A program made the position numbers and the translations under genes. Shown one piece after another: positions 1 to 45,163 of a stretch of DNA of 45,163 nucleotides; the first letter of the stretch is position 1; the number at the start of each line of letters is the position of its first letter. The notes beneath the pieces were generated by a model. That model was not told where the DNA came from, ran no database searches, and saw nothing but the letters and a program-made list of their open reading frames with translations. The stretch is from Flavobacteriales bacterium (GTDB lineage: Bacteria; Bacteroidota; Bacteroidia; Flavobacteriales; UBA7312): contig JADHMQ010000014.1 of the NCBI GenBank assembly GCA_016779935.1, positions 1 to 45,163 of the forward strand, given 5' to 3'.

Positions 1-285
1 GTGACTAGAGACTTCACAAAGGTTGGATTAGATGAGTTTAGCAGTATGGATGTATTGATTTATCCAAATCCTGCGAGAGATTACTTTACAGTGGATCTAT
101 TGGGAAATAGTAATGATAATGAGTATACCTTTAAACTAATGGATTCCAGAGCACGAGTATTACGAGAGTCTACCATCACTAATTCTATAGTAATAGAAAG
201 AGGTGATTTAGCTTCTGGAATATATTTTATATTGATAAAATCTGATGGGTTTGAATATCAACAAAAATTATTGATAAATGATTGA
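1..285 (+). CDS. C-terminal end of a T9SS type A sorting-domain protein (partial)
   Basis: The reading frame is open to the left edge of the window, so only the last 94 codons are seen and the GTG at position 1 is probably not the real start. The visible part is a typical type A sorting domain of the type IX secretion system: YPNPARDYF opens the domain, followed by alternating beta strands and the usual ending SGIYFILIKSDG...QKLLI. Such domains send a Sec-exported protein through the outer membrane and are cut off on the way. The function of the missing N-terminal part cannot be told. The next gene, 50 bases downstream on the same strand, is also a T9SS cargo, so this may be one group of surface proteins. 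Confidence 0.85.
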   Translation: MTRDFTKVGLDEFSSMDVLIYPNPARDYFTVDLLGNSNDNEYTFKLMDSRARVLRESTITNSIVIERGDLASGIYFILIKSDGFEYQQKLLIND

Positions 286-334
286 AATTAAAACTGATTA
301 ATTAGATTTTACTACTTAACCTTAACAATAATAT

Positions 335-2686
335 ATGATGATAAATAAATTATCTGTTTTATTTTTGTTTGTGTCAACGACTGCCTTTGCACAGTTGACA
401 ACAGATCGAACACCACCTTATGATAGTCCAGAGTATTTAGTAAATGACATACTATTGGGTACGGGTGTAGAAGCCTCTAATTTCACTTTTCAAGGAGATT
501 CTATTCAATTAGGGTATTTCAATGGGTTTTCCTCAAACCTTGGTTTAAACAGTGGAATTGTTATGAGTACAGGTGACATTGATATATTGGATCCGACTTT
601 TGAAGGTTTTGGAGATTTTGTTAATGTTGTCCCGCCAGTAGAAGATCCGGATTTATTGGATGTGGCAAACAGTGTTCCGCCTCTGATAGGTCAAGCTTTT
701 AACGTTTCCAGCGTAAATGATATAGCTGTTTTAGAATTTGATTTTGTGCCTAGTAGTGATTCGGTTTCATTTAAATATGTTTTTGGTTCACAAGAATACT
801 TCGGCTTTGAAAACTCTGTATATAATGATGTATTTGGATTTTTTATTTCAGGACCAGGAATAGTTGGTCCATATGCAAGTCCTGCAGCTTTCCCAAATGG
901 TAGTATTAATATTGCAACATTTGAAAGTCAAGAAGCTAATTCTTTAGGTGTTGAATTACCCATTACAATTTCTTCAATATGTAACTTTCCAGATGATTTT
1001 GGAGGTCCATCGGTATATAATCCTCAATTATTTATCAATAATCAGTCTTTAGAAACAGTCGATGATGCTGACGGTTTTACGGTTGTAATGACAGCAGAAG
1101 CAGCTGTACAATGTGGTGAAACCTACCACATTCGATTGGCAATTGCTGATGGAACTGATGGTGGACTCTCTTCATATGTATTTTTAGAAGAAAACAGTTT
1201 TTCATCTCCATTTTTAGATGTTTTAAACAGTTTAGGACAAGATTCCAGTCATATTGTAATTGATTGTGGAACAACCGTCGAATTAACGGCGCAGATGTCT
1301 CAGACAGGTAGCTATTCTTATTCATGGAGTAATGGTCAAAATTCTCAGACTATTGACGTAGGAGAAGGAGAGTATATTGTAGAAGCAACGAGTGATAATA
1401 ATTGCTCAACATTATCAGACACTTTTTATGTTGAAGAACTGAATACTATTGAACTAGAAATTGGAGATGATATTTCGGTGTGTGGAGAAGACGTTGTAAC
1501 TATTCAAATAGAAACGTTAAATGCAGCACCTCCAGTTTTATTTGATTGGAGTTCAGGGCAGTCATCTGAAGAAATAACAGTTCCAGCTGGTATTTATTCA
1601 TTAATAGTGACTGATGGAAATGGTTGTATAGGACAGGATGAAATTAATATAAATTCTATTGATAGACCAACAGCTACACTTAGTGGTGGTGGAACGATAT
1701 GTGAGGGGCAATCCTTTCAATTACCATTAAACTTAGCATTAAGTGGTCAGGCTCCTTTTTATATAAATTACACTGATGGACAAAATTTCTTCACTGATAC
1801 GGCTATGTTTCTTAACCATTCCATAATGGCAACTACATCAGGAGATTATAGTTTATTATCAATAATTGATAACAATTGTTCGGGCTCAGTAGATGGTTCT
1901 GCAATAATTTCAAACTTTTCATTACCAAAAACTTCAATGGTAGGTGGTGGAGTAATATGTGATGTTGATAGCGCTGAAATTACAGTAACTGTAGAAGCAG
2001 ACGCTATCCCTTATAATTTATTCATTCATAACGGAGATTATAATCAAGTTTTTAGTGCCATAACAGAGCCTACTTTCACTTTTTATATGAATGAACCAGC
2101 TGTTTATGTTGTTGATAAAGTGATTGATTCTAACGGTTGTATATCCATTGATAATCAAGGAGAAGCTGTTATTTCTGTCAAAGAATATATGAACCCTGAA
2201 ATCAATTTTACTCTAGACACAGTAGTCTGCCCAGTTAATGAGCCAATTCAAATTGAAGCAATGAATCAAGGAGGAGTTTGGAGTGGTAAAGGAATGGGCG
2301 TTGGTAATTATTTTAACCCTGCCAATGCCTTTATGGGAACTAATTGGGTTTATTATAGCTTCCCTCAAAATTGTAATGAAACTGACTCTATTGCTATTGA
2401 GGTTGGTTGCGATTTAAGCATTTTTATTCCGAATTCATTTACACCCAATGGTGATGATGAAAATGAAGAACTGGTCATAAAGGGTAATAATGTTTTATCT
2501 TTTGAAATGTCTATTTATAACAGATGGGGAGAAGTAGTATTCAACACAAACGATATTTATAAATTTTGGGACGGAAAGTTTAAAGGTAGTTTACTTCAAA
2601 AAGGAACTTACTCATACAGCATATCAGCTTATGGAAAAGATGCTCAAATTTTAAATAAAACAGGAACAATCAATCTTTTTAGATAG
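335..2686 (+). CDS. Choice-of-anchor L secreted protein with type B (gliding-motility-associated) sorting domain, copy 1
   Basis: A 783-residue secreted surface protein. Residues 1-19 are a Sec signal peptide ending AFA-Q. Residues about 30-290 match the choice-of-anchor L domain seen in Bacteroidota adhesin-like proteins, with the core VLEFDFVPSSDSVSFKYVFG near residue 131 and CGETYHIRLAIADG near residue 259. Two or more SprB-like repeats follow, marked by YSWSNGQ, FDWSSGQ and TVTDGNGC-like ends. Residues about 697-783 are a gliding motility-associated C-terminal domain starting IPNSFTPNGDD, a type B T9SS signal. Start ATG at 335; an in-frame ATG at 338 is equally possible. The next gene is a tandem paralog. 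Role inferred: adhesion or surface structure; nothing catalytic is seen. Confidence 0.9.
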   Translation: MMINKLSVLFLFVSTTAFAQLTTDRTPPYDSPEYLVNDILLGTGVEASNFTFQGDSIQLGYFNGFSSNLGLNSGIVMSTGDIDILDPTFEGFGDFVNVVPPVEDPDLLDVANSVPPLIGQAFNVSSVNDIAVLEFDFVPSSDSVSFKYVFGSQEYFGFENSVYNDVFGFFISGPGIVGPYASPAAFPNGSINIATFESQEANSLGVELPITISSICNFPDDFGGPSVYNPQLFINNQSLETVDDADGFTVVMTAEAAVQCGETYHIRLAIADGTDGGLSSYVFLEENSFSSPFLDVLNSLGQDSSHIVIDCGTTVELTAQMSQTGSYSYSWSNGQNSQTIDVGEGEYIVEATSDNNCSTLSDTFYVEELNTIELEIGDDISVCGEDVVTIQIETLNAAPPVLFDWSSGQSSEEITVPAGIYSLIVTDGNGCIGQDEININSIDRPTATLSGGGTICEGQSFQLPLNLALSGQAPFYINYTDGQNFFTDTAMFLNHSIMATTSGDYSLLSIIDNNCSGSVDGSAIISNFSLPKTSMVGGGVICDVDSAEITVTVEADAIPYNLFIHNGDYNQVFSAITEPTFTFYMNEPAVYVVDKVIDSNGCISIDNQGEAVISVKEYMNPEINFTLDTVVCPVNEPIQIEAMNQGGVWSGKGMGVGNYFNPANAFMGTNWVYYSFPQNCNETDSIAIEVGCDLSIFIPNSFTPNGDDENEELVIKGNNVLSFEMSIYNRWGEVVFNTNDIYKFWDGKFKGSLLQKGTYSYSISAYGKDAQILNKTGTINLFR

Positions 2687-2734
2687 AAAATTGTATTTTT
2701 ACAAATAGTCATCATTTTTAATCCTTATCGCCTG

Positions 2735-5062
2735 ATGAAAAAAGTTTTCTTTTGTCTATTTTCTATCGTTTTTCATTTATTTGCTTTTTGTCAAATTTCT
2801 GTGAGTACTAATCCTCCATTTGATACACCTGGTCATTTGGTTAACAATGTGTTGCTTTCATCGGGAGTTCAAGCCTCGAATTTTTCCTTTCAAGGGCATC
2901 CAAAACAAATGGGTTATTTCGATGGCTCAGATTCAAATATAGGATTAAGTGGTGGTATTGTTCTATCGACTGGAGATATTTCCATTTTAGAACCTTCGTT
3001 TTCAGGAACTGTTGCTGCTGTTTCTCAAACACCTCCAATAACTGACCCTGATTTACTTAGTGTTGCAAATAGTGTTCCTGGATTGATTGGTCAGAGTTTT
3101 ACAGTAAGTTCCATCAATGATGTTGCGATTTTAGAATTTGATTTTGTACCAAATAGTGACACGGTCTCATTTAACTATGTATTTGGTTCTGAAGAGTATT
3201 TTGCCTACGAAAACACTTCATTTAATGATGTATTTGGCTTTTTTATTTCTGGGCCGGGAATATCAGGCCCTTATAGTAGTCCAACAGGTTTTCCAGATGG
3301 AAGTATAAATGTTGCTGTTTTTGAAAGCCAAGAATCTAATTCATTAGGAGTAGATTTACCCATTACAGTTTCATCTATTTGTAGCACATCGCAAATATCA
3401 TATAACCCTCAGTTCTTTGTAAATAACCAATCTGATTCTACAGTTGCCAAAATAGATGGTTTTACTGTTTCTATGAGAGCAGAGTTAGTTGTTCAGTGTG
3501 GAGAAACCTATCATATTCGTTTGGCGATTGCTGATGGTAGTGATACAGGCTTGTCATCTTTCGTTTTCCTTGAGGAAAAAAGTTTTTCTTCAACACAAAC
3601 AAATATTGCTAATAACCTTGATCAAGATAGTCTTCACATATTAATAAATTGTGGAGAAGAGGTTATATTATCCGCACAAGTTAATTCACCCGATGATTAT
3701 ACGTATTTGTGGAGTACCAATGAAACCACTCAATCCATAAGTGTAGGCCCTGGCACGTATTGGTTTACAGCTTCGAATGATGGATGTGATTTGCTTTCAG
3801 ATACGATAACGGTTGAGGAAAAATCTTTAGGTGTAAGTCTCGGAGAGGACCTATCAGTATGTTCTGGAGATAGTATTACCCTTGATGTGAAACTTCTGAC
3901 TGGAGAGGCACCATATGCTTATCTATGGAGTTCAGGGCAGACTAGTGCTGAAATAAATGTGCCTGTTGGTATTTATATATTGACAGTTACAGATGCAAAT
4001 AATTGTATAGGCATAGACAGTATTGAAGTTCATAGAATAGAAAGACCACTTGCTACTGTAAGCAGTGAAGCTGGTATTATTTGCAAGGGAAGAGACTTGC
4101 CTGAAATAGAAGTTACTTTAGAAGGTCGCCCCCCATTTTCTATCAGTTATACTAATGGAACTCAAGTTTATCATGTTTCTACAGAAATTACGAACTATAA
4201 AATTTTAGGAACAGTAGCAGGAGAATATTCACTGATATCAGTAAAGGATAGTAATTGTGTAGGAAGCGTTATTGGATCTTCATTGATTCGACGAAATGAT
4301 TTCAATTCAGTTTTATCAGGTGGAGGTCCAATTTGTAAAGGAGACACTTCAGAAGTTGTCATTTACTCAGATGTAAACTTTTTTCCTTACAGTGTTTTTT
4401 TGAATGACGGCAGTAATACAAAAAGCTATATTTCCATAGATAAAATTCCTTTTTCGATTTATTCCGAAGGCGATTATGTGTATTCTGTTGAGAAAATTGT
4501 TGATGCAAAAGGGTGTGAATCTATTAGTAATTCTGGTATTGCATCAGTTTTATACAAGGAATTAATATCCCCTCAAATTATTACATCTGTTGACTCTGTG
4601 TTGTGTCCAGTTGATTCACTAGTTGAGTTGTTAGCTACTCCAGAGGATGGAGTTTGGCATGGAAAGGGAACAGATTTTAGTAATTATTTTAACCCAATAC
4701 ATGCTTATAAAGGAGTGAATTGGGTGTATTATAGTTTTCCTCAGAACTGTAATGAAACAGACTCTATTGCTATTGAGATAGGATGTGATGTTAGTTTATA
4801 TATACCAAACTCCTTTACTCCTAATTGGGATTACGATAATGAATTATTGGTTTATAGAGGTAATAATATTATTGATTTTGAATTTTCAATCTTTAATCGA
4901 TGGGGAGAGTTGATGTTTCATACTAATAGCCTTTCAGAGTTTTGGGATGGAAGATATAAAAATAGGGTAGTGCCACCAGGAACTTATAGTTATGTTGCTA
5001 AAATTTATGGTAAGGATGCTAAGTATAAATTTCAGAATGGAACCGTAAATGTATTAAAGTAA
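2735..5062 (+). CDS. Choice-of-anchor L secreted protein with type B sorting domain, copy 2
   Basis: A 775-residue paralog of the gene just upstream (48-base gap), with the same plan: signal peptide (residues 1-19, ending AFC-Q), choice-of-anchor L domain to about residue 290, SprB-like repeats (YLWSTNE, YLWSSGQ), and a gliding-motility-associated C-terminal domain from about residue 689. The two proteins share long identical blocks such as NWVYYSFPQNCNETDSIAIE and CGETYHIRLAIAD, while the central repeats differ more. The sorting-domain signature, usually FTPNGDGxND, reads FTPNWDYDNE here, so the calcium-binding-like loop has changed. This looks like an old tandem duplication with both copies kept; the products may form one surface structure or be alternative adhesins (inference). 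Confidence 0.9.
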   Translation: MKKVFFCLFSIVFHLFAFCQISVSTNPPFDTPGHLVNNVLLSSGVQASNFSFQGHPKQMGYFDGSDSNIGLSGGIVLSTGDISILEPSFSGTVAAVSQTPPITDPDLLSVANSVPGLIGQSFTVSSINDVAILEFDFVPNSDTVSFNYVFGSEEYFAYENTSFNDVFGFFISGPGISGPYSSPTGFPDGSINVAVFESQESNSLGVDLPITVSSICSTSQISYNPQFFVNNQSDSTVAKIDGFTVSMRAELVVQCGETYHIRLAIADGSDTGLSSFVFLEEKSFSSTQTNIANNLDQDSLHILINCGEEVILSAQVNSPDDYTYLWSTNETTQSISVGPGTYWFTASNDGCDLLSDTITVEEKSLGVSLGEDLSVCSGDSITLDVKLLTGEAPYAYLWSSGQTSAEINVPVGIYILTVTDANNCIGIDSIEVHRIERPLATVSSEAGIICKGRDLPEIEVTLEGRPPFSISYTNGTQVYHVSTEITNYKILGTVAGEYSLISVKDSNCVGSVIGSSLIRRNDFNSVLSGGGPICKGDTSEVVIYSDVNFFPYSVFLNDGSNTKSYISIDKIPFSIYSEGDYVYSVEKIVDAKGCESISNSGIASVLYKELISPQIITSVDSVLCPVDSLVELLATPEDGVWHGKGTDFSNYFNPIHAYKGVNWVYYSFPQNCNETDSIAIEIGCDVSLYIPNSFTPNWDYDNELLVYRGNNIIDFEFSIFNRWGELMFHTNSLSEFWDGRYKNRVVPPGTYSYVAKIYGKDAKYKFQNGTVNVLK

Positions 5063-5083
5063 AAATTCACATCTTTGTAATGC

Positions 5084-7507
5084 GTGATTTTTGCTGATGT
5101 CATACTACCATTACCTCTTAAAAATGTGTTTACATATGAGGTTCCTGAAGATTTCCTCGACTTAAAAGTAGGAATGAGGGTGATAGTTCAGTTTGGGCAA
5201 AAAAAGTTTTATACAGCCCTTGTATACGCTGTCCATAAAACCCCGCCTTCAAATTATATAGCCAAACATATTCAAGAAGTTTTAGACTCCAAAGCGGTTG
5301 TTTCTGAATCACAGTTTAAACTGTGGGATTGGATGTCTGAATACTATTGTTGTGGTCTAGGCGAAATAATGAATTCTGCATTACCATCAGCACTAAAACT
5401 AAGTAGTGGAACAAAATTAGTATTAGACACGGGTGAGGTTGAAAAATCTGAATTGACAGACAAGGAGTTTTTGGTAGTTGAAGCACTTGAACAGAGTAAA
5501 GAACTATCACTGAAGGAAGTCTCAGCAATTTTAAATCAGAAAACTATTTTTCCAGTTATCAATTCATTATTGAAACGGAATATCATTTCACTTTTAGAAG
5601 AGATTAATGAAAAGTACAGACCAAAAACTATTCGTAAGGTAAAGTTAGTTAGCGAATTCATTGACGATTCTGTTCTTAAAAATGCCAAAAAACAGAGATT
5701 GATTGTTGAGCACTTTACTAATTTAAGGAATGAATTAAATACGGATTCTATAGCTATAAGTCAGCTGTTAAAATCTGCTTCAGCCTCTCATCAAAGTCTA
5801 AATGCACTCATAGAAAAGGGGGTTTTTAGCGCCTTTGAAGATGAAGTTTCTAGACTTGAACGCTTTGAAAATGAAGATTTAATATCTTTTGATTTGAGTC
5901 CACCTCAACATCATGCTTTTTCTCAAGTCAAATCTGCTTTTGAAAAAAAAGACGTAGCCTTGTTACACGGTGTTACATCTAGTGGTAAAACAGAGATTTT
6001 TATAAAACTCATAAGAGAAGCAGTTGAAAAAGGATATCAAGTTTTATATCTTTTGCCAGAAATTGCCCTAACTACCCAAATAATTAATAGATTAAGACAG
6101 CATTTTGGCGATTTAGTAGGGGTCTATCACTCCAAATTCAATAATAATGAACGTGCTGAAATTTGGAACGAAGTACAAAATAGTGGTCGCTTTCCTATTA
6201 TTATAGGAACACGATCATCTATCTTTTTGCCTTTTAATAATTTGGGACTTATCATTGTGGATGAAGAGCATGAAAATACCTTTAAACAACAACAACCTTC
6301 ACCAAGATACAATGCTAGGGATACTGTAATTAAATATGCTCAATTATTAAATGCTAAAGTGCTTTTAGCTTCGGCTACACCTTCAATAGAAAGCTATCAT
6401 AATGCATTGTTGGATAAATATGCTTTAGTAGAATTGAATGAGCGATATGGGGGTGTAAAAATGCCTGAAATTGATATTGAAGACATTAAGTATTTGACCC
6501 ACAGAAAACAAATGAAGGGTGCTTTTTCACCAAAATTATTGGATGCTATTGAAAGTGCCTTATCTAAAAATGAGCAGGTTATTTTATTTCAAAATAGAAG
6601 GGGTTTTGCACCAGTAAGTGAATGTAAATCTTGTGGCTGGACAGCCAAATGTGTTTCATGTGATGTGAGTCTGACCTATCATAAACACCAAGAAGTACTT
6701 AAATGTCACTACTGTGGTTATTCTGACCAACTTGTTAAAAGATGTAAAGTATGTGGAAGTTCTGAATTAATTATTAAAGGATATGGAACTGAAAAACTTG
6801 AAGAGGAGTTACAACCCTTTTTTAAGGACGCAGTAATAAAACGATTGGATTTAGATACTACCAAAAAAAAATACGCCTATGATAGTATTATTCACGATTT
6901 TGAAAACAGAAATATTGATATTCTAATTGGTACTCAAATGATTACAAAGGGGCTTGATTTTAATAACGTCTCTTTAGTTGGAATTATAAATGCCGATAGC
7001 CTGTTAAATTATCCTGATTTTAGGTCTTACGAGCGTTCTTATCAACTAATGGCACAAGTTGCGGGGCGTTCAGGTCGAAAGAATAAGCAAGGTATGGTTA
7101 TCATTCAAACCTACTCGGCAGAACACGATATTATAAAATCAGTTAAGAGAAATGATTACTTGTCCATGTATACATCCGAAATTAGTGAGCGTGAACTGTT
7201 TAACTATCCGCCTTTTTGTAAGCTTATCTCAATAACAGTTTCTCACAAAGACTATGAGTTAACAAATTTTGCGGCAAGAGAATTGGCCATTCATTTACGA
7301 GCTGCCTTTGATAAATGTGTATTAGGACCTGAATACCCTGTAGTTTCTAGAGTAAAAAATCGATATTTAAAAAATATAATTCTAAAAATAGGAGATAACT
7401 TATCTTTAAAAAAATCAAAAAAACACCTCTTAGAATTAGTAAATACATTGAATAAACATCCGAATTACTTATCAGTTAGATTTACAATTGATGTTGATCC
7501 AAACTAA
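5084..7507 (+). CDS. priA: Primosomal replication restart helicase PriA
   Basis: An 807-residue superfamily 2 DNA helicase that reloads the replisome at stalled forks. The N-terminal DNA-binding domain (MIFADVILPLPLKNVFTY) is typical. Walker A is GVTSSGKTE near residue 296, Walker B is DEEH near 392-395, and a zinc-binding block with CxxC pairs (CKSCGW, CVSC, CHYC, CKVC) lies at about 514-560. The later helicase motifs are clear (GTQMITKGLDF, QVAGRSGR). Start is GTG at 5084; the ATG four bases earlier is out of frame. A near-consensus -7 box CATCTTTG (5070-5077) sits six bases before the GTG. The gene runs into the rluA-type gene, with the two stop codons overlapping by four bases. Confidence 0.97.
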   Translation: MIFADVILPLPLKNVFTYEVPEDFLDLKVGMRVIVQFGQKKFYTALVYAVHKTPPSNYIAKHIQEVLDSKAVVSESQFKLWDWMSEYYCCGLGEIMNSALPSALKLSSGTKLVLDTGEVEKSELTDKEFLVVEALEQSKELSLKEVSAILNQKTIFPVINSLLKRNIISLLEEINEKYRPKTIRKVKLVSEFIDDSVLKNAKKQRLIVEHFTNLRNELNTDSIAISQLLKSASASHQSLNALIEKGVFSAFEDEVSRLERFENEDLISFDLSPPQHHAFSQVKSAFEKKDVALLHGVTSSGKTEIFIKLIREAVEKGYQVLYLLPEIALTTQIINRLRQHFGDLVGVYHSKFNNNERAEIWNEVQNSGRFPIIIGTRSSIFLPFNNLGLIIVDEEHENTFKQQQPSPRYNARDTVIKYAQLLNAKVLLASATPSIESYHNALLDKYALVELNERYGGVKMPEIDIEDIKYLTHRKQMKGAFSPKLLDAIESALSKNEQVILFQNRRGFAPVSECKSCGWTAKCVSCDVSLTYHKHQEVLKCHYCGYSDQLVKRCKVCGSSELIIKGYGTEKLEEELQPFFKDAVIKRLDLDTTKKKYAYDSIIHDFENRNIDILIGTQMITKGLDFNNVSLVGIINADSLLNYPDFRSYERSYQLMAQVAGRSGRKNKQGMVIIQTYSAEHDIIKSVKRNDYLSMYTSEISERELFNYPPFCKLISITVSHKDYELTNFAARELAIHLRAAFDKCVLGPEYPVVSRVKNRYLKNIILKIGDNLSLKKSKKHLLELVNTLNKHPNYLSVRFTIDVDPN

Positions 7508-8181
7508 TTTTTTTCGCACTCTTTCCAAATACTATCTTTAGGAGTTGGAGCTGTAATGCTCAAGGCTTCGTTTTTAACAGGGTGAATGAATTCAATTTTC
7601 CGTGCATGTAAGTGTATGCTAGCATCTTTATTTGTTCTATTAAATCCGTATTTGATATCCCCTTTTATAGGTGATCCGATTTTAGAAAGTTGAACTCTAA
7701 TTTGATGATGCCTTCCTGTTTTTGGATATACTTCAATCAAATGATAATTATCTAGAGACTTCAAAAACGTATAGCTTAACTCAGAAAGAAGACTGCCATT
7801 TTCTTCACGATTAAAGGCAGTAGATTTATTTTTGATATGGTTTTTTTTGAGGTAGTGTTTAAGTGTATCAGATGATTTTTGAGGTTTATTTTTTACAATT
7901 GCCCAGTAGGTTTTTTGAATGTCTTTTTCTCTAAACATCTTATTCAATCTACTTAGTGATTTACTGGTTTTAGCGAATAAGACCACGCCGCTTACTGGTC
8001 TATCCAGTCGGTGGACTACACCTAGAAAAACATCTCCAGGCTTATTGTATTTTTTCTTCAAAAAATCTTTTACAAACTCAGCAAGAGGTCTGTCTCCAGT
8101 CTTATCACCTTGAACAATATCCGAAGGTTTTTTATTGACTGCAATAATGTGATTATCCTCGTAAAGGACTTCAATCATCAA
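7504..8181 (-). CDS. RluA-family pseudouridine synthase, short form
   Basis: A 225-residue RNA pseudouridine synthase of the RluA family. The catalytic motif is [12 protein letters not shown] with the active Asp at residue 60, and the later family block [11 protein letters not shown] is present. There is no N-terminal S4 RNA-binding domain, which fits the short single-domain subgroup (RluA/TruC-like) rather than RluC or RluD. The exact RNA target cannot be told. It is the last gene of a minus-strand operon: its ATG overlaps the panB stop codon by four bases, implying translational coupling. It converges on priA with a four-base overlap of the stop codons and no visible terminator between them. 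Confidence 0.92.
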
Positions 8182-8996
8182 TATTGTTCTTTTTCGTTAG
8201 GAAAATCTATTGATTTGACATCAGAAACGTACTGTCCAACAGCAGATTGAATATCTTGGTATAAGTTAAGATAACGTCTAAGAAAGCGAGGGCTAAATTC
8301 ATGAGTCATTCCAATCATGTCATGAAGAACTAACACTTGTCCGTCTACTTGACTTCCAGCACCAATTCCAATAACCGGTATAGTTAGTTTTTTAGCAACC
8401 TCCGAGGCTAGTTTAGAAGGTATTTTTTCAAGGACTAGAGCAAAGCAACCTGCTTGTTCTAAAAGTAATGCGTCTTCAATAAGTTTTCTTGCTTCCTCTT
8501 CTTCTTTTGCTCTTACAGTATAAGTGCCAAACTTATAAATGGATTGGGGTGTAAGACCCAAGTGCCCCATAACTGGTATTCCAGCAGTTAAAACACGTTC
8601 AATAGATTCAATAATTTCCTTTCCACCTTCCAGTTTTACAGAATGAGCACCAGATTCCTTCATTATTTTAATGGCAGAATTCAAAGCTTCTTTTGAGTTT
8701 CCTTGGTAAGAACCAAAAGGCATATCAGCCACAATTAATGCTCTGTCAACAGCTCTAACTACAGATGCTGTATGGTATATCATTTGGTCAAGGGTAATTG
8801 GCAGAGTAGTTTCGTGTCCAGCCATTACGTTAGAGGCAGAATCACCTACTAAAATTACATCAACCCCTCCAGAATCTACAATTTTTGCAAGTGTATAATC
8901 GTAAGCTGTTAGCATAGAAATCTTCTCCTTGTTTTGTTTCATTTCAAGAAGAGAATGTGTCGTTATTTTTTTATAAACTTTCTTATGAACGGACAT
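8178..8996 (-). CDS. panB: 3-methyl-2-oxobutanoate hydroxymethyltransferase (ketopantoate hydroxymethyltransferase)
   Basis: First committed enzyme of pantothenate and coenzyme A synthesis; it adds a one-carbon unit from methylene-tetrahydrofolate to 2-oxoisovalerate. The 272-residue length is normal. The family Mg-binding acidic residues are present: Asp52 in LVGDSASNV, Asp91 in VADMPFGSY and Glu123 in VKLEGG. The conserved [11 protein letters not shown] and PVIGIGAG blocks are also there. The upstream coiled-coil gene ends two bases before the panB ATG, and the pseudouridine synthase overlaps its stop, so all three appear to be co-transcribed. No other pan gene is in the window. Confidence 0.97.
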
Positions 8997-8998
8997 TG

Positions 8999-11323
8999 TT
9001 AAAATTTTACGATGAAGGAATCTTGGAATCCTTTTTCACGCATTTTAACTAGATAAGTTCTTGCTGAATTAAAACTATCGAACTTGCCAGAGATGTAAAT
9101 AATCTGTTGGTTTTTAGTGTAAATGGTGGTTAAGTCTTCTAATCCTTCAATATCAATTACGTCGTCAAATATACCTAATTGTACTCTATAAACCACACCT
9201 CCATTACTTTCCGACTTATTTTCTCCCAAATTGAAGTTTAAAATTTCATTTTGGAATTGTTTGTTTTTTTCTTTTTCAATTTGATACGATTCTGCAAACT
9301 GAGAGGCAATCAACTTTTGGCGTTCGACTTGTAATTTAACAGTTTCACTTTCAAGCAATGCCTTTTTCTTTTCTACTTCTGCAGTCTGCACTTTTTGTGT
9401 AAGAGTGATAATATCGTTTTCGTTTTTCTTTTCAAGGGCTTGATATTTATTCGTTAGGTTTTCCAGCGACTTAGTTTTAGACTCAATTTGTGCGTTTTGT
9501 TGATTTACTTTTTGATTTAGTGTTGCTATCTCCCTGTTAAGTTCTTGTATAGATGCTGATTGTTTTTTAAGCGACTTTAGTTCACTTGTTTTTTGAGCTA
9601 AAGCAGAATTTGTTTTTTCTAGTAAAATTTGATTTTGTTCGAATTCCTTTTCAATGTTTCTATATTTATCAAGATCAGAGTTCAGAGTCTTTATTTTTTC
9701 ACTCAATTTTGAATTGGCAATTTCCATTTCCATAAACCCATTTTTAAAATCATTAAAGTCACTTTTCATTTGAGAACTTTCATTGATTTTGTTATTAGCT
9801 ATTTCTAGAGAATTACTTAATTTTTTATTTTCAGCTTGTAGTTTTAGTACAGTTTTGTTCTGCTCAGTCAATTCATTTTTAGTTGAGGAAAAATCTGAAT
9901 TGAGTTGACTTAATTTTTGTGTCAATTCGTTAATCTTATTAGCGGATAATGTCTGCTTATCGTTGAAGTTTTTGTTTGCAGAATCGAGTTGCTTAATTTT
10001 CTGATTCAATTTGTTGTTTTTGTTTTTAACCTCATTCAATTCTGTTTGCACAGCATTTTTACTTTTCAATAGTTCCTCCTTGGCTGCCTTTGTACTTGCT
10101 AATTCACTATTTACATCGTTAAGAGATTTTGTTAAATTACTTATTTCAGTTTTTGATGTTAAAGAACTTTGTGTTTTTTTCTTTAAATTTTCTTTAAGGG
10201 TATTGTTTTGCTCAGTTAGGCTTTTAAACTGAACTAATTTTTGGTTCAGAGAGGTGTTTTCTTTTTGTAAATCTGAATAATTGTCCAGTTTATTTCTTAG
10301 AGTAGCATTTTGTGTTTCAAGTTCTTTAATCTTCTTGTTTTCTTGAGTGAGTAGTAAATTCTTTTTCTTTAGGTCTATGATGGTTTTTGCCTTTTCAGCT
10401 ATGTCTTTACTTTGATTTTCTTTTAAAAATTTATTCTCAGTTTCTAAACTATAAATTTTCTTCGACTGTTCATTAATTACTCTATCTCTATTTTGAATGA
10501 GGTCTTTGTTCTTTTGCTCTAAATCGGATATCTTTTTTGTTTTCTCAGCAATAATTGAGGAATTGTTTTCCTTTTCAAGTTTGTATTCCTTTTCTAGTTT
10601 AACCAGTTTTTCTGAATTGGTATTTAACTTATCAATTTTACTTTCGAGCTTTTTGAAATTATCTACTGACTTATCTTTACTCTTTTTTAGAATTGAAACA
10701 AAGTCGACTCTTGCCTGTGAGTTTGGTCCAATGATAAAGCCAAATTGTCCAGTTTTAAGCTCAGGCACTTCATATGCGGCAGCAAAATTATTATTGATGA
10801 ATACGTTATACGTTGAGTTCGTGTAAATGATATCTATGTAATTATACTCAGAGTTATCCTTAACATACTTATTTTTTACCCATCCCAAATTAGATTCTGT
10901 TCCACTCAAATATTTTGAAGAGTTAGACATAATCTTCCTTATTCGATACTCTCTTTTACCATTTACTTCAATGCCAAGGCACTCCGAATTATCTTCAGAC
11001 ATATTCATTATAATGCCTGAGAAGAAGGTTCTTTTAATAGATGGTCCAATCTTTATGGCAGCTTTAAGTCTGTAGGTGTCAGGTAAATCATTCTTTTTAG
11101 AAAGAGTGATGAAGTCTGTATCTGGATTACTTCTATTTAAATATAAATCGCCATCGTCAATGACTATATAGTTCTCTTTTTCGACAATTGAAGGCAAAAA
11201 TTCGCTTTCGGAATTAAAGCTTTCAGAGAAAAATTCATCTTCAAAAGAAGATAGAGAAGTTGTTTGGGAATAGCCCACAATAGACACGACCAAACTTAAG
11301 AATAAGCTAATATATTTTTTCAT
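8999..11323 (-). CDS. Exported LamG-like / long coiled-coil / SPOR-like protein
   Basis: A 774-residue protein with three parts. Residues 1-19 are a Sec signal peptide ending GYS-Q. Residues about 22-212 form a beta-rich domain resembling LamG or DUF1080-type folds (alternating strands, [21 protein letters not shown]). Residues about 215-690 are an almost unbroken, Lys/Glu/Asn/Ser-rich coiled coil. Residues about 705-774 look like a SPOR domain ([33 protein letters not shown]), a fold that binds glycan strands lacking peptide stems. The protein could therefore link peptidoglycan to an outer-membrane or glycan ligand across the periplasm (inference). A -7 box lies at 11346-11353. It is the first gene of an operon with panB and the pseudouridine synthase, which gives no obvious functional clue. 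Confidence 0.85.
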
Positions 11324-11345
11324 GGTAAATTATTATGTTTGAGCA

Positions 11346-11353
11346 CAAATGTA
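11346..11353 (-). promoter_or_regulatory. -7 promoter box of the coiled-coil/panB operon
   Basis: On the minus strand this reads TACATTTG, an exact match to the Bacteroidota -7 consensus TAnnTTTG, 22 bases before the ATG at 11323. No clear TTG -33 element was found at the usual distance. Confidence 0.5.
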
Positions 11354-11379
11354 CTAAGTGTTATTTGGAATTAAAAGTA

Positions 11380-11387
11380 TAAATTTG
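11380..11387 (+). promoter_or_regulatory. -7 promoter box of the 11393 lipoprotein gene
   Basis: Reads TAAATTTG, matching TAnnTTTG. It ends only five bases before the ATG at 11393, so the transcript would be leaderless or nearly so. It is divergent from the box at 11346-11353. Confidence 0.5.
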
Positions 11388-11392
11388 CACTT

Positions 11393-12448
11393 ATGAAAAA
11401 AAGTTATTTACTATTTTTTTTAGTAATTGCCATTTTAACAGCCTGTGAAACTGACTTTGAGGTCAATGCACCTTGGAAAGAAACTGCAATTATTTATGGT
11501 TTGTTAGACCAAACTGTAGATACTCAAAAGGTTATTATTTACAAATCATTTTTAGGTCAAGAAAGCGCTTACACTATGGCCCAAGAGCCAGATTCTTTTT
11601 ATTATGCTGAAGATCAGTTGGAAGTCTTTTTATATGGCGTGAATTCAAATGATGATACAGTACAGGCCATAACTTTAGATTATAATCTCTCAAATAACAG
11701 ATTTTCTACTGGTTTTGATACTATTTTTTCTACTGAATACTCAGTCGAATATATTACAACCGAAAGTCTTGATGAATCTTTAGTCTATCACTTGTACGTT
11801 CATAACTTAGAAAGTGGTTATGAGGCTCGTTCATCAACAGCTTTAATAGAGCCTTTGGATATTAATCAAGGGTTTACTGATGAAATTAGGTTTTTTAAGG
11901 ATAACGAATATCGAAATCACAGGCTACAATGGTCGTCTTCCAGAAATGGAAAAATATATAGACCGTTTTTGAGGTTTTATTACTATGAGAGAAATGTTTC
12001 TTCCGGAGAGGTTGTGCGTAAATTCATTGATAAGTCATACTCTCAAATGTATTCAAGTAATTCGTCGGGAGGAAGTGATATGGAGCTTTATATTACAGGT
12101 GAAAGTTTTTATTTTTTCGTTGCCAATAGTATTTCGGAAAATATAAATATACAACGCATCAATGCAAAACAACTAGAAGATGGTTTTGAAGAATACGATT
12201 ACTGGGTAGGAGGAGTAGATTTTCTATTTCTAGTTGGAGGTGTAGATATAGCTCAATACGTAGAGATTAATAATTTACCAACTCTAATATTTCAAGATCC
12301 ACCAGCTTTTACTAATATTGAAAATGGGAGGGGAGTTTTCTCTTCAAGGCTCAATGCTCAGCAAACAGGTAAGTACTTAAGCATACCTTCTTTAACTGAG
12401 CTATCCAATGGAGATCTTACTGATCAGTTAAATTTCATAGAGCCATAA
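11393..12448 (+). CDS. Outer-membrane-type lipoprotein of unknown function
   Basis: A 351-residue predicted lipoprotein. The signal peptide ends in the lipobox LTAC with Cys18 as the lipidated residue. The mature part starts ETDFEVNAPWKETAIIYGLL and continues as a beta-rich protein with no catalytic motif I recognise. The general build (short lipoprotein start, early YGLLDQTVDTQKVIIYKSF strand pattern, length near 350) recalls the DUF4249-type lipoproteins of Bacteroidota, and another such protein lies at 41461-42591, but I cannot confirm that they are related. It stands alone between a divergent operon and dnaK, with no TonB receptor next to it. Confidence 0.75.
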   Translation: MKKSYLLFFLVIAILTACETDFEVNAPWKETAIIYGLLDQTVDTQKVIIYKSFLGQESAYTMAQEPDSFYYAEDQLEVFLYGVNSNDDTVQAITLDYNLSNNRFSTGFDTIFSTEYSVEYITTESLDESLVYHLYVHNLESGYEARSSTALIEPLDINQGFTDEIRFFKDNEYRNHRLQWSSSRNGKIYRPFLRFYYYERNVSSGEVVRKFIDKSYSQMYSSNSSGGSDMELYITGESFYFFVANSISENINIQRINAKQLEDGFEEYDYWVGGVDFLFLVGGVDIAQYVEINNLPTLIFQDPPAFTNIENGRGVFSSRLNAQQTGKYLSIPSLTELSNGDLTDQLNFIEP

Positions 12449-12497
12449 ATCTGTCAATTTGTCTTTATTTCCTGAACTTATGTCATCGCTCTAGATG

Positions 12498-12514
12498 TTG
12501 GCACAGACTTTGTA
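12498..12514 (+). promoter_or_regulatory. Sigma-54-like -24/-12 element before dnaK
   Basis: TTGGCAC at 12498-12504 and TTGTA at 12510-12514 reproduce the -24/-12 promoter form. The GG (12500-12501) and the second dinucleotide (12512-12513) are exactly ten bases apart. The -12 dinucleotide is GT rather than the consensus GC, which is a real weakness. No better TAnnTTTG box was found in the dnaK leader. Predicted transcription start near 12525. Confidence 0.35.
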
Positions 12515-12558
12515 TATAAGTAAAAGCGAAACACGCTAAAACATTAAATTTATATACA

Positions 12559-14460
12559 ATGAGCAAAATTATTGGAATTGATTTAGGAACTACCAACTCA
12601 TGCGTTTCCGTAATGGAAGGAAATGAGCCAGTAGTAATACCTAATAGCGAAGGTAAAAGAACAACACCTTCAATCGTTGCTTTCGTAGAAGGTGGCGAAA
12701 GAAAAGTAGGAGACCCTGCCAAAAGACAGGCGATTACTAATCCAGAAAAAACAATTGCTTCTATTAAGCGATTTATGGGAGAATCTTTTTCTAAAGTGCA
12801 GAAAGAAGCAGGACGTGTTCCTTACAAAGTAGTGAAAGGAGATAATGATACCCCTAGAGTATTAATTGACGATAGAAAATACACGCCACAAGAAATTTCG
12901 GCTATGATTCTTCAAAAAATGAAGAAAACTGCTGAAGATTATTTAGGACATGAAGTCAAGGAAGCAGTAGTAACTGTTCCTGCTTACTTTAACGATGCAC
13001 AACGTCAGGCTACAAAAGAGGCTGGTGAAGTTGCAGGACTTAAAGTGAGTCGAATTATTAACGAGCCAACTGCTGCCGCATTAGCTTATGGACTTGATAA
13101 ATCTGATAAGGACAGAACTATTGCTGTATTTGATTTAGGTGGGGGTACTTTTGATATATCAGTACTAGAGCTAGGCGATGGAGTATTCGAAGTAAAATCA
13201 ACTAATGGTGATACTCACCTTGGTGGAGATGACTTTGACCAAGTATTAATTGACTGGATGGCTGAAGAGTTTAAGTCTGAAGAAAACATTGATTTAAGAC
13301 AGGACCCAATGGCTTTACAGCGTTTGAAAGAAGCTGCTGAAAAAGCTAAAGTAGAATTATCTTCTAGCGCTCAGACTGAAATTAACTTACCATATATTAC
13401 TGCAACAGCTTCAGGGCCCAAGCACTTGGTAAGAACCTTAACTAAAGCTCAGTTCGAGAAATTAGCCGATAAGCTTATTCAAGCAACAATAGAGCCTTGC
13501 AAACAAGCATTAAAAGATGCTGGAATGTCTGCAAGTGACATTGACGAAGTTATTTTGGTAGGAGGTTCAACGCGTATACCTGCTATTCAAAACATAGTAA
13601 AAGAATTCTTTGGTAAAGAGCCTTCGAAAGGAGTAAACCCTGATGAAGTTGTGGCTATTGGAGCAGCTATTCAAGGTGGTGTACTTACTGGAGATGTAAA
13701 AGACGTTCTTTTATTAGACGTTACACCACTATCATTAGGTATTGAAACTATGGGTGGCGTAATGACTAAGCTTATAGAGTCAAACACGACTATCCCAACT
13801 AAGAAATCGGAAGTATTCTCTACTGCTGCTGATAATCAGCCTGCTGTAGATATTCACGTTTTACAAGGTGAAAGACCAATGTCTGCTGATAACAAAACTA
13901 TCGGACGTTTTCAGTTATCTGACATTCCCCCAGCACCTAGAGGAGTGCCTCAAATTGAAGTGACTTTCGATATCGATGCAAACGGAATATTGAATGTATC
14001 GGCAAAGGATAAAGCCACTGGTAAAGAGCAAAACATTAAGATTGAAGCCTCTTCTGGACTTTCTGAAGAAGAAATCGAAAGAATGAAGAAAGAAGCTGAA
14101 GCTAATGCCGATGCCGACAAACAAGCAAAAGAACAAGTTGAAAAGGTAAATGCTGCAGATGCAATGATTTTCCAAACCGAAAAGCAACTCAAAGAGTATG
14201 GCGATAAATTATCTGATGATAAGAAAAAGCCTATTGAAGACGCTTTAGAAGGATTGAAAAAAGCACACGAAAGCAAAGACTTAGCTGCAATTGATACAGC
14301 TATGGAAACCATCAATACAGCTTGGACTGCGGCTTCCGAAGAAATGTACAAAGCTACTCAAGATCAGCAAGCTGCTGATAGTGATGCTCAAGCAAGCCCA
14401 GAAGGCGGAGCCGATGATGTTACCGATGTAGATTTTGAAGAAGTAAAGGAAGATAAGTAG
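12559..14460 (+). CDS. dnaK: Molecular chaperone DnaK (Hsp70)
   Basis: A 633-residue Hsp70 chaperone. The N-terminal ATPase domain opens with [18 protein letters not shown]. Further ATPase landmarks are [13 protein letters not shown] and [14 protein letters not shown]. The substrate-binding domain carries [13 protein letters not shown] and [13 protein letters not shown]. The C-terminal lid ends in an acidic tail rich in Asp and Glu, as in bacterial DnaK. Start ATG at 12559 gives the usual [11 protein letters not shown]-terminus. The gene stands alone: no grpE, dnaJ or hrcA is in the window. It is followed by a strong hairpin terminator and preceded by a sigma-54-like element, so it is probably a single-gene unit. 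Confidence 0.99.
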
Positions 14461-14489
14461 CATAATTTTCTTCTTTTAGTTAGTAGAAA

Positions 14490-14518
14490 AGCCCCTCGAA
14501 AAGAGGGGCTTTTTTTTT
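14490..14518 (+). terminator. Rho-independent terminator after dnaK
   Basis: A perfect 8-bp stem, AGCCCCTC (14490-14497) with GAGGGGCT (14503-14510) around a GAAAA loop, is followed by an uninterrupted T tract. A-rich sequence precedes the stem. It ends the dnaK transcript and separates it from the small membrane protein gene. Confidence 0.95.
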
Positions 14519-14646
14519 ATGTCAAAAACTTATTTTGAAGGTGTAATATTTTCTTCATTAAGATTAGAATTTTTTGTTGTAAACTAATTGTTCGATTAAA
14601 TATTTTTATTTAATTCGCGCCGATTTTAAAACCAACTTAAATAAAC

Positions 14647-14955
14647 ATGAAAAAAACACTTGTAATATTACTTTCCCTTTGTGTAATACCTCTTCTATCT
14701 CTTGCTTCATTTCCGGTACAAAAGACCAATGACTTAATAGAGTTGTCTATTGAAGAAGATGCTTTTATGTCCAGCCCAACCTATGAAAGAAATGTAACTT
14801 TTTGTTGGATTGGTTTTGTGTTAGGCTTTATGTTAAATTTTGTTGGGATTGGGATTGCATACCTTGTGTCTAAAAATTATCAGTTAAGAAGGTCATCTTG
14901 GTATGGTCTTGCGGCTTTAATTTTCTCTGGCTTATTCTTGTTTTTGATGATGTAA
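14647..14955 (+). CDS. Small membrane protein of unknown function
   Basis: A 102-residue protein with an N-terminal hydrophobic segment that looks like a cleavable signal peptide (residues 1-21), a short acidic linker with IELSIEEDAFMSS, and two further membrane segments (about 51-73 and 84-101) separated by a basic turn NYQLRRSSW. No family recognised. It has a 186-base upstream region containing the dnaK terminator, so it has its own promoter, and it meets smpB tail to tail with a three-base gap. Conserved small proteins of this shape are common in Bacteroidota but uncharacterised. The reading frame and signal peptide make it a credible gene. Confidence 0.75.
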   Translation: MKKTLVILLSLCVIPLLSLASFPVQKTNDLIELSIEEDAFMSSPTYERNVTFCWIGFVLGFMLNFVGIGIAYLVSKNYQLRRSSWYGLAALIFSGLFLFLMM

Positions 14956-14958
14956 TAG

Positions 14959-15402
14959 CTATTTGCTAGCCCTGTCTATATCTCGCTGAACATCTCTGTC
15001 TTTAAGAGTATTTCGCTTGTCGTGTAGCTTTTTACCCTTAGCCACTGCAATTTCTATTTTTGCCCAGCCTTTTTCACTCAAGAATAATCGGAGAGGGACA
15101 ATAGTTAGTCCCACATCTTTCATTTTCTTTTGAATTTTGTTCAACTCTTGTCTATTAAGAAGAAGTTTTCTTTCCCGTTTTGGTAAGTGGTTAGCATAAT
15201 TTCCAAAAGCATATTCCTCGATATGCATACCAACTATAAAAAGTTCGTCTTTTTTGAAAGTACAAAATGAATCGGTGATAGCAGCTTTGCTTTCACGAAT
15301 GGATTTTATCTCCGTTCCTGTAAGCTGTATACCAGCCACGAAATTATCGAGTATTTGATACTCAAAACGTGCTTTTTTATTTTGGATATTCACCGATTTC
15401 AT
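14959..15402 (-). CDS. smpB: SsrA-binding protein SmpB
   Basis: A 147-residue tmRNA-binding protein that brings tmRNA to stalled ribosomes (trans-translation). Conserved features are the start KKARFEYQILDNFVAGIQLTGTEIKS, the block IRESKAAITDSFC, and the basic C-terminal tail KGKKLHDKRNTLKDRDVQRDI, which acts in the ribosomal decoding centre. A TAACTTCG sequence (minus strand, 15410-15417), one base off the TAnnTTTG -7 box, lies eight bases before the ATG, so the messenger may have almost no leader. The tmRNA gene itself is not in the window. Confidence 0.97.
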   Translation of the reverse strand: MKSVNIQNKKARFEYQILDNFVAGIQLTGTEIKSIRESKAAITDSFCTFKKDELFIVGMHIEEYAFGNYANHLPKRERKLLLNRQELNKIQKKMKDVGLTIVPLRLFLSEKGWAKIEIAVAKGKKLHDKRNTLKDRDVQRDIDRASK

Positions 15403-15423
15403 GATGTGGCGAAGTTACGGATT

Positions 15424-16266
15424 TTATCCTAGTGAGACATCAAGAATCATCATGATGATAAATCCGGCAATAAGCCCCATAGTAGCAAGGTCTGTATTTC
15501 CGCCACTTTGGCTCTCAGGAATAACTTCCTCTACTACAATAAATATCATAGCACCAGCAGCAAAGGCTAGGGCGTATGGAAGTATTGGTAGTGCATATAT
15601 TACTGCTGCAGCACCTATCATAGCGAAAATAGGCTCTACAATCGCTGATAACTGTCCCCATTTCCAACTTTTCCATTTACTAACACCTTGTCGTCTTAAG
15701 GGCATAGATACGGCAAAGCCTTCAGGAAAATTCTGAATACCTATTCCAATAGCTAAGGCTATGGCAGCTCCAATTTCGAATCCAGGAATACCGTGAGATA
15801 TAGCGCCGAAGGCGACCCCTACAGCTAATCCTTCAGGGATGTTGTGCAGAGCGATTGCTAGTACTAAAAGAATGGTCTTTTTCCATTTGGTAGGGTAGCC
15901 CTCTGCTTCTTCGACTTTTTTGAAGAGATGCAAGTGTGGGATGATTTTATCTAGCCAATATAAAAATAAGGCGCCCATAAAAAAACCTACTGCAGGAGGA
16001 AACCAAGATGGTAGGTTGGATGTACCCATCTCATTTTGCATTTCTACATAACTGATAGCAGGGGATAGTAGTGACCAAAAACTAGCCGCAATCATTACGC
16101 CACCAGTAAAACCTAGTGAAGCATCTAATAATTTTCTGTTGGTTTTATTAAAGAATACAACTAATGCTGCACCAGATGCAGTTAGCCCCCAAGTAAAAAG
16201 TCCAGCCAGTAGAGCTTGAAGAACAGGATTTTGTATTACAAACCAAGAATATAAATCGTTTATCAT
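15424..16266 (-). CDS. ZIP-family metal transporter (ZupT-like)
   Basis: A 280-residue inner-membrane divalent metal importer of the ZIP family. About eight hydrophobic segments are seen. The two metal-site motifs are HNIPEGLAVGVAFG and NFPEGFAVSMPL, matching the HNxPEG and (E/N)xPEG signatures of transmembrane helices 4 and 5. A charged loop follows helix 3 (KVEEAEGYPTKWKK). Substrate (zinc, iron or manganese) cannot be told from sequence. Its ATG overlaps the stop of the DtxR/MntR-type regulator by four bases, so the two are one operon. This suggests metal-dependent control of its own expression and of the divergent TonB receptor gene. Confidence 0.92.
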   Translation of the reverse strand: MINDLYSWFVIQNPVLQALLAGLFTWGLTASGAALVVFFNKTNRKLLDASLGFTGGVMIAASFWSLLSPAISYVEMQNEMGTSNLPSWFPPAVGFFMGALFLYWLDKIIPHLHLFKKVEEAEGYPTKWKKTILLVLAIALHNIPEGLAVGVAFGAISHGIPGFEIGAAIALAIGIGIQNFPEGFAVSMPLRRQGVSKWKSWKWGQLSAIVEPIFAMIGAAAVIYALPILPYALAFAAGAMIFIVVEEVIPESQSGGNTDLATMGLIAGFIIMMILDVSLG

Positions 16267-16919
16267 AATTCTCTGATTAAAAGTGTTTTTGCCACTTCAT
16301 TGCTAATGTGACGTTCTGTGTTATTTATTATTATTTCAAAAGAGTTGTCAAAATCTATCTGTTTTTTGATAACTACTTTACTGCCAATGGTAATTGAAAG
16401 AGAGTCCAAATATTTGAGTAGAGAAGGCATATCATTAGTTAAGCCAATTACCTCTCCTTTAACGTCATTTGGAAATTTGTTTAATGCTAATGCATTTGAC
16501 TTTGGAAATTCACCATTTATATTAGGAATGGGCTCTCCATGAGGGTCTTTTTTAGGTTTGCCTAAAAAAATATCGAGAGAATCAATAAGTTTAGATGATT
16601 TAATGTGTTCGAGCTGTTCGGCTACGTGATGAACTTCGTCCCAATCAAATTGTAATTTACTTACTAAAAAGCATTCCCAGAGTCGATGTTTTCTTACAAT
16701 ATAAATAGCTATTTTATAACCCGATGTACTTAATGATACACCTTTATATTTCTGATATTTAACTAATTTTTTTTCAGTTAATTTTTTATTCATTTCAGTA
16801 ACCGATGATGCTTTAGTTTTTAGCTCTTTTGCAATGGCATTAGTAGACACCATTTCCAATGAATAATTGGATAATTTTAGTATCGCCTTAAGATAATTTT
16901 CTTCTGCCAAAGTGGTCAT
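16263..16919 (-). CDS. DtxR/MntR-family metal-dependent transcriptional regulator
   Basis: A 218-residue iron/manganese-responsive repressor. The N-terminal winged helix-turn-helix is visible in TNAIAKELKTKASSVTEMNKKL. The metal-binding and dimerisation domain follows, with RKHRLWECFLVSKLQFDWDEVHHVAEQLEH carrying the usual Cys, Glu and His ligands. The C-terminal FeoA/SH3-like domain occupies about residues 145-218. It is the first gene of an operon with the ZIP transporter and divergent from a TonB receptor gene. Two small palindromes in the intergenic region could be its operators. Whether it senses Mn or Fe cannot be decided from sequence. Confidence 0.92.
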   Translation of the reverse strand: MTTLAEENYLKAILKLSNYSLEMVSTNAIAKELKTKASSVTEMNKKLTEKKLVKYQKYKGVSLSTSGYKIAIYIVRKHRLWECFLVSKLQFDWDEVHHVAEQLEHIKSSKLIDSLDIFLGKPKKDPHGEPIPNINGEFPKSNALALNKFPNDVKGEVIGLTNDMPSLLKYLDSLSITIGSKVVIKKQIDFDNSFEIIINNTERHISNEVAKTLLIREL

Positions 16920-16952
16920 TTTACAAAATTATAAAATTTAATTGAAATTAAT

Positions 16953-16968
16953 TTTAGTTTTCCCTAAA
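16953..16968. promoter_or_regulatory. Candidate operator for the DtxR/MntR-type regulator (site 1)
   Basis: TTTAG-TTTTCC-CTAAA is an inverted repeat with 5-base arms and a 6-base spacer. It resembles the TTTAGG-type palindromes bound by DtxR/IdeR/MntR proteins, though the inner bases are not symmetrical. It lies 33 bases upstream of the regulator's ATG, where it could control the regulator and ZIP operon. Confidence 0.4.
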
Positions 16969-16991
16969 TTTTTAAAATATTTATATTTTAT

Positions 16992-17000
16992 TTAGACTAA
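16992..17000. promoter_or_regulatory. Candidate operator for the DtxR/MntR-type regulator (site 2)
   Basis: TTAG-A-CTAA is a perfect short palindrome with the same half-site core as site 1. It ends 15 bases before the -7 box of the TonB receptor gene, so a bound repressor would cover the -33 region of that promoter. Confidence 0.35.
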
Positions 17001-17015
17001 TTATAAATAAAGATT

Positions 17016-17023
17016 TAAATTTG
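17016..17023 (+). promoter_or_regulatory. -7 promoter box of the TonB receptor pseudogene
   Basis: Reads TAAATTTG, matching TAnnTTTG. It overlaps a possible TTG start at 17021, which argues that translation starts instead at the ATG at 17054, about 25 bases after the predicted transcription start. Confidence 0.55.
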
Positions 17024-17053
17024 TCGCATAAATTCTTAAAAAACCATTGTGCT

Positions 17054-19228
17054 ATGAAAATATTTACACTTCTAATAGTTTGCTGTTGTCAGCTTGCAGT
17101 TTATTCACAGAACTATACATTTTCAGGAATTGTTAAGACAACAAACAATAAAGTTTTACCATTTGCTTCTGTAAGTATAAAAGGAACTACTGATGGTACT
17201 TCTGCAGATGAGAATGGGGTATTTACATTGGATGTAAATAATAAGAAAGTTGATTTGCAGGTTTCTTCGGTTGGCTATAAAACCTACCGAAAAACTATTG
17301 ATGTAAGTTTAATAAATTCTGAACCTTTACAAATAGTATTAACTTCTTTGGCATATGATTTAGACCAAGTAGTTGTAACAGGGACAATGCGTGAGACGTT
17401 TCTCAGTGCTTCTCCTGTGAAAGTGGATGTTATTAGCCATAAATTTCTTAAAAAAATTGCTACGGCCAATGTAATGGAGGTCATTGAAAATGTAAATGGT
17501 GTTCAAAAACAAATCAACTGCGGTGTTTGTGGCACTAACGATATACATATCAATGGTATGGAAGGTCCTTATACCTTGGTGTTAATTGACGGTATGCCCA
17601 TCATGAGTTCTCTATCCACTGTTTATGGGTTAAATGGCATTTCAACATCTCTTATTAAACAAATTGAAATCATTAAAGGTCCTTCTTCGACACTTTATGG
17701 CACTGAAGCTGTTGCAGGTGTAATAAATATTATTACTAAGGAATCTAAAGATATTTCCACTATAGAAATTGATCTTTTTGGGACTTCACACTTTGAAAAA
17801 AAACTTGATTTTTCTATTGCTCCAAAATTTAAAAAAGTAGATATGCTTTTTAGCGGGAATGTGTTTTTTATGAATCATTTTTTGGATGATAATGAAGATA
17901 ACTTTTCTGATGTGCCTTTTTCTAATCGTATATCATTATTTAATAAATGGTCCATGAAAAGAAAGAGCAATAAAAAATTATCTTTTTCAGCTAAATATTA
18001 TAACGAAGATAGGAGTGGAGGGGTTGAAGAATGGAATCGAGATTATAGAGGAAGTGATTCTGTTTATGGTGAATCAATATTTACGGATAGGTTTGAGCTA
18101 GTAGGAAGCTATCAGTTCCCAACTAAAGAAGATATACGACTAGATGTTTCTTATAATCACCACCATCAAGATGCTTTTTATGGAGATACTAAATATGAAG
18201 CTTGGCAGCAGATTTATTTTTCAAACCTCTTGTGGAATAAAAAAATAGGCTATACTCATGATGTATTAGTAGGTACTTCACAACGCTATCAAATGTATAA
18301 GGATAGCACCTTAGCAATGATTGATGACAAACAATATATTCCAGCAATTTTTTTGCAAGATGAAATCACACTAAATAAAAAGTGGTCGGTATTATTAGGG
18401 TTAAGAAGCGATTACCATAAGGAACACCGTTTGGTATATTCGCCACGACTAAATATAAAATGGAATGTTGGAGAGCAATCCACTTTTAGATTCAATAGTG
18501 GTACAGGCTTTAGATTAGTAAACTTATTTACTGAAGATCATGCCTTTTTAACGGGTTCAAGAGATGTTCAAATTGTTGAGGAGTTGGAGCCTGAAGAATC
18601 CTACAATGTTAACCTAAATTTCAACCATTTGTTACTGTTGCCACGCAGTACGGGTGCTATTGATATTGATGTCTTTTACACTCATTTTAACAATAAAATT
18701 GTACCCGATTATGATATTGACCCTAATCTCATTGTTTATGCTAATCTTGACGGTTTTTCAGTGTCAAGGGGTTTTGCGTTTAATATTCAGCAAAATTTTG
18801 ATTTCCCCCTCAGTTTAACTCTTGGTGGTACATTTTTGGATGTGTATTCTGAGTCAAATGGTATAAAAGAAAAAGAATTGTTTGCGCCTTCTTTTTCTGG
18901 AAATACATCTTTAAGCTATCAATTTCAACATGAATTTGACCTTAGCTAGACAGCAAAAATTGTAGGTCCAATGGAGCTGCCTACTTATCCTGAACCGTTT
19001 AATCGTGCAGAAAAATCTCCTTGGTTTTCTCAAAATCATCTACAACTCAAAAAAATATTTAGTGAATCATTTAACGTTTATGTGGGCGTAAAGAATGTCT
19101 TTAACTATACACAGCCATCACCTCTAGTAGATTGGAAAAACCCTTTCGGAGATAATTTTGACACCTCATACGCTTATGGTCCATTACAGAGCCGTCGTTT
19201 TTTGTTAGGGTTTTCGTATAAACTGTAA
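17054..19228 (+). pseudogene. TonB-dependent receptor interrupted by an in-frame TAG
   Basis: An outer-membrane TonB-dependent receptor: signal peptide (MKIFTLLIVCCCQLAVYSQ), carboxypeptidase-like domain (FSGIVKTTNNKVLPFASVSIKGT), plug domain (INCGVCGTNDIHINGMEG, then IEIIKGPSSTLYGTEAVAGVINIITK) and beta barrel. The frame is closed by TAG at 18947-18949 and continues in the same frame with TAKIVGPMELPTYPEP and the terminal strands, ending LLGFSYKL at 19228. A family-like reading is LSWTAKIVGPMELP, so a single TGG-to-TAG change is the simplest cause. Without the last strands the barrel cannot close and lacks its C-terminal assembly signal. It is either a recent pseudogene or a base-call error. 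Context (divergent metal regulator and ZIP transporter) suggests metal-chelate uptake. Confidence 0.85.
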
Positions 19229-19245
19229 TTTTATATTTTTAGCGA

Positions 19246-19695
19246 ATGATAATTAACTGGCAGTTCTTCGATTTTCACGACTTAAGTAAATTCCAACTTC
19301 ATGAAATAATGAAGTTTCGACAAGCTATTTTTATTGTTGAGCAAGACTGTCCTTACCAAGATGCTGACGAGAAAGACAAAGATTCTTATCACCTTTTAGG
19401 TTTTGATGAAAGCCAGCAGTTAGTAGCTTACTTAAGACTAGTAAAAGAAGGAGTTAGTTACGATGAGATTTCTTTTGGAAGAATTGCCACACATTTGTCT
19501 GTTAGAGGCAAAGGTATAGGTAAAGATTTAATGGAAGAAGGTATTCGACAAGCGAATAATTTATATGGTAAACCTCAAATTCGTATTTCTGCTCAATCTC
19601 ATCTAGTTCCTTTTTATGAAGCCTTTGAGTTTAAGTCAACAGGAAAAGAATATCTTGAAGACGATATTCCACATACAGAGATGTTGAGGGTTTAG
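19246..19695 (+). CDS. GNAT-family N-acetyltransferase, ElaA type
   Basis: A 149-residue acetyl-CoA-dependent N-acetyltransferase. The early block MKFRQAIFIVEQDCPYQDADEKD is typical of the ElaA subgroup, and the acetyl-CoA pyrophosphate loop is SVRGKGIGKDLME. The substrate is not known for this subgroup. The gene starts 17 bases after the broken TonB receptor and may have been read through from it. It ends tail to tail with the phosphoribosyltransferase gene, with a four-base overlap of the stop codons. Confidence 0.92.
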   Translation: MIINWQFFDFHDLSKFQLHEIMKFRQAIFIVEQDCPYQDADEKDKDSYHLLGFDESQQLVAYLRLVKEGVSYDEISFGRIATHLSVRGKGIGKDLMEEGIRQANNLYGKPQIRISAQSHLVPFYEAFEFKSTGKEYLEDDIPHTEMLRV

Positions 19696-20189
19696 GTTAG
19701 GTGAACAGCTTCTTCTTCTCCAAATTCAACCGTTACATGCTCTTGCAAAGTTGTTGAAAGCGACAAGCCAACAACATCGGCTTTGATAGGATAATTTTTG
19801 TAGTTTCTATCGATAAGAATAGCAGTCATCAGTTTTTTAATGGGTTTATTCAGAAAGTATTGAGACCCATACATTAGAGTTTTACCAGATTTAAGCACAT
19901 CATCCACTAAAATGACTGCTTTATTCTTTAGCTCACTGTGTGCACTTACTTGAACAGGATCTGACAAGGGGTTGTCTTTGTTCAATTCTACAACAATAAC
20001 TTCAACTAGAATTTCTGAAATTTTACTAAGGTGTTCGGCAAGGCGTTGAGATAATAATGCCCCTTGAGGACTAATTCCAGCAATTACTATTTCTTTTTCG
20101 AGATGGTTTTTCTCATAAATCTCCCATGCCATTCGGCAAATTTTTTGCTCCATTTGTTGAGCATCAAGCACAAGTGTTCTCGTTCCCAT
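19692..20189 (-). CDS. Phosphoribosyltransferase-domain protein (PyrR-like)
   Basis: A 165-residue type I phosphoribosyltransferase fold. The PRPP-binding signature is VILVDDVLKSGKTL at residues 92-105, and the front-loop ISPQGALLSQRLAE (39-52) takes the place of the pyrophosphate-binding loop. Size and layout resemble PyrR, the bifunctional uracil phosphoribosyltransferase and pyrimidine regulator, but there is no pyrimidine gene nearby, so substrate and regulatory role stay open. It is the last gene of an apparent operon with a methyltransferase (nine-base gap) and rlmD. Confidence 0.88.
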   Translation of the reverse strand: MGTRTLVLDAQQMEQKICRMAWEIYEKNHLEKEIVIAGISPQGALLSQRLAEHLSKISEILVEVIVVELNKDNPLSDPVQVSAHSELKNKAVILVDDVLKSGKTLMYGSQYFLNKPIKKLMTAILIDRNYKNYPIKADVVGLSLSTTLQEHVTVEFGEEEAVHLT

Positions 20190-20198
20190 TCTGCTAAT

Positions 20199-20783
20199 TT
20201 ACAACTTCTTCTTTTTAAATGATATAAATAATTCTCTTCCTTTCCTTTGTTCAATAGAGTTTGTGGCTGTTTTCATGATTTCTATATCAAATAAGCCAGA
20301 AAATAAATTCAGATATTCATCTTTAGTTCCCCCAAAAGGTGGGTGTTCATTGCCAAATTCTTCATTAAAAAGAAGACCTACAATTTTGCCGCCATCATTC
20401 AGTAACTCATAAGAATGCTTCACATAATTTTCTCTTAAACCTCTGTCAATTGCACAAAAGAATGTTTGTTCTAAAATAATATCATACTTACTCTTGTGGT
20501 TGAAAAAATTGGCATTAGTAAGGCTTTCCTTTGGAAAAGAAGGCATACGCTTTGAAAACTGGTCTAAGGCAGTTGGAGATAAATCAATAACACTGATATT
20601 TTTAAAGCCTTTGTTGTATAAATATTCCGCTTCATAAGCTCTCCCGCAACCAGGAATTAAAATATGCAAACCTTTATTCTCTAAGCTATCAATAAATTCT
20701 TTTAGTGGGGTAGACGGATAGCCGATGTCCCAACTAGTCTGTTCATATTTATAACGGTTATCCCAAAATTCTTTGTCTAGCAT
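20199..20783 (-). CDS. Class I SAM-dependent methyltransferase, thiopurine methyltransferase-like
   Basis: A 194-residue methyltransferase. The N-terminal EFWDNRYKYEQTSWDIGYP and the SAM-binding motif HILIPGCGRAYEAEYL (residues 40-55), followed by VIDLSPTAL, match the TPMT (thiopurine S-methyltransferase) family, which in bacteria acts on small thiol, selenium or halide substrates. The actual substrate is unknown. It starts directly after the rlmD stop codon, so the two are probably translated from one messenger. Confidence 0.88.
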   Translation of the reverse strand: MLDKEFWDNRYKYEQTSWDIGYPSTPLKEFIDSLENKGLHILIPGCGRAYEAEYLYNKGFKNISVIDLSPTALDQFSKRMPSFPKESLTNANFFNHKSKYDIILEQTFFCAIDRGLRENYVKHSYELLNDGGKIVGLLFNEEFGNEHPPFGGTKDEYLNLFSGLFDIEIMKTATNSIEQRKGRELFISFKKKKL

Positions 20784-22193
20784 TTATCTTTTTTCTAAAA
20801 GCACAACGTTTTCAACGTGATAGGTTTGAGGAAACATATCAACAGGCTGAACTTTAGTTACAGTATAGTGTTCGGTCATAAGAGCCAAATCTCTAGCTTG
20901 GGTGGCAGGATTACAACTGACGTAAACGATTTTTTTTGCTCCAACATCTAAGAGTTGACCAATTACTTTTTTATGCATACCGTCTCTAGGTGGGTCGGTA
21001 ATTACGACATCTGGACGACCATTTTTACGAATGAAATCTTCAGTAAATACCTCTTTCATATCTCCAACGTAAAACTTACAATTGTTTATCTGATTATTTT
21101 TGGCATTTTCCTTGGCTGCCTCAATGGCTTCTGGGACAGATTCCACACCAATAACTTTCATAGCGTTGTTGGAAACAAATTGTGCTATTGTACCCGTTCC
21201 TGTGTACAAATCATAAACGATATCGTCTTTTTGAATGTCTGCAAAATCTCTAGCTACTTTGTAGAGTTCGTAGGCTTGTTTAGAATTGGTTTGGTAAAAG
21301 GATTTAGGGCCAATCTTGAATTTCAGACCTTCCATTTCTTCATAAATGCAATCTTCTCCAGAGTATGTTATGATATTTAAGTCGAAAATACTCTCATTGC
21401 CTTTGTCATTGATGGTGTAAAGTAAGGATGTAATTTCAGGAAACAGCTTGTGTATGTACTCTAAAAGACCTTCTCTTTTCTCTTTATCTTCATAGAAAAA
21501 CTGAAAGAGAGCCATAATTTCGCCAGTACTACTCATTCTGAGAGTTAAGGCTCTTAAAAAACCTTCCTTTTCAGCAATATCAAAAAAGTCTAATTCGTGT
21601 TCGATGGCATAATCTCTAGCGGCTTTACGAATAGTATTTGACGGTTCTGCTTGTAAATGGCATTCGTTTAGGTTTATAACTTTATCCCAAAAACCTGCTA
21701 CTCTAAATCCTGCTCCATTACGGTCTGTTATTTCTTTACCTTCAGCACTTTCTTCCTCAGTTATCCAACGTCTGTTAGTAAAGGCAAAATCCATTTTGTT
21801 GCGGTAGCGAAACTCGTTTTCGCACTTTAATATTGGAGAAACTTCTGGCAATTCGATGCCACCAATTCGACTAAGTGCATCAACCACTTCTTTTTGTTTG
21901 TAATCCACTTGATGCTCGTAATCCATAAATTGCCACTTACACCCACCACAGAGCCCGAAGTGCTCGCATTTAGGCTCTCTTCTTTTTTCTGAATAAGTAT
22001 GGAATTTTATAGGTTTTCCTTCTAAAAAAGACCTACGCTTTTTATGTACAAGTACATCGCAAACATCTCCAGGTACAGCACCTTCAACAAACAAAACAAG
22101 TCCGTTTTCAAGTCGGCTTATGGATTTTCCTTTAGCTCCTGCATCTGCAATAAGTACATTTTCTAAGAGTATCTTTTTCTTTTTTCTTCCCAT
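20784..22193 (-). CDS. rlmD: 23S rRNA (uracil-5-)-methyltransferase, RlmD/RumA type
   Basis: A 469-residue SAM-dependent methyltransferase making 5-methyluridine in RNA. It has an N-terminal TRAM domain (residues about 8-62), an iron-sulfur cluster site with Cys76, Cys82 and Cys85 in PKCEHFGLCGGCKW plus a later Cys in NLNECHLQ, a SAM motif VYDLYTGTGTIAQF, and the catalytic loop VSCNPAT with Cys427. The family contains RlmD, RlmC and TrmA-like enzymes, so the exact target uridine is inferred. First gene of a three-gene operon. Its -7 box (22198-22205) ends four bases before the ATG. Confidence 0.93.
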   Translation of the reverse strand: MGRKKKKILLENVLIADAGAKGKSISRLENGLVLFVEGAVPGDVCDVLVHKKRRSFLEGKPIKFHTYSEKRREPKCEHFGLCGGCKWQFMDYEHQVDYKQKEVVDALSRIGGIELPEVSPILKCENEFRYRNKMDFAFTNRRWITEEESAEGKEITDRNGAGFRVAGFWDKVINLNECHLQAEPSNTIRKAARDYAIEHELDFFDIAEKEGFLRALTLRMSSTGEIMALFQFFYEDKEKREGLLEYIHKLFPEITSLLYTINDKGNESIFDLNIITYSGEDCIYEEMEGLKFKIGPKSFYQTNSKQAYELYKVARDFADIQKDDIVYDLYTGTGTIAQFVSNNAMKVIGVESVPEAIEAAKENAKNNQINNCKFYVGDMKEVFTEDFIRKNGRPDVVITDPPRDGMHKKVIGQLLDVGAKKIVYVSCNPATQARDLALMTEHYTVTKVQPVDMFPQTYHVENVVLLEKR

Positions 22194-22197
22194 GGCA

Positions 22198-22205
22198 CAA
22201 ATATA
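22198..22205 (-). promoter_or_regulatory. -7 promoter box of the rlmD operon
   Basis: On the minus strand it reads TATATTTG, an exact TAnnTTTG match, four bases from the ATG at 22193. Transcription would start at or inside the start codon, giving a leaderless message. Confidence 0.5.
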
Positions 22206-22249
22206 GAATATTAAAACAGTGATTTATTCTGCAAGCAAATACATTTTTC

Positions 22250-22257
22250 TAAATTTG
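22250..22257 (+). promoter_or_regulatory. -7 promoter box of rocD
   Basis: Reads TAAATTTG and ends 18 bases before the rocD ATG, giving a predicted leader of roughly a dozen bases. It is divergent from the rlmD box. Confidence 0.5.
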
Positions 22258-22275
22258 TAGCTCAAAATATAAGAT

Positions 22276-23502
22276 ATGTACACTTCACAAGAACTGATAG
22301 AAATAGAAGAGAAATACGGAGCTCACAATTACCACCCGCTACCTGTTGTCCTTTCAAAAGGAGAAGGCGTTCATGTGTGGGATGTAGAAGGGAAGAAGTA
22401 TTTTGATTTTCTTTCGGCGTATTCTGCTGTCAATCAAGGACACTGCCATCCCAAAATTATAAAGGCATTAAATGATCAAGCCTCCACCTTGACATTAACC
22501 TCCAGGGCCTTTCATAACAACATTTTAGGTCAGTATGAGAAGTTTATCACAGACCTGTTCGGTTACGATAAGGTTTTACCAATGAACACTGGTGTTGAAG
22601 GTGGTGAAACGGCTAACAAATTAGCTCGTAAGTGGGGCTATATGAAAAAAGGTATTGCCGAAAATAAAGCTCGTATTATTTTTGCTAAAGGTAATTTTTG
22701 GGGGCGTACATTAGCAGCTATTTCGAGTTCAGATGACCCTACATCTTATGAGGGTTTTGGTCCTTATATGCCTGGCTATGATTTAATTCCTTACAACAAT
22801 TTAGAAGCTTTAGAAACTGAATTGAGGGATCCAAATGTATGTGCATTTATGGTTGAGCCTATTCAAGGTGAGGCTGGAGTTGTTGTTCCTGATGAAGGTT
22901 TTTTGGCAGGAGTAAGAGCTTTATGTAGCAAGTACAACGTTTTATTTATTGCCGATGAAGTACAAACTGGAATTGCACGAACTGGTAAAATGATTGCTTG
23001 TGATTTTGAAGATGCACGTCCTGATATTTTAATTTTAGGAAAAGCCCTTTCTGGTGGAGTATTACCAGTGTCTGCTGTATTAGCTGATGATGAGGTAATG
23101 TTGTGTATAAAGCCAGGAGAACACGGTTCTACTTTTGGCGGTAATCCTCTAGCATGTAAGGTTGCTCAAGCTGCTTTGGAAGTCGTATTAGAAGAAAATC
23201 TTTCTGAGAATGCAACTGAGTTAGGAGAAGTCTTTAGAACTGAATTAAACAGACGCTTAGGACATTTGAATATCATTTCCTTAATTAGAGGCAAAGGCCT
23301 TCTAAATGCTATTGTGATAAATGATTCTGAGGAAAGCTCAACGGCTTGGGATATGTGCATGGCTTTGAGAGATAATGGACTTTTGGCAAAGCCAACACAT
23401 GGAAATATTATTCGCTTTGCACCCCCATTAGTAATAACGAAAGAAGAATTGCTAGAGTGTATTGATATTATTGTAAACACCCTCAAAACGTTTGAAAAAT
23501 AA
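22276..23502 (+). CDS. rocD: Ornithine aminotransferase (ornithine-oxo-acid transaminase)
   Basis: A 408-residue class III pyridoxal-phosphate aminotransferase that converts ornithine and 2-oxoglutarate to glutamate semialdehyde and glutamate. N-terminal [30 protein letters not shown] and the block [19 protein letters not shown] are characteristic of ornithine aminotransferase, as is [20 protein letters not shown]. The PLP site shows [14 protein letters not shown] and the Schiff-base lysine Lys256 in [10 protein letters not shown]. No other arginine-degradation gene is in the window. The following Cys-rich gene starts 17 bases after the stop but has its own -7 box. Confidence 0.96.
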
Positions 23503-23507
23503 TTTTG
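23500..23507 (+). promoter_or_regulatory. -7 promoter box of the Cys-rich/TonB receptor cluster
   Basis: Reads TAATTTTG (TAnnTTTG) and overlaps the rocD stop codon. The ATG of the Cys-rich gene follows 12 bases later, so the cluster can be transcribed independently of rocD. Confidence 0.45.
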
Positions 23508-23519
23508 TAGATTTACATA

Positions 23520-23972
23520 ATGAAAATTTTAACAAATACCTTTTATTTTTCGATATGCTTTTTAGTGCTTATCAGTAGTATTGGTATTCCTGTTGTTCTT
23601 AATCATATCCACAACCCTACAGTTTTATCTGAACAAATAGATGAAACTCAAGAGGTGTTTTGTGATGATGCTGTAATGTGTTGCAGTTCCGAAGAAAAGC
23701 CTTTACCTACAGAATCTCTTAAATCTTGTGATTGTAATTTGTTGGCTTCATGTTGCTGTTGCTTTTTAGAAGTAGAGCTAGTCGCTTTTTCCTTTGAGAT
23801 ACCAGTAAGTGTGCCGGTTTTAGCTCCATCTTTTGTAGAAGCTTACTCAACAGAATTAAATAGCATCTCAAATCTATTAAGTAACTCATCTTTTTCAATT
23901 AAAAGTCTTGAGTTGCCGCCTCCTAAACCCTACTCTCAACAACTTTCTTTATTCCAAGTCTTTCGTATTTGA
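23520..23972 (+). CDS. Cys-rich exported small protein, HYC_CC_PP-like
   Basis: A 150-residue protein with an N-terminal signal or anchor segment (residues about 4-27), two His in NHIHNP (29, 31) and nine cysteines after it: C48, C54-C55, C70, C72 and a CCCC run at 78-81. It ends with LPPPKPYSQQL. This layout (His/Cys near the start, CC pairs, C-terminal PP) recalls small Bacteroidota proteins known as the HYC_CC_PP family, which often sit next to TonB receptors; the HYC element itself is not intact here, so the match is tentative. A metal- or thiol-binding role is inferred. It begins a plus-strand cluster with the TonB receptor and DsrE-like genes. Confidence 0.75.
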   Translation: MKILTNTFYFSICFLVLISSIGIPVVLNHIHNPTVLSEQIDETQEVFCDDAVMCCSSEEKPLPTESLKSCDCNLLASCCCCFLEVELVAFSFEIPVSVPVLAPSFVEAYSTELNSISNLLSNSSFSIKSLELPPPKPYSQQLSLFQVFRI

Positions 23973-24035
23973 TTTAGCTGTTTCCTTAACACTTAACAAG
24001 TTAGGACTAAATATAAACAGTTAAACAAAATTAAA

Positions 24036-26198
24036 ATGAAATATATATTAATAATTGCCTTGCAATTAAGTGCGTTAATGACCTTTGCACAGGCACATAT
24101 AATGGGAAAAGTAGTAGATGAAAGCGGTAACACTTTAATTGGTGCTAATGTTGTAGTAGAAAATACGACACAGGTTACAACAACAGGTTTAGATGGTAAA
24201 TTTCACCTGGACTTAACTACTCAACTTCCCGTGAAATTAAAAATCACTTACATTGGTTTTCAGCCTAAAAGTGTAAATGTAAAAGACGAAACCTTTTTAA
24301 GTGTAGCTCTTAGTGAATCTGTTGAGTTGAAAGAAGTTACGGTAGAAGCAAAAGTAAAAACTACCGAGCTTTCTATGGTAAACCCTCTACAAGTACAAAA
24401 GATTTCCTCAAAGGAATTGCAAAAAGCGGCTTGTTGTAATTTATCAGAAAGTTTCGAAACCAATGCGACTGTAGATGTTACCTTTTCTGATGCCGTTTCA
24501 GGAGCCAAGCAAATTCAAATGCTAGGATTAGATGGAATTTATACCCAAATTACACAAGAAAATGCACCTCTTATTCGAGGTTTATCTTCTTCGTATGGAT
24601 TGACTTATGTGCCAGGAACTTGGATTGAATCCATACAGGTAATTAAGGGAGCAGGATCGGTCATTAATGGATTTGAGTCTTTCGCTGGCCAAATAAACCT
24701 AGAGTATTTCAAGCCTGAAAATGCCGATAAAATCTATTGGAATTTCTATACTAATACGGAAAGTAAGTTTGAAAACAACCTCCAATTTGCTAAGAAAACA
24801 GGCAAATGGACTACTAATTTATTTACGAGTATAAATTATCATTCTAAAGATGTTGATCACGATAAAAATGGTTTCTTAGATATGCCACACATTAAATCAT
24901 TAAATGTTCTTAATCGTTGGCTTAGAGATACAGATAGATATAGAATAAATTTAGTTGGTCGTGTTTTAGCAGATGAACGTGTAGGGGGGCAAATACGCAC
25001 CTTTACGAATCCATATAAGGTTGTTTTAGATAATACCTTATTAGAATTTAGCACGAAAACAGGCTTGAAAATGCCCGATAAACCAGGTAAAAGTGTAGGT
25101 CTTCAAACAGCCTTTAGAAGGCATGACCAAGATATTAAGTTTGGATTAACTGACTATAACAGTTTACAAGAAAGTGCCTACTTAAACCTTATAGCCCAAA
25201 CCTTTATTTCTACAACCGACAATACTCTTAAGTATGGAATGAGCTATTACGCTGATAGATATACTGAAAATTATCAAGGTTTAAACTTCAACAGAACAGA
25301 TTTAACTACTGGTCTTTTTGCAGAGTATAGCTACACATCAGCTTCTGATTTTGTATTAGTAGCAGGTGTCCGTGGAGATTACCATAATACTCATGGTTTT
25401 GAATTTTTACCAAGATTGAACATTAAATACAACCCATCTGAACAAACTGTACTTAGACTTTCTGCCGGCAAAGCTATGCGAATAGCTAATCCAATAGCTG
25501 AAAATGTATCTTATTTTGCCTCCTCTAGACAGTTTGAGATTCAAGATAGTTTGGGGATAGAAGTAGCTTGGAATTATGGAATAAATGCCACCCATTGCTT
25601 TAAACTTTTTGATAGAGAAGCGACTTTTAATGCGGATGCCTACCGAACACAATTTGAAAATCAAGTCGTAGTAGATGTGGAAGACCCCACAAAATTGAGA
25701 TTCTATAACCTAGATGGCGAATCCTATTCAAACAGCATTCAATTTGATTTCAATTATGAATTGTTCAATAGATTTGATGTTAAATTAGCCTATAAAATCA
25801 ACCAAGTGTACTCTACTTTTGATGGAGAGACGAAATTAGCCCCATTAGTACCAGAAAATAGAGCGTTGGTTAATATAGCCTATTCAACCGATCATATTAA
25901 CAAATGGTTATTTGATGCTACTTGGAACCATATAGGTAGCAGTAGAATACCTTACCATCCTTTAATAGACGATGGTCGTGCTCAATCTGACCCATTTTTT
26001 GTAATTAATAGTCAGGTAACCAAGAAATTCAACACCTTTGATATTTACCTTGGAGGAGAGAATTTGTTGAATTATAAACAAGACAACCCTATATTGGGAA
26101 GCAATGACCCCTTTGGTAGTAATTTCGATGCATCCATCATTTGGGCACCAGTTATGGGTCGTCTGATTTATACAGGAATACGATTAAAAATTAACTAA
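24036..26198 (+). CDS. TonB-dependent receptor, Cys-pair plug type
   Basis: A 720-residue outer-membrane active transporter. Residues 1-18 are a signal peptide, 21-95 a carboxypeptidase-like regulatory domain (IMGKVVDESGNTLIGANVVV), then the plug with KAACCNLSESFETNATVDV (Cys133-Cys134) and WIESIQVIKGAGSVINGFESFAGQINLEY, then the beta barrel ending LIYTGIRLKIN. The adjacent Cys pair in the plug is a recurrent mark of one receptor subgroup often found with metal-binding partners; copper has been suggested for relatives, but the substrate here is inference. The stop overlaps the DsrE-like ATG by one base. The Cys-rich gene lies 63 bases upstream. Confidence 0.92.
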   Translation: MKYILIIALQLSALMTFAQAHIMGKVVDESGNTLIGANVVVENTTQVTTTGLDGKFHLDLTTQLPVKLKITYIGFQPKSVNVKDETFLSVALSESVELKEVTVEAKVKTTELSMVNPLQVQKISSKELQKAACCNLSESFETNATVDVTFSDAVSGAKQIQMLGLDGIYTQITQENAPLIRGLSSSYGLTYVPGTWIESIQVIKGAGSVINGFESFAGQINLEYFKPENADKIYWNFYTNTESKFENNLQFAKKTGKWTTNLFTSINYHSKDVDHDKNGFLDMPHIKSLNVLNRWLRDTDRYRINLVGRVLADERVGGQIRTFTNPYKVVLDNTLLEFSTKTGLKMPDKPGKSVGLQTAFRRHDQDIKFGLTDYNSLQESAYLNLIAQTFISTTDNTLKYGMSYYADRYTENYQGLNFNRTDLTTGLFAEYSYTSASDFVLVAGVRGDYHNTHGFEFLPRLNIKYNPSEQTVLRLSAGKAMRIANPIAENVSYFASSRQFEIQDSLGIEVAWNYGINATHCFKLFDREATFNADAYRTQFENQVVVDVEDPTKLRFYNLDGESYSNSIQFDFNYELFNRFDVKLAYKINQVYSTFDGETKLAPLVPENRALVNIAYSTDHINKWLFDATWNHIGSSRIPYHPLIDDGRAQSDPFFVINSQVTKKFNTFDIYLGGENLLNYKQDNPILGSNDPFGSNFDASIIWAPVMGRLIYTGIRLKIN

Positions 26199-26518
26199 TG
26201 AAATTAGGAATAATAATTTATAGCACAGATGCGGAAGTAGTGTTCAACGCTTTCCGTTTGGCTAACTTCTCATTAAAAGAAAAAGACGATGTTCGTCTTT
26301 TTCTTTTAGCGAGTGGAGTAGAGTATGGTGATTTGCATTCTGAAAAATTTCCTATCCTTGATTTAGCACAATCCTTTTTAGATGGTAGTGGACAGATTCT
26401 AGCTTGTGGAACTTGCCTTAATTTAAGAGATAAAGAAGGGACTGAACTTTGTCCGCTTTCCAGCATGAAAGATTTGTACGAATTGATTCGTGATTGTGAT
26501 AAAACCGTAACCTTTTAA
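26198..26518 (+). CDS. DsrE/DsrF-like sulfur-relay family protein
   Basis: A 106-residue cytoplasmic protein of the DsrE-like fold (KLGIIIYSTDAEVVFNAFRLANFSL opening, then LFLLASGVE). Cys70 and Cys73 in LACGTCLNLRDKEG and Cys85 in TELCPLSSM are positioned like the active cysteines of DsrE/TusD-like persulfide carriers. It starts with a one-base overlap on the TonB receptor stop (TAATG), so it is translationally coupled to it. A role in sulfur transfer or thiol and metal handling linked to the receptor's substrate is inferred. There are no other dsr or tus genes nearby. Confidence 0.88.
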   Translation: MKLGIIIYSTDAEVVFNAFRLANFSLKEKDDVRLFLLASGVEYGDLHSEKFPILDLAQSFLDGSGQILACGTCLNLRDKEGTELCPLSSMKDLYELIRDCDKTVTF

Positions 26519-26520
26519 AT

Positions 26521-26613
26521 ATGCTATTCGCTAAAATAATGATGGGAGTAGTGGCAATAGCTCTTCTAATTGGTCTATTGCTTTTTTTGGAAAAAATCGA
26601 TAAACGACAATGA
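26521..26613 (+). CDS. Candidate 30-residue single-pass membrane peptide
   Basis: ATG at 26521 comes two bases after the DsrE-like stop codon and opens a 30-codon frame ending TGA at 26611-26613. The product starts MLFAKIMMGVVAIALLIG, continues as one hydrophobic helix and ends in the charged tail EKIDKRQ. The spacing suggests translational coupling, and the hydrophobic core with a basic tail looks like a real membrane microprotein rather than chance. It overlaps the 3' end of the convergent yihY gene by 39 bases. No homolog is known to me. Confidence 0.4.
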   Translation: MLFAKIMMGVVAIALLIGLLLFLEKIDKRQ

Positions 26614-27510
26614 TTGTTTATGCTCTTTGGCACTAAAGATACTGGCATTGAGTTCAAAACCTATAAGCATAACAATAGCGTTAAAATACATCCATAATAA
26701 AATAACAATCAGTGTTCCAATAGAACCATAGAGCTTATTGTATTGCCCAAACTGGTCAATATAATAGCCAAACCCTATTGAAGTAAGCACAATAAAAAGG
26801 GTAGCCAAAATAGCCCCTGGAGAAAAGAAACTCCAATAGGTTTTTTTGGAGGGTGCAAATTGAAACAATAAGGAAAGCCCAAAGAATAAGAAGGTTAAAA
26901 GGGTGACCCATTTTCCAATTTTAATAAGTAATATGGAGCTTTCTTGTAAAATGCCCAAGTCTACAAAATAAGCACTAGATATTTGAGTAAAAACAATAAT
27001 AGCTATAGCCAAAATTAACATTATAGATAGCATCAGTGTTAGACCAATAGCTATTAACCGTTGCTTCCACATGCCTCTACTTTCAGAAATATGGTACGAA
27101 CTGTTAAAAGCCTCCATTAAAGAGTTGATGCTATTAGTCGAAAAATATAATGCCATAACAAAACCAAAAGACAGTAATCCTCCTCTAGGGTGGTTAATGA
27201 TATCGTTAAGCGTACTAAAAGCACTTTCATTGGTGGAAGGAGGCAGTACTTCGCCTAAAAGTTGCAAAAGTATTTCCTGAAAATTGTCAATAGGTATATA
27301 GGGAATAAGTGTAAAAAAGAAGATTAGAGCAGGGAAGAGTGCTAAAAAAAAATTGAAAGCAATGGAGGAAGCTCTTGTAGTTATAGCACCTTTCTCAAGA
27401 CCTTTGATGAAAAAACTAGCTACATCAAACAAATTCATTCCTCTGAAACCGGGTAAGACAATATGCTTACTCCAGTCAATCAGGAAAGAAAGTTTTTCTT
27501 TTAAACTCAT
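26575..27510 (-). CDS. YihY/virulence factor BrkB family membrane protein
   Basis: A 311-residue inner-membrane protein with about six hydrophobic segments. Family landmarks are the early ASSIAFNFFLALFPALIFFFTLIPYIP, the segment NSINSLMEAFNSSYHISESRGMWKQRLIAIGLTL, and FFSPGAILATLFIVLTSIGFGYYI with LYGSIGTLIVILLWMYFNAIVMLIGFELNA towards the end. The family was once thought to be RNase BN, which is no longer accepted, and its role remains unclear. It starts one base after the nadC stop, so nadC and yihY form an operon. Confidence 0.93.
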   Translation of the reverse strand: MSLKEKLSFLIDWSKHIVLPGFRGMNLFDVASFFIKGLEKGAITTRASSIAFNFFLALFPALIFFFTLIPYIPIDNFQEILLQLLGEVLPPSTNESAFSTLNDIINHPRGGLLSFGFVMALYFSTNSINSLMEAFNSSYHISESRGMWKQRLIAIGLTLMLSIMLILAIAIIVFTQISSAYFVDLGILQESSILLIKIGKWVTLLTFLFFGLSLLFQFAPSKKTYWSFFSPGAILATLFIVLTSIGFGYYIDQFGQYNKLYGSIGTLIVILLWMYFNAIVMLIGFELNASIFSAKEHKQSLSFIDFFQKKQ

Positions 27511-27511
27511 T

Positions 27512-28351
27512 TTATATGGCTTTTAAACTTAAGTCTAGGCTATTAACAGAATGTGTAAGAGCGCCTACAGAAATAAAGTCCACCCCACAAAGAGCATGTT
27601 CTCTAATTGTTTCTTCTGTTATTCCGCCAGAAGCTTCAGTTTCAAAACGGTCTCCGATATGCTCAACAGCAATGCGAGTATCAGCATAGCTGAAATTATC
27701 AAGCATGATGCGTTGAATGTTGCCTGCTCTCATGATTTTTTTCACTTCATCTAAATTTCTAGCCTCTACTTCGATAGGTATATTCAGTCCTTTTTTTATT
27801 TGATAGCTATTGGCTTTTTCAATAGCGGCTTCAATACTTCCTGCAAAATCAATATGGTTATCTTTTATCATCATCATATCGTACAAGCCAAAGCGGTGAT
27901 TGACACCACCACCAATTTTTACAGCCCACTTCTCTAATAGACGAATGCCTGGCGTCGTTTTTCGAGTGTCTAATACTTTAGCTTTTGTACCCTCTAATAG
28001 TTTTACAATATGTCGTGTTTTGGTGGCAATACCACTCATGCGTTGCATACAATTGAGCACTAAGCGTTCGGCAGTAAGTAATGAAGCTGAAGGGCCTTCA
28101 ACGATAAAAGCTACATCTCCGATATACATGTCTTCACCATCTTTCATAAGAGGGAAAAATTGTATCTCAGGGTTTACTTTATTGAAAATAGCTTCTGCCA
28201 CTTCCATACCAGCAAGAATACCGTTTTCTTTTACTAGAAGCTGAGCTTTACCAATAGCAGTTGAAGGAATACAAGCCAAAGAGGTGTGATCACCGTCTCT
28301 AATATCTTCTTTAAGGGCAAATTCGATGAATGTATTTAATTCTTCTCGCAT
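27512..28351 (-). CDS. nadC: Nicotinate-nucleotide pyrophosphorylase (carboxylating)
   Basis: Quinolinate phosphoribosyltransferase of de novo NAD synthesis, making nicotinate mononucleotide from quinolinate and PRPP. Landmarks are EDIRDGDHTSLACIP, LNCMQRMSGIATKTRHIV, VLDTRKTTPGIRLLEKWAVKIGGGVNHRFGLYD and IEVEARNLDEV with MLDNFS. I chose ATG 28351 (279 residues), giving the usual MREELNTFIEFALKEDI N-terminus; a TTG at 28369 would add six residues. It is divergent from rlmH and followed directly by yihY. nadA and nadB are not in the window. Confidence 0.96.
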   Translation of the reverse strand: MREELNTFIEFALKEDIRDGDHTSLACIPSTAIGKAQLLVKENGILAGMEVAEAIFNKVNPEIQFFPLMKDGEDMYIGDVAFIVEGPSASLLTAERLVLNCMQRMSGIATKTRHIVKLLEGTKAKVLDTRKTTPGIRLLEKWAVKIGGGVNHRFGLYDMMMIKDNHIDFAGSIEAAIEKANSYQIKKGLNIPIEVEARNLDEVKKIMRAGNIQRIMLDNFSYADTRIAVEHIGDRFETEASGGITEETIREHALCGVDFISVGALTHSVNSLDLSLKAI

Positions 28352-28410
28352 GGGTCTATTTTCTATCAAGCAAAATGACTAATATTGCGTTAAATTACAA
28401 AACTTTTTCG

Positions 28411-28884
28411 GTGAAAATTGTAGTATTAGCAATTGGTAAGACAGATGAGAGCTGGATTCAAGAGGGAATAGATAAGTATTCCAAACGATTGAAGCATTAC
28501 ATAGCTGTTGATTTCCCAACCATTCCTGACCTAAAAAACAGAAAAAACCTTTCTGAAAGTCAGCAGAAAGAGCAAGAAGGCGAACTTATTTTGAAACAAC
28601 TTCAAAATACTGATCAACTGATATTGCTTGACGAAAATGGAAAAGACTATTCATCTAGAAAATTTTCTCTGTTTTTACAACAAAAAATGAATTCAGGCAT
28701 AAAACGGTTAGTCTTTGTAATTGGTGGGCCTTATGGCTTTAGCGAGACTTTGTATTCTAAAGCTTCTTCAAAGATGAGTTTGTCCAAGATGACCTTTTCT
28801 CACCAGATGGTACGCCCATTTTTTGCCGAACAACTCTACCGAGCTTTTAGTATTTTAAATAACGAACCCTATCACCACGACTAA
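28411..28884 (+). CDS. rlmH: 23S rRNA pseudouridine(1915)-N3-methyltransferase RlmH
   Basis: A SPOUT-class methyltransferase acting on the pseudouridine at position 1915 of 23S rRNA on whole ribosomes. GTG at 28411 gives 157 residues starting KIVVLAIGKTDESWIQEGID, the normal length; upstream in-frame codons to 28330 would add 27 residues with no family match and run into nadC. The C-terminal trefoil knot is clear (RLVFVIGGPYGFSETLYSKA, then MTFSHQMVRPFFAEQLYRAF and EPYHHD). Its stop overlaps the next gene's ATG by one base. Confidence 0.96.
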   Translation: MKIVVLAIGKTDESWIQEGIDKYSKRLKHYIAVDFPTIPDLKNRKNLSESQQKEQEGELILKQLQNTDQLILLDENGKDYSSRKFSLFLQQKMNSGIKRLVFVIGGPYGFSETLYSKASSKMSLSKMTFSHQMVRPFFAEQLYRAFSILNNEPYHHD

Positions 28885-29462
28885 TGAAACTTGTATTTGC
28901 CACCAACAACTCCAATAAACTTGCAGAAATCCGTATGCTTGTACCTTCTAGTATTGAAATATTGAGTTTAAAAGATATCAATTGTCATGAGAAATTGCCA
29001 GAAACTTCAGATACTTTGGAGGATAATGCCGCTCAAAAGGCCTATTTTGTTTATGACAACTACGGTTATAATTGCTTTGCAGACGATACTGGACTTGAAA
29101 TAGAGGCTTTAGACGGACGGCCTGGGGTTTATTCGGCGCGTTATGCTGGAGAGGAATGTGTTGCTGAAGACAATATGCAAAAGGTACTTTCTGAAATGAG
29201 TGGGATAGAGAACAGAGATGCTTGTTTCAGAACGATTATTTCTCTGGTTATTGATGGTAAGGAATATCAATTTGAAGGTCAGGTTGATGGACAAATAATC
29301 CCAGAAAAATGGGGTGAGAAAGGCTTTGGTTACGATCCTATTTTTTTAGCCGATGGTTTTGAAGAAAGTTTTGCACAGATGTCTATTCAGCAAAAAAATG
29401 AAATCAGTCATAGAGGTCTAGCCGTTAAGCAACTCATTGAATTTTTGAAGAAGAGAGGCTAA
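28884..29462 (+). CDS. Non-canonical purine NTP pyrophosphatase (RdgB/HAM1 family)
   Basis: A 192-residue house-cleaning nucleotidase that hydrolyses ITP, dITP and XTP to monophosphates. The N-terminal substrate loop LVFATNNSNKLAEI and the blocks DNAAQKAYFVYD, CFADDTGLEIEALDGRPGVYSARYAG and EKGFGYDPIFLADG with SHRG are all in place. It is translationally coupled to rlmH (TAATG overlap). Both act on nucleotides or RNA, but the pairing is probably a shared housekeeping unit rather than one pathway. Confidence 0.96.
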   Translation: MKLVFATNNSNKLAEIRMLVPSSIEILSLKDINCHEKLPETSDTLEDNAAQKAYFVYDNYGYNCFADDTGLEIEALDGRPGVYSARYAGEECVAEDNMQKVLSEMSGIENRDACFRTIISLVIDGKEYQFEGQVDGQIIPEKWGEKGFGYDPIFLADGFEESFAQMSIQQKNEISHRGLAVKQLIEFLKKRG

Positions 29463-29480
29463 TCATCAACCAATAATTAT

Positions 29481-29488
29481 TAATTTTG
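29481..29488 (+). promoter_or_regulatory. -7 promoter box of the prolyl oligopeptidase gene
   Basis: Reads TAATTTTG (TAnnTTTG) and ends 18 bases before the ATG at 29507. Its position, overlapping an upstream in-frame start at 29486, supports choosing 29507. Confidence 0.5.
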
Positions 29489-29506
29489 GGATTATACTTA
29501 CAACAT

Positions 29507-31618
29507 ATGAAAACGACTTATTTTTTACACCTATTTCTACTAATCATTTCATGCCAATCTAAAATGCCATCGATTGAATATCCTATTACTGAAAAAAAGA
29601 AAGTTATCGACACCTATTTTGATGTTGAGGTTGTGGATAATTACCGATGGTTGGAAGACGATAGGAGTGAAGAAACCGCTAAATGGGTTGAGGAACAAAA
29701 TAAAGTCACTTTTGGTTTTCTTAATCAAATTCCCTTGAGAGAACAGCTAAAAAATAGGCTTGAAAAAGTATGGAATTATGAAAAATTGTCGGCGCCATTT
29801 AAAAGAGGAGAGTATACCTATTTTTATAAAAATGACGGTTTACAAAATCAGTATGTCATCTTTAGAGAAAAAGGCGGTAATACGGAATTGTTTTTAGACC
29901 CCAATACATTTTCAGAAGACGGTACTGTTTCTTTGACTTCACTCAGTTTTTCAGATGATGGTAGTTTAGCAGCTTATTCTATTTCTGAGGGCGGAAGCGA
30001 TTGGCGAAAAGTTATTGTAATTGATGTTGTCAGCAAAGAAGCCATAGAAGATACTTTAGTTGATATTAAGTTTAGTAGTGTGAGTTGGAAAGGCAACGAA
30101 GGCTTTTACTATTCCAGCTACGATAAACCAGATGGTAGTGAATTATCGGCTATGACGGATCAGCACAAATTATACTATCACCAATTGGGGACTCCGCAAC
30201 AAGAGGATAAGGTAATTTTTGGAGCTTTGCCCTCAGAAAAACACCGTTATGTAGGTGGTGGAGTAACTGATGATGGTCGTTTTTTAATCATTTCTGCATC
30301 AACTTCAACTAGTGGAAACAAGCTATTCATTAAAGATATAACTCAAGAAAATTCACCGATTATAACTATTGTAGATGATTACTCTAGTGATAATTATATT
30401 CTTCATAATATGGGCGATTTACTCTACATCGTGACCAATAGAAACGCTCCCAATAAAAAGGTGGTGACGGCTAATTTTCAACAGCCACAAGAAGAATTTT
30501 GGCAAGACTTTATTGCAGAAACTGAACATGTGTTAAGACCTAGTTTTGGAGGTGGGTATTTCTTCGCTAATTATATGATTGATGCTATTTCTAAAGTCTA
30601 TCAGTTTGATGCTGATGGCAACAGTTTGGGCGAAATTCAATTACCAGGTATTGGTAGTAGTGGTGGTTTTTCTTCCAAAAAAGAAGAGAAGGAGTTGTAT
30701 TACAGTTTCACCAATTACCATACTCCAGGGGTTATTTACAAATACAACACCGATAGCCGAGAGTCAGAATTGTATTGGGAGCCGACTATTGATTTCAAAT
30801 CTTCGGATTTTGAATCCAAGCAAGTGTTCTATACTTCTAAGGATGGAACTCAAGTGCCAATGATTATTACGCACAAAAAAGGAGTAAATTATGATGGTAA
30901 TAACCCCACTATATTGTACGGATACGGTGGCTTTAATGTGAGTTTAACGCCTTCTTTTAGTATCAGTAGAGCTGTATGGATGGAGCAAGGCGGTGTGTAT
31001 GCCGTAGCTAACCTAAGAGGTGGTGGCGAGTATGGAAAGGCTTGGCATGATGCCGGTACTCAGATGAAAAAACAAAATGTATTTGACGATTTTATTGCAG
31101 CAGCAGAATACCTAATGGCTGAAAACATTACGACAAAAGACTTTTTAGCCATTGATGGCCGCTCAAACGGTGGACTATTGGTTGGTGCTACTATGACGCA
31201 ACGCCCTGATTTAGTAAAAGTGGCTTTGCCAGGTGTTGGCGTATTGGATATGCTTCGTTACCATACCTTTACAGCAGGTGCCGGATGGGCTTATGACTAT
31301 GGTACTTCCGATGATTCCAAAGAGATGTTTGAGTATTTGAAAGGCTATTCACCCGTTCATAATGTAAAAGATGGCGTTTCTTACCCCGCTACATTGGTTA
31401 CTACTGCCGACCATGACGATAGGGTAGTGCCGGCTCATTCTTTTAAATTCATTGCCGAGCTACAAGACAAACACCAAGGAGATAAGCCTGTATTGATTCG
31501 TATAGAAACCAACTCTGGACATGGTGCAGGAACGCCTGTTTCTAAACTTATTGAGCAATCCGCAGATGTGATGGCATTCACACTCTTTAATATGCGTGTG
31601 AAAGAGTTTAGGAAGTAA
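29507..31618 (+). CDS. Prolyl oligopeptidase family serine peptidase, lipoprotein
   Basis: S9A-family prolyl endopeptidase with an N-terminal seven-bladed beta propeller and a C-terminal alpha/beta hydrolase domain. ATG 29507 gives a lipoprotein signal ([16 protein letters not shown]). The start of the mature enzyme, [22 protein letters not shown], is typical. Catalytic residues are Ser553 in [11 protein letters not shown], Asp637 in [12 protein letters not shown] and His672 in SGHGAG; the oxyanion region [11 protein letters not shown] and [13 protein letters not shown] are present. It would act on short Pro-containing peptides in the periplasm. It meets the DegQ-like gene tail to tail with two bases between stop codons. 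Confidence 0.95.
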
Positions 31619-31620
31619 AT

Positions 31621-32712
31621 TTAATTCTCCAACTCAATATTGATGTCTTGTATTTTGCCATTTCTTTTGATTTGGCATACAATTTTTTCACCAGGGTTAA
31701 ACTGTATAATTTGCTCGTGAAGTTGGCTTACAGAATTTACTTTAGTACCGTTAATACTCACTAACACATCGTAGCGTTTAATTCCTGCTTTTTTGGCAGC
31801 ACCATCATTTAAAACATTGGTTATAAGTACACCTTCTACTCCTTTAAGATTTAGTTCTTCCGATATGTTCTGATTGATGTCGGCAATATTTATACCAATA
31901 AATGCACGACGTACTTCACCGTAGTTTTTAAGGTCAGAAACCACCTTTTGAACCATATTTGAAGGAATGGCAAATCCGTAACCGGTATATGAACCTGTAT
32001 TGGATTGAATAGCGGTATTGATGCCTACCAAATCGCCATTGGTTGTTACTAATGCACCACCAGAATTACCAGGGTTAATCGCAGCATCAGTTTGTATAAA
32101 AGATTCTATGCCGTTACGCCTATTCAAAATATTAATACTCCTAGCTTTGGCACTAACGATTCCTGCCGTAACAGTGGAATTGAGATTAAACGGATTACCT
32201 ACCGCCAAAACCCATTCACCGACTTTGATGTCATCAGAATCACTAAACTCTAAGTATTCTAAATCTTCACCTTCAATTTTAAGTAATGCTAAGTCGGTAT
32301 TGGGGTCAGTCCCCAGTAGTTTGGCGGTATAGCTACGTTTGTTGTTGAGCACCACTTCTATTTCTTCAGCCTCATTAATAACATGTTTGTTAGTCACCAC
32401 ATAGCCGTCTTTAGAAATGATAACGCCTGATCCACTGGCTACTTTTTCTTTGGGTTGATTATAGTAGCCATTACCAAAAAAGGGATGGTAGTATCTGTAG
32501 TATTCATCCTCCATAAATTTGGACTTGATATGTACTACGGCTTCAAGAGATTTCTCAGCTGCGTAGGTGAAATCATTAGACGTATGATTTTCATTTGTTG
32601 CAGTTGCAAAGGCTGTTTTATGAGCAAAAGCATCTTTGGTTGTTAAGGATTTTGCTATCTGGAAGAGTATTCCTCCTAAAACCAGATAAGCCAAAATGGT
32701 TAATTTCTTCAT
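31621..32712 (-). CDS. Trypsin-like serine protease with one PDZ domain, DegQ/DegS-like
   Basis: A periplasmic HtrA-type protease for envelope quality control. ATG 32712 gives 363 residues with an N-terminal hydrophobic segment (MKKLTILAYLVLGGILFQ). The catalytic triad is His110 in VTNKHVIN, Asp140 in PNTDLALLKI and Ser217 in NPGNSGGALV. One PDZ domain occupies about residues 270-363 (VEGVLITNVLNDGAAKKAGI). Typical DegP/DegQ have two PDZ domains, so this is closer to DegS in plan; whether the N-terminus is cleaved or kept as an anchor is not clear. An upstream extension to 32748 is unlikely because the -7 box lies there. Confidence 0.93.
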   Translation of the reverse strand: MKKLTILAYLVLGGILFQIAKSLTTKDAFAHKTAFATATNENHTSNDFTYAAEKSLEAVVHIKSKFMEDEYYRYYHPFFGNGYYNQPKEKVASGSGVIISKDGYVVTNKHVINEAEEIEVVLNNKRSYTAKLLGTDPNTDLALLKIEGEDLEYLEFSDSDDIKVGEWVLAVGNPFNLNSTVTAGIVSAKARSINILNRRNGIESFIQTDAAINPGNSGGALVTTNGDLVGINTAIQSNTGSYTGYGFAIPSNMVQKVVSDLKNYGEVRRAFIGINIADINQNISEELNLKGVEGVLITNVLNDGAAKKAGIKRYDVLVSINGTKVNSVSQLHEQIIQFNPGEKIVCQIKRNGKIQDINIELEN

Positions 32713-32736
32713 CTTATTTGATTTTTTATTATAACA

Positions 32737-32744
32737 CAAAGATA
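32737..32744 (-). promoter_or_regulatory. -7 promoter box of the HtrA-type protease gene
   Basis: Minus-strand TATCTTTG, an exact TAnnTTTG match, 24 bases before the ATG at 32712. It supports that start over the longer frame beginning at 32748. Confidence 0.5.
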
Positions 32745-32767
32745 GCATTACTTATTGTTTGTTTTTT

Positions 32768-32775
32768 TAATTTTG
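32768..32775 (+). promoter_or_regulatory. -7 promoter box of the duplicated-domain lipoprotein pseudogene
   Basis: Reads TAATTTTG (TAnnTTTG), 29 bases before the ATG at 32805 and divergent from the protease promoter. The promoter of the broken gene thus seems intact. Confidence 0.45.
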
Positions 32776-32804
32776 TATTTCACTTTTTAACTTAAAATAC
32801 TATC

Positions 32805-33686
32805 ATGAAAAAAATTATTATGCTTTTATTACCTTTATTGGTAATATCTTGCACTTCTCTTAAGAAAGAGGAGTGCCATTCTAAAGAAACTCAAAATTAC
32901 ACTTCTCATAGCCCAACGGCTCATCAGGAAGTAGCTTTAGAAGTTCTTTCCGCTAGCAAACAGTGGATTGAAAATTTCAATAAGGGCAATGCTAAAGAAT
33001 GTGCCAATGCTTACACATCAAGTTCTGTAATGAGAGCCTTGCCTTTTGGTGTTAAAAAATCAAAAGATGAAATTTTAGAATTTTGGACGTCACTTATTGG
33101 ATCAGGAGCTAACAATTTAGTGTATACTGATGTTTCAGTAGAAGTGGTTGATGAGCAAACCGTAATGTTATCAGCCAATTGGAGTATGAACATCGGAGAA
33201 GGAATTATTTACCAAGAAAAATGGGTGAAAGATAACGGCAAGTGGCATTAATCTTATGATGACTTTGAAGTGCTTTTACAGTATGAATCACCAATGAAAA
33301 ATGAGACTAATCCTATTGCTAGTCATGAAAGATTAGAAAATGTTTTATGAATCTCTATCGGTTGGACTAATTCTTTTAATTCTGGTGATGCAGCATCTTG
33401 TGGAGAAGGTTATGTTTCTAATGCATCTATGAATGCAGTACCATTTGCGTCTTTACATTCAAAAGATGAAATCACTTCATTTTGGGAAAAGTTAGTTGCT
33501 GATGGAGCGACAAATTTGACGTATCATAATTTATTAATAAGTGATGTTTCTCCTAATTCAATACTATTATCTTCTAACTGGTCAATGAATATAGGAGAAG
33601 GTAAAATATACCAAGAGAAATGGGTGAATACAGAGGGAGAGTGGAAATTGAATTACGATGAATTTCAGGTACTGAAGCAGTACTAA
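32805..33686 (+). pseudogene. Lipoprotein with tandem NTF2/SnoaL-like domains, broken by two in-frame stops
   Basis: The frame from ATG 32805 begins with a lipoprotein signal (lipobox VISC) and an NTF2/SnoaL-like domain (WIENFNKGNAKECANAYT ... ANWSMNIGEGIIYQEKWV). It stops at TAA 33249-33251, but the same frame continues with SYDDFEVLLQYESP, meets TGA at 33348-33350, and goes on as a second copy of the domain (SIGWTNSFNSGDAASCGEGY ... SNWSMNIGEGKIYQEKWV), ending YDEFQVLKQY at 33686. Comparing copies, the TAA replaces a residue between KW and YD(D/E)F, and the TGA falls just before the WxxxFN motif. No frameshift is needed. The function of the intact protein is unknown (the fold binds small hydrophobic ligands or acts as an enzyme). 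The first copy may still be made alone. Confidence 0.8.
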
Positions 33687-33711
33687 TTACATTTTTTTCA
33701 CACCCATGAAT

Positions 33712-34476
33712 TTAGAGAATGCTTTTTATCAGTCTAAGTTTGTGGGTGTGTTTTCGTTCTTCGGCATTAAATATACCCTGTTGGTCGACTCTGTCGATAC
33801 GTACTTTGCCGGAAGCATGTATGATGAAGTTGTTTTCTAAAATGATACCCACATGAATAATCTTACCTTCATGATTATCGAAAAATGCTAAATCACCTGG
33901 TTCGGACTCTTCAATGAAACTAAGTGTACTTCCAATTTCAGCTTGTTGATAAGCGTCTCTAGGTATTTCTTTACCTTGTAAACGGTAAACGATTTGCGAA
34001 AAGCCTGAGCAGTCTATACCGAAAGGTGTCCGTCCGCCCCAGAGGTATGGTGTATTTAGGTAAAGCATAGCGTTGTTTACAAGCATACTTTTATCCTCGC
34101 TTCCAGTAGTGGTTTCCCCAGCATGAGTATAGCTGTTTTCTTTGATTGTAAATGAGCCATTTTCGTAGTGTGGCAAGGAACTTCCTAAAGCGATAGTTTG
34201 ATGTGATTCACTCGTGACAATATCCAATAGTTCAGTGGTAAGAGTAGGCGATTGACGTTCTAAATTTTCATAGCTTTTTTTATCAATTTCCGTCCACTGT
34301 TTATTGCACACCCATCCCTCGTACTTGTCGTGAGCCAAACGAATTTTACTCCATTTAATGCGTTGGTCAAGAACTTTGAAATGCTCACCAAAGAGTATTT
34401 GGTTTACCATTTCGGCTTTATCCGATGCCTCTGCTCGAATAGGAACGATAGCTAATTCAGAAATTCCGTATTTCAT
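33712..34476 (-). CDS. NlpC/P60 (C40) peptidase with N-terminal SH3-like domain, YkfC-like
   Basis: A 254-residue cell-wall peptide hydrolase. An SH3-like domain occupies the first 60 residues or so (ISELAIVPIRAEASDKAEMV, then KIRLAHDKYEGWV). The NlpC/P60 domain follows with catalytic Cys156 in GIDCSGFSQIVYRLQG, His208 in KIIHVGIIL and a third polar residue, probably His220 in NFIIHASGKV. There is no signal peptide with start ATG 34476, which fits cytoplasmic enzymes that cleave gamma-D-Glu-diamino acid bonds in recycled muropeptides (YkfC type) better than secreted hydrolases. A TAnnTTTG box lies six bases before the ATG. Confidence 0.9.
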   Translation of the reverse strand: MKYGISELAIVPIRAEASDKAEMVNQILFGEHFKVLDQRIKWSKIRLAHDKYEGWVCNKQWTEIDKKSYENLERQSPTLTTELLDIVTSESHQTIALGSSLPHYENGSFTIKENSYTHAGETTTGSEDKSMLVNNAMLYLNTPYLWGGRTPFGIDCSGFSQIVYRLQGKEIPRDAYQQAEIGSTLSFIEESEPGDLAFFDNHEGKIIHVGIILENNFIIHASGKVRIDRVDQQGIFNAEERKHTHKLRLIKSIL

Positions 34477-34482
34477 CGTAAA

Positions 34483-34490
34483 CAAAAGTA
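34483..34490 (-). promoter_or_regulatory. -7 promoter box of the NlpC/P60 gene
   Basis: Minus-strand TACTTTTG, matching TAnnTTTG, directly after the T tract of the thiolase terminator and six bases before the ATG at 34476. Predicted message is leaderless or nearly so. Confidence 0.5.
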
Positions 34491-34522
34491 AAAAAAAAGC
34501 CCACTTTTAAAGTGAGCTTTTA
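34490..34522 (-). terminator. Rho-independent terminator after the thiolase gene
   Basis: On the minus strand AAAAGCTCACTTT pairs with AAAGTGGGCTTTT (one G-U pair) around a very short loop, followed by a nine-base T tract. It lies 20 bases after the thiolase stop and just before the NlpC/P60 promoter, so the two genes are separate units. Confidence 0.85.
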
Positions 34523-34541
34523 AATTTATTAACGAAGGCAA

Positions 34542-35720
34542 CTAAAATAATTCAACTACCATAGCTGAAGCACCTCCACCACCGTTGCAAATCCCGGCAG
34601 CACCTACCTTACCATTGTTGTGCTTTAAAACATGTAATAGGGTTACAATAATTCGGGCACCTGAACATCCAAGTGGATGACCTAAAGAGACCGCACCACC
34701 GTGCACATTTACTTTTGAAGCATCTAGACCTAACTTTTCAATATTAGCTAAGCCAACTACTGAAAAGGCTTCGTTTAGTTCGAAGAAATCCACATCGCCA
34801 GTATTTATATTGGCTTTTTCTAATGCAATTGGCAAAGCCTTTGCAGGTGCTGTTGTAAACCACTCTGCTTGGTGAGCAGCATCTGCATAACTTTTAATTT
34901 TAGCCAAAGGTTGTAATTTCAATTCCTTTGCTTTGTCGGCACTCATTAAAATTAAGGCAGCAGCACCGTCATTTAGAGTAGAAGCGTTGGCGGCTGTTAC
35001 GGTGCCTTCTTTGTCAAATACTGGGCGAAGAGTAGGTATTTTTTCCATCTTCACATTTTTGTACTCTTCGTCTTCTGAAATGATTAAATCGTCGCCTCGC
35101 CTTTGCGCTACGGACACAGGAACTACTTCATCGCTGAATTTTCCCTCTGACCATGCTTTAGCACTTCTGTTGTACGATTCAATAGCAAAAGCGTCTTGTT
35201 GTTCTCTAGTGAATCTCATCTCTTTGGCACATAGCTCGGCACAGTTTCCCATGTGTACTTTGTTGTATACGTCAGTAAGACCGTCTTTCACCAAACCATC
35301 GACCAATTTCATATCGCCTAATTTCTGACCGTTTCTTCCTTTGGTGAAATAATGTGGTACAGCAGACATATTTTCCATACCTCCAGCAACGACTACATCA
35401 TTATCTCCACACATTATGCTTTGTGCAGCTAACATAATTGACTTCATTCCAGAAGAACATACTTTATTGATGGTTGTGCAAGGAACATCTTGATTTAGTC
35501 CTGCACCCATTGCAGCTTGTTTGGCTGGGGCTTGTCCTAAATTAGCTTGCAAGACGTTGCCCATATAAACTTCATCTATTTCATCGGGATTAATTCCTGC
35601 TTTTTCAACTGCTCCTTTAATAGCGACGCTTCCAAGTTGAGTGGCAGAAACACTTGATAATGCTCCTCCAAAACTTCCCATTGGGGTTCTTACAGCTGAT
35701 ACGATTACTACTTCTTTCAT
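34542..35720 (-). CDS. Acetyl-CoA C-acyltransferase (thiolase)
   Basis: A 392-residue thiolase, either biosynthetic (acetoacetyl-CoA forming) or beta-oxidation type. ATG 35720 gives the standard start MKEVVIVSAVRTPMGSFGG; the frame upstream to 35789 adds 23 unrelated residues. Nucleophile Cys88 lies in INKVCSSGMKS, the His motif is GGAVSLGHPLGCSGARI, the C-terminal Cys motif GICNGGGGASAMV, and the NEAF box is present. It stands alone, with no hydratase or dehydrogenase next to it, so direction and chain length are open. It has its own terminator and a divergent neighbour. Confidence 0.96.
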   Translation of the reverse strand: MKEVVIVSAVRTPMGSFGGALSSVSATQLGSVAIKGAVEKAGINPDEIDEVYMGNVLQANLGQAPAKQAAMGAGLNQDVPCTTINKVCSSGMKSIMLAAQSIMCGDNDVVVAGGMENMSAVPHYFTKGRNGQKLGDMKLVDGLVKDGLTDVYNKVHMGNCAELCAKEMRFTREQQDAFAIESYNRSAKAWSEGKFSDEVVPVSVAQRRGDDLIISEDEEYKNVKMEKIPTLRPVFDKEGTVTAANASTLNDGAAALILMSADKAKELKLQPLAKIKSYADAAHQAEWFTTAPAKALPIALEKANINTGDVDFFELNEAFSVVGLANIEKLGLDASKVNVHGGAVSLGHPLGCSGARIIVTLLHVLKHNNGKVGAAGICNGGGGASAMVVELF

Positions 35721-35821
35721 TTTGCTTTTTTTATAATTGGATACTGCACGCGAAGTTAATGAAAAAGACCTATTATCGTGGCTTTGCAAACTTGTTATTT
35801 ATTGGTATTTTAGTCGGCGAT

Positions 35822-37927
35822 ATGCGATTTAACTTCCCTTTTGATATTCGGAACAACTACTACAAAATTCAGAAAGTTGCCTTGTTTCTATTAGCTACTG
35901 TACTGATTGTATGGATGTTTCCAAACAGAGCATCTTTCAAGTATGAATTTCAGAAAGGAAAACCTTGGATGCATGAGAATTTAATTGCCCCTTATGACTT
36001 TCCAGTATACAAATCCAACGAACAGCTTTCTATTGAACAATTACAGGTTAGAAATAATCTGAAGCCTACTTTTGTAGTAGATGAGTCTGTATATGAAATT
36101 AAAGCAGAAGAATTTATTTCCAATTTTGAGCAAAAATGGGCAATTGATAAAAACTTAAAGAAAGATACTCGCTTTACCTTTTTTAATTTGAATAAAAAGA
36201 AGCAACAAAAAACCAAAAAGGAAAAATTGGCTTTTTATGGATTAAACATAATTGAAAACCTTTATTCAAAAGGGATTGTACAGTTAATAGATGACATTGA
36301 GTATCAAGAGGAAGATTTTGAAATAATAGTAATGCGTTCCAATGTGGGTGAAGTTAAACGCTTGGGAAAACTTTATACCATAGAATCCGCTTCGAAAAAA
36401 GCCTATGAACTCCCCAATTTAGCTGAGAATGAAAAAGAATTTTTAGCACCTCTTATTCTACAATCGTTAAAGCAAAACGTCTTTTATGATGAGGACGCCA
36501 CCAACAAAATGCTTGATAGCGAGTTGAACGAAATATCTAAAGGTTTGGGTATGGTGCAAAGGGGAGAGGTTATTATCTCTCAAGGAGAATTAGTAACAGA
36601 AAGTAATTTTCAGAAATTAGAGTCGTACCGACTGCGCTATGAGGGTGAGAATTGGCAAGATAATTCAGAGCGTTTACTGAGTTTGGGACAGTCTTTACTG
36701 GTTTTAATTGCATTTCTAATACTTTATTTATTTCTCAAGCAGTTTAGACCTGAGGTATTTATGGATAACAAAAAGGTGACTTTTATTCTCACCTTAATCA
36801 TCATCATGGTTTTAATGGCAAGCTTGTCCTTAATACCAAATAATAATCTCATATTCCTTATGCCTTTCTGTTTATTGCCCATTATTATTAAGGCATTTTT
36901 TGATACTCGATTAGCTTTGTTTACACATCTCATTGCTATCATAATTATTGGTTTTATAGTGCCAAATAGTTTCGAGTTTATCTACTTACAGCTCATGGCA
37001 GGGATAGTCTCAATTTTATCGGTATTACAGATGTATAAGCGTGCTCAGCTTTTCGTGTCTGCTGCTAAAATAATAGGTGTTTATTTCCTTACTTATTTTG
37101 CAATGGCTTTAACCCAAGAGGGTAGTATTGATAATATTGACTGGATGAATTTTGTGTGGTTTGCTGGTAATGGAGCATTAACACTATTTGCCTATCCATT
37201 AATTTTTGCTTTTGAAAAAACATTTTCACTAGTATCAGATGTTTCACTTTTAGAATTATCAGATACCAACAATCCATTACTAAGAACACTGGCTCAGAAT
37301 GCACCTGGCACATTTCAACATTCAATTCAGGTTGCTAACCTTGCCGAAGAAGGAATTTTAGAAATTGGAGGAAATGCACTGCTAGTGAGGGCTGGTGCTT
37401 TGTACCATGATATTGGTAAGATGAAAAATCCTCAATTTTTTATTGAAAATCAGATATCAGGGATTAATCCTCACGATGATATGAGCTTTGAGGAAAGTGC
37501 AAGAATCATCATTGAACATGTGAAAAATGGAATAGAAATAGCCAAAGAATATAATTTACCTGATGAGCTGATAGACTTTATTCGCACACATCATGGGACA
37601 ACTATGGTGGGTTATTTTTACAAACACCATATCAGCAGTTTTCCCGATGAATTGGAATCTGAAGATAAGTTTAGATATCCTGGTCCTAAGCCATTTTCTA
37701 AAGAAACAGCTGTATTGATGATGTCCGATTCTGTAGAGGCTGCCGCCAGAAGCTTAAAATCTCCTACTTTAGAGAATATTGATAAACTTGTAGAGAATGT
37801 TATAAATCATCAGATAGATCAAAACCAATTCGTTAATGCAGATATTACCTTGAAATCTATTACCAAAATTAAGAAATTGTTCAAGAAGAAATTACAGAGT
37901 ATTCATCACCTCAGGGTGGAATACTAA
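35822..37927 (+). CDS. 7TM receptor with HD hydrolase domain (PgpH-type c-di-AMP phosphodiesterase)
   Basis: A membrane protein of about 700 residues with a first transmembrane helix (KVALFLLATVLIVWMFP), a large extracytoplasmic 7TMR-HDED domain, about seven membrane helices (roughly 36690-37230) and a cytoplasmic HD domain. The HD domain shows QHSIQVANLAEEG, the metal-binding pair in LYHDIGKMKNP and FIRTHHGTTMVGYFY. Listeria PgpH of this family degrades cyclic di-AMP; the same role here is inferred. ATG 35822 matches the usual short N-terminus before the first helix; ATG 35759 would add 21 residues and is possible, while the frame back to 35654 overlaps the thiolase gene and is unlikely. Confidence 0.92.
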   Translation: MRFNFPFDIRNNYYKIQKVALFLLATVLIVWMFPNRASFKYEFQKGKPWMHENLIAPYDFPVYKSNEQLSIEQLQVRNNLKPTFVVDESVYEIKAEEFISNFEQKWAIDKNLKKDTRFTFFNLNKKKQQKTKKEKLAFYGLNIIENLYSKGIVQLIDDIEYQEEDFEIIVMRSNVGEVKRLGKLYTIESASKKAYELPNLAENEKEFLAPLILQSLKQNVFYDEDATNKMLDSELNEISKGLGMVQRGEVIISQGELVTESNFQKLESYRLRYEGENWQDNSERLLSLGQSLLVLIAFLILYLFLKQFRPEVFMDNKKVTFILTLIIIMVLMASLSLIPNNNLIFLMPFCLLPIIIKAFFDTRLALFTHLIAIIIIGFIVPNSFEFIYLQLMAGIVSILSVLQMYKRAQLFVSAAKIIGVYFLTYFAMALTQEGSIDNIDWMNFVWFAGNGALTLFAYPLIFAFEKTFSLVSDVSLLELSDTNNPLLRTLAQNAPGTFQHSIQVANLAEEGILEIGGNALLVRAGALYHDIGKMKNPQFFIENQISGINPHDDMSFEESARIIIEHVKNGIEIAKEYNLPDELIDFIRTHHGTTMVGYFYKHHISSFPDELESEDKFRYPGPKPFSKETAVLMMSDSVEAAARSLKSPTLENIDKLVENVINHQIDQNQFVNADITLKSITKIKKLFKKKLQSIHHLRVEY

Positions 37928-37928
37928 A

Positions 37929-38804
37929 TTATTTCAACAACAGTCGTTTAGCATCTACCTTTCTATCATTTACAGATAATCGTAACACATAAACACCAGC
38001 TCTCAGCTCTGGTTTGTTGAGTGTAATGTGGTGTAATTTTTTGGTGCAGTTTTGTTCAAACAATACCTTAGTTTCTCTACCCATTACATCGCATATATCT
38101 AATGTGACAAGAGCATTTTTGTTGTTGTAAAATCGAATTTCAAATTGCTCACTGACAGGGTTTGGAGATATAGATTCTATTTTGCTTGGAATATCGTTTC
38201 TGTCGTACTGATTTAAGTTAACAGTATCTACATCAACATTTAGGTAAATATCAAAAACACCATTTGCATTGTTGTTATCGTCCGTAGTAAGCGGAATAAT
38301 CCTATCTACTGCAGAAGGATCAGATGCCCAAGGGTCAATATCAAGAGTAGTATCGCCTTCAAAATACAATTGAGTAACTAGTTCAGGGTTATTGAGGTAT
38401 TGTATCTTGAAATGGATATGGCTAGGACGGTAGTAGCTACCGTTTAAATATTTTCCTGGCTGAATACTTTCAAAAGCATAATTTCCTACCTCGTCGGTAT
38501 ATATTTTTCCTCTATAGTCTACATCTTCATAAGCACCCTCATTATTGGCTTGCCAAACATCTATTAGAGCATTAGGAACTGGCGTTACACAATCTTTTGC
38601 ATATACAGTACCTGTAATGAATAGGCGGTTAACATCTGGAATTTCTGGAGCAATTACGCTAATGTTCGGAGCACCTTCAATAAAGTATGGTCCTAAAATG
38701 TCATCGGTTGTAACGCATTCGTCTTTAGCCAATAAATTTTTGAAAGGAATAAATGGTAATAAGGAGGCGCTAATGAACGATTTTAAGGCTTGTCTTCTTT
38801 TCAT
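37929..38804 (-). CDS. Secreted intradiol ring-cleavage dioxygenase-like protein with T9SS type A tail
   Basis: A 291-residue protein. The N-terminus, MKRRQALKSFISASLLPF, looks like a twin-arginine signal (RRxxLK followed by a hydrophobic stretch). Residues about 30-200 match the intradiol dioxygenase fold: DDILGPYFIEGAP, ALIDVWQANNEGAYE, YRGKIYTDEVGNYAFESIQP and RPSHIHFKI with the iron ligands His129 and His131; nearby Tyr residues (87-125) can supply the other ligands. Residues about 213-291 are a T9SS type A sorting domain (ISPNPVSEQFEIRF ... LRAGVYVLRLSV). The substrate is unknown; secreted members may act on aromatic compounds outside the cell. It starts with a four-base overlap on the ridA stop. 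Confidence 0.9.
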   Translation of the reverse strand: MKRRQALKSFISASLLPFIPFKNLLAKDECVTTDDILGPYFIEGAPNISVIAPEIPDVNRLFITGTVYAKDCVTPVPNALIDVWQANNEGAYEDVDYRGKIYTDEVGNYAFESIQPGKYLNGSYYRPSHIHFKIQYLNNPELVTQLYFEGDTTLDIDPWASDPSAVDRIIPLTTDDNNNANGVFDIYLNVDVDTVNLNQYDRNDIPSKIESISPNPVSEQFEIRFYNNKNALVTLDICDVMGRETKVLFEQNCTKKLHHITLNKPELRAGVYVLRLSVNDRKVDAKRLLLK

Positions 38805-39181
38805 TCTTTTGAGGCTATTAGTGAAATTTCAATATTGACGTGTTTTGGTAATACACTGACCTGAACGGCTTCTCTAGCTGGTGGTTTCTCACCAAAATAC
38901 TGGGCATAAACCGCATTTATTTCAGCGTATTGGTTCATGTCATTTAAAAATATGGTGCATTTAAGAACATGAGAAAAATCCATTTCGGCAGCAGAGAGAA
39001 CTGCCTCAAGATTTTTCATAACCTGATGGGTTTCATCGGATATATTATCAGTAATTAACTCTCCTGATTTAGGGTCAATAGCAATCTGTCCAGATGTGTA
39101 CAAGGTATTATTGGATAATATCGCTTGGCTGTAAGGACCTATTGCTTCAGGTGCGTCAGAAGTATAAATTACTTTTTTCAT
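38801..39181 (-). CDS. ridA: RidA-family enamine/imine deaminase
   Basis: A 126-residue cytoplasmic protein of the RidA (YjgF/UK114) family, which hydrolyses reactive 2-aminoacrylate and related imines. The N-terminus MKKVIYTSDAPEAIGPYSQAI, the block TSGQIAIDPKSGEL and the C-terminal ARxAVQVSVLPKHVNIEISL are all typical, including the Arg that anchors the substrate carboxylate. ATG 39181 was chosen; the frame upstream to 39328 runs through the RNase P RNA gene and is a shadow. It is the first gene of a two-gene unit with the dioxygenase, and its promoter is face to face with that of rnpB. Confidence 0.95.
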   Translation of the reverse strand: MKKVIYTSDAPEAIGPYSQAILSNNTLYTSGQIAIDPKSGELITDNISDETHQVMKNLEAVLSAAEMDFSHVLKCTIFLNDMNQYAEINAVYAQYFGEKPPAREAVQVSVLPKHVNIEISLIASKE

Positions 39182-39209
39182 TGTACTAAGATAGTATTTT
39201 TTACTTTTG
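39181..39209 (+). promoter_or_regulatory. rnpB promoter (TTG-N18-TACTTTTG)
   Basis: TTG at 39181-39183 and TACTTTTG at 39202-39209 (exact TAnnTTTG) are 18 bases apart, the classical Bacteroidota spacing. The predicted transcription start, about 39214-39216, coincides with the first base of helix P1 of the RNase P RNA. Confidence 0.75.
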
Positions 39210-39213
39210 TCAA
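39186..39213 (-). promoter_or_regulatory. ridA promoter (TTG-N17-TATCTTAG)
   Basis: On the minus strand a TTG (39211-39213) is followed after 17 bases by TATCTTAG (39186-39193), one base off TAnnTTTG. The -7 box ends four bases before the ATG at 39181, so the message would be leaderless. Confidence 0.45.
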
Positions 39214-39507
39214 AGTAGTGATAGACTTCATCGCTTTCGCAAGGAAGAGGAAAGTCCGGACACCATAGAGCAGCATAGCGGATAACATCCGTCCATCGTA
39301 AGGTGAGGACCAGTGCAACAGAAAGCAAGTACAGTTCGGCTGTAGTGAAACCAGGTAAACTCTATGCGGTGCAATGTCATGTATACCGAGAACAGGGATT
39401 GCTCGTTCAATCTCGGGGGGTGGGCAGCTCAAGCTATTCAGTAATGTATAGCGTAGATAAATGATGAAGCTCGTAAGAGAACAGAATCCGGCTTATGAAT
39501 TACTACC
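39214..39507 (+). ncRNA. rnpB: RNase P RNA, bacterial class A
   Basis: The catalytic RNA that trims tRNA 5' ends. The universally conserved 5' block GAGGAAAGTCCGGACACC (39253-39270) and the 3' block ACAGAATCCGGCTTA (39481-39495) form helix P4 and its surroundings. The two ends pair as helix P1 (AGTAGTGAT at 39214-39222 with ATTACTACC near 39499-39507), which sets both ends of the gene. It is followed at once by a strong terminator. At roughly 295 bases it is compact for class A. Antisense and sense reading frames crossing it (39178-39432 minus, 39228-39410 minus, the frame from 39461 plus) are not genes. Confidence 0.96.
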
Positions 39508-39508
39508 T

Positions 39509-39537
39509 GCTGCCCCTTGTGGGCAGCTTTTTTTTTA
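39509..39537 (+). terminator. Rho-independent terminator of rnpB
   Basis: GCTGCCC (39509-39515) pairs perfectly with GGGCAGC (39521-39527) around a five-base loop, followed by nine T. It starts one base after helix P1 of the RNase P RNA. Confidence 0.95.
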
Positions 39538-39547
39538 TTTTTGTTTT

Positions 39548-40480
39548 ATGAAGAGAATTTTTTATTTCCTTTTTTTGTTGAATGGCTTTGTCCTTTCTGC
39601 CCAAGAAAGTATAGTAAAGTCGGTGATGTTGGACTCTGTGATGGTATCTGCAGTAAGCTCAGGCTTCAGTGTGGAAGAATTTATACACTATGTGAAGACA
39701 GACACTTCATTCTATCAGGGGTTTAAAAACCTAAGGTATTACCCCCATACTTATAAAAGCGAATTGGAAATTTTTAATACTAAGAATAAATCCATTGGTT
39801 TTTTAGCTAGAGACGGTCATTATGAAGTCACAAATAACCGCTTAGTAGTAAAGGTTGATTCGGCTTACAATGATGGTAAAATTTACAATAGAAAAGGAAA
39901 GTATAGGTATTATACACCAGAGTTTTTTGATTACATCTTTTTTCCAGAAGATACTATCAAAGTAAGTAAATTCAGTTCTTCTGATAATGGAGGTGAATCT
40001 GAAAGTACTAATGAGAAAAATGAAAAAGATGCTAAGGTTATTGTCTTTAATCCAGGTTCGGTAGAGGTCGAGAAATCTGGTAGTAAGAAAGAAAAGTTAG
40101 CTGTTTTTGATGTATCCATGCAAAAGTATTATGATTACATTATCTCACAGAAAACTTATAAAGATACTTTAGAATGTTATGAGTTTGTATGTCGAATGAA
40201 AACGGATTTATCTGAGAAAGAAGAGGAGGAAGTGCTTATTCGAGAATTGGTGTCTTACTTTGATAGAAATACCTTCAATGTGGTATACAGAAAATACGTC
40301 ATGCAATACGACTATTGGCTAATTGATTTGAACGTTACTGTTGACGTAGAAATGGATTATGCTGAAGACCAGCTTATTCCTTCTTTCATTCACTATAAAG
40401 GGTATTGGGATATACCTTTTAGTAAGCCTGAAGTCGCTGACTTCAAGCTATGGAATTCGGATTTTATGATTACGGACTAA
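39548..40480 (+). CDS. Exported protein of unknown function
   Basis: ATG 39548 gives 310 residues with a clear Sec signal peptide (MKRIFYFLFLLNGFVLSAQ, cleaved before E or Q). The frame upstream to 39461 lies in rnpB and its terminator and is not coding. The mature part begins SIVKSVMLDSVMVSAVSSGFSVEEFIHYVKTDTSFYQGFKNLRYYPHTY, then a beta-rich body with a low-complexity charged insert near residues 143-170 (Ser, Glu, Asn and Lys rich), and ends with aromatic-rich strands. Many Bacteroidota genomes have such secreted proteins; I do not recognise a named family. It starts 11 bases after the rnpB terminator and meets trxB tail to tail. Confidence 0.8.
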   Translation: MKRIFYFLFLLNGFVLSAQESIVKSVMLDSVMVSAVSSGFSVEEFIHYVKTDTSFYQGFKNLRYYPHTYKSELEIFNTKNKSIGFLARDGHYEVTNNRLVVKVDSAYNDGKIYNRKGKYRYYTPEFFDYIFFPEDTIKVSKFSSSDNGGESESTNEKNEKDAKVIVFNPGSVEVEKSGSKKEKLAVFDVSMQKYYDYIISQKTYKDTLECYEFVCRMKTDLSEKEEEEVLIRELVSYFDRNTFNVVYRKYVMQYDYWLIDLNVTVDVEMDYAEDQLIPSFIHYKGYWDIPFSKPEVADFKLWNSDFMITD

Positions 40481-40481
40481 C

Positions 40482-41420
40482 TTATTCTTGAGAAGCAAGG
40501 AAGCGTTCAGCATCTAAGGCTGCCATACATCCAGTACCTGCAGAAGTAACTGCCTGTCGGTACACGTGGTCGGCAACATCACCAGCAGCAAATACACCAG
40601 GAATTTGAGTCTTTGAAGTACCTGGCTCTACTATCAGATAACCGTTATCGTCCATGTCCAATTGACCTTTAAAAATATCCGTATTTGGTTTGTGTCCAAT
40701 AGCTACAAAAAATCCAGTAGCAGGAATGACTATTTCCTCTTGAGTTAGGTTATTAAAAGCGGTTACGCTTTCCACTCCTTTCTCGCCATTGATGCTTTTT
40801 GTTTCGTGATTAAATAGAACGGTTATATTATCCGTCTTGAATACACGCTTTTGCATTGCTTTTGAAGCTCTCATTTCATCCCTTCTAACCAACATAGTCA
40901 CCTTAGTGCATAATTTAGCTAAATAAGTAGCTTCTTCGGCAGCAGTATCTCCAGCGCCTACTACAACGACCTCTTGACCTTTATAGAAAAATCCGTCGCA
41001 AACGGCACAAGCAGAAACACCAAAACCATTTAATCGTTCTTCGTCAGGAATACCCAACCATTTTGCAGAAGCTCCAGTACTAATGATAACGGTTTGAGCT
41101 AAAACATTCTTTGTACCATCTATCTCTACTTTGAATGGACGCTCAGAAAAATCAACTTTAGTTACCATTCCCCAACGCGTATCAGTATCAAAACGCTCGG
41201 CTTGGGCTTTGAAGTCTTCCATCATTTTAGTACCGTCAACACCATTAGGGTAGCCAGGATAATTATCAACTTCAGTTGTAGTTGTTAGCTGTCCACCAGG
41301 TTGCATACCTTGAATCACAACAGGTTTTAAATCTGCTCGTGCAGCATAAATAGCAGCAGTGTATCCGGCAGGTCCAGAGCCAATAATTAAGACTTCAATA
41401 TTTTCTAGTTCTTCTGACAT
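40482..41420 (-). CDS. trxB: Thioredoxin-disulfide reductase
   Basis: A 312-residue flavoenzyme that passes electrons from NADPH to thioredoxin. FAD-binding motif GSGPAG at residues 15-20, NADPH-binding motif GAGDTA at 155-160, and the redox pair Cys138/Cys141 in SACAVCDGFF. The C-terminal FAD contact GVFAAGDVADHVYRQ is present. ATG 41420 gives the usual N-terminus. It is 40 bases after the DUF4249 lipoprotein gene, but a -7 box in that gap suggests its own promoter. Confidence 0.97.
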   Translation of the reverse strand: MSEELENIEVLIIGSGPAGYTAAIYAARADLKPVVIQGMQPGGQLTTTTEVDNYPGYPNGVDGTKMMEDFKAQAERFDTDTRWGMVTKVDFSERPFKVEIDGTKNVLAQTVIISTGASAKWLGIPDEERLNGFGVSACAVCDGFFYKGQEVVVVGAGDTAAEEATYLAKLCTKVTMLVRRDEMRASKAMQKRVFKTDNITVLFNHETKSINGEKGVESVTAFNNLTQEEIVIPATGFFVAIGHKPNTDIFKGQLDMDDNGYLIVEPGTSKTQIPGVFAAGDVADHVYRQAVTSAGTGCMAALDAERFLASQE

Positions 41421-41455
41421 AATGCGTGTTTTTTATACGGTTTTTTAATCTCCGG

Positions 41456-41463
41456 CAAAGTTA
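41456..41463 (-). promoter_or_regulatory. -7 promoter box of trxB
   Basis: Minus-strand TAACTTTG, exact TAnnTTTG; its first three bases are the stop codon of the DUF4249 gene. It lies 35 bases before the trxB ATG. Confidence 0.5.
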
Positions 41464-42591
41464 AAATATTTCGAATAATGAAGGGTAAAATCTTTCAGTA
41501 TAAATGGTATCTTCTTTAGCAATGACTTTGTAGTAGATGGCGGATTGTCCGTAGAAGATTCCATAACCGTTATTTACGTTGGATTGCAAATTAATGGGTT
41601 CGGCAAAAGGATTGCCACCACTGTTGTTTTGGTAGTCAACGGAACGCCAAAACAGATACGATTCGTAATCTATCTGGCTAAAGCGTAACAAAACGGTGTC
41701 TGGAAAAACGTCTTTGTCATGTGATAGTATACTTTGACCAGACTTAAAGTATCCGTTTTCTTCTTGTTCAAAGTCATGATCACTGGTGTCAAATAATATA
41801 TTGTTGGATGTTCCCCTTTGCAAGTAAGTATCGAAGGAAGTACCGTTGAGGCCTTCAAAATCGTTTCTAACAAAACCCCACAATGCTTTCACGAAAAATG
41901 GGTCTTCTATGTTATTCACCGATACACTAAAAGGTTCAATTCCATTTTGTGGGTTTTCTCCCCATTGTGTTTCTTTGGTATGAAAGAGTCTTTTGTGTTC
42001 AATCATTATAGTATTTCCTAATGTATCAGGGTCTGAGTAATGAAACCAAAAGTTACCAAGATTAGGTCGTGGAGCATTTTCGTCTACAACAAACCATACG
42101 CTATCCATTGGGTGCTCGCTGGGAATTGTAGTAAAGGCAGTAAGGGTGTCTTCATTTCGTATAATTTCTAGGGAATACGATTTATTTGCCTCACTAAATG
42201 TAAAGGGAGGAGTAGGTTGTATGTACAAACCTGGTAATGCATTTTGCAGAGAGTCAAACAAATTGATTAAATCTTCATCTTGTGAAAAATCAGCAATATT
42301 TAAATCAAGAATGTTCACTAATGGCACTTCGTTACCGTCTTCATTTCTTACTGTTATTGTAGCATCTTCTACAAATACGGAGTTAATGGTTTCAGCTGTT
42401 ACAGGATCAAAAAACGGTTCACTTTGTGTTAAGAGGGCATAGGCTGGATAGCCTGGCTGCATCACTGCCTGAACCACAATTTTTTTAGTGGTATTGCCTT
42501 GACTAAAATCTACCTCTTGTTCGAATTCGAAAAACTTTTCGCAAGACACTAAGCCTAACGTAATCAGTATTAATGGGATTAATGTTCTCAT
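41461..42591 (-). CDS. DUF4249-type outer-membrane lipoprotein
   Basis: A 376-residue lipoprotein (signal MRTLIPLILITLGLVSC, lipidated Cys17) with the DUF4249 pattern: KKIVVQAVMQPGYPAYALLTQSEPF near the start, ATITVRNEDGNEV, LEIIRNEDTLTAFTTIPSEHPMDSVWF, and a C-terminal NNGYGIFYGQSAIYYKV. In Bacteroidota such genes very often follow a TonB receptor, as here, with a three-base gap, and the protein probably works with that receptor at the outer membrane. The substrate is unknown. Confidence 0.85.
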   Translation of the reverse strand: MRTLIPLILITLGLVSCEKFFEFEQEVDFSQGNTTKKIVVQAVMQPGYPAYALLTQSEPFFDPVTAETINSVFVEDATITVRNEDGNEVPLVNILDLNIADFSQDEDLINLFDSLQNALPGLYIQPTPPFTFSEANKSYSLEIIRNEDTLTAFTTIPSEHPMDSVWFVVDENAPRPNLGNFWFHYSDPDTLGNTIMIEHKRLFHTKETQWGENPQNGIEPFSVSVNNIEDPFFVKALWGFVRNDFEGLNGTSFDTYLQRGTSNNILFDTSDHDFEQEENGYFKSGQSILSHDKDVFPDTVLLRFSQIDYESYLFWRSVDYQNNSGGNPFAEPINLQSNVNNGYGIFYGQSAIYYKVIAKEDTIYTERFYPSLFEIF

Positions 42592-42594
42592 GAT

Positions 42595-44937
42595 TTAAAA
42601 ATTAAAGTTCCAGGTTATTGAAGGTATTATTGGAAATAGAGAGACTTGCAAGGCTTTGGACTGTAAGTCTCCATCTGCTAAATTTCCTTCACCCTCTACG
42701 TCGAAATAAATGAAGTATGGATTGGCTCGATTGTATAGATTATATATTGAGAAATTCCACGATGAGTTGAACCTCTTGTTAGGCTTGTTTTTGGTGTATG
42801 TAGCAGATATATCCATTCTATGGTAAGCAGGCATTCTGTAACTGTTTCTGTCGCCGTATTCACTATAAATTCGCCCGTCTAGTACATACCTGTCTAAAAC
42901 AGGAGTGAGGGTATTTCCAGTTGCATATACAAAGACGGCAGATAGCACCCATTTATCGTTTAAATCATGCGTAGCAGTCAGTGAGATGTCGTGTGTTCTG
43001 TCGTATTTAGCAGAAAATTCAACGCCATTGTTAAGTTCATCAAATTGACGAGTGGTTTTGGAAATGGTATACCCTAGCCATCCCGTAGTTTTACCTAAGC
43101 GTCTTTTAATGAAAAACTCTAAACCTCTGGATTCTCCATCTCCAAATGTGAAGGAATTGTCAGAGGACGTATTGGTGTTGTCTTCTGGTAAAGCTCCTTC
43201 TCTGTATTCAATGAGGTTATTCATCTTTTTGTGATAGGCTTCAATGGAAGTTTCCCATTTGTTATCGAAAAAATTCTTGAATAGACCAACTGCAAATTGA
43301 CGACCGTACTGAGGTTTTACAATATCTGTACTTGGCACCCATAAATCTGTTGGTAGCGATACACTAGATAGTGATGCCAAATGGATGTACTGGTAGTTTT
43401 GAGTATACGATGCTTTGAATGAACTGTTTTTATCAATTTTATACCTCAATGACAATCTAGGCTCGATGTGTCTGTGGTGCTTTGTAGTGTCACCAGTAAA
43501 CTCGTTTTTAAAATAATCTCTAATAGTAATTGGTCCACCAAACTGAAAACTACTGTATCTAAGTCCAGCGTGGATTTTTAACTCTTCATTCACCTCAATG
43601 TCATCTGAGACGTATAAAGCTCCTTCATTTGAGTATTGTTTGAATATGGATTCCGGCTCAAAGACTACTTCTCCAGAACGCCCCGTTACGCTACCAGGAA
43701 CAAAGGTGTGGTAGGTAAAGTGTGCACCAAATTTTATATTGTGTTTGTAGTTTGGAAGGTATGAGAAATCGACTTTGGTATTCCAATCGGTAATGCTTGA
43801 ATTTAGTTTGAATTCGAAATCGTTTTGTTCGGCACCAAACGAAAATTGATAATCGCTAAAGATGACGGATGTATTTACGAAAAGTTTATCGTTAAAGAGG
43901 TGATTCCAGCGCATGGAAGCTGTTGCATTCCCCCAAGGAATATCAAATTTAAATCCTCTATCTTTATTTCTAAAGCTGAACACATCTCTACCAAAATACC
44001 CACTTAAAAAGATTCTGTCTTTATCAGAAATCCTATAGTTTACCTTTGAGGTAAGGTCAAAGAAGTAGTAGCCTGTACCTTTAAATGCTGAGGTATCATT
44101 AATTAGAGGATTTACGAGAATATCAATATATGTTCTTCGACCAGATAGAATAAACGAACTGGTATCTTTTTTGATAGGTCCTTGCAAGGTAAGTTTTGAG
44201 GATATAAGCCCTAACCCACCATCTACTTCAAACTTTTTACTGTTACCTTCTTTCATTGAAATATCAAGTACTGAAGCCAAACGACCACCGTATTGGGCAG
44301 GCATACCCCCTTTAATGAGATTAATGTCTTTAATGGCATCGGCATTGAATACGGAGAAAAAACCAAATAGGTGAGAGGCATTATATACAGTTGCTTCATC
44401 TAGTAGAATAAGGTTTTGGTCTGGTCCGCCACCACGCACGTAAAAACCTGAACTTCCTTCTCCAGAAGATTGTACACCTGGTAGAAGTTGAATGGTTTTG
44501 AGGACATCTACTTCACCCATAAATGCAGGTAGCTTTTTGATGTTTTTGACATCAATTTTTACCTGACTCATACTCGAGGATTCTACGTTTTTATCGGCTC
44601 CTTCGGATTCAATAACTACTTCTTGAGTGATGATGGCATTAGCTTCTAATGCCACATTTATTCGAATGTCTGTATTTAGATTGATTTTTTTTTGCTGTGT
44701 TTTCAATCCTAGAAAAGCATAGTCAACAGTATATTCGCCTTCTTCTATGGTAAGCGAATAGAATCCGTACTGATTGGTTGAAATGCCTTTTAGGTTTTCT
44801 TTAACATAAACTGTAGCACCAATTAAATACTCACCGGTTTCATTGTCTTTGACGTAACCGCTGAGGGTATATTTCTCTTGAGCTGATAAATGAAAGACCG
44901 CTAGGCAAAGGATAAGTGATAAAAAGGTTTTTTTCAT
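42595..44937 (-). CDS. TonB-dependent receptor with carboxypeptidase-like N-terminal domain
   Basis: A 780-residue outer-membrane receptor. Signal peptide ends LSA-Q (residues 1-19); the carboxypeptidase-like domain follows (YTLSGYVKDNETGEYLIGATVYVKE), then the plug (LKTIQLLPGVQSSGEGSSGFYVRGGGPDQN, NLILLDEATVYNASHLFGF, INLIKGGMPAQYGGRLASVLDISM) and the barrel ending PSITWNFNF. It is the first gene of a pair with the DUF4249 lipoprotein. The subgroup is common in Bacteroidota but its substrates are unknown. It differs from the two other receptors in the window in lacking Cys in the plug. Confidence 0.93.
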   Translation of the reverse strand: MKKTFLSLILCLAVFHLSAQEKYTLSGYVKDNETGEYLIGATVYVKENLKGISTNQYGFYSLTIEEGEYTVDYAFLGLKTQQKKINLNTDIRINVALEANAIITQEVVIESEGADKNVESSSMSQVKIDVKNIKKLPAFMGEVDVLKTIQLLPGVQSSGEGSSGFYVRGGGPDQNLILLDEATVYNASHLFGFFSVFNADAIKDINLIKGGMPAQYGGRLASVLDISMKEGNSKKFEVDGGLGLISSKLTLQGPIKKDTSSFILSGRRTYIDILVNPLINDTSAFKGTGYYFFDLTSKVNYRISDKDRIFLSGYFGRDVFSFRNKDRGFKFDIPWGNATASMRWNHLFNDKLFVNTSVIFSDYQFSFGAEQNDFEFKLNSSITDWNTKVDFSYLPNYKHNIKFGAHFTYHTFVPGSVTGRSGEVVFEPESIFKQYSNEGALYVSDDIEVNEELKIHAGLRYSSFQFGGPITIRDYFKNEFTGDTTKHHRHIEPRLSLRYKIDKNSSFKASYTQNYQYIHLASLSSVSLPTDLWVPSTDIVKPQYGRQFAVGLFKNFFDNKWETSIEAYHKKMNNLIEYREGALPEDNTNTSSDNSFTFGDGESRGLEFFIKRRLGKTTGWLGYTISKTTRQFDELNNGVEFSAKYDRTHDISLTATHDLNDKWVLSAVFVYATGNTLTPVLDRYVLDGRIYSEYGDRNSYRMPAYHRMDISATYTKNKPNKRFNSSWNFSIYNLYNRANPYFIYFDVEGEGNLADGDLQSKALQVSLFPIIPSITWNFNF

Positions 44938-44966
44938 TGTAGGAAATGAATGGAATTTTATTTTTG

Positions 44967-44974
44967 CAAAGTTA
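44967..44974 (-). promoter_or_regulatory. -7 promoter box of the TonB receptor/DUF4249 operon
   Basis: Minus-strand TAACTTTG, exact TAnnTTTG, 29 bases before the ATG at 44937, giving a predicted leader of about 25 bases. Confidence 0.5.
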
Positions 44975-45027
44975 AAACAATTCGGCGTTTATTTGATTTG
45001 ATAATCGATATACTCTGCATTTATTTT

Positions 45028-45105
45028 CGGGATGTAGCTTAGTCCGGTTAAAGTGCGCGTCTGGGGGGCGCGAGATCGGAGGTTCGAATCCTCTCATCCC
45101 GACCA
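45028..45105 (+). tRNA. tRNA-Pro, anticodon GGG
   Basis: A complete cloverleaf of 78 bases including an encoded CCA. Acceptor stem CGGGATG/CATCCCG; D arm GCTT...AAGT with GG in the loop; anticodon stem CGCGT/GCGCG with loop CTGGGGG, so the anticodon at 45063-45065 is GGG; T arm GGAGG-TTCGAAT-CCTCT. Read codons are CCC and CCU. The C1-G72 start is a normal proline tRNA identity element in bacteria. A terminator follows 19 bases later. Confidence 0.96.
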
Positions 45106-45124
45106 CATTTTTACTCCATTTTCT

Positions 45125-45150
45125 AGGGATTTGATCACAAATCCCTTTTT
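45125..45150 (+). terminator. Rho-independent terminator after tRNA-Pro
   Basis: AGGGATTTG (45125-45133) pairs perfectly with CAAATCCCT (45138-45146) around the loop ATCA and is followed by a T run. It implies that the tRNA is transcribed alone or as the last gene. Confidence 0.88.
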
Positions 45151-45163
45151 AATTTATTGATTT

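Follow-up and report, generated by a model that had tools for sequence, protein, structure and literature searches.

T9SS is usually described as taking cargo that was exported by Sec and folded in the periplasm. Two reviews give a Sec signal as the first export step of such cargo (PMC9251779, PMC5445135), and another article refers to Sec as well as Tat in connection with T2SS and T9SS, naming no T9SS cargo there (PMC8714846). Exoproteins of Proteobacteria that pass first through Tat and then through T2SS have been described (PMC9127263, PMC4899797). We found no described T9SS cargo with a Tat signal in the literature searched, which covers few subscription journals and was partly available as excerpts.

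Secreted intradiol dioxygenases, the enzyme family considered here, include SACTE_2871 of Streptomyces sp. SirexAA-E (PDB 4ILT, 4ILV), in which the enzyme is fused to a carbohydrate-binding module (carbohydrate or lignin). SACTE_2871 is reportedly monomeric and without the helical dimerisation domain. Fungi and spider mites likewise export dioxygenases of this family (TuDOGs; 5VG2, 6BDJ), but through eukaryotic secretion, and to our knowledge such enzymes would not carry Tat or T9SS signals. Plant catecholic compounds are the substrates of secreted relatives from mites, fungi and bacteria (PMC9167512).

The flavobacterial protein described here resembles each of these systems in part. Like SACTE_2871 it is a predicted secreted dioxygenase with an extra domain, which is a T9SS sorting domain instead of a carbohydrate-binding module, and its structural matches include the fungal and mite enzymes. 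It carries the TIGR04183/PF18962 tail of a T9SS type A cargo in a genome that encodes SprA and PorU, but its first signal is Tat-like where the reviews give Sec. With the proteobacterial exoproteins it would share the order of Tat followed by an outer-membrane machine; that machine would be T9SS, addressed by a C-terminal domain, rather than T2SS.

The dioxygenase gene and its product

The gene lies on contig JADHMQ010000014.1 of a Flavobacteriales bacterium (assembly GCA_016779935.1), of which the whole stretch of 45,163 nucleotides was analysed and is referred to as the window. The features of the locus are as follows.

37929..38804, minus strand: ORF P0001 (291 aa) for an intradiol dioxygenase that carries an RR signal and a T9SS type A sorting domain
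38727..38804, minus strand: signal peptide at the N-terminus (residues 1-26, the cleavage site after LLA-26 being a guess by eye)
38793..38798, minus strand: twin arginine R3-R4, codons AGA AGA
38742..38780, minus strand: hydrophobic core (SFISASLLPFIPF, residues 9-21), with K22 next in the c-region
38244..38696, minus strand: intradiol dioxygenase domain, residues 37-187 (PF00775 profile match; fold match to 4ILV/4ILT)
38529..38531, minus strand: predicted Fe(III) ligand Tyr92
38448..38450, minus strand: predicted Fe(III) ligand Tyr119
38412..38420, minus strand: predicted Fe(III) ligands His129 and His131 (HIH)
37950..38171, minus strand: T9SS type A sorting domain, residues 212-285 (PF18962 and TIGR04183 matches)
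38801..39181, minus strand: RidA-type gene directly upstream of the dioxygenase (PF01042 profile match)
35654-37927, plus strand: 7TM-HD hydrolase, convergent neighbour of the dioxygenase (PF07698, PF07697, PF01966)

The ORF starts with ATG and its product with MKRRQALKSFISASLLPFIPFKNLLAKDEC; no in-frame ATG, GTG or TTG was present upstream. An earlier note on this DNA had read the product as an iron dioxygenase that begins with KRRQALK and a hydrophobic stretch and ends in a type A sorting domain, and the ORF and the PF00775, PF18962 and TIGR04183 matches bore this out. The PF00775 match scored 75.5 bits (curated cut-off 27.3; E 4.7e-21). Ligand positions Y92, Y119, H129 and H131 were assigned by way of the protocatechuate dioxygenase motifs, and all four ligands (YYHH) were present in 63 of 64 rows of the family. 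The exception, a relative with RR signal and tail (L047:1489-2397), had Lys in the column of the first ligand Tyr and is possibly inactive or misaligned.

In the AlphaFold model (mean pLDDT 79.5) both domains formed ordered beta structure, while residues 1-29 were disordered (pLDDT <50). The best match in structure and in sequence was the dioxygenase domain of SACTE_2871 (4ILV/4ILT; 31% identity). We infer that the window protein is a small Fe(III) intradiol, catechol-cleaving dioxygenase of predicted activity and substrate, and that it is probably monomeric.

The sorting domain scored 35.8 bits with PF18962 (cut-off 27) and 31.3 bits with TIGR04183 (cut-off 23). An HMM built solely from other cargoes of the same genome gave the window protein 44.6 bits. 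The source genome (1.68 Mb, 99% complete) had 61 type A tail matches and encoded TatC, two TatA-type proteins, SprA (2619 bits) and PorU (1332 bits in the profile search). TatC was found in 295 of the 297 good genomes of the order, so that its presence does not discriminate, and a correlation between TatC and RR was dropped as uninformative. Among the 20 listed of 26 genomes lacking TatC, at least eight drafts (53-90% complete) had a dioxygenase relative.

The stop of the RidA-type gene and the start of the dioxygenase gene overlapped by 4 nt in the window and in its genus mate, and the two genes may be co-transcribed. RidA and 7TM-HD matches flanked the dioxygenase at seven loci from six other genomes of the window's family, with RidA directly upstream, and at none of the other loci (63 searched, many with short flanks). 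Adjoining the RidA-type gene, and divergent from it, is a class A RNase P RNA (RF00010, 185 bits; 39215-39510, plus strand); a tRNA lies at 45028-45102 (plus strand). Two short neighbouring ORFs on the plus strand, 32805-33251 (sub-threshold DUF4440 match) and 33429-33686 (no match), had a common stretch like SSNWSMNIGEGKIYQEKWV, which could reflect the partial duplication of a small gene.

Twin-arginine signals in the family

Tat signals have the consensus S/T-R-R-x-F-L-K, and their weakly hydrophobic core and basic c-region are features of Sec avoidance. Matches to the window protein at E 1e-15 were collected within the order, where 61 of 395 genomes, its own included, had one, and their N-termini were read. 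The 63 readable rows comprised 46 with RR (window included), 15 with a plain Sec signal and two with KR or RK, one locus being counted twice. A phylum-wide search found PF00775 in 70 of 395 genomes; 30 loci were listed, 14 of them with an ORF by the motif filter, and these 14 include five that look cytosolic, the window protein itself and a repeat of L084. With seven rows from this search added to those of the order and the duplicate removed, the final set had 69 rows: RR with tail 45, KR with tail 1, no RR with tail 14, RR without tail 5, RK without tail 3 and neither 1.

The 45 distinct rows with RR and tail were the window protein, 42 others of the order and two from beyond it, L035 from a Saprospiraceae MAG and L158 from another part of the phylum. 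The earlier note had made its reading depend on conservation of RR in orthologs, and this held: 45 of the 46 tailed rows that fall on the RR side of the family tree had RR and the other KR, which leaves 44 distinct relatives with both RR and tail. In an alignment of 42 sequences, with identity to the window protein as low as 33%, R4 was invariant and R3 conserved at ≥90%; all 42 aligned RR-side members matched PF00775 and Por_Secre_tail. The motif tally for the 45 rows was R-R 45, F(+3) 37, L(+4) 39 and K or R(+5) 44. The residue before RR was mostly N (19) or S (13), giving N/S-R-R-x-F-L-K as the typical form. By its residues the family motif thus appears to follow the Tat consensus, which sets it apart from a plain basic n-region.

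The first Arg was encoded by AGA (37), CGA (4), CGT (3) or AGG (2) across the order, and the second by six codons. The other basic residues ahead of RR in the 50 RR rows were K in 89 cases versus R in two. Since the Arg codons vary and Lys is used almost exclusively elsewhere before RR, the doublet looks held by selection. The pairing of a Tat-like signal with a T9SS tail, as predicted from these sequences, is a conserved property of this dioxygenase family, deep clades included. One member from the window's family (L044, in G004) grouped with f11-type relatives and not with the window type, a placement that points to horizontal transfer or to paralogy.

The other type A cargoes of the source genome served for comparison. 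Besides the window protein there were 60 tail matches, of which 57 were read (the remainder being two short fragments and one cut by the end of the window's own contig), and 47 of the 57 had a readable signal. None of the 47 signals contained RR, and a recheck of the first 120 aa found RR only outside the signals. Together with the RR kept in nearly all tailed rows of the RR side, this speaks against a chance pairing. Five of these cargoes (L099, L103, L105, L123 and L126) had been cut at a late start, which lowers the doublet count, but their longer N-termini had no RR signal either. Mean core hydrophobicity was 1.86 in the RR rows, 2.17 in the Sec-signal relatives and 2.29 in the 47 cargoes (RR rows versus cargoes p 1e-8, the rows not being independent). 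K or R occurred within 6 aa past the core in 45 of 46 RR rows, compared with 1 of 15 Sec-signal relatives and 13 of 47 other cargoes. With a Tat PSSM built from 14 other Tat signals, the mean score was 13.2 for the 50 RR rows, −8.3 for the 15 Sec-signal relatives and −8.0 for the 47 cargoes, and 46 of the 50 RR rows exceeded the best-scoring cargo. The Tat signal model TIGR01409 matched 13 of 42 aligned RR-side members at E 1 versus none of 14 Sec-clade members, and relatives in G019 and G032 passed its curated cut-off.

A wider check for proteins with both signals covered 29 TIGR01409 loci and two further loci (L032 and L033), with nine full-length non-dioxygenase ORFs that carried a Tat motif. 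The tail HMM matched none of the frames of these loci. Most of the remaining TIGR01409-locus frames end at the locus edge and presumably resemble one molybdopterin-type oxidoreductase. In this limited survey, the pairing of RR signal and tail was found only in the dioxygenase family.

Export route of the window protein and its relatives

The window protein is the poorest Tat case, a degenerate member of the RR family. Its motif, K-R-R-Q-A-L-K, is without the S/T and the F of the consensus, and TIGR01409 did not match it, so that it is filed only as Tat-like and not as a member of that model. Its PSSM score of −0.75 was the lowest of the 50 RR rows, tied with its genus mate L038; three of the 47 other cargoes scored higher, placing it inside the upper range of Sec cargoes. 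The Pro- and Phe-rich core had a hydrophobicity of 1.63, below 44 of the 47 other cargoes. The motif is degenerate throughout the window's genus and its sister genus (RRQALK or RRQAIK), and all seven members of the window's family have A for F at +3. In the same seven, RR and the c-region K are retained, as are L/I at +4 and K at +5. Their shared RR is by itself weak evidence, since codons 2-5 do not differ among the seven sequences. What speaks for possible Tat use by the window protein is its origin in a clearly Tat-like family, together with these retained residues.

Tailed relatives with Sec signals occur as well. A separate clade of 14 dioxygenases, all from genus g61, had Sec signals, tails and the four iron ligands; one g61 genome instead had the RR type (L067). 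Loss of the iron site in the Sec-type relatives was ruled out by YYHH in 14 of 14. That their tails are not real was likewise rejected, as all 14 matched TIGR04183 at E ≤1 and one member shown passed the curated cut-off. Sec thus apparently can, and in this clade probably does, export a tailed dioxygenase domain. With tails and ligands intact here, Tat is needed neither for export by T9SS nor for the iron site; it is apparently a preference of the RR family that neither the fold nor T9SS imposes.

The nine untailed rows comprised five with RR (L084/L154, L153, L156, L157 and L159), three with RK (L060, L155 and L160) and one with a Sec signal (L068). From this distribution the Tat-type signal was probably first and the tail added later, although the survey is small and the three RK rows, which lack the full doublet, count against the Tat reading; the subfamily would then probably have been a Tat-exported enzyme before it gained the sorting domain. 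L068, the second dioxygenase match in its genome (G106), had a Sec-type signal, four ligands and no detected tail. As a paralog with a Sec signal, it represents a change of signal type within the RR side of the tree.

Such a switch is also conceivable for the window lineage. It may have drifted to Sec, or to use of either route, with RR as the vestige of a Tat-using ancestor and a tail that works as in other cargoes. The A in place of F, the composition of the core, the PSSM score within the Sec-cargo range and the missing TIGR01409 match all fit this account, as do the likely Sec export of tailed relatives in the separate clade and the paralog L068, which kept its ligands. However, RR, L/I(+4), K(+5) and the c-region K are retained in all seven family members, the core is weaker than those of nearly all other cargoes (44 of 47), and RR is wholly absent from the 14 Sec-clade rows and from L068. 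We consider drift to Sec possible but rather doubtful. It is very unlikely that the enzyme is exported by Tat and then stays periplasmic with a degenerate, unused C-terminal domain: the tail scores are modest (31.3 and 35.8 bits) and the tail is where the highest proportion of residues has changed in the window's family, but both tail models scored over their cut-offs, the tail models matched 42 of 42 aligned members, the HMM from other cargoes recognised the window protein, and the C-terminal part is an ordered beta domain in the AlphaFold model.

The cysteines C30 and C72 were also weighed. A disulfide between them, if there is one, would need to form after Tat export, which we counted against a Tat-T9SS relay; the AlphaFold model is poor near C30. 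The equivalents of both residues are missing together in L084 and L153. The Sec clade has a similar pair, C22 and C66, without exception in its 14 rows, although its second Cys was aligned to another column than C72.

Passage through Tat and then T9SS, which would put a folded catechol-cleaving enzyme at the cell surface, seems to us the most likely course for the window protein, and we regard it as reasonably probable. This reading, proposed in the earlier note, gained from the conserved RR-x-F-L-K, the basic c-region and the sorting domain of the family and from the Tat and T9SS parts encoded in the genome; it lost ground through the degenerate motif and low PSSM score of the window protein itself and through the 14 tailed, ligand-bearing relatives with Sec signals. 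The enzyme would fold and, we infer, load iron in the cytoplasm before export. The twin-arginine signal would then send it folded through TatA/TatC into the periplasm and would be removed after this passage. The type A C-terminal domain would take the enzyme through the SprA translocon, PorU would remove the tail, and the enzyme would be released or attached at the cell surface, where it may cleave environmental catechols. We lean towards the same relay for the conserved surface-enzyme family of the Flavobacteriales as a whole, whose members would fold with iron in the cytoplasm and cross both membranes without unfolding.

Implications for T9SS

If this route is true, T9SS accepts cargo that arrives already folded, possibly with its metal cofactor, and the enzyme would be a clean substrate for probing what the SprA channel passes. 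The clade with Sec signals has that active site and tail too, so the two entry routes, and what Tat adds, can be compared in naturally occurring pairs. The dioxygenases with RR signal and tail would be a good test case for Tat and T9SS working in relay.
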